DNA of 35,643 nucleotides from positions 1 to 35,643 of the forward strand of contig WTJS01000091.1 of assembly GCA_011524735.1 (NCBI GenBank), given 5' to 3'. The number at the start of each line of letters is the position of its first letter. The stretch's first letter is position 1. The DNA is from Alphaproteobacteria bacterium. GTDB lineage: Bacteria; Pseudomonadota; Alphaproteobacteria; Puniceispirillales; Puniceispirillaceae. Made by a program: the position numbers and the translations under genes. Under the pieces are notes generated by a model. It did no database searches. It was not told the origin of the DNA and was given only the letters and a program-made list of their open reading frames with translations. Of the stretch, positions 1 through 35,643 are shown piece after piece.

Positions 1-533
1 TCCCGTATCTGGTTCCATCCTGCCTCACTGAGTTGTGCTGCCACAGCTTCGTCTCCCAGAATATGAACCATACGTTCATAGGCAGACACATAGATCAGAA
101 TCCCAGCTGTGTTGGGTGCCTTGCGCAAACCACGTGCATAAAAACAGGCTTCTGCCGCTCGAATGACTTCCTGCGTCATTTCCTGACGCGACACAAACAG
201 AGTCTTCAGCGCAGAGAACCGCGTTGCCAGAAAGGCACCAATGGCAAATCCACCAATAACGATGCCAATGACAGCTCCAAGGCCGAATGGCGCTCCACTC
301 TCAGTCCATAATCCGGTTGCTTCGACTCCACTTGCCGAAACCAACGTCCAGATAAGGCCAAGGACGGTCAGCGCAAAAATCAGACCGAAAATATCTTCGC
401 CTCGGTCGTAGCGACCTGAACTGCTTGCAAGCACGGGGATGATCTCACATCCGCTTCGCCATTCGGCAGCTGTAATAGCCTGCGAGATTGCCGTGCGATC
501 TTCATCGGAGATCCGTCTGTGAAGATTAGCCAT
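1..533 (-). CDS. TPM-domain membrane protein (partial, C-terminus beyond window edge)
   Basis: Read by hand on the minus strand from ATG at 533: MANLHRRISDEDRTAISQAITAAEWRSGCEIIPVLASSSGRYDRG...LGAVIGIVIGGFAIGAFLATRFSALKTLF...QEVIRAAEACFYARGLRKAPNTAGILIYVSAYERMVHILGDEAV; TPM-like pattern with TM segments; open to the window edge; next to a second TPM gene. Confidence 0.75.
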   Translation of the reverse strand, partial: MANLHRRISDEDRTAISQAITAAEWRSGCEIIPVLASSSGRYDRGEDIFGLIFALTVLGLIWTLVSASGVEATGLWTESGAPFGLGAVIGIVIGGFAIGAFLATRFSALKTLFVSRQEMTQEVIRAAEACFYARGLRKAPNTAGILIYVSAYERMVHILGDEAVAAQLSEAGWNQIR

Positions 534-541
534 CTATCATC

Positions 542-1282
542 CTACCATCCGCCACTGGCACCGCCACCGCCTGAAAAACCACCCCCGAATGAACCGCCGC
601 GGCCTCCACGTCCAGGTTTCAGGAAAAACCAGAGGACAATGCCAACGAAAGCAAGAAGAGCCCAAGCCCAACCGCTACGTCCAGAGGCAAACAGATTATG
701 GACAATAAAAGTCAGGCCAATGAAGCCCGCAATTGCTCCGGGAATAACAAAATGCCATGGCACTTCCGGAAGTGGCAGGCCAAGTCCGCGTGCCAGAAGA
801 TTCAGTGCTGAGGCAGCTTCCACAAGCCCACCACCATAGTCATAATTCTTAAAGGCTGGGATCATGATGTTCTGCATCACGTGCTCTGCTTCGGCATTAT
901 AACGGCCCGCAAACCCAGCACCAAATTCAATACGCGCCCGGCGGTCAACAGATGACACCAGCACAAGCATGCCGTAATTGCGATCAGGTGAGCCAATGCC
1001 CCAATGGTCGAACAATGCCTGTGCATACCTCTCAATGCCCATGCCTTCAGCGCCATGAAGATTGAGGGCAAGCACGGTAACGACGATCAGTGGAATACGT
1101 TCTTCGGCGAGAAGCCGTCCTGCCATATCATTGATGACCTGTTCTTCAACCGCATCAAGCATGTTGGCGGTATCAACAACAAAAACACCTTCCGGCGGAC
1201 GATCGGGAAAGGTCAGTTGGGCCTTAGCTGGCGCAGCAAGCAGCATCAGGGCAGATAACAAGAAAACAAAACGGCACACCAT
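542..1282 (-). CDS. TPM domain-containing protein (YgcG-like) with Gly-rich C-terminus
   Basis: ORF 542..1321; likely start at 1282 gives signal peptide MVCRFVFLLSALMLLAAPAKA; FPDRPPEGVFVVDTANMLDAVEEQVINDMAGRL...; C-terminal GGSFGGGFSGGGGASGGW. Confidence 0.88.
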   Translation of the reverse strand: MVCRFVFLLSALMLLAAPAKAQLTFPDRPPEGVFVVDTANMLDAVEEQVINDMAGRLLAEERIPLIVVTVLALNLHGAEGMGIERYAQALFDHWGIGSPDRNYGMLVLVSSVDRRARIEFGAGFAGRYNAEAEHVMQNIMIPAFKNYDYGGGLVEAASALNLLARGLGLPLPEVPWHFVIPGAIAGFIGLTFIVHNLFASGRSGWAWALLAFVGIVLWFFLKPGRGGRGGSFGGGFSGGGGASGGW

Positions 1283-1426
1283 AATGACACGCTTATCCCA
1301 TCCAGTAACAAAGCTTGTCAAAGGTCATGGTCAGGAGTTGCCAACGATGGATGTGACCGGCTGACAGATTGACAAGCTCATTCACGCTGGAGACGATGAC
1401 GATGTCATTCAGAAACCAGTCATCCG

Positions 1427-2620
1427 ATGTTGGATATTATGCCATCCCGCCTTTGTCTCTTGATCTGTTGTCTTTGCCTTACTCTATCGGGCAGGGCTGT
1501 CATCGCCGAGACAAGGCTAACCGTCGAACATCTTTGTTCCGCGCTAAATGCTGAATTAGAAGGTCGACCAACGGCAAACGATCTTACCTTTGTCTTTCGC
1601 CCTGATAAATCCAACTGGCGGGTAGCTACAGCAAATAAAAATGATGCGGCAGGCAAGCCCGATCTACAGATCCGTCTCACACCGCCCTGCGTACTGCGGC
1701 TTGCCAGACAAGTGAAGCGCGACAGGTCTGGCACAGTCCAAGCAATCGAAATCCTGGGACCCGATCTCAAAACCGTCATCGACGTTGAGCCCCAAAACCC
1801 GCCCTTTCCGCCAGCATCACCAACCGAGGCTCCGCTGCTGGCACTCGTCGACACAGGCGTGAATTACCTGCTGCCCGCCTTCCAAGATAGTCTGGCGGTG
1901 ACGTCTGACGGTGGTCTTTTCGGCTATGATTTCTGGGATAACGATGACCGCCCCTTTGACAGTGATCCACGGCGTAACCTGTTCTTCCCCCTCCATCATG
2001 GATCGACTGTTTTCAGCGTTCTGGTTGCCGAAGCGCCTGGTTTGCCAGTTGCCATCTACCGATTTCCAGCGCCCGAGATGTGCCGCTTTGGCGCGATGAT
2101 TGACACCATCGCAGACGCGGGAATTCGTATTGTTACCATGTCGATGGGATCGCGTGATCGGAATGACTGGGCCTGCTTTGCAGATGCCGCAGGCCGGCAT
2201 GACCATATCCTGTTTGTCGTTTCAGCAGGCAACGATGGAGAGAACATCGACAGCTCACCTATCTATCCGGCAGCATTGGCGCTTCAAAACATGATTGTTG
2301 TGACATCGGGCGACGAATTTGGACGACTTGATCCGGCGTCAAATTATGGTCAGCTGAATGTCGATATAATGGTGCCGGCCGAAGCCGTTCCTGTGATAGA
2401 TCATCGAGGCGTCCGGAGTGATACTGGTGGCAGCAGCTATGCTGCGCCGCGCGTCGCCGCCCTTGCCACAAGGTTCCTCAAGGCCAGACAAGAGGCCAGC
2501 ACGCAGGACATCATTGATTATCTGGTATGGCGGACCATCAAACACAGTGATCTTCAGACCAGACATGGCTGGATCCCTGACCCCACAGACGATTATGGCT
2601 TCACCAAATGGCGAAACTAA
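1427..2620 (+). CDS. S8 family (subtilisin-like) serine peptidase, secreted
   Basis: Signal peptide; catalytic motifs ALVDTGVN (Asp), HHGSTVFSVL (His), SAGNDGENID, GGSSYAAPRVAALA (Ser). Confidence 0.88.
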   Translation: MLDIMPSRLCLLICCLCLTLSGRAVIAETRLTVEHLCSALNAELEGRPTANDLTFVFRPDKSNWRVATANKNDAAGKPDLQIRLTPPCVLRLARQVKRDRSGTVQAIEILGPDLKTVIDVEPQNPPFPPASPTEAPLLALVDTGVNYLLPAFQDSLAVTSDGGLFGYDFWDNDDRPFDSDPRRNLFFPLHHGSTVFSVLVAEAPGLPVAIYRFPAPEMCRFGAMIDTIADAGIRIVTMSMGSRDRNDWACFADAAGRHDHILFVVSAGNDGENIDSSPIYPAALALQNMIVVTSGDEFGRLDPASNYGQLNVDIMVPAEAVPVIDHRGVRSDTGGSSYAAPRVAALATRFLKARQEASTQDIIDYLVWRTIKHSDLQTRHGWIPDPTDDYGFTKWRN

Positions 2621-3732
2621 TCACCGAAAGCCTGGTCTATGAATGACTGCGCCATGGAAACTGACGCAGGATTGTGCTGCTTCATGAGACCAAGCACATA
2701 ATCAGCGAATTCTCGATCCTGAAGCATTCCCGCAACCTGTATGCCAAGGCGCAGAGCCTGCGCGTTTGACGGATCAAGCGCGAGATAGCGTTCAAGGATA
2801 GGTCGTTCCTTTTCCGCCTGCCGGTCAAGGTGATAGGTCACGGCAAGAGACATCAACGTATTGGGGCTGTTCGGATCGAGAGATTCACCAAGCTTCAAAA
2901 ACTGTTCGGACCGATCAAACATCCACCATTTCCCGAAAAGCTGACCAGCCTGATCAAAGAGCTGTTTATTGCCTGAGGCGGTACAATTCCGTTCAATCTT
3001 ATCCACCAGTGGAGGCGGCGGATTACGCTGAATGTCTCCAGCAAAGTAGAGTGTATCTGCACAGACCCTGATGGCCCGACCACGCGCGGCAAAGGCATCA
3101 GCATGCTGAACATCTGTTCGGCGACCAACTTCGGAAATATGGACTGCTGGAATCACTTCACTGATTTTACCATCACCTGAAGCGAGGATACCAATGAGAT
3201 TCCCGTCTGCATCCACAACAGCCCCACCTGAATTCCCGGGAAGCGCCTTTGAATTCGTATGGATTCGTGCCTGTAAATTGACCTTAGTATCCGGGTAATG
3301 TGCAAAATTGCCGGCTCTATAGACACGTGGACCATTCCGCCCCTGATCAAATCCGACAACATAGAGTTCTGATGGCTGGTCAATACCAACAAATACTGTT
3401 GCGTCCACCAAGGACGTAAGCCCTTCCGGGCGCAGAATTGCGAGGTCAGCGGGCATGTCATGGGCCATCGGCTGAGCCTTGAAAATAGACCCTTTGGAGT
3501 CACGAATGACCACGCTGGCATGATCTTCAGCAACATGCATGTTGGTTACGATGAACCCGCTCTCAAGCGTAATGCCTGATGCGATCATGCTTGGCGTGCG
3601 TATGCCAACAACCCTGTCCTTCCATGCACAGACAGGTTCGGGCGCGGAACAGGCCAGCACCGTTACGGGCAGCAGCATCCCCACACACATCACCAAAAGG
3701 TGGAGCTTATTTCGGATCAAAATTGGACACAT
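2617..3732 (-). CDS. Trypsin-like (S1 family) serine protease with C-terminal TPR-like region
   Basis: SGFIVTNMHVAEDHASV (His), ADLAILR (Asp), LPGNSGGAVVDADGNLIGIL (Ser); C-terminal helical repeats; N-terminal signal peptide; start may be 3690 (MCVGMLLPVTVLACS). Confidence 0.85.
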   Translation of the reverse strand: MCPILIRNKLHLLVMCVGMLLPVTVLACSAPEPVCAWKDRVVGIRTPSMIASGITLESGFIVTNMHVAEDHASVVIRDSKGSIFKAQPMAHDMPADLAILRPEGLTSLVDATVFVGIDQPSELYVVGFDQGRNGPRVYRAGNFAHYPDTKVNLQARIHTNSKALPGNSGGAVVDADGNLIGILASGDGKISEVIPAVHISEVGRRTDVQHADAFAARGRAIRVCADTLYFAGDIQRNPPPPLVDKIERNCTASGNKQLFDQAGQLFGKWWMFDRSEQFLKLGESLDPNSPNTLMSLAVTYHLDRQAEKERPILERYLALDPSNAQALRLGIQVAGMLQDREFADYVLGLMKQHNPASVSMAQSFIDQAFGD

Positions 3733-3785
3733 GATCGGCAGGGTAGCAGAGGCGCGCCCAAAACGCGCCGATCATTTTGTCCCAT

Positions 3786-4571
3786 TCAGATTGATGCAGG
3801 CGCAATCCGGTCCAGCCAGTTGCGAAGTTCAGTTGCCCTTACGCCAAGCTCCTGAGCCTCAGACGTGGTGCCAAGCCGGGCAGCTGCAGACGCATCCTGA
3901 TCTGCCATTTCCAAGTCCATTGCAACAGACTCAGCCAGCCGACCTGAACCACCTAAATATTTCCCGACAAAGCCAACATCAAATTCAGGGTGATACTGCA
4001 TACCCCAGAAGTGAATACCATCCTGCTCAACGGCAAAAGCCTGAACAGCGCTATGATCATTGCCGGCCAGCAGCACGGCTGCGTCCGGCAAACGCACGAC
4101 TTCATCACGGTGCGTGCAGGGCACAGCATATCCGTCTTCACGTCCCACCATCATCGGGTGCGTCTTTCCAGCATCGGTTAATTTAATATTAACTGCCAGG
4201 CCATCCTCTCTGCCATTTGGTGATTCAGCAGTGGATCCACCAAGAATGCTGGCGGCAAGCTGCATACCATTGCAGGACCCAATAACAGGCAGCCCAGCTG
4301 CGAAACACCGACGCATAATCGCTGCCAGCGGTTCAGCCTGCGCATCATCAGTATTCCATTCGACTGACGACCCCGTAAAGGCAACACCATCGAAAGGAGT
4401 CAGGTCGTCAATATCATCTCCATCATAGGGGGCGATGATTGTTGTCTTCAGATCAGGCCGAAGAGATGTCAGTGTCGCGGCATAAAGCTCGCCACAGCTG
4501 GCGCCGCCAAGCTCTCTCAATCTTGCCGACTCTGCCGCTGGATTGCTCTCAATGATCAATATATGGGTCAT
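3786..4571 (-). CDS. Type 1 (class I) glutamine amidotransferase
   Basis: MTHILIIESNPA start; nucleophile motif PVIGSCNGMQLAAS; MQYHPEFD for His-Glu. Confidence 0.85.
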   Translation of the reverse strand: MTHILIIESNPAAESARLRELGGASCGELYAATLTSLRPDLKTTIIAPYDGDDIDDLTPFDGVAFTGSSVEWNTDDAQAEPLAAIMRRCFAAGLPVIGSCNGMQLAASILGGSTAESPNGREDGLAVNIKLTDAGKTHPMMVGREDGYAVPCTHRDEVVRLPDAAVLLAGNDHSAVQAFAVEQDGIHFWGMQYHPEFDVGFVGKYLGGSGRLAESVAMDLEMADQDASAAARLGTTSEAQELGVRATELRNWLDRIAPASI

Positions 4572-4704
4572 GAAAATCACCCCTTTTGTCGCTGGCTATA
4601 TGGCTGCTGGATTGTAATTCCCACATTTGAAATTGAACATGCAGCAAATGCCACGGCATGGGCTACTCTGTTCACGACCATCGTCACTTGTTTCGAGACA
4701 TCCC

Positions 4705-5781
4705 ATGGCACCCAATGAAAAACCAGCGCGTTTCAGTCCTGAAAGACTTCGTCATTTCATTACCCGTATTTATCAAGTCCAGGGGCTAACCGAAACAGAC
4801 GCCGCCTGCCTTGCCGACACACTGGTTCTTGCGGACATGTGGGGGCATTCGTCCCATGGGGTGATGCGCACATTCTGGTATGCAGACCGCATGGCATCGG
4901 GCGCCATCAATCTGGCGGCGACAAGTGAGACACTTCTGGACACTGGTCCACTTCTGCATATCGATGGGCATAATGGCATCGGGCAGGTGATTACCCAGCA
5001 GGTCACCGATCTCGTCCGCGACCGCGCCAGGCAGTTTGGCATAGCCGCCATTGCCATCCGGAACTCCGGACATTTTGGAACGGCAATGTATTTCACCCGT
5101 CAGCTGGCAGAGGCCGGCTGTGTTGGTTTTCTGGCAACCAACGCCAGCCCGGCAATGCCGCCAACCGGTGGAACGGAAAAGCTGATCGGCAATAACCCGC
5201 AGAGCTGGGCCGCGCCAAGCGGCATGGATGCACCCTTTGTACTCGACATTGCCCATACTGCAGTGGCGCGCGGCAAGATCTTTCTGGCCCGTGAAAAGGG
5301 AGAGCCCATTCCCATTGGATGGGCCATGGATGCAGATGGCAGGCCCACAGATGATCCGGTGCGTGCCATTGAAGGCAGCCTGCTTCCTGCGGGGGGTCAT
5401 AAGGGATTTGGGCTGTCAGCCATGATGGATGTGTTGTCTGGCATTCTGCCCGCAGGCGGGTTTGGCACAGGTGTGACCGGCCCTTATGTCACGGAACGGC
5501 CAAGTCACGCTGGTCATTTTATGATGGCCGTCGACATAAAGAAGCTGCGTCCCACCGCAGAGTTCGAAGCGGACATGACATCAATGATCACTGGCTGGCA
5601 TACCAGTGCCAAGGCACCAGCAAGTGATCGTATCTATTATCCGGGTGAGATGGAGTATGAGGCCGAACAACATGCACGACAGTTCGGCATTGCACTTCCT
5701 GAAAAGGTTGTCGGTGATCTGTTAACGCGCGCTGGCCAGATTGGCATCGACGTGAAAATCGAAGATATCGCCATAAAGTGA
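4705..5781 (+). CDS. Ldh family oxidoreductase (malate/L-lactate/sulfolactate dehydrogenase-like)
   Basis: DMWGHSSHGVMRTFWYADRM, IAIRNSGHFGTAMYFTRQLAEAGCVGFLATNASPAMPPTGGTEKLIGNNP, PAGGHKGFGLSAMMDVLSGIL; start 4705 (MAPNEKPARF) preferred over 4627. Confidence 0.9.
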   Translation: MAPNEKPARFSPERLRHFITRIYQVQGLTETDAACLADTLVLADMWGHSSHGVMRTFWYADRMASGAINLAATSETLLDTGPLLHIDGHNGIGQVITQQVTDLVRDRARQFGIAAIAIRNSGHFGTAMYFTRQLAEAGCVGFLATNASPAMPPTGGTEKLIGNNPQSWAAPSGMDAPFVLDIAHTAVARGKIFLAREKGEPIPIGWAMDADGRPTDDPVRAIEGSLLPAGGHKGFGLSAMMDVLSGILPAGGFGTGVTGPYVTERPSHAGHFMMAVDIKKLRPTAEFEADMTSMITGWHTSAKAPASDRIYYPGEMEYEAEQHARQFGIALPEKVVGDLLTRAGQIGIDVKIEDIAIK

Positions 5782-5980
5782 TCCTGATCCCGGTAGGCGG
5801 TCGCTAACCGAGATTATCGATCGGCTACTCACGAGACATCCCCCACTCTGACTGGTGCCGTGAGAGACGTCAGCTCAAGGTTTGACAGTTTCTCTGTCTT
5901 GCGACCTGTGGTTTGATGCAGGAAGATAACGGCCTCCAAAATTTATGGCCCCCACAATTTTCTGCTTACCGGAACAATAC

Positions 5981-8260
5981 ATGTCAACGAAGACCCCGGA
6001 TTCATCAATTCTGAAATTTGATCTCCCCGTGCCGCCAGAGCTTGTCGGTGACAATGCGCCGTCAGTGCTGCCAGGGCTTGATCCGGCCATGTTGGGCAAG
6101 GCCAGCCTGTCACCTACAGAACCGGTTGAGGTACGCACCTTTCAGAGCTTTGTGCTGACCTATACGGTCGGGACGCTTGGCATTGATGATACCGGCGGCA
6201 TCCGCATTGCCTGGCGGACCGTTGGCGACACTGGCAGGCTGCAGATGACAGACCCGGTCGCGCCAAACTTTGTGACAGCAACCAGTAATGGCGAAGGACG
6301 GCTGTCACTGGAATATGCCCGCATGGGTGGTCAGCGCCCCTGGGGAGAGATCCTGACCATTCGCCAGCATGGCGGCTATCTTCGCCCCGGCGAGACCATC
6401 ACCATTCGTCTTGGCGACCGGCGGCAGGGAAGCCCTGGTCTGCTAATTCAGACATTTGCTGAGGCTGGGCGCGATTTCAGGGTGATGGCAGATGTACAGG
6501 CCACGGGCAATTTCTACCCGCTGCCAGATCACCAGCTGACCGTGCCGGTGGTGCCTGGGCCAGCCAGCATATGGAAGGCTGTCACTGCCACACAACGACG
6601 TCCGGGAGACACCTTTATCCTTGGAATTAAGGCCGAAGATTCCTGGGGCAATCCTACGACTCCAGCGCCCTGCACCCTGCGTATTATGTCCACCATGCCA
6701 GTCAGCAATCTGCCAGACACCGTCGCCTTTGACGGCACGCAACAGGCTGTGACGATTGAAAACCTGATCTGCCATGATCCTGGCGAGGTACGTTTTTCTA
6801 TTTATCTGGACAATGGTTCGTCCGACGCAGCCATAGCCGAAGCCGGGCCAGTCATTATCAATGATGGCCCCCTTGCCGGATACTGGGGCGATCTTCATGG
6901 GCAGAGTGGTGAAACAGTCGGCATCGGCCGTATCGAGGACTATATGAACTTCGCCCGCAACCGGGCCTTTCTGGATGTGGTCTGTCACCAGGGCAACGAT
7001 TTCCAGATCAAGGATATCTTCTGGCAACATCTGAATAATGTAACCGCTGCATGGAACGAACCAGGGCGGTTTACAGCCTTTCCCGGTTATGAATGGTCGG
7101 GCAACACGGCTGTTGGTGGTGACCGTAATGTCATTTATGCCCAGGAAGGTGGCACTCTCAGGCGCTGCTCACATGCCCTTCTGGAAGATCGGTCCGGCAT
7201 GGAAAATGATGCTCATACGATTTCCGATCTTTATGCCGCGCTACGGCGAAGCGGAGAGGATGCCATCATCTTTGCTCATGTTGGTGGACGCTATGCCAAC
7301 ATCGAAATCGACCATGACGCCGATCTGGAAACGGCAGTAGAGATTCATTCAGACTGGGGCAGTTTCGAATGGATCGCCCACGACAGTTTTCGACTTGGTC
7401 GACGGGTTGGCATTGTGGCCAATAGTGACGGTCATAAAGGACGACCCGGTGCGAGCTATCCCGGCATTTCTGAATTTGGGGCCTATGGTGGTCTGACTTG
7501 TTTTCTGGCTGAAGAGAATAGCAGGGAGGCACTTTTTGACGCCATTCGCCAACGTCATCATTACGCCACGACAGGATGTCGGATGCATCTGGATGTAGCC
7601 TCAAACGGGCCCAGACACACCGCGATGATGGGTGACATCATTGACACATCTGACAAAACTGTCCCAGTGCGTGTCAATGCTCATGCCGCATCCGGCATTG
7701 AACGCATTGAACTGCGCAATGGAGAGAATGTTCTGGAGACCATCCGCAGCTATGATGAAAGCCAACTTGGCAAACGCATACGGATCACATGGTCTGGCGC
7801 TGAATATCGGGGTCGAGGTCGTAACACGCTGTGGCGTGGCCTGATCGATGTCGAAGGTGCCAGCATCGTGAAGGCAGACGCGCTGAACCGCTGGAACCCA
7901 GAGCGATTATTTGAGCAGCGTGGCAGCGCACAGCTTGCCTTTGAAAGTGTCACCACCGGCAATTTTGCCGGGGTCGACCTATGGCTGAACAATCATGCAG
8001 CCAGCCTGTCGGTCAAGACCAATCATGGGGACCTTGAAATACGCCTGGCCGATCTTGGCCTGGAGGCGGTAACGCTTGATTGTGGTGGGCTGGAACGACA
8101 GATCACTGTGACACGCCTTCCGGACACGCCGCTGGCTCAAAGTCTGGCTTTCGACCGGCAGGTCACTCTGCAGGGCGGCGTCGACAACCCGGTATGGGTC
8201 TGCGTGTCCACTGAAGACGGGCACCGCGCCTGGTCGTCACCTATCTATTTTGTCAGCTAA
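5981..8260 (+). CDS. DUF3604 domain-containing protein (PHP-like metal-dependent hydrolase family)
   Basis: GYWGDLHGQSGETVGIGRIEDYMNFARNRAFLDVVCHQGNDFQ, IIFAHVGGRYANIE, EIHSDWGSFEW, VANSDGHKGRPGASYPG; start may be 5945. Confidence 0.82.
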   Translation: MSTKTPDSSILKFDLPVPPELVGDNAPSVLPGLDPAMLGKASLSPTEPVEVRTFQSFVLTYTVGTLGIDDTGGIRIAWRTVGDTGRLQMTDPVAPNFVTATSNGEGRLSLEYARMGGQRPWGEILTIRQHGGYLRPGETITIRLGDRRQGSPGLLIQTFAEAGRDFRVMADVQATGNFYPLPDHQLTVPVVPGPASIWKAVTATQRRPGDTFILGIKAEDSWGNPTTPAPCTLRIMSTMPVSNLPDTVAFDGTQQAVTIENLICHDPGEVRFSIYLDNGSSDAAIAEAGPVIINDGPLAGYWGDLHGQSGETVGIGRIEDYMNFARNRAFLDVVCHQGNDFQIKDIFWQHLNNVTAAWNEPGRFTAFPGYEWSGNTAVGGDRNVIYAQEGGTLRRCSHALLEDRSGMENDAHTISDLYAALRRSGEDAIIFAHVGGRYANIEIDHDADLETAVEIHSDWGSFEWIAHDSFRLGRRVGIVANSDGHKGRPGASYPGISEFGAYGGLTCFLAEENSREALFDAIRQRHHYATTGCRMHLDVASNGPRHTAMMGDIIDTSDKTVPVRVNAHAASGIERIELRNGENVLETIRSYDESQLGKRIRITWSGAEYRGRGRNTLWRGLIDVEGASIVKADALNRWNPERLFEQRGSAQLAFESVTTGNFAGVDLWLNNHAASLSVKTNHGDLEIRLADLGLEAVTLDCGGLERQITVTRLPDTPLAQSLAFDRQVTLQGGVDNPVWVCVSTEDGHRAWSSPIYFVS

Positions 8261-8283
8261 CAGAGCCAGCAGGAGACAGCAGG

Positions 8284-9408
8284 TTGTCAGACGGTCTGCA
8301 TTTTGTACGACGTATTCGCACCAGTCCCTATTTCAACAGGGTGCGAGACCATGGTGTGTCTGGTTATTCCGTCTACAACCATATGATCCTGCCTAAATCC
8401 TTTGGCATGAGCGCAGAGGAGGCTTACTGGCATCTGAATGAACATGTGCAGATCTGGGATGTGTCGGTCGAACGGCAGGTCGAAGTAAAAGGGCCAGACG
8501 CGGCAAAGCTTGTCCAATGGTTAACCCCGCGCGACCTTCGCCAGGCGATTGCCGGCAAATGCTATTACATTCCGGTCGTCGACGCGAATGGTGGCATGTT
8601 GAATGACCCTGTATTGATCAAGATCGCCGATGATCACTTCTGGCTTTCTGTCGCCGACAGCGACCTGCTTCTCTATGTAAAGGGACTGGCCATTGGGGCT
8701 GGTTTTGATGTCACGGTAACTGAGCCTGACGTCAACCCGCTTGCCATCCAGGGGCCCAAGGCTGAGGCGGTCATGCGCGACCTGTTTGGCGAGGCCATCA
8801 CCAAACTCAAATTCTTTCACTTTGACTATGTCGAGCTGTTCGGCACACGCCAGCTAGTCACCCGTTCAGGGTTTTCGGCAAAGGCCGGGTTTGAAATTTT
8901 TCTGAATGAGTCCTCCCTTGCAGAGCCCCTTTGGGACTTAGTCTGGGAAGCAGGGCAGCCCTACAACATGCTGCCTGGCGGACCAAACCTGATTGATAGG
9001 ATGGAAGCTGGACTTCTTGGCTATGGCAATGAAATGACAGCTGAGAACAACCCACTTGAAATGGGTTATGGGAAATTTTGTACACTGGATGGCAGCATTG
9101 ACTGTATCGGTCTTTCAGCTCTGCAGAGAATTGATACCGATGGTGCGGCACGTATGATTCGTGGCATCCGGTTTGACGGCTCACCCTGTCCACCCTGCTA
9201 CGTACCGTGGCCAGTCAGTGTTGGCAGTCAACGCGTTGGTCAGATCACCTCAGCTACCTTTTCCCCACGGCTCAACATCAATATCGGAATGTCCCTTATC
9301 GATCGCGGCTTCTGGGATGCTGGTCAGACCGTGACCATTCATTTACCAGATGCAACTATGCGACAGGGAACTGTCTGTCATCTGCCCTTTGCCACCAATA
9401 CTGACTGA
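8284..9408 (+). CDS. GcvT/aminomethyltransferase-family protein, DmdA-like (dimethylsulfoniopropionate demethylase-like)
   Basis: RDHGVSGYSVYNHMILPKSF...HLNEHVQIWDVSVERQVEVKGPDAAKLVQWLTPRDL...GKCYYIPVVDANGGMLNDPVLIKIADDHFWLSVADSDLLLYVKGLA...PDVNPLAIQGPKAE..., similar to remembered DmdA sequences; TTG start with aggaga upstream. Confidence 0.75.
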   Translation: MSDGLHFVRRIRTSPYFNRVRDHGVSGYSVYNHMILPKSFGMSAEEAYWHLNEHVQIWDVSVERQVEVKGPDAAKLVQWLTPRDLRQAIAGKCYYIPVVDANGGMLNDPVLIKIADDHFWLSVADSDLLLYVKGLAIGAGFDVTVTEPDVNPLAIQGPKAEAVMRDLFGEAITKLKFFHFDYVELFGTRQLVTRSGFSAKAGFEIFLNESSLAEPLWDLVWEAGQPYNMLPGGPNLIDRMEAGLLGYGNEMTAENNPLEMGYGKFCTLDGSIDCIGLSALQRIDTDGAARMIRGIRFDGSPCPPCYVPWPVSVGSQRVGQITSATFSPRLNINIGMSLIDRGFWDAGQTVTIHLPDATMRQGTVCHLPFATNTD

Positions 9409-9446
9409 CGTTCATCTGCCAACAATCAGTCTCGACGGCAAGATGG

Positions 9447-11324
9447 TTACGGTGTCACAATTGGGAACCACAGATCAAAGCTGTCATGGAGGGCGAAGTA
9501 GCGGGCAACCGCATCAGCATCGCCGACAACAGTCATGCCACTTGCTTTAGCTTCATCCAGCGATAGATGTCCTGCCGCAAGGTCTTCCAGGATTGCCTGT
9601 GTCAGGGTCAATGTTGCATCGGCATCTGCGAGGACCGAGCCAAGGCGCGCAAACTCGACCTGACGGTTCACCATAACCTGCATCAACTCATCGCCCACCT
9701 TGACGTTCAAAGCCAGATCGACACCTCTAGCTCGTTCCGGATTGAGACGTAATGCATAAGCGTTGAACCAGTCTGTAAGGGGCAGAGTTGCCGCCAGATC
9801 AGCATTTCGACCACCCGCCATGGGTAAAGGAGAAATCCCGTCCAAAACCTCCTTCGCGCCAGACAGATAGATATTCCGCATGATACCTGACTCAGCACGA
9901 TATCCCAGATGACGGTAAACCTCTGCCAGCAAAGCCCTGTCACGCTCCTCAGCTTCTCCCGAAAAAACAATGTGGTTCAATAAAGTTGCAGCCCACTGCA
10001 AGGCATCATCCTTAACAGCCTGCACAGCAATATCGTAGGTGGCATCTCGCCCACCAACAGCCGCAATGAAATGCCTTGCTTCAACCTCTGGTGGCAGCCG
10101 GTCAAGGTTCACCGGATGTCCGTCGAAGAACCCGTAATACATCTGATAGACGGCACGTGCGTTGAATTTCATGGTGCCGTAATAGCCACGGGCATGGAAC
10201 CCGTTCTTCAGCCAATCCGGCTCTATCATTGCGTCTGCAATTTCATCTGGCGTATGCCCCAGATTGGCAAGCCGCAAAGTCTGATCATGGATATATTTGT
10301 ATATATCTCGCTGCTCAGCAAGATATTTGCGAAGGGCTTCTCCGCCCCACACTGGCCAGTTGTGACAGTTGATCAGCACATCCGCAGATGCTGAAAACAG
10401 ACCCATCGCCTCGTCAATTGTCTGCGACCACAGCAACGCGTCACGTATCTGAGCGCCGCGTGGTGTCAGAACATTATGCAGTGTCTGTGTACACACCTCT
10501 GCCATGCACAACACTTTGTGATCCGGAAGGTAGAAAGTGAATTCAGCAGGGGCCTCGGTGCCACTTGCAATCTGAAATTCAAACCTGACCCCGTCGATCT
10601 CATGAGTCTCACCAGTGCTCGAAATGAAATGGGTTGGTTCAACGAAGGTGCGTTCACCCTTCGCTACGGTCTTACCGATACCACCATCCACAAGTCCCAG
10701 AGGCCCTGCCTCGATAGACAACCCAAACTGATAAATAGCCCGCCGAGAAGTATGGTTGCCGCCCAAAACACCTTCAGATGCGGCATAGGTCATGAAGTCC
10801 TGAGGGGCGTAGATTGGCACATTGTCGGGAGCTACTCCGCGGAGGCCTCCAAAATGATCAGGGTGGGTATGAGTAATGAGAATGGCACTGACAGGACGTG
10901 TCCCAAGCGTTTCATTCACCAGAGCCAGAGCCGCAGCAGCGGTCTGGCGTGTCATCAATGGATCAACAAGAATCCAGCCGGTGTCCCCCCGAATAACTGT
11001 CATGTTCGCATAGTCACATGCGCGCGCCTGCCAGACACCATCAACGACCTCAAACAGGCCGGAGATGGCATTCAACTGAGCCATTCGCCAGAGCGACGGA
11101 TTGACCGTGGCGGGACAAGGTCCTTTCAGAAAATCAAAATCAGCTATATTCCAGGCCTTCTTGCCTGTCGCATTGCTGACGCCACCTTCAGGCAGAGACG
11201 CAATATGTCCACGCCAAGCAGCTTCTTCATCTGCCTCGCGAGCCAATGGCAAAGTGCTGGCAACATTTGCATTCACTGCCTTTGTTGCCCCCTGCAAGAG
11301 CTCCTTCAAGTGACGAAGTTCCAT
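9447..11324 (-). CDS. Alkyl/aryl sulfatase, MBL fold with C-terminal SCP2-like domain (SdsA1/BDS1 family)
   Basis: ILITHTHPDHFGGLRGV zinc motif; AEVCTQTLHNVLTPRGAQIRDALLWSQTIDEAM; NCHNWPVWGGE; MELRHLKEL start at 11324; no obvious signal peptide. Confidence 0.9.
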   Translation of the reverse strand: MELRHLKELLQGATKAVNANVASTLPLAREADEEAAWRGHIASLPEGGVSNATGKKAWNIADFDFLKGPCPATVNPSLWRMAQLNAISGLFEVVDGVWQARACDYANMTVIRGDTGWILVDPLMTRQTAAAALALVNETLGTRPVSAILITHTHPDHFGGLRGVAPDNVPIYAPQDFMTYAASEGVLGGNHTSRRAIYQFGLSIEAGPLGLVDGGIGKTVAKGERTFVEPTHFISSTGETHEIDGVRFEFQIASGTEAPAEFTFYLPDHKVLCMAEVCTQTLHNVLTPRGAQIRDALLWSQTIDEAMGLFSASADVLINCHNWPVWGGEALRKYLAEQRDIYKYIHDQTLRLANLGHTPDEIADAMIEPDWLKNGFHARGYYGTMKFNARAVYQMYYGFFDGHPVNLDRLPPEVEARHFIAAVGGRDATYDIAVQAVKDDALQWAATLLNHIVFSGEAEERDRALLAEVYRHLGYRAESGIMRNIYLSGAKEVLDGISPLPMAGGRNADLAATLPLTDWFNAYALRLNPERARGVDLALNVKVGDELMQVMVNRQVEFARLGSVLADADATLTLTQAILEDLAAGHLSLDEAKASGMTVVGDADAVARYFALHDSFDLWFPIVTP

Positions 11325-11502
11325 GATCACCAAGCCTTTCCCAAGCCATATCATGTATCAAAATCAGGGTACCTCACGGGTGCGTCAGTGTCATATGAAA
11401 CAGCCCCAAGAACCGGTTCACGGTCCATATAGCGTTTGACCCGACTACCGAATATTCCTACCGTCGCGCCACGAGCGAACGTGAGGGATAGGAACAGAGG
11501 AG

Positions 11503-12516
11503 ATGGACATGCCAACATCCCTTGAAATGCGGTGCCGCAGTCTTCTGGATGAGCTTGGCCTGCTACCATCTGATGCCAGCCTGTCCGCCGCGCCTCTGTC
11601 AGGCGGCGTGGCCAGTGACATTGCGCGCGTTGCCGTGGGTGATCAGCTCTATTGTGTGAAATTTGCGCTTCCCAAACTTCGTGTTGCAGCAGACTGGTTT
11701 GCACCAGTCGAACGTAATTTTGCCGAATATTCATGGCTGCAGACGGTGGCCTCCATCGCCCCGGAAAACGCAGTTCATCTCTATGGTCATTCCGGTCAGG
11801 CGCATGGATTTGTGATGGAATTCCTGGCTGGCAAAGACACCTATCTGTTGAAAACAGAAATGCTGGCCGGACGGGGACAGGAAAGTGAAGCCGCTGCTAT
11901 CGGCGGATTGCTTGCCCGCATTCATGCCGCATCAACTGTACCAGGGTTTGATGCCTCTCCCTTTGCCAATCAAACTGACTTTCATGCCATCCGAATCGAG
12001 CCTTATCTGGTGCACACAGCCACAAAACATACTGATTTGGCACCCATGATACATGACATGGCTGATGCCCTGTTTACAGCTGACAATGTACTGATACATG
12101 GTGATGTCAGCCCAAAAAACATTATGTTCCGTGGGACGCATCCTTTCATGCTGGATGCTGAATGCGCAACGATGGGTGATGCCTGCTTTGATCTGGCGTT
12201 CTGCCTGAACCATTTCATTCTCAAGGCAGTGCATGTACCAGCACGGCGTGCAGATTATTTGACGTTCTGCTCGACACTCTGGCGGGCCTACGCACCACAG
12301 ATTACATGGGAAGATGCCGCTGGTCTGGAAGCGCGCCTGTGCAGGTTGCTGCCGATGTTGATGCTGGCCAGAGTAGACGGCAAATCACCAGTAGAATATC
12401 TGAATGACCCAAACCGAGACCTTGTCGTGTCTATTTCCTCACCTCTCATTCGCAATCCAGTGCCAGCTCTGTCACAACTGGTTGAAATCATTGAGCAATA
12501 CTTAGGATCATCATGA
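11503..12516 (+). CDS. Aminoglycoside phosphotransferase/choline kinase-like phosphotransferase
   Basis: VLIHGDVSPKNIMF (Brenner motif) and PFMLDAECATMGDACFDLAFCLNHF metal-binding Asp region. Confidence 0.85.
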   Translation: MDMPTSLEMRCRSLLDELGLLPSDASLSAAPLSGGVASDIARVAVGDQLYCVKFALPKLRVAADWFAPVERNFAEYSWLQTVASIAPENAVHLYGHSGQAHGFVMEFLAGKDTYLLKTEMLAGRGQESEAAAIGGLLARIHAASTVPGFDASPFANQTDFHAIRIEPYLVHTATKHTDLAPMIHDMADALFTADNVLIHGDVSPKNIMFRGTHPFMLDAECATMGDACFDLAFCLNHFILKAVHVPARRADYLTFCSTLWRAYAPQITWEDAAGLEARLCRLLPMLMLARVDGKSPVEYLNDPNRDLVVSISSPLIRNPVPALSQLVEIIEQYLGSS

Positions 12517-13814
12517 GCAGCATTTCACAAATCATTGGCCGCAGAGTCTGGGACTCCAGAGGGGTGCCAACCGTTGAGGCCGAAGTCAGACTTGAAGATG
12601 GCAGCGTGGGACGCGCCATTGCGCCGTCAGGTGCGTCGCGTGGCACGCGTGAGGCTTTGGAACTTCGTGATGGCGGAACGCAGATTGGCGGCAAGGATGT
12701 GCAGAATGCCCTTGCCAATCTAACCGGCTCTATCAGTACCTGCCTGATTGGGATGGATGCCTGCACACAGGCCGAAGTTGATGCTGCACTTTTTGATCTT
12801 GATCCCTCCCCTCTGAAGGATTCGATTGGGGGCAACGCGATGATCGCCGCTTCCCTGGCCGTGCTTCATGCCGGAGCAGCATCGAGGCGTCGGCCGTTAT
12901 GGCAGCATGTGTCAGACCTCTATGGCACATCCCCGTCACTGCCGTTGCCCGAAATCCAGATTTTCGGTGGTGGAGCTCATGCCGGTCGCCGGGTTGATGT
13001 GCAGGATTTCATGATAATGGTGCCCGGCGCATCCAGCTTTGGTGAAGTTATGGAAGTGACCCGTGAGGTGTATTTTGCTGCGGGGGATATCATGGCAAAG
13101 CGCGGTAAGGCAGCGGGGATAGCCGATGAAGGAGGGTGGTGGCCCCTGTTCGACAGCAATGAAGAAGCTCTGGAAACACTGGTGGAGGCCATACGCCTTG
13201 CTGGCGAAGTTCCCGGGGAAAGAGTTGTCATTTCACTGGATGTTGCGGCCTCAGAATTTGGCAGTAACGGGCAATACCGTCTGGCGCTAGAAGATCGCGA
13301 TCTTACTTCTGATGAATTGATCGACATGCTGGGCAGCTGGATCGACGCATACCCAATTGTATCCATCGAAGACCCTGTTGGCGAAGATGACCCTTCAGGC
13401 ATGCGGAACTTCACTGCGCGTTTTGGAGACAGAGTTCAGGTCATTGGCGACGACTATCTTGTGACCAACCCGTCCTTGATCAATCAGGCTATCACCGATC
13501 GCGCTGCTAATGCCGTGCTCGTCAAAGTCAATCAGATTGGCACTGTCAGCAAGGCGGTAGAGGCCTTCACCATGGCGCGGGATGCAGGCTGGACAGCGGT
13601 GGTTTCAGCGCGGTCAGGTGAAACTGAAGATTCCTCCATCAGCCATCTGTCAGTCGGTCTTGGTGCTGGACAGTTGAAAGTCGGATCGTTCCAACGTTCA
13701 GAACGTATGGTCAAATGGAATGAATGCCTTCGCATTGCAGACGACCTTGGCGCAGATCAATTTGTCGGCGGCAAGCCACTGGCAGGCACCTGGTGGCGGG
13801 ACTCACTCTCCTGA
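12513..13814 (+). CDS. Enolase paralog (divergent phosphopyruvate hydratase family member)
   Basis: WDSRGVPTVEAEV, PSGASRGTREALELRDG, GGGAHAGRRVDVQDFMIMVPGA, ADEGGWWP, SLDVAASEFG, SIEDPVGEDDP, GDDYLVTNP, VLVKVNQIGTVS, VVSARSGETEDS, KVGSFQRSERMVKWNECLRI; ATGA overlap with upstream gene. Confidence 0.9.
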   Translation: MSSISQIIGRRVWDSRGVPTVEAEVRLEDGSVGRAIAPSGASRGTREALELRDGGTQIGGKDVQNALANLTGSISTCLIGMDACTQAEVDAALFDLDPSPLKDSIGGNAMIAASLAVLHAGAASRRRPLWQHVSDLYGTSPSLPLPEIQIFGGGAHAGRRVDVQDFMIMVPGASSFGEVMEVTREVYFAAGDIMAKRGKAAGIADEGGWWPLFDSNEEALETLVEAIRLAGEVPGERVVISLDVAASEFGSNGQYRLALEDRDLTSDELIDMLGSWIDAYPIVSIEDPVGEDDPSGMRNFTARFGDRVQVIGDDYLVTNPSLINQAITDRAANAVLVKVNQIGTVSKAVEAFTMARDAGWTAVVSARSGETEDSSISHLSVGLGAGQLKVGSFQRSERMVKWNECLRIADDLGADQFVGGKPLAGTWWRDSLS

Positions 13815-13856
13815 TCACCTTGGCTGATAGATTGACTGGCTACAGATGACGCAGAT

Positions 13857-15260
13857 CTATTTGTCTACTGGCAATCCAGACGGAACCTGATCCGGGATAC
13901 CAAGCGGCGGATTGGTAGCTGTCGCCCCCGTCAGTGCCTCCATGAAGGCGACAAGATCTGCCACTTCGCCGTCATCCAGCGTCTTTGACGTTATGTCGAC
14001 ACGGCGCCGAAGCCTTTCCATTTCAAAACGGTCTTCCCAGACAACAAAATCAATGGCTTCAAGCCAGGGCACATTCGGCAAATTAGCCGTTGATGGCTGC
14101 CATTTATCCAGCGCCGCCAAAGGGTCAAGATGATGCCGAATGATACCTTCCAGTGTCGGGTAGGCCCCGTTATGGCCATATGGTCCTGTCAGCGCGACAT
14201 TGCGAAGTGAAGGCGTGCGGAAGCGGTAGGCATCAGCAAGATCATCCGTTTCGCCCATGCGGCCAACATCTCGCGTGTATGGGTCAAATCGGCGGGTACG
14301 GCCAGGGCCGAATGGCGGGACCGCCAGCGCGTGAAATTGCTGGTCAGTCAGCAGCGGCCCGCTGTGACATTCTGCACATCCCGCCTTGCCATAAAACAAT
14401 TCCGCCCCACGTCGCTGACCCGAAGTCAGAGCCGTCTCGTCACCAGCAAGAAAGGCATCAAAGGGTGAATCATTCGACTTGAATTCAAGGGCAATAAATG
14501 CGGCCAGCGCTTCGCCGATATGCGCAATGGTCACATCCTCAGGCCGGTCCACAGTGTCAAACGTGTCCACAAACATCTGACCATATTCTGGAATTACACG
14601 CACACGCTTGGCCAGAATGGGCCAGACTGCATCAATGCGATCGTGAAGTGCGCCCGCCACCTCATTTTCCTTGGGGTTGCCGGCCATTTCGAACTGCGCC
14701 GTCATCGGGAAAATGGCCTGTGTTCCCAGAACCGTCTCCAGCCCCGTTGGCAACCATTCCTCTGCCGGGGAGTTGAAGCCATTGTCAAAATCATCGGCAA
14801 TGGCAAGTCGGCCGTCATGAAACAGAACGGTAAAAGCCTTGGCACCAAGGTTCCACAGCGCGCTGGCATTGCGCGGCACCCTCTTCTTGATACGGGACTC
14901 ACCAATTCCAGGTTTGCGGTCCGGTCCAACACCAATGCCGCCCTCGCCAATGCCAAGCGACAGACCATCTGCACTTCCAAAGCGGTGGTGATGGCATGTG
15001 CCGCAGGAAATGTTCTGGTTTCCAGACAAGATTTTGTCATAGAAAAGAAGTTGTCCAATCCTGGCACGCTCAGGGGAAAAATTGTTGTAATCAGCTTCGG
15101 CAAGTGGCGCGGGATAGGATGCTGCACTTGCCTGGCCAGACATAGACAGCGCACATAACGTTGTCAGGAGCACCGCCGTCACATGTTTCCAAGACCAGTA
15201 TTCAGGCCACTTTTTGGAACGCTTCTGGCTGTGTTTGTGCTCAGCGCTACGCCTGCTCAT
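13857..15260 (-). CDS. Di-heme cytochrome c peroxidase (CcpA/MauG family), exported
   Basis: Two CXXCH motifs (CGTCHHHRFGSADG; CAECHSGPLLTD); signal-peptide-like HVTAVLLTTLCALSMSGQASA; start uncertain (ATG 15260 or GTG 15182); the 15638 ORF start is probably too long. Confidence 0.85.
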   Translation of the reverse strand: MSRRSAEHKHSQKRSKKWPEYWSWKHVTAVLLTTLCALSMSGQASAASYPAPLAEADYNNFSPERARIGQLLFYDKILSGNQNISCGTCHHHRFGSADGLSLGIGEGGIGVGPDRKPGIGESRIKKRVPRNASALWNLGAKAFTVLFHDGRLAIADDFDNGFNSPAEEWLPTGLETVLGTQAIFPMTAQFEMAGNPKENEVAGALHDRIDAVWPILAKRVRVIPEYGQMFVDTFDTVDRPEDVTIAHIGEALAAFIALEFKSNDSPFDAFLAGDETALTSGQRRGAELFYGKAGCAECHSGPLLTDQQFHALAVPPFGPGRTRRFDPYTRDVGRMGETDDLADAYRFRTPSLRNVALTGPYGHNGAYPTLEGIIRHHLDPLAALDKWQPSTANLPNVPWLEAIDFVVWEDRFEMERLRRRVDITSKTLDDGEVADLVAFMEALTGATATNPPLGIPDQVPSGLPVDK

Positions 15261-15683
15261 GCTGAAATTGAACATGCGCGGGATTTGATGGAAGCCAACA
15301 AATTTGAAGAGGCGATGAAAAAGCTGTGGCCGGCAGCAAGGTCCGGCAACGCCGATGCTGAAGAGCTGATCGGCGTTATGTATGCCATGGGGCTTGGTGT
15401 CGAACAGGATTACACCCGCGCCTTTGAATGGTATCTGCGATCCTCGATGAAAGGGCACCCTGGTGCCCAGTCTGGAGTTGGCTGGTATTATGAGGTTGGA
15501 CTTGGCATGCCGGAACCCGATCTTGTGCGTGCTTATATGTGGTATGTCCTGTCCGCCATTGGCGGCGATCCTGATGCCGCGATCAGTCAGGAAGAAGTAA
15601 TCAAGAAGATGACGCCGGAGCAGATTAAACACGCGCATGAGCTGATTGATGATTATCGAGTGTGGTTATATCCGTTCAGATAG
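15183..15683 (+). CDS. Sel1-repeat/TPR-like exported protein
   Basis: Signal peptide MFPRPVFRPLFGTLLAVFVLSATPAHA; repeats ADAEELIGVMYAMGLGVEQDYTRAFEWYLRSSMKGHPGAQSGVGWYYEVGLG. Confidence 0.8.
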   Translation: MFPRPVFRPLFGTLLAVFVLSATPAHAEIEHARDLMEANKFEEAMKKLWPAARSGNADAEELIGVMYAMGLGVEQDYTRAFEWYLRSSMKGHPGAQSGVGWYYEVGLGMPEPDLVRAYMWYVLSAIGGDPDAAISQEEVIKKMTPEQIKHAHELIDDYRVWLYPFR

Positions 15684-16392
15684 TCGACCCGACTCCGACA
15701 CGCTTTGCAAATCTTTTTGGCTGTCCAGTGGCAGGATCGTTGATTGGCCCTGATGAATATTGGGTGACATAAGCGCGGCGCGGTTTGTCTGTGACATTCT
15801 CTCCCGATCGATGAAGGGTCAAACTTGAAAATGCGACGATTGTGCCTGCCTTGCAGGTGACAGGCACACCTGTCTCATTGCCAAAATATCCATTCAGTTC
15901 GTTGCTTTCATCCTGCCATTCATGAACATCCAGATCTGGATGGCTATCGAGATTGCGAGGCAGAATAAACACGCACCCATTGTCAATGGTGGCATCATCC
16001 AGTGCGATCCAAATCGTCAAATATGGCTTATGGTCAAAGCCGACATATGCACCATCCTGGTGCCAGGCAAAACTGGCGCCCTTGGCGGCGCCTTTGACCA
16101 CAAATTGCTCATTGAAAAGCATGGGATCGTCGAGACCGCAGGCAGCGGTTATCCGTGCAATTGTATCCCCAAGCACGAAGGCAGCAAGATCTGCAAAATC
16201 CTCATGACGGTGTCTGAGAAATCTGCGCTTCTCACCAAGGCCTATTCTATGGGTTTTGCCGCCACCATCATCTACAGGCTCGTCGAGCAACGCATCACAC
16301 ACCGATCGCAAGGTCGCAAGTTCGGTTGCGTCTAGTGCGTTCTCAAACAGCACAAATCCCTGATTCCGGAATGTTTCGATAGTGTCCGACAT
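15676..16392 (-). CDS. Phytanoyl-CoA dioxygenase (PhyH) family Fe(II)/2OG oxygenase
   Basis: MSDTIETFRNQGFVLFENALDATEL; FAWHQDGAYVGF (HxD); IWIALDDATIDNGCVFILPRNLDSH; SLTLHRSGENVTDKPRRAYVTQY (distal His). Confidence 0.88.
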   Translation of the reverse strand: MSDTIETFRNQGFVLFENALDATELATLRSVCDALLDEPVDDGGGKTHRIGLGEKRRFLRHRHEDFADLAAFVLGDTIARITAACGLDDPMLFNEQFVVKGAAKGASFAWHQDGAYVGFDHKPYLTIWIALDDATIDNGCVFILPRNLDSHPDLDVHEWQDESNELNGYFGNETGVPVTCKAGTIVAFSSLTLHRSGENVTDKPRRAYVTQYSSGPINDPATGQPKRFAKRVGVGSTI

Positions 16393-16472
16393 AACAACTC
16401 GTCTCCTCTTGATAACGCAATACTTATCAAGATACGCTGTCATTACATTCAGTCTTTTCAAAAAATTACCGA

Positions 16473-17291
16473 TTGTTTGCAAAATTGGTCGAACATGCCC
16501 CCCATCCGGACATTTTAGCTGAACCTGGTGGACTTCTATGGCGTCGTTCCTGGCGCCGCCGAAAAGCAACTGAGCCAGAAGCGCATCAAGAGCTGGTTGT
16601 ACTACACGGCCTTCAAGGGCACGCAACCTACATGATCGATGGCGTAGTACATGAATTACGGCAAGGTACGATCCTGTGGGCTCTGGCGGGACAGCGGCAC
16701 TTCCTGCTCTCCGACAGCGTCAACTTTGACATGTGGGTTGCACTGGTGTCCGATCGGATCCTCGCCGAGGATTCAGATTTGCCGCCCATCCGTATGCTGC
16801 CAATGGCCGAAGCACTTGCACCACGACAGGTACCACAGACTATAAGCGACACACTCGATATGATGGCGTCAGCGCAGACAAGCTGTACATCACCCTTGAC
16901 GCAGGCCGCTGGCCTTCGACTTTGGCTAGCGCATGCGTGGCGGCACTGGCAGCTTGCAGCGGATGATGCCGGAAAGAGAACTCACCCGGCTGTAACAAAG
17001 GCAGCCCAAATTTGGCACGATAATCCAGCACGCAGCCTGACAGACATTTCCCGCGAAGCCGGGCTGTCTGCAAGCCGCTTGGGCCGACTGTTCAAGTCCC
17101 AAATTGGTCAGGATGTTGTAGCTTACAGGACAGAACAGAAACTGCGTATTTTCGAGCTCATAAGAGCCACGAACCCACGCCTGTCGCTATTGTCAGCCGC
17201 TCTGGAGTCTGGATTTGGCAGCTACGCACAGTTCTATCGTGCTTGGCGCCATCGCTATGGCACCAGCCCTGCATTTCGAGATGTGGATTGA
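16473..17291 (+). CDS. AraC family transcriptional regulator
   Basis: C-terminal double HTH: SLTDISREAGLSASRLGRLFKSQIGQDVVAYRTEQKLRIFELI...SAALESGFGSYAQFYRAWRHRYGTSPAFRD. Confidence 0.88.
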   Translation: MFAKLVEHAPHPDILAEPGGLLWRRSWRRRKATEPEAHQELVVLHGLQGHATYMIDGVVHELRQGTILWALAGQRHFLLSDSVNFDMWVALVSDRILAEDSDLPPIRMLPMAEALAPRQVPQTISDTLDMMASAQTSCTSPLTQAAGLRLWLAHAWRHWQLAADDAGKRTHPAVTKAAQIWHDNPARSLTDISREAGLSASRLGRLFKSQIGQDVVAYRTEQKLRIFELIRATNPRLSLLSAALESGFGSYAQFYRAWRHRYGTSPAFRDVD

Positions 17292-17308
17292 AAAACGCAA
17301 AAAAGAAT

Positions 17309-17336
17309 GCGGTGTGCAGGATACCCTGCACACCGC
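17309..17336 (-). terminator. Rho-independent terminator of the TRAP operon (minus strand)
   Basis: Perfect 12-bp stem GCGGTGTGCAGG-atac-CCTGCACACCGC; in minus orientation followed by ATTCTTTTTTGCGTTTTT; lies between the convergent araC-type and dctP-type genes. Confidence 0.88.
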
Positions 17337-17345
17337 GCAGATAAG

Positions 17346-18410
17346 TTACTTGGTGTCTGCCATGCGGACCTTGTTGATCTCACCTTCGGCAACAGCAACC
17401 GACGCTACAAGTGCATCGAAGGCTTCGGTACCGCCATCAACATTAGCTTTGAACCAGTCATAGACTGGTGCAGCAGCTTCTTTGAAGGCTGCCTTTTCCG
17501 CTGGTGTCGGGACGTAAAGGTCGCCACCACCTGCAACAAAGTCAGAATAAGCCTGGATTGACTTGCGCTTTGGTGAGGCAAAAGTCGCCTGCTGAAGCTG
17601 ATAGAAACCATCAGCCACAACCATGCGCAGCTCTTCAGGCATCGACATGAACTTGTCGTTATTCATGAACCACAGGGCGCCCATATAGGCATGGCCGTCA
17701 AGGGTCACATATTTCAGGCCAGCATCAGGGAACTTCATGTTCATGATGTCGGTGATGCCGTTCTTGGATCCTTCAACAACACCAGTCTGGAAGCTGGTGA
17801 ACAGCTCAGGCCATGGAATCGGTGTTGGCGATGCGCCAAGTGCGCGGACAAGTTCCTGTGGCAGGTCAGCCACAACTGTCCGGATCTTTAGCCCGTCCAT
17901 ATCGGATGGATTCTGCACCCGGCGACGAGTGTTGGCAAAGTTACGCCAGCCACCTGTGTTACCGATAGTCATCAGACGAATAGCACCGCCCGACTTTGCA
18001 GCCACCATATCCTGCATGGTCGAAACAAACTCACTGCCGTTGGCCAGAACAGATTCGGCCACACGGTCATCAGCCATCAGATAAGGCAGGTCGAGAACCT
18101 GAACAAACGGGAACAGGCCAGCTGTACCGCCAGAGGTCTGGATGACAACGTCGATGGTGCCATCAGCGATACCCTGAAGACATTCGGTACCGTTCGAGCA
18201 GAGCTGTGTACCAATGAACAGCTCAACCGAAATGGCGCCGTTAGAAGCGCTTTCAACATAATTCTTAAAAACGATCAGGCCGTCATAATCCTCATCATTT
18301 TCATTCGAGTTTGCGGTAGCCCGGATTGTGAAATCCGCCGCATAGGCTGTAAGCGATGCACCAGCCATCATTGCTGCTACAAGCAGCGTGGAAAACAACC
18401 TTTTAAGCAT
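17346..18410 (-). CDS. TRAP transporter substrate-binding protein (DctP family)
   Basis: MLKRLFSTLLVAAMMAGASLTAYAADFTIRATANSNENDEDY...GLKIRTVVADLPQELVRALGASPTPIPWPELFTSFQTGVVEGSKNGITDIMNMKF. Confidence 0.92.
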   Translation of the reverse strand: MLKRLFSTLLVAAMMAGASLTAYAADFTIRATANSNENDEDYDGLIVFKNYVESASNGAISVELFIGTQLCSNGTECLQGIADGTIDVVIQTSGGTAGLFPFVQVLDLPYLMADDRVAESVLANGSEFVSTMQDMVAAKSGGAIRLMTIGNTGGWRNFANTRRRVQNPSDMDGLKIRTVVADLPQELVRALGASPTPIPWPELFTSFQTGVVEGSKNGITDIMNMKFPDAGLKYVTLDGHAYMGALWFMNNDKFMSMPEELRMVVADGFYQLQQATFASPKRKSIQAYSDFVAGGGDLYVPTPAEKAAFKEAAAPVYDWFKANVDGGTEAFDALVASVAVAEGEINKVRMADTK

Positions 18411-18438
18411 TAAATCCTCCCTTTGGACTGCATTTAGG

Positions 18439-19728
18439 TCAATCAACAAACCCGGTCAGACGCGGGATCGTCATCGAAATGGCCGGGAAATAGGTAACCA
18501 GAAAGATCGTCGCAACTTCAACCAGCAAGAACGGAATGATGGCGCGCGCGATATTCTCGACTCTCTCTCCCGACACGGATGATGCCACGAACAGCACCAA
18601 CCCCATAGGCGGTGTGGCAAGCCCCACCGTCAAATTCACACTCATGATAATGGCAAAATGCACAGGATCGATTCCCATGCTGACAAAAATAGGCCCCAGG
18701 ATTGGCCCCAGAATGATGATCGCTGGACCGGCATCAAGGAACATCCCCACGATGAACAGAAGCAGATTGATCAGGAACAGCAGGATCAAAGGATTATCTG
18801 AAATGGACAGAATCATCGCTGCCAGCGTCTCTGGCGCATGACTGAGACTGACAACCGTCTTGAATGCCATTGCCGCACCGACAAGGAGCAGGACAACGGC
18901 AGACGTCATAGCTGCTTTTGCCAGGACATCTGGTAGATCCGACAGGCGCAGTGTCTTCAGGACAAACATGCCAATGATGATGGCATAGCCAACAGCTACC
19001 GCCGCCGCCTCAGTCGGAGTGAAGACACCGCCCAGAATACCGCCAAGAATGATCACCGGTGTCATCAGAGGGAAAAACGCCTTCAGGCTGGCTTGACCAC
19101 GTTCCGGCCAGCTATAGCGGCGTGTTGCCACTGGGAAATCATATCGATCTGCCATCCAGGAGACCATGAGCATAAGACCAACGCCGACCATGATCCCCGG
19201 AACAATACCGGCCAGAAACAGCGCCGCAACACTTTCACCCATCACATAGGCATAGATAATCATGATCCCCGAGGGCGGGATAATCGGCCCAATCACCGAA
19301 CTGGCAGCGGTAATGGCAGCCGCAAATTTCTTTGTATAACCCTGCCTTTCCATGGCCGGGATAAGCATTGAACCAATGGCTGACGTATCAGCGACTGCAG
19401 ACCCGGATAGACCAGCAAACAGCATCGAGGACAGCACATTCACATGTGCAAGACCGCCGCGAAGATGACCCATCATAGCCTGGGCAAATTCGACGAGACG
19501 CGCGGTAATCCCACCGCGATTCATCAGCTCGCCAGCCAGCATGAAAAAGGGAATGGCCATCAACGGGAAGCTGTCCATACCGTTATAGACATTGCGGTAC
19601 AGCAGAGCCATGTCACGTTCCTGCCCATTCAGCCACAGCAGAATGCCGGGCGCCGCCAAAAGCGCAAAGAAAACAGGAAGTCCGATCAGCAGAAAGGCAA
19701 GAAATGCAGGAAGAAACCAGATCAGCAT
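18439..19728 (-). CDS. TRAP transporter large permease (DctM family)
   Basis: Multi-TM; GIPFFMLAGELMNRGGITARLVEFAQAMMGHLRGGLAHVNVLSSMLFAGLSGSAVADTSAIGSMLIPAMERQGY-type signature. Confidence 0.94.
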   Translation of the reverse strand: MLIWFLPAFLAFLLIGLPVFFALLAAPGILLWLNGQERDMALLYRNVYNGMDSFPLMAIPFFMLAGELMNRGGITARLVEFAQAMMGHLRGGLAHVNVLSSMLFAGLSGSAVADTSAIGSMLIPAMERQGYTKKFAAAITAASSVIGPIIPPSGIMIIYAYVMGESVAALFLAGIVPGIMVGVGLMLMVSWMADRYDFPVATRRYSWPERGQASLKAFFPLMTPVIILGGILGGVFTPTEAAAVAVGYAIIIGMFVLKTLRLSDLPDVLAKAAMTSAVVLLLVGAAMAFKTVVSLSHAPETLAAMILSISDNPLILLFLINLLLFIVGMFLDAGPAIIILGPILGPIFVSMGIDPVHFAIIMSVNLTVGLATPPMGLVLFVASSVSGERVENIARAIIPFLLVEVATIFLVTYFPAISMTIPRLTGFVD

Positions 19729-20321
19729 TATTCCGCCCCCGCGGCTTTCTGGCCAAGGACCGGGACAGGACGCAGCCTGTCGGCTCCGCCTAGAGCTGCC
19801 ACCACGCTTCTGATAATGAGCTCAATATTGACAAGGATCATCAGGCAGACACCCGTGAACATGGACATATACATCCAGGCCAGCTTGATCTTCACTGACT
19901 TCATGCCAATCAAGAATAGCGGCACCTTCAAAGATGAACTGGAAAACAGCCAGCCAGAATTCACATGCTTCATGCCAAGCTGAAAAGCCACCAGCAGCAC
20001 TGTCAGTGAAAGCAGGAGCAGCAAGAGTGAAATGGCTGCAAATACGGGGCGAGGAAGCCCCTCAATGACCGACGTGATGGCCACCATGCCACCTTGCCGG
20101 AACGCGACTGGCGCCATAAGACCCGTTAGCCATAGCATCATGAAACGCGCAGCCTCATCCGGCCATGGCAGGGCATTGTTCAGAACGTAACGGAAAAACA
20201 CCTGGACAAGAATCACCAGAACCATGATGGCGATTGCGGCGACCGACAACACGCGCCCAATGCGACCTGCAAGATCATTTAGCCACTGCAGTGGCGCCAG
20301 AACCAGCAGCATTGCATTCAT
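19728..20321 (-). CDS. TRAP transporter small permease (DctQ family)
   Basis: Four TM segments; VQVFFRYVLNNALPWPDEAARFMMLWLTGLMAPVAFRQGG; abuts DctM. Confidence 0.92.
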   Translation of the reverse strand: MNAMLLVLAPLQWLNDLAGRIGRVLSVAAIAIMVLVILVQVFFRYVLNNALPWPDEAARFMMLWLTGLMAPVAFRQGGMVAITSVIEGLPRPVFAAISLLLLLLSLTVLLVAFQLGMKHVNSGWLFSSSSLKVPLFLIGMKSVKIKLAWMYMSMFTGVCLMILVNIELIIRSVVAALGGADRLRPVPVLGQKAAGAE

Positions 20322-20606
20322 GACCTTCCCCCTATCTTCGCTGGCATCGGCAAACGGTACACATCTAGAACCTGAACCATGCCGGAAACCCTGTTGATCG
20401 AACTTCACCTGTCAGGCCTGACCCAGTGAAGCATCACCTCAGATCATCGATTCTTATTTTCTTAACTATAGGGACAAAATGGCGCAGGTTTCATGCAAAA
20501 AATTTTTCAATTTCATCTGAACCGAAAAATGAGCTGAAAAGAGCCCTGCAATCATGACATGTGAGCCATGTCGACAGACCGACATCAGCCGTTGTAGTGT
20601 CCCGGC

Positions 20607-20903
20607 ATGTATGAGATCACAGAAGACACAATGCAGACGGTTTTGACCCTGAATGGGTCCATAACCATCGAAAACAGCGCCGCACTCAAAAAGCAGCTTG
20701 GTGACCTTGATCCTTCGCAGGATCTAATCGTGCGTTGCGCTGAGCTAGAATATATCGATTCGTCTGGAGTGGCCTGTCTGATCCTTGCTTATACAGCACG
20801 ATCAAAGCGGGGCGCGAAAGTCATTCTGCAGTCTCCATCAGAAGCACTGATGCGTGTACTGGAAATCCTGAAATTCACGGCCTTCTTTACAATCATGGAC
20901 TGA
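20607..20903 (+). CDS. STAS-domain protein (anti-sigma factor antagonist-like)
   Basis: 98 aa; LIVRCAELEYIDSSGVACLILAYTARSKRGAKVILQSPSEALMRVLEILKF, phospho-Ser motif DSSG. Confidence 0.9.
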   Translation: MYEITEDTMQTVLTLNGSITIENSAALKKQLGDLDPSQDLIVRCAELEYIDSSGVACLILAYTARSKRGAKVILQSPSEALMRVLEILKFTAFFTIMD

Positions 20904-22011
20904 AGCAGGCCACGGTGACATCGTCACTCCGCGAATGACCGTCCACTCTCATCATAAGCGCATCAAGCAGATCGCAGCCAAACAAATCGCCAGTTTCAGC
21001 AAGATAACGCGCCACTTCGTGTCCAAACTTATGAGATGCCCGGCCGTGCTCAGCCGCAATATCTGAGAGCCCATCAGTAAAAACAAACAATCTGCGGCCC
21101 TCCAGAGAAAAGGACGATGGTTCAAGGCCTGCATAGACATCTACAGGCAGAAACCCAATAGCCGGCCCTGCCGATGCAACTGTCTCCACATCCCCAGTTG
21201 CAGTGAAAAATACAGGTTCAGGATTTCCCAGATTCAATATCTCAACTGACCTGCCATCTGCAGACTGCCGGACCAAGGTCAATGCCACAAACAGCCCGTC
21301 TGGAAATCTGCCTTCCATCATCGTAATGATGTTACAGGCCAGCGCCGTTAAATTTGGCGCATGGTAATGGGCTCTGAAGGCTGTCATGGTCTGTGCCAGC
21401 ATAATCGCTGCGTAGATTCCCTTACCGGCAACATCACCTGAAATGAAGGTCACACGCCCGTCTTCGTGCGTCACAAGATCGTGAAAGTCACCTGACAGCT
21501 CCTGAACGGGCGCACATCTGGAATCAATGCGGGCGGTCCGGATCTGAGGTGGTACTAGCAAATCCTGAACAGTTGCCGCTTGCTCCAGTTCGTGCTGGAT
21601 TCGGGCGCGCCAGATATTGATTTGCTCCGTCTTTGCCTTGATTTCCCGATTCTGTTTCTCAATGAGGGCGCTGTAACTGGCCAGCATGGCTTCGCTTTTG
21701 GCCACTTCTGAGTTGTCGGTCACAAACCCCAATATCTGATCATCATAGGGTTTGAGTATCACAGTGTATTGCGAGCGCCTGTCTTTGGCGGCTTGCATTC
21801 TGAAGCTATAGGTCTGACCAGCTGTGAACCGACGGGAAAATTTGCGTTCATTGAAGTCATCGCTGACAGATGCGATTTCCTGTCCCTCGATGTTACCAAA
21901 GAGTGACCGGAAAGCATCATTTGTCGCAACGACCTTCAGACCGCCATCCATACGGACAAAAGGAATTTGGAACAGGTCGATCAGGTCAATGTCAGGCTTG
22001 GACAACATCAT
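20893..22011 (-). CDS. PAS-like domain plus SpoIIE/PP2C-type serine phosphatase (RsbU/RsbP-like)
   Basis: N-terminal PAS-like VRMDGGLKVVATNDAFRSLFG; coiled coil; LSGDFHDLVTHEDGRVTFISGDVAGKGIYAAIMLAQ; GNPEPVFF; LFVFTDGLSD; SRSDDVTVACF. Confidence 0.88.
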   Translation of the reverse strand: MMLSKPDIDLIDLFQIPFVRMDGGLKVVATNDAFRSLFGNIEGQEIASVSDDFNERKFSRRFTAGQTYSFRMQAAKDRRSQYTVILKPYDDQILGFVTDNSEVAKSEAMLASYSALIEKQNREIKAKTEQINIWRARIQHELEQAATVQDLLVPPQIRTARIDSRCAPVQELSGDFHDLVTHEDGRVTFISGDVAGKGIYAAIMLAQTMTAFRAHYHAPNLTALACNIITMMEGRFPDGLFVALTLVRQSADGRSVEILNLGNPEPVFFTATGDVETVASAGPAIGFLPVDVYAGLEPSSFSLEGRRLFVFTDGLSDIAAEHGRASHKFGHEVARYLAETGDLFGCDLLDALMMRVDGHSRSDDVTVACFSP

Positions 22012-22345
22012 CTTTCAGGGATGCCAGAAGGCCAACGATGTGCGCCACATCGTCATCCTCCACGCCATTGTCCTCGAGCACATCCTGTGCCGTCTGCGCC
22101 ACCGTGTTAAAGGCTTCTTCAGTGATCCTAAGCCCGGTATGTGCAGCGCTCATCGCCTTGCCAGAATATTGCTGTGGCCCACCCAGAACCTGTGAGAGAA
22201 ACTTGACCTGATGATCCATCAGCGCGCGGATGTCCGAATTCTCGAAATAGGGTGCGGTAATGTCATTGCGCTCCAGCTCGTCATATAGCTCCGAGACAAC
22301 CTTACTGACGGTCTCAAACCCACCATATTTCTCAAACAATGACAT
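21992..22345 (-). CDS. Group 1-like truncated haemoglobin
   Basis: MSLFEKYGGFETVSKVVSELYDELERNDITAPYFENSDIRALMDHQVKFLSQVLGGPQQYSGKAMSAAHTGLRITEEAFNTV: trHb fold pattern with B10 Tyr-like LYDEL and proximal His AAHTGL; RBS GGGGAG upstream. Confidence 0.88.
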   Translation of the reverse strand: MSLFEKYGGFETVSKVVSELYDELERNDITAPYFENSDIRALMDHQVKFLSQVLGGPQQYSGKAMSAAHTGLRITEEAFNTVAQTAQDVLEDNGVEDDDVAHIVGLLASLKDDVVQA

Positions 22346-22415
22346 GACTGACTCCCCGGAGAAACGTAATGAAACCTTATCAGTTTTTCAGTTCGCAGCG
22401 AAGAAGGTTATGACA

Positions 22416-23063
22416 TCATTCCGCAACCGTCTGTCCGCGGCGGGGAAAACAGCGTCTCAACGTTCTCGTTGCGCAGCCAGCAAGGTAATCATCAGCACGC
22501 TGCTGATCGGATGGGCTGATCACCTTGGTAAGTTTGCGTAAGTTCTGCTTTGCCCCTGGCGCATTCCGGCGTTCAGCGATGGTCCACCAGAAATGCGCCT
22601 TTGCCAGATCCGGCTCAGAATCTGTACCCTGAAAGTAGATGTTTCCGAGCTGAACGGGAGCCGCAGCATGACCACTCAAAGCTGCTTCCTGAAGGTAATG
22701 AAGCGCATTACCAACATCACGATCAGTTCCACGCCCCTGATCAAACGCTAACCCTGCCGCATATTGGCCAAGCATGTGCCCGGCTTCGGCAGAAGCAAGA
22801 AACCAAAGCAGTGCTTCACGATCATCCTGCTCAACGGCCACACCCTTCCGATGCATGACACCCATTGTATATTGCGCGCGCGGATCTCCATTGGCCGCAT
22901 AGAGACTGATATAGTAGAGAGCCTCCTCATATTTGCCGGCTTCCAGCGCAGCAAACCCACGCTCGTACTCCTCGGCACCTGCGCGGGTTACGTCACTGGC
23001 GACAACCCCAATCACAAACGAACACAAACAGGTTACAAGCAGTGTAATGTTTTGAAATTTCAT
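22416..23063 (-). CDS. Sel1-repeat exported protein
   Basis: MKFQNITLLVTCLCSFVIGVVASD signal; repeats GDPRAQYTMGVMHRKGVAVEQDDREALLWFLASAEAGHMLGQYAAGLAFDQGRGTDRDVGNALHYLQEAALSGHAAAPVQLGNIYFQG. Confidence 0.82.
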   Translation of the reverse strand: MKFQNITLLVTCLCSFVIGVVASDVTRAGAEEYERGFAALEAGKYEEALYYISLYAANGDPRAQYTMGVMHRKGVAVEQDDREALLWFLASAEAGHMLGQYAAGLAFDQGRGTDRDVGNALHYLQEAALSGHAAAPVQLGNIYFQGTDSEPDLAKAHFWWTIAERRNAPGAKQNLRKLTKVISPSDQQRADDYLAGCATRTLRRCFPRRGQTVAE

Positions 23064-23233
23064 GCCCCAATCTGATCTGGTGACGATTTTCGTGTCAACT
23101 GACCTGTGGTCGCAGACTAAAACCACTCGATGCAGGATTGATTAAACGCAAACCACGATTATGCTGGGGCTCTCATATTTTCTGAGCACCCTGGATATAG
23201 GGTGCAAGCCTGCCTTTATAACAGGAGACTTGA

Positions 23234-24670
23234 ATGCCCTACCCAAAACTCGAGATGTTGATTGCCGGCGAATGGACCAATGGCAGCTCTGGCAAAAGTG
23301 AGCCGGTTATCTGCCCTGCTGACGGCACCACAATCGGCACCCTGCCTCATGCAAGTACCGCTGATCTGGATGCGGCACTGCAAAGCAGCCTCGATGGGTT
23401 CAATGTCTGGCGCAAGAAAACACCACATGAACGTCAGACCGTTCTGGAACAGGCAGCAAGATTGCTTGAAGACAGGTTCGATGACATCAGCGCCAATCTG
23501 ACACGCGAGATGGGAAAGCCGGTTGGCGAAGCGAAAATTGAGCTTCGTGTCGCTATTGACCTTCTTCGCTGGTATGCCGAGGAAGGTAAGCGGGTCTATG
23601 GTCGCATCATTCCTTCGCGCTTTCCTAACATGCAGCATGAAGTGCGAAAGCAGCCAGTCGGACCAGTGGTTGCTTTCGTGGCCTGGAATTTCCCAGCAAC
23701 GAATGTGATGCGCAAAGTAGCGGGGGCACTGGCCGCTGGGTGCTCCATCACCATAAAGCCAAGTGAAGAAACACCAGCAACTGCGATTGCCATCGGCAAG
23801 GCGTTGACAGATGCCGGCCTGCCTGCGGGCGTGCTGAACATTGTGTTCGGTGTGCCACCAGAGGTTTCAGAACATCTTCTTGCGTCACCGATCCCGCGCA
23901 AACTCAGCTTCACCGGCAGCGTGCCAGTTGGCATTCACCTCCAGCAGCTTGCAGCCAAAAACATGATCCGCTGTACCATGGAGCTTGGCGGCCACTCTCC
24001 TGTCATGGTGTTCGAAGACTGCGACCTGGAACTTGCCGCCAAGATGTGTGCTGCCGGCAAATTCCGTAATGCGGGCCAGGTCTGCATTTCGCCAACCCGG
24101 TTTTTTGTTCAGGACAGCATCCACGACAAATTCCTGACCCTGTTCCAGCAGCAGGTTGAAGCTGTACAGGTCGGCAACGGCCTGGAAGAAAATGTGAATA
24201 TGGGCCCACTTGTTGCCGAACGCCGGATCGAAATCATGGATGGCTTCGTTTCTGACGCCGTGTCACAGGGTGCCGAGCTTGTAACGGGCGGTGCGAGACT
24301 ACAGAACGCCGGGTCATTCTTCGCACCAACCTTGTTGAAAGATGTCCCGGAAACGGCACGCATCATGACTGAAGAGCCGTTCGGTCCGGTTGCGCCAACC
24401 ACGCGGTTTTCGTCATTGGATGAGGTGATTGAGCGTGCCAACAGCCTGCCCTTCGGCCTTGCAGCCTACGCCTTTACCAGCAATGCAGGCACTGCAGGTA
24501 TTCTGAAGCAGGAAATTGAAACGGGCATGCTGGCGGTCAATTCCCTTCATGTGCATTCAGTGGAAACGCCTTTCGGAGGGCTGAAGGCCAGCGGTTATGG
24601 TCACGAAGGTGGCATTGAGGGGCTTGAGGCCTATCTTGCGGCCCGCTATTCAAGCGAAATTTACGCCTAA
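23234..24670 (+). CDS. NAD(P)-dependent aldehyde dehydrogenase, succinate-semialdehyde dehydrogenase-like
   Basis: VAFVAWNFPATNVMRKVAGALAAGCSITIKPSEETP; FTGSVPVG; MELGGHSPVMVFEDCDLE; NAGQVCISPTRFFV (catalytic Cys); EEPFGPVAP; RBS aggaga. Confidence 0.9.
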   Translation: MPYPKLEMLIAGEWTNGSSGKSEPVICPADGTTIGTLPHASTADLDAALQSSLDGFNVWRKKTPHERQTVLEQAARLLEDRFDDISANLTREMGKPVGEAKIELRVAIDLLRWYAEEGKRVYGRIIPSRFPNMQHEVRKQPVGPVVAFVAWNFPATNVMRKVAGALAAGCSITIKPSEETPATAIAIGKALTDAGLPAGVLNIVFGVPPEVSEHLLASPIPRKLSFTGSVPVGIHLQQLAAKNMIRCTMELGGHSPVMVFEDCDLELAAKMCAAGKFRNAGQVCISPTRFFVQDSIHDKFLTLFQQQVEAVQVGNGLEENVNMGPLVAERRIEIMDGFVSDAVSQGAELVTGGARLQNAGSFFAPTLLKDVPETARIMTEEPFGPVAPTTRFSSLDEVIERANSLPFGLAAYAFTSNAGTAGILKQEIETGMLAVNSLHVHSVETPFGGLKASGYGHEGGIEGLEAYLAARYSSEIYA

Positions 24671-24686
24671 GCCAATTGAAACATCA

Positions 24687-24711
24687 GACTGGCCTGCCTT
24701 GCAGGCCAGTC
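24687..24711. terminator. Bidirectional terminator-like hairpin
   Basis: Perfect 11-bp stem GACTGGCCTGC-ctt-GCAGGCCAGTC between convergent CDS ends at 24670(+) and 24733(-); no strong poly-T. Confidence 0.7.
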
Positions 24712-24732
24712 AAACTCTCTCTTTCATCGCAG

Positions 24733-25713
24733 TTATGAATGTGATCTAGCCCCCATTTTCTGGCATAGAGCCTGAATATGGGCGGGCCCTACGCCGCAGC
24801 AGCCCCCAATCATATCAACGCCAGTTGCAAGCCAGTCGTCACAGGCCAGTCGAAATACATCTGGACTGCAACAGGCATCAAAATCCCAACCGCCTGGCTG
24901 CTTATACTGCCCGGTATTTGGGTAGACAGCCTTTGCCCCGTCCCAAACGGATGCGATGGCAGCCAGGGCCGGGCCAGTGTCTTCCAGTTCTGAATGCATG
25001 GCAGTGACAATCGTGTCCTTCGCTGGCGGGCAGATTTCAAAGATCGTCGAAATTGCATCCGCCACAGACAAGATATGTTCATCAGTGGGAGCAACGCGGG
25101 AATTTCCCAACACAGCACGACCATCAACCGCCACATCGCAGACAAAGCCGACTGACACAGGCAGGCCCGCACACATCGCCCCGCGCAGCATTGCCACCGC
25201 CTGCTCAACAGTAAACACCATTTCCAATACAATCAGATCGGCACCTGCCTTGGCCAGAGTTTCAGCTTGATCGGCAGCGTTGCGCTCCAGTACCGCCGCA
25301 TTGGGCAACCGGGTGCGATCATGACCAGGCGCATAGGTCGAAATTGATCCAGCAACCCACTGTTCGCGATCAGATGCGGCGTCTATCGCTTCACGGCAGA
25401 CCTCAATGGCTGCCCGGTTCAAAGACTCAAACTCAGCCTCAAGACCAAAATCGGCAAGTACATGGCGCGCTGTGGCGAAAGAGTTTGCAATATGCACCTC
25501 AGCACCAGCACGGGCATAATTGCCGTGAATCTCAGCAATTATCTGCGGGCATGTGCAGTTTACCTGCAACCATTCCTCCGTGTTGAACTGGAGTCCCATC
25601 CGGCTCAACTCAGTATTCATGGCCCCGTCCATCAGAACGGTAGGCCCCTTCGTCAGCCGGTCTGAGAACGGAGCCCGTGTCATGGACTGGCCTGTTGGAT
25701 TGGGCTTAGACAC
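24733..25713 (-). CDS. Homocysteine S-methyltransferase family protein (atypical Zn site)
   Basis: LMDGAMNTELSRMG; VYPNTGQY; DMIGGCCGVGPAHI; TIVTAMHSEL at the usual GINC position; start may be 25683. Confidence 0.85.
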   Translation of the reverse strand: MSKPNPTGQSMTRAPFSDRLTKGPTVLMDGAMNTELSRMGLQFNTEEWLQVNCTCPQIIAEIHGNYARAGAEVHIANSFATARHVLADFGLEAEFESLNRAAIEVCREAIDAASDREQWVAGSISTYAPGHDRTRLPNAAVLERNAADQAETLAKAGADLIVLEMVFTVEQAVAMLRGAMCAGLPVSVGFVCDVAVDGRAVLGNSRVAPTDEHILSVADAISTIFEICPPAKDTIVTAMHSELEDTGPALAAIASVWDGAKAVYPNTGQYKQPGGWDFDACCSPDVFRLACDDWLATGVDMIGGCCGVGPAHIQALCQKMGARSHS

Positions 25714-25735
25714 AAATCTAGGCGTCTGATCTCAG

Positions 25736-27058
25736 TCAAAGCTGCACCTCTTTCATGGCTGTTTGCAGCTTGTCACACAATTCATCGATTTGCGCGTCAG
25801 AGATTATGAAAGGCGGCGCAAGCAGCACATGGTCACCGTGACGGCCGTCAACGGTGCCTCCCATCGGATAGCAGATCAAACCGTTTTCGAAGGTCGCTGC
25901 CTTGAACCGCTTATGGATCGCCAGACCAGCATCAAAGGGCGCCTTGGTCTCGCGATTAGCTACAAACTCCATCCCCAGAAACAGCCCGCATCCTCTAATG
26001 TCGCCAACATGAGGGTGGTTACCAAAGCTGTCACGCAATGCTGCCATCAACCTAGCGCCCTGCTCACTTACCCTGCCAATCAGCTGCTCGTCTAAGAGCG
26101 TCGTGACAACGGCATGTGCGGCGGCACAGGCCGTAGGGTGACCAAGATATGTATGTCCATGCTGGAAAAACCCAGTTCCAGTTTCGATCGCTCTATATAT
26201 CTCGGCACTGCAAAGCATTGCGCCGATCGGTTGGTAGCCTGCACCAAGCCCTTTCGCAATTGTTACAATATCCGGACGAACATTATCCGCTTCACAGGCA
26301 AACAGATGGCCGGTGCGGCCCATGCCGCACATCACCTCATCAAGGATCAACAGCACGCCATAGCGGTCGCAGATGTTCCGGATACGCGCAAAATACCCAT
26401 CGGAGGCAGGCACCGCACCAAGCGTTGCCCCTACAACCGGTTCAGCCACAAATGCCATCACATTTTCTGGGCCAAGTCGCAGGATTTCAGTTTCAAGCTC
26501 ATCTGCCACACGATGGGCGAACGCGGTTTCACTCTCTCCATCCTGCATCTCGCGATAGGCATAGCAGGGGGATATATGACTGGTTTCAACGAGTATGGGA
26601 TCATACATTTGCCGTCGCCAGGCATTACCACCTGCCGCCAGCGCACCAAGTGTATTGCCATGATAGCTCTGTCGTCGGGCAATCACATGATGTCTCTGGG
26701 GCTGGCCAACTTCTACAAAATATTGCCTGGCCAGCTTCAGCGCCGCCTCAACCGCCTCAGAACCGCTAGACACAAAATAAGCATGCTCAATGCCCACAGG
26801 CGCATGCGCAACAAGAAGTGAAGCCAGTTTCTCAGCCGGCTCGGATGTGAAAAAGCCTGTGTGGGCAAAGGCCATGCTGCCAATTTGTGAGGTCACCGCC
26901 TCTATCACAGCCGGATGGTTATGGCCCAGACAGGATACTGCAGCACCTCCAGACCCATCTAGATAGCGCTTGCCCTCAGAGTCGACGATGTAGCAACCAT
27001 CCCCGGCCACAGCGACCGGGTAGTTGGATTTCATGCTGCGCGGAAAAACCTGTGACAT
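25736..27058 (-). CDS. Class III (PLP-dependent) aminotransferase, omega/GABA-type
   Basis: MSQVFPRSMKSNYPVAVAGDGCYIVDSEGKRYLDGSGGAAVSCLGHNHPAV; FVSSGSEAVEAALKLARQ; LILDEVMCGMGRTG; DIVTIAKGLGAGYQPIGAML; start 27058 preferred over 27205. Confidence 0.92.
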   Translation of the reverse strand: MSQVFPRSMKSNYPVAVAGDGCYIVDSEGKRYLDGSGGAAVSCLGHNHPAVIEAVTSQIGSMAFAHTGFFTSEPAEKLASLLVAHAPVGIEHAYFVSSGSEAVEAALKLARQYFVEVGQPQRHHVIARRQSYHGNTLGALAAGGNAWRRQMYDPILVETSHISPCYAYREMQDGESETAFAHRVADELETEILRLGPENVMAFVAEPVVGATLGAVPASDGYFARIRNICDRYGVLLILDEVMCGMGRTGHLFACEADNVRPDIVTIAKGLGAGYQPIGAMLCSAEIYRAIETGTGFFQHGHTYLGHPTACAAAHAVVTTLLDEQLIGRVSEQGARLMAALRDSFGNHPHVGDIRGCGLFLGMEFVANRETKAPFDAGLAIHKRFKAATFENGLICYPMGGTVDGRHGDHVLLAPPFIISDAQIDELCDKLQTAMKEVQL

Positions 27059-27068
27059 GCGCCCACCT

Positions 27069-29474
27069 CTATTTGGTAGACCGCATCCGGCGCCCTGCCG
27101 GATCAAATAGTGGCCCATTGGACAGTCGGCAGGCGAAGTGGACACCAGCAACATCAACTTCAACAAAAGCTTCATCTGATGCCGCACTGCTTGCGACGAG
27201 TGCAATGGCTACAGGACGGTCGACGCGGTAACCGTAGGCCGCCGAAGTGGTCTTACCGATGATCCTGCCATTCAACAAAACTGGTTCGTTGCCAAGAGGC
27301 ACCGCATTTCTATCCTCAAAGGCAAGCGACACCAAACGTGAAGGAGGTGACTCACGTTTCGTAAGGGCATGCTTCCCAATAAAGGCCTTGTCTTTTGCCA
27401 GCGCGAATTCCAGACCAGCCATCTGAGGGGTGACATCCGTATCCAAATCATGGCCATAGGAAAGAAACCCTTTCTCTATCCGCATCGCCGTCTGGGCAAA
27501 AGCCCCAACCGGCCTTACACCTTCCTTTGCCAGCAGATCATATAGTGCCCGCGCATCCTGCGCTGGACATGTCAGTTCCCACCCAGCCTCGCCAACATAA
27601 GACAGACGCGCAGCGCGAACCGATAGGCTGCCAATCTGGCCCTCTCTATGCTGAAAGTAACCGATTTCATTCATCCATTCAGCGTTGAGTGCCGTAGCTA
27701 TTCGCGGTGTATCAGGACCTGACAATCCTAAAACGGCGTATTTCTCAGTTACATTATCAATCTTTAAGTCAGCACCCTTTGGACAGTGAGCCCAGATCCA
27801 AGACAGATCACGTTTCACTGCCGTAGTTCCAACCATGAGACGGAAATGATCTTTGCCAAGCCGAAACACCGTAAGGTCACTTTCGATCCCACCGTCATCA
27901 TTGAGCATAAGTGAGTAGCAGGCCCGCCCAATGGGTCTGTCAATACGATTCGTACAAATTTGCTCAAGACAAGAAAGTGCGTCAGGCCCGGAAATCTCAA
28001 TTTTACCGAAACTGGAAAGCTCGGTTATACCGGCTGCTTCATGCGCTGCAGCTACCTCTCTCCCGACTTGATCAAACCAGTCAGGTTTACCAAAGGTCAA
28101 AACTGGATCATGTCCTTTATTGAAATAGAAAGGGCGTTCAAACCCGAAGACCTGACCAAAGAATGCGTCTTCTGCCTGCCAAACATCGTGAAGTGGCAGC
28201 TTGCGAAGGTTACGCGCCGTTGTCCATTGGCGTCCCGGATAGGTGATTTCATAATGCTTGCCAAGTGCTTCAGGCACACGGGCAATCAATGCTTCAGCAC
28301 TATTCACTGATGCATCGAAGCGCTTTGGATCCGCCTCATGAAGATCTGCTGGTGGTGCCCCATGTTGAATAGCATGCGCCAGCGCCATCCCAGCACCACC
28401 CCCGGTTGCCACACCAACAGAATTCATACCGCAACCAAGGAACAGTCCTTTTGTTTCAGCTGTTTCACCAAGGAGAAAACTGCCATCAGGCGTGAAACTC
28501 TCAGGCCCATTTAGCAGCATCTTGACTTCAGCATGCTCCAGGCATGGCAGGCGATGAAGCGCATTGTACATCATCGGCTCAAAATGATCCCAGTCCTCCG
28601 GTAGCAACTGAAATGCGAAGTCAGACCCAATCCTTTCAGGGTCAATCGATTTGCCCATTGGTTCAAAGCAACCAACAAGAAGGCCTCCGGAGTCATCCCG
28701 GATGTACAAATGGCCATCATGGTCCGAGAGCGTCGGCAAATTCCCCTCCGCACCGGGCACTGGCTTGGTCAGAAGGTAGAAATGCTCGCACGGCCAGACA
28801 GGCACCTCACTACCTGCCATTGCAGCAGCTTCACGGCTCCATAATCCTGTGCAAAGCGCTATGGCGTCACACTTAATCGTGCCTTGATCAGTCTCCACAC
28901 CAACAACCCTGTTATTCTTGGTCAGGATCCCAACCACACCAGTATCTTCAAATATCTTTGCGCCTTCCGCCCGCGCCCCCTTCACCAGCGCCGCACACAG
29001 ATCAGAAGGACTAACGCGACCATCATCTGGCGACCAAACAGCACCAATAACATCCGCATGGTTCATCAGCGGCCAGCGCTCGGCTGCCTCACCCGCAGAA
29101 ATGGTATCAGCCTGCATGCCAAACAAACCGGCAAGCGCCGCCTGTCGGCGGACATGAATCATCCGATCTTCGTTGGTCGCAATGGACAAAGACCCTTTGT
29201 TGATCCAACCGACCTGCTGACCAGTTTCCTCTTCAAGCCGCGAATACAGATCAATTGAATAGCGAACCAGATCAGTAAGGTTCCTCGTTGACCTGAGTGC
29301 CCGCACTTGGGCTGCTGAATGCCATGTGGTTCCGGAAGTCAACTTATTGCGCTCAAGCAAAACAGCGTCACGAACACCAGATTTTGCGAGATGGTAGAGG
29401 GTCGAACATCCCATCACACCGCCGCCAATTACAACGACAGACGCCTGTGCGGGAATTGTTGCGTCATTTTCCAT
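27069..29474 (-). CDS. FAD-dependent oxidoreductase with C-terminal GcvT domain (dimethylglycine/sarcosine dehydrogenase-like, MABO-like)
   Basis: VVVIGGGVMGCSTLYHLAKSGVRDAVLLERNKLTSGTTWHSAAQVR (FAD site plus presumed flavinylated His); C-terminal GcvT motifs SLMLNDDGGIESDLTVF, LSYVGEAGWELTCPA, MRIEKGFLSYGHDL. Confidence 0.92.
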   Translation of the reverse strand: MENDATIPAQASVVVIGGGVMGCSTLYHLAKSGVRDAVLLERNKLTSGTTWHSAAQVRALRSTRNLTDLVRYSIDLYSRLEEETGQQVGWINKGSLSIATNEDRMIHVRRQAALAGLFGMQADTISAGEAAERWPLMNHADVIGAVWSPDDGRVSPSDLCAALVKGARAEGAKIFEDTGVVGILTKNNRVVGVETDQGTIKCDAIALCTGLWSREAAAMAGSEVPVWPCEHFYLLTKPVPGAEGNLPTLSDHDGHLYIRDDSGGLLVGCFEPMGKSIDPERIGSDFAFQLLPEDWDHFEPMMYNALHRLPCLEHAEVKMLLNGPESFTPDGSFLLGETAETKGLFLGCGMNSVGVATGGGAGMALAHAIQHGAPPADLHEADPKRFDASVNSAEALIARVPEALGKHYEITYPGRQWTTARNLRKLPLHDVWQAEDAFFGQVFGFERPFYFNKGHDPVLTFGKPDWFDQVGREVAAAHEAAGITELSSFGKIEISGPDALSCLEQICTNRIDRPIGRACYSLMLNDDGGIESDLTVFRLGKDHFRLMVGTTAVKRDLSWIWAHCPKGADLKIDNVTEKYAVLGLSGPDTPRIATALNAEWMNEIGYFQHREGQIGSLSVRAARLSYVGEAGWELTCPAQDARALYDLLAKEGVRPVGAFAQTAMRIEKGFLSYGHDLDTDVTPQMAGLEFALAKDKAFIGKHALTKRESPPSRLVSLAFEDRNAVPLGNEPVLLNGRIIGKTTSAAYGYRVDRPVAIALVASSAASDEAFVEVDVAGVHFACRLSNGPLFDPAGRRMRSTK

Positions 29475-29515
29475 GTCAGTGTCTCGATGCCACTAAAGCC
29501 TTTGCCTTATAAAAA

Positions 29516-29559
29516 TGTAACAATTGATCCATAATTGCAATCCTGTTACGATTGTTACA
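29516..29559. promoter_or_regulatory. Candidate RpiR-type operator in a divergent promoter
   Basis: Perfect inverted repeat TGTAACAAT (29516-29524) / ATTGTTACA (29551-29559), with an extra TGTTACgat copy at 29544. Confidence 0.55.
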
Positions 29560-29581
29560 CTATGAAGCAAGGAACAGCTCA

Positions 29582-30445
29582 ATGAGCCTCAAGGAGATCG
29601 TTGAAAAACACGCACCAGAATTGACGCCGCAGCTCCGCCAAGCGGCCGATTACATTGTTGCGAATCCTATTGAGGTTTCATTTCATTCGATGCGCTCTAT
29701 AGCCAGCAAAGCGGGTCTGCCCCCCCCAACATTTTCGCGGCTCGCTAGAACATTGGGTTTCAACAGCTATGAAGATCTGAAGTCAGCCTGCCGGGTTGCT
29801 GCCAAGGACACCTACAGCGGCTATCACGAAAGAGCCGAGGCTCTGCGGGCTGGTCACATGGTCGGCACCGACAGTCACTACCATGTTGGATACGGCCAGC
29901 AATCAATGCGTAACATCAACGAAACGATGGTAAACGCAGATCCTGCAGCAATTGAGCGGATTGCAAATATCACTCTGGCGGCACGCATGGTGTTCATCAA
30001 TGCACAAATGGGACAACGACATATCGGGGCGTATGCTGGGTATGTTGCGTCGCTTGCTTTCGACAACTGGGAGGTATTGGGGGCAGAGCCATGTAGCGCA
30101 GCAAGCCAAGCTCGCAAGTTAACCCCGAATGATGTGATGATATGTATGAGTGTGATGCCCTATGCGACAAGCACTCTAGCGCTTGCAGAGACTGCTCGAA
30201 ACTCTGGCACCCGAGTGATTGCCATCACCGACAGCATGCAATCGCCTGTAGCAAAGCTAGCCAATGAGACCCTCATTGTTGCCACTTCAAATCAACATTT
30301 TTTCGCATCACAGCTTGGCGCTCTCTACCTATTTGAAACGCTGATCGGGTTGATGGTTGCTAAGGCAGAGGCAAACATCCAAACTAACATCGAAAAATCA
30401 GAAGAATTCTCCAGAAGAAATGGGGAATACATAGAGTGGCCATAA
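29582..30445 (+). CDS. MurR/RpiR family transcriptional regulator (HTH + SIS domain)
   Basis: MSLKEIVEKHAPELTPQLRQAADYIVANPIEVSFHSMRSIASKAGLPPPTFSRLARTLGFNSYEDLKSACR; SIS-like C-terminal domain VMICMSVMPYATSTLALAETARNSGTRVIAITDSMQSPVAKLANETL. Confidence 0.9.
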   Translation: MSLKEIVEKHAPELTPQLRQAADYIVANPIEVSFHSMRSIASKAGLPPPTFSRLARTLGFNSYEDLKSACRVAAKDTYSGYHERAEALRAGHMVGTDSHYHVGYGQQSMRNINETMVNADPAAIERIANITLAARMVFINAQMGQRHIGAYAGYVASLAFDNWEVLGAEPCSAASQARKLTPNDVMICMSVMPYATSTLALAETARNSGTRVIAITDSMQSPVAKLANETLIVATSNQHFFASQLGALYLFETLIGLMVAKAEANIQTNIEKSEEFSRRNGEYIEWP

Positions 30446-30475
30446 GCCACCAAAACCACCAAGGGAGGTCATTTT

Positions 30476-31321
30476 ATGATCAAAAAACTTTTTGCAACCA
30501 CTCTCGCCGGCGCCTTTGCACTAGCACCTTTTGCAGCGTCGGCTGGCGGACATGGCACCTGCACGAATGACGTGTGGAACAAAGTAATGTCGCGTGGCAA
30601 GATTGTTGTTGGCGTCAAGGCTGACTACAAGCCATGGGGCTATCGTGATACCAGCGGCGAGATCGTTGGAATGGAAATCGACATGGCCAAGGACGTTGCC
30701 GCCAAAATGGGCGTCGACATTGAACTGGTTGCCGTGCAGTCTTCCAACCGGATGCAGTTTCTGGAGAATGGCAAAATTGATCTGATGATTGCCACCATGT
30801 CAGATCGTAAAGATCGCCGTGAAATTGTTGGTATTGTAGGTCCGAATTACTACACATCCGGCACGAACGTCATGTCACCAAAGGCCCTTGGCCTGAGCAG
30901 CTGGGAAGATCTGCGTGGCAAGCCTGTCTGCGGCAAACAGGGCGCATTCTACAATCAGATTGTTGAAGAGCGCTATGGTGCCAAAATCATAGCCTTTACC
31001 GGAAATGCGGAAGCCAAGCAGGCGCTGCGTGACAAGAAGTGTATCGCTTGGGTTTATGATGACAGCTCCATTGGATCGGATCTGAGTTCCGGCGAATGGG
31101 ACGAGTTTGAAATGCCTTTGACCTCAGAGGATGACAACCCATGGGCGCTCGCCGTTCCGTCGAAGGAGCGCAACTGCGTGTTTGGCCGCTTCATGTCCGG
31201 CATGCAGTACCAGTGGCATCAGGACGGCTCGCTCATTGAGCTTGAGAAGAAATGGGGTATCAAGCCAACCCAGTATCTTGTCAATTATCAGGAACGGATG
31301 AAGGATTGGCTGGCTGACTAA
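30476..31321 (+). CDS. Polar amino-acid-type ABC transporter substrate-binding protein
   Basis: Signal peptide; GKIVVGVKADYKPWGYRDTSGEIVGMEIDMAKDVAAKMGVDIELVAVQSSNRMQFLENGKIDLMIATMSDRKDRREIV; RBS gggagg. Confidence 0.93.
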   Translation: MIKKLFATTLAGAFALAPFAASAGGHGTCTNDVWNKVMSRGKIVVGVKADYKPWGYRDTSGEIVGMEIDMAKDVAAKMGVDIELVAVQSSNRMQFLENGKIDLMIATMSDRKDRREIVGIVGPNYYTSGTNVMSPKALGLSSWEDLRGKPVCGKQGAFYNQIVEERYGAKIIAFTGNAEAKQALRDKKCIAWVYDDSSIGSDLSSGEWDEFEMPLTSEDDNPWALAVPSKERNCVFGRFMSGMQYQWHQDGSLIELEKKWGIKPTQYLVNYQERMKDWLAD

Positions 31322-31342
31322 GTTTACTAGAATGTAAAAGGG

Positions 31343-31366
31343 GCTCCGTCAGGTAACTGGCGGGGC
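31343..31366 (+). other. Intercistronic stem-loop between SBP and permease genes
   Basis: GCTCCGTCAG-gtaa-CTGGCGGGGC, 10-bp stem with two G-T wobbles. Confidence 0.55.
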
Positions 31367-31379
31367 TACCCACATACCC

Positions 31380-32132
31380 ATGGATTTTTTAGCTGAATTT
31401 TTCCGCCAACTTGCCGAAGACTATCCAAGATGGAACTTCATCTGGATGTATCAGCCAGTGCAGCAAGGCAAAATCCTGTCTGGCATCTGGATGACCATAC
31501 AGCTGTCCGTAGCCTGTCTCATTCTGTCGATGGTGATTGGCGTGCTTGGCGCCTTTGCTCAGGGCAGCCGCAACGTCATTCTACGAAGCATCGTTCAGGG
31601 CTACATCCAATTTTTCCGCAATACGCCACCCTATGTGCAGCTGCTGTTCTTTTATTTTGCCCTTGGTCAGTTCACGCCAACCTATAGTCCTGACGGATGG
31701 CTGGAGGTGCCGATCATCTCCAATGTGGGTTGGGCGATCATTTCACTCTCATTTTTCGCCGGCGCCTTCAATGTCGAAATTTTCCGCGCAGGTATTGAGG
31801 CCGTACCCGAAAGCACCCGCGAAGCGTCGGAGTCGCTTGGATTCTCGCGCGGACAGACATATCGGTATGTGGTTTTGCCACTTGCGCTGCGTGTGTCCCT
31901 GCCAGCGCTGAACAACAATCTTGTCAATCTTGTGAAAACAACAACACAGGCCTTTGGCATTGCAGTGCCGGAGCTTCTCTACCAGTCAGTCACCATCTGG
32001 AATGACTATCCCTCAGCTCTCTACCCGACGATGCTGCTGGTCTTTGTTGTCTATATCGTTCTTGTCGGTTTGCTGGTTATGAGTATGAGCCGCTGGGAAA
32101 AAACGATGAGGATCCCAGGCTATGGCAGTTAA
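31380..32132 (+). CDS. Amino-acid ABC transporter permease (HisM/GlnP family)
   Basis: Multi-TM; GIWMTIQLSVACLILSMVIGVLGAFAQGS; EIFRAGIEAVPESTREASESLGFSRGQTYRYVVLPLALRVSLPALNNNLVNLVKTT. Confidence 0.93.
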   Translation: MDFLAEFFRQLAEDYPRWNFIWMYQPVQQGKILSGIWMTIQLSVACLILSMVIGVLGAFAQGSRNVILRSIVQGYIQFFRNTPPYVQLLFFYFALGQFTPTYSPDGWLEVPIISNVGWAIISLSFFAGAFNVEIFRAGIEAVPESTREASESLGFSRGQTYRYVVLPLALRVSLPALNNNLVNLVKTTTQAFGIAVPELLYQSVTIWNDYPSALYPTMLLVFVVYIVLVGLLVMSMSRWEKTMRIPGYGS

Positions 32133-33033
32133 ATTCCAACACCGTGGACGTCGTGGCCGTAAACTTCCCGGCGTCGAGCGCGCGGCTAGCACCGACCTTG
32201 CTGTGATGCATCCCTATCGACTGCCCTTGGGCGGCCCGTCCGCAACGCAATGGCTGGCCAATCTGCCATGGTGGACGATGCTGCTACTGCTCATGCCACT
32301 GGTTCTGTGGCCGGTTTACGGGCATGCCGCCGGTAAATTCACCATTACAACAGCATTTTCAACCCTGACAAAATGGATCCCATTCCTGTTTATGTCAGGC
32401 TTCCTTTTCAACATTCTGATTTCCATGTTTGCGATGCTGTTTGGCACAGTAGCAGGCGCTGTCCTCGGCCTTGGACAGATCTCCAAATTTGCTCTTGTGC
32501 GGCGGTCCTGCTGGTTCATCACCCAACTGTTCCGTAATTCGCCTTGGCTGGTGATCCTGTTCATTGTGTTGCTGGCACTACCCTTTGAAATCGTGATTTT
32601 TGGCTACATCATTTCCATTCCAGACTGGATGAAAGCAGTGTTCGGCCTGTCGCTCCCAATTATGGCGAATATTTCAGAGATTGTGCGCGGTGCTGTTCAA
32701 TCAGTCCCAACAGCGCAGTGGGAGGCATCAGAGAGTTTGGCATTCAGCAGACAGCAGACGCTGTGGCGGATCATCCTGCCTCAATGTTTCAAGCGGATGA
32801 TCCCACCCTGGATGAACTGGTACGCAATCCTGACCATGGCCACACCGTTATGTTCGCTGTTAGGGGTTGAAGAAATCATCACCCTGTCGCGTCAAGCAAT
32901 GGAGGCCGAGAACAACCACCCAGAGCTGTTGGTGCCGTTCTACTCCTTCGCACTGGCCTTGTTTTTCTTCTACTGCTATCCGATCGCCCGCGTGACCATT
33001 GCGCTTGAGCGTAGGTATGCCGTCAAACTTTAG
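32122..33033 (+). CDS. Amino-acid ABC transporter permease
   Basis: Multi-TM; ISEIVRGAVQSVPTAQWEASESLAFSRQQTLWRIILPQCFKRMIPPWMN; 11-nt overlap with upstream permease. Confidence 0.93.
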   Translation: MAVKFQHRGRRGRKLPGVERAASTDLAVMHPYRLPLGGPSATQWLANLPWWTMLLLLMPLVLWPVYGHAAGKFTITTAFSTLTKWIPFLFMSGFLFNILISMFAMLFGTVAGAVLGLGQISKFALVRRSCWFITQLFRNSPWLVILFIVLLALPFEIVIFGYIISIPDWMKAVFGLSLPIMANISEIVRGAVQSVPTAQWEASESLAFSRQQTLWRIILPQCFKRMIPPWMNWYAILTMATPLCSLLGVEEIITLSRQAMEAENNHPELLVPFYSFALALFFFYCYPIARVTIALERRYAVKL

Positions 33034-33042
33034 GAGGTGTTC

Positions 33043-33792
33043 ATGACCGATTGGACTGACAAGGACCCCATTGTTTCCATCAAGGATGTCCATAAATATT
33101 TCGGCGAACTCCAAGTACTGAAGGGGGTATCGCTTGATGTCATGAAAGGTGAGGTCATCTGTATCATTGGACCTTCCGGATCGGGCAAATCGACATTGAT
33201 CAGATGTGTAAACGCGCTCAATGACATTCAAGGCGGCAGCATAACTGTACGGGGAATCGATCTGACTGACCCCAAACTTGACAAGCTGGCGCTTCGGAAG
33301 CGAGTTGGAATGGTATTTCAGCAATATAACCTGTTCCCGCACAAGACAGCGCTTGAAAATATCATGATGGCCCCGACGCTGGTGTTGAAGGAGAATGAAG
33401 AAGACGTACGCCGCAGGGCCCAAGATCTGATGAAGAAAGTCCGGCTTGAGGGCAAGGAGGACGCCTATCCGGGTGAATTATCAGGCGGGCAGCAACAGCG
33501 TGTCGCAATAGCACGGTCATTGGCCATGAGCCCCGATGTCATGCTGTTTGACGAGGTCACAGCTGCGCTTGATCCGGAAACAGTGAAAGAGGTCCTTGTC
33601 ACCATCAAAGATCTGGCACAGGAAGGCATGACCTGCATTCTTGTTACCCATGAAATGGGGTTTGCCCGAGAAATCGCCGATCACATCTACTTCACAGACA
33701 ATGGCGTTATTGTTGAACATGGCCCGCCAGCAACTTTCTTTTCTGAAGCCAAGGATCCGCGCACAAAGGAATTCCTGAGCCAAATTCTCTAG
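33043..33792 (+). CDS. Amino-acid ABC transporter ATP-binding protein
   Basis: Walker A GPSGSGKST; ELSGGQQQRVAIARSL; Walker B VMLFDEVTAALDPE; RBS aggaggtg directly upstream of ATG 33043. Confidence 0.96.
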   Translation: MTDWTDKDPIVSIKDVHKYFGELQVLKGVSLDVMKGEVICIIGPSGSGKSTLIRCVNALNDIQGGSITVRGIDLTDPKLDKLALRKRVGMVFQQYNLFPHKTALENIMMAPTLVLKENEEDVRRRAQDLMKKVRLEGKEDAYPGELSGGQQQRVAIARSLAMSPDVMLFDEVTAALDPETVKEVLVTIKDLAQEGMTCILVTHEMGFAREIADHIYFTDNGVIVEHGPPATFFSEAKDPRTKEFLSQIL

Positions 33793-34025
33793 CCAAAAAG
33801 GTAATCTGCTCAGGGTTTTTTCTGCAGGCTTTCGGCCGTGGTGATCGGTACATATTGTCACCCAGCAATAAAACTAGACCCACTTATCATTCATAGTTGG
33901 GGGCAAATTTCTGCAGCTCCCATGGCAGATTATTGTTCTCGATGTTTGCCTGGTCAAACGGTACGGTTTGAAGGTCGGCTTATTTAAGACAGCGACACTC
34001 GGCCCGTTACCAAGTATGTTTCCAT

Positions 34026-34844
34026 TTGATGACTAGTATTGTGACAGCTTCAAAAGTGCACCAGCGGTCCTATGGCTCGGCAGCGGTTACCTTTGACAAT
34101 GACAATCTGGTGAAGCTGTATCAACGCGGTGCAGCGAAAGCTCTTCTTCCGCGCACATATGGCTCCATGAATGAGGTCGTGCTTATCAACACCGCCGGCG
34201 GGATAACAGGTGGGGACAGCTATCAATATTTTTGCGAAGCGGCCGCCAGTCCGCTGGTGGTCACAACACAAGCTGCAGAGCGCGCCTACCAGAGCAGCAC
34301 CAAAGATATTGCCAGCATCGACGTCCATCTGACGGCAACCAACGGTGCAAAGCTACACTGGTTGCCGCAGGAGACCATCCTTTTTAACCAGTGTCGGATC
34401 GCCCGCAGAATTAAAGTTGATCTGGACAGCAGTAGCGAATGCCTTGTTCTGGAACCCCTTGTCTTTGGTCGGCACGCCATGGGCGAACAGCTCAAAAAAT
34501 GTCATTTTACCGATCGCTGGCGCATTCGCCGTAATGGTGAACTAGTTCACGCAGAAGCACTGTCTCTCACCGACGATGTCGCAACGCTGCTGGCGGCTCC
34601 TGCCGGCGGCGCCGGAGCGCAGATGGCAGCAACACTTGTCTATGTTGGCCCTCGCCTTGAACAGATCGAAGCTGACATCAAGACCGCTCTTCCCAGCCTG
34701 ACATCCCGCGTTGCCACGTCGGTATGGCAGGACCGCCTCGTCCTGCGCCTGCTGGCAGCCCAGACGATGAGCGGCAAAACCGACCTTCACCATATTCTGA
34801 AATTCCTGCGTGGACAGCATCTGCCCCGAGTTTGGCACACATGA
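34026..34844 (+). CDS. ureD: Urease accessory protein UreD
   Basis: VLINTAGGITGGDSYQYFCEAAASPLVVTTQAAERAYQSS; GAKLHWLPQETILFNQCRIARRIKVDL; followed by ureA. Confidence 0.93.
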   Translation: MMTSIVTASKVHQRSYGSAAVTFDNDNLVKLYQRGAAKALLPRTYGSMNEVVLINTAGGITGGDSYQYFCEAAASPLVVTTQAAERAYQSSTKDIASIDVHLTATNGAKLHWLPQETILFNQCRIARRIKVDLDSSSECLVLEPLVFGRHAMGEQLKKCHFTDRWRIRRNGELVHAEALSLTDDVATLLAAPAGGAGAQMAATLVYVGPRLEQIEADIKTALPSLTSRVATSVWQDRLVLRLLAAQTMSGKTDLHHILKFLRGQHLPRVWHT

Positions 34845-34852
34845 GGTAAGAC

Positions 34853-35170
34853 ATGAAACTGACTCCCAGAGAGAAAGACAAGCTGCTGATCAGCCTTGCT
34901 GCGATGGTCGCCCGCGGACGGCTAGACCGCGGCGTGAGACTGAACCACCCAGAGGCCATAGCCCTGATCACAGACTTTGTGGTTGAAGGGGCACGAGATG
35001 GCAGATCCGTTGCCGATCTGATGGAAGCTGGAGCCCATGTGATCACGGCGGAACAGTGTATGGAAGGCATCCCGGAAATGATCCACGATGTTCAGGTCGA
35101 GGCAACCTTCCCAGATGGCACCAAACTGGTGACAGTGCATCATCCCATTCGCAAGGGAGGCACATCATGA
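34853..35170 (+). CDS. ureA: Urease subunit gamma
   Basis: [99 protein letters not shown]. Confidence 0.98.
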
Positions 35171-35472
35171 TCCCAGGCGAACTCATACCGGCAGAGGGCA
35201 CCATTACGCTGAATGACGGTGCGGAACAGATAACACTTATCGTAGCCAACACTGGTGACCGGCCTGTTCAGGTCGGTAGTCATTATCATTTTGCCGAGAC
35301 CAACCCAGCCCTCGATTTTGACAGGGCAACAGCCCGCGGCATGCGACTTGATATTGCCGCAGGCACGGCCGTGCGATTTGAACCTGGCCAGCAGCGGGAG
35401 GTCCCACTTGTACCGCTGTCAGGTGCACGCCGTGTCTATGGTTTCAACCAGCAGATCATGGGAGAGCTATAA
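35167..35472 (+). CDS. ureB: Urease subunit beta
   Basis: [105 protein letters not shown] overlap with ureA. Confidence 0.98.
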
Positions 35473-35643
35473 TGCCAAAGCAGATATCCCGCGCTGCCTA
35501 TGCGGATATGTATGGCCCAACAACTGGCGACAGGCTGCGCCTTGCCGGTACCGACCTCATTATTGAGGTTGAAAAGGACTTCACCACCTGTGGCGAAGAG
35601 GTGAAATTCGGAGGTGGCAAAGTCATCCGTGACGGTATGGGCC
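35472..35643 (+). CDS. ureC: Urease subunit alpha (partial, runs off window)
   Basis: [57 protein letters not shown]. Confidence 0.97.

Follow-up and report, generated by a model that had tools for sequence, protein, structure and literature searches.

A stand-alone truncated globin encoded with a PAS-linker-PP2C phosphatase and a STAS protein: a candidate two-part haem sensor in Alphaproteobacteria

Introduction

In Bacillus subtilis and its relatives the stand-alone protein RsbQ, an alpha/beta hydrolase, is encoded upstream of RsbP, a PAS–coiled coil–PP2C phosphatase which acts on a STAS antagonist, and it contacts the PAS domain of RsbP; the same partner-PAS pair is found with other outputs, and those described are phosphatase, histidine kinase and diguanylate cyclase, with no class III cyclase among them (PMC3183031; PMC12143880). 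For RsbU it is documented that partner-controlled linker helices dimerise and activate the PP2C domains, and the same has been proposed for RsbP (PMC12143880). Control by haem and O2 upstream of STAS signalling is known from the oxygen-sensing stressosome of Vibrio, in which globin and STAS domain are fused in RsbR (PMC4976288). An alphaproteobacterial set of PP2C phosphatase, STAS protein and RsbW-type kinase, RbaV/RbaW/RbaY, has been described in Rhodobacter capsulatus, and its abstract reports no globin partner (PMC3999984).

The locus presented here lies in a window of 35,643 nucleotides (contig WTJS01000091.1 of GenBank assembly GCA_011524735.1) from a member of the Puniceispirillaceae. 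It resembles RsbQ-RsbP in having a stand-alone partner gene upstream of a PAS-linker-PP2C phosphatase with a candidate STAS antagonist, but the partner is a haem globin and not an alpha/beta hydrolase, and for this reason we rejected membership of the RsbQ-RsbP system, which the locus would resemble in its working only. With the Vibrio stressosome it would share control of STAS-based signalling by the haem ligand state, with the difference that here the globin is a protein on its own, encoded together with a phosphatase. Membership of the globin-coupled sensors or of the globin-STAS RsbR proteins was also rejected, as globin and phosphatase are separate, overlapping genes in all four genomes which carry them; an earlier note, made from the sequence of the window, had described a stand-alone globin in a unit with the phosphatase, and this held in 4/4 genomes. 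Judged by analogy, RsbQ-RsbP is the closest precedent for the mechanism, ahead of the fused globin sensors. The parts are of known families and the logic is RsbQP-like. The open-access literature that was searched contained no description of a globin and PAS-linker pair, which would make it an apparently undescribed two-part gas sensor whose outputs can be exchanged.

Results

The globin gene (21992-22345, minus strand) encodes a group 1 truncated globin of 117 aa, assigned from Pfam, an alignment with HbN and its orthologues. The protein matched PF01152 (Bac_globin) with an E value of 6e-21 (75 bits against a cut-off of 21; a full-length match to the 2/2 globin profile), its best PDB relatives were group 1 HbN/GlbN, and it could be aligned over nearly its entire length with Mycobacterium tuberculosis HbN. 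The HbN alignment placed the haem-pocket residues at Y21 (B10), F34 (CD1), H45 (E10), Q46 (E11) and H69 (F8), all of which were invariant across the four orthologues, while the proximal HisF8 and the distal TyrB10/GlnE11 (H69, Y21 and Q46) were kept in 19/19 globins paired with a PAS-linker protein. Paired globins also carried a helix-E signature, D-H-Q-x-K, which in the window globin reads Asp44-His45-Gln46-Val47-Lys48 (22202-22216, minus strand). D44, H45 and K48 occurred in 19/19 paired globins and in 3, 13 and 3% of 77 others, respectively, and the same comparison gave 95% versus 0% for F10 and 100% versus 12% for D99. Part of this signature is shared ancestry. In other group 1 globins a His at E10 can be the sixth iron ligand, with its release coupled to conformational change (PMC11904497), and from the residue pattern it is possible that His45 is a sixth haem ligand here, giving a predicted bis-histidyl coordination.

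The globin gene overlaps the phosphatase gene by 20 nt, or by 17 nt when the second ATG is taken as the start, in agreement with the 17-20 nt reported earlier. The phosphatase (372 aa; 20893-22011, minus strand) was identified from Pfam SpoIIE (E 6e-22, 79 bits against a cut-off of 25), an AlphaFold2 model, Foldseek and three further orthologues. The model (mean pLDDT 70.9) showed a PAS-like alpha/beta topology at approximately residues 17-99, a long helix at 100-152 between PAS and PP2C with low local confidence, and a PP2C fold. The PAS-like domain was delimited to residues 8-99 (21715-21990, minus strand) from this topology with a local pLDDT mostly of 70-86, and by sequence it was weak, with a match to Pfam PAS_8 (E 0.02-0.05) under the Pfam cut-off. 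Foldseek searches with the model matched the RsbU-RsbW of Rv1364c, RssB, SiaA and SpoIIE, with PAS proteins lower in the ranking. The PAS–coiled coil–SpoIIE/PP2C architecture read earlier from the translation was recovered, its PAS part from the model. The helical linker (residues 100-152; 21556-21714, minus strand) contained the motif ExMxxSYSxxxExxxR, which is common to globin-paired cyclases, and when four phosphatases were compared residues 100-142 were 60% invariant versus 23% for PAS, which is consistent with the linker being a signal carrier. The PP2C catalytic domain (residues 184-369 by Pfam; 20905-21462, minus strand) contained SGD175, GD193, D313-G314 and D363-D364, and the metal-binding acidic residues D175, D193, D313, D363 and D364 were invariant in the four phosphatase orthologues.

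Convergent with the phosphatase gene, and overlapping it by 11 nt, is the gene of a STAS antagonist-like protein of 98 aa (20607-20903, plus strand), as the earlier note had it. It matched PF01740 with an E value of 3e-13 (50 bits against a cut-off of 22.6), and its DSSG phospho-site motif at residues 51-54 (20757-20768, plus strand) was invariant in three orthologues and aligned with the DSSG/DSTG of SpoIIAA/RsbV. The nearest solved structures were anti-sigma-factor antagonists, and the score was slightly under the cut-off of the NCBIfam ant_ant_sig superfamily (48.8 versus 53.5 bits). An identity as MlaB was rejected (NCBIfam mlaB_1, 21.2 bits against a cut-off of 90). Judged from their residues, all three proteins are intact at the sites that matter, the globin in its haem pocket, the phosphatase in its PP2C acidic motifs and the STAS protein in its phospho-site motif.

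The conservation of the neighborhood, which the earlier note had proposed as a check, was strong. Among 136 genomes of the order, which include the window genome G000 (2.4 Mb, 86% complete), a full-length phosphatase orthologue (E < 1e-100) was found in four, G000, G064, G108 and G126, and a full-length globin of the module type lay directly upstream of the phosphatase in exactly these four, with overlaps of 20, 17, 17 and 20 nt, respectively. As the arrangement recurs in three other genomes at identities of 48-54% for the phosphatase and 71-76% for the globin, it is more than chance. Strong STAS orthologues (E < 1e-35) were limited to the same 4/136 genomes; the STAS gene was adjacent in three, being convergent with the phosphatase in G000 and also in G064, where one additional gene lies between the two, and running in the same direction as the phosphatase in G108; the copy in G126 was unlinked. 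The module is patchy, since the phosphatase was absent from the 11 other genomes examined in the genus of the window. A wider contig search for the phosphatase returned only two MAG contigs, matching G126 and G108, while a class-wide phosphatase profile gave no additional full-length orthologue, and plasmids gave partial matches only. As a side observation, a pair of enolase-like and phosphotransferase-like genes adjoins the globin-phosphatase unit in G126 (L022 3197-5609), and the same pair lies approximately 7 kb from the unit in the window (11503-13814).

Searches were extended to 385 alphaproteobacterial genomes. The globins most similar to that of the window stood upstream of a gene for a PAS–helix–class III cyclase: this was the case at 14 of the 17 best loci, the window excluded, and at 2 of 72 further globin loci examined. 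The phosphatase and cyclase linkers aligned without gaps over E-x-M-x-x-S-Y-S-x-x-x-E-x-x-x-R, and a PAS+linker profile built from both kinds gave 17 strong matches (E < 1e-19) in the same genomes, every one immediately beside a globin match. Seven of these 17 rows are part of the profile and were picked for their adjoining globin, so that they are not independent, and the other 10 stand outside the profile and are also all globin-adjacent. Two weak matches (E 3e-5 and 5e-4) were multi-domain proteins without a globin. The PAS-linker/globin pairing is near-obligate in the class. Sixteen of the strong matches had a class III cyclase as output, and one, that of the window, had PP2C. The proposal of a haem-gated partner-switching module was supported in part, for its neighborhood and its residues. 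The usual output of globin and PAS-linker in the wider class is a class III cyclase. The PAS domain of the phosphatase on its own was not significant against the cyclase PAS, the shared signal being mostly in the linker with PAS adding to it, and homology of the PAS domains for this reason rests on PAS+linker together with the model.

In the alignment of nine cyclases the two metal aspartates are retained throughout and the substrate position is occupied by Lys or Arg, a combination typical of adenylate cyclases. Both outputs occur in succession in G064, in the gene row globin–PAS-PP2C–PAS-cyclase. In a globin tree (quick method, 120 columns) the cyclase-paired globins clustered, and as it gave no clear order of branching between them and the phosphatase-paired clade we claim no direction for the output swap. 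The cyclase-type modules have the layout of soluble guanylate cyclase (H-NOX, HNOBA/PAS, signalling helix, cyclase), with haem sensor, PAS, helix and class III cyclase, and HNOBA passed its Pfam cut-off in L085 (24.2 versus 23.4 bits), but their haem module is a globin on a separate chain, and the output in the window is PP2C. A pair of the same PAS-linker family and globin type, with D-H-Q in helix E and the two genes 4 nt apart, is present on plasmid pLA3 of Novosphingobium pentaromativorans US6-1 (WP_007014575, WP_007014576); it differs in its cyclase output and in Gln rather than Lys at position 48, and carries a domain-only annotation (adenylate/guanylate cyclase). Three minor observations concern individual cyclase loci. 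On pLA3 (L193, 266769-276216) two-component-system genes follow the globin/cyclase pair and two oxidoreductase genes precede it; in-frame stops interrupt the cyclase effector gene in two of the 16 cyclase cases, L184 (G342) and L188 (G162), from decay or assembly error; and the PAS-linker class III cyclase paralogue of G064 (L021 9195-10262) has lost its metal-binding Asp residues, which suggests that it is probably an inactive pseudo-cyclase.

The window encodes no RsbW-like kinase, as had been noted before. The genome-wide search which followed from that observation succeeded in part: an RsbW-type HATPase kinase is present in the three near-complete carriers G064, G108 and G126, while the 86%-complete assembly of the window genome gave only sub-cut-off matches in long frames, none of them on the window contig. 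That assembly has a second STAS gene, which has pilin and PilT genes as neighbors and is cut off by the end of contig C59, and because C59 ends where phosphatase and kinase would follow, absence of the kinase from the assembly does not equate to its absence from the organism; the missing kinase is probably due to the contig break. In related genomes the cassette is STAS–GAF-PP2C–RsbW kinase, usually by PilT/pilin genes and often by an Mla operon (L076, L077, L073/L074, L075, L078 and L079, in G078, G124, G126, G108, G125 and G130). In the complete genome G064 the globin-paired phosphatase is the sole SpoIIE phosphatase and there is a single stand-alone RsbW-type kinase, 4 kb from it behind an MlaEFD-lipoprotein operon. 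G064 has no GAF-PP2C/STAS pair and the globin module occupies that locus, and this replacement speaks most strongly for a joint working of the globin-paired phosphatase, the STAS protein and the G064 kinase.

Discussion

We consider it probable that the locus encodes a haem sensor in two parts which has partner switching as its output and in which a dissociable globin would bind the PAS/linker dimer and gate the phosphatase toward the STAS protein. The stand-alone globin, with HisF8, TyrB10, GlnE11 and HisE10, would bind a diatomic ligand, O2 or NO being the likeliest, and binding or release, perhaps by displacement of HisE10, would move helix E. Docked on the phosphatase dimer at the PAS domain and the helical linker, the globin would set the linker conformation according to its ligand state and hence turn PP2C activity on or off; active phosphatase would dephosphorylate the neighboring STAS protein, which may then bind an RsbW-type kinase or anti-factor and alter its hold on a target. 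This order of events is proposed from the RsbQ-RsbP, RsbU linker and Vibrio haem-O2 precedents together with the conservation of the linker. Against this reading stand the non-significance of PAS alone, the unlinked STAS gene of G126 and the kinase not found in G000, and co-transcription could have other reasons.

The target of such a switch need not be a sigma factor. In an alternative which changes the output and leaves the sensor as it is, the STAS protein or its kinase would control a system of the membrane or the cell surface, for example Mla lipid transport or type IV pili, and we regard this as possible, if the less likely course. The STAS gene of G064 is divergent from mlaE-F-D-lipoprotein genes, the canonical STAS/GAF-PP2C/kinase cassette of the order lies beside PilT/pilin and in several genomes Mla genes, and the Rhodobacter capsulatus study identified no sigma factor cognate to RbaW, RbaV being the determinant (PMC3999984). 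However, the STAS protein scores better as an anti-sigma-factor antagonist (49 bits against a cut-off of 53) than as MlaB (21 against 90), its gene is not beside Mla genes in the window or in G108, and the Mla operon of the window genome is on another contig.

Two further alternatives concern the globin itself. It may be an enzyme, for example an NO dioxygenase or peroxidase, which produces or consumes a small molecule that the PAS domain senses, without any docking; the pairing would then reflect provision of the PAS ligand, as proposed for RsbQ. Its TyrB10/GlnE11 pair is the same as in M. tuberculosis HbN, a known NO dioxygenase. The catalytic triad of RsbQ is needed for activation of RsbP, but the RsbP substitution F55A breaks direct RsbQ binding (PMC3183031). 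Since the element most common to phosphatase and cyclases is the linker and not the PAS core, and since the charged helix-E residues of the paired globins are unnecessary for catalysis, we hold the enzymatic role to be improbable. Truncated globins often act in O2/NO chemistry, and the globin could merely protect against NO or peroxide, co-regulated with the phosphatase and not controlling it, but this is just as unlikely given that in 17/17 strong cases the globin is paired with a single PAS-linker family, whose two output domains are unrelated, and that the second globin of the window genome (contig C278) is of a different sequence type, with neighbors which read as glutamate dehydrogenase and deacetylase genes and no signalling gene near.

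More widely, a family of split gas sensors in Alphaproteobacteria seems to us somewhat better than an even proposition: a dissociable truncated globin with a HisE10 switch, possibly bis-histidyl, would be the regulatory subunit of PAS–signalling-helix proteins which are normally adenylate-type class III cyclases and here a PP2C phosphatase writing O2/NO state into a STAS switch. If true, such a family would parallel the RsbQ-PAS module and soluble guanylate cyclase, with a globin as the sensor. Truncated haemoglobins are widespread, yet they are frequently without an assigned partner, and here a subclass adjoins a specific PAS-linker protein in every strong case. Should gating hold, the result would be a globin sensor split over two chains, with outputs that can be exchanged. 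Effectors under linker control would then be seen to accept interchangeable sensors (hydrolase, RsbT, globin) and outputs (phosphatase, cyclase, kinase), and partner switching in marine alphaproteobacteria would gain an O2/NO input. The signature residues of the globin offer concrete mutation targets for the sensor hypothesis.

Other combinations of globins were seen in the class. At L099 (1046-1492) the gene after a globin of the same clade encodes a short PAS-like protein (~146 aa) without an output domain. In other alphaproteobacteria, at L103, L105/L129, L140, L142, L144, L149 and L162, long frames (~450-1200 aa) include group 1-like globin domains, either one or two, and in one case the protein is CheA-like.
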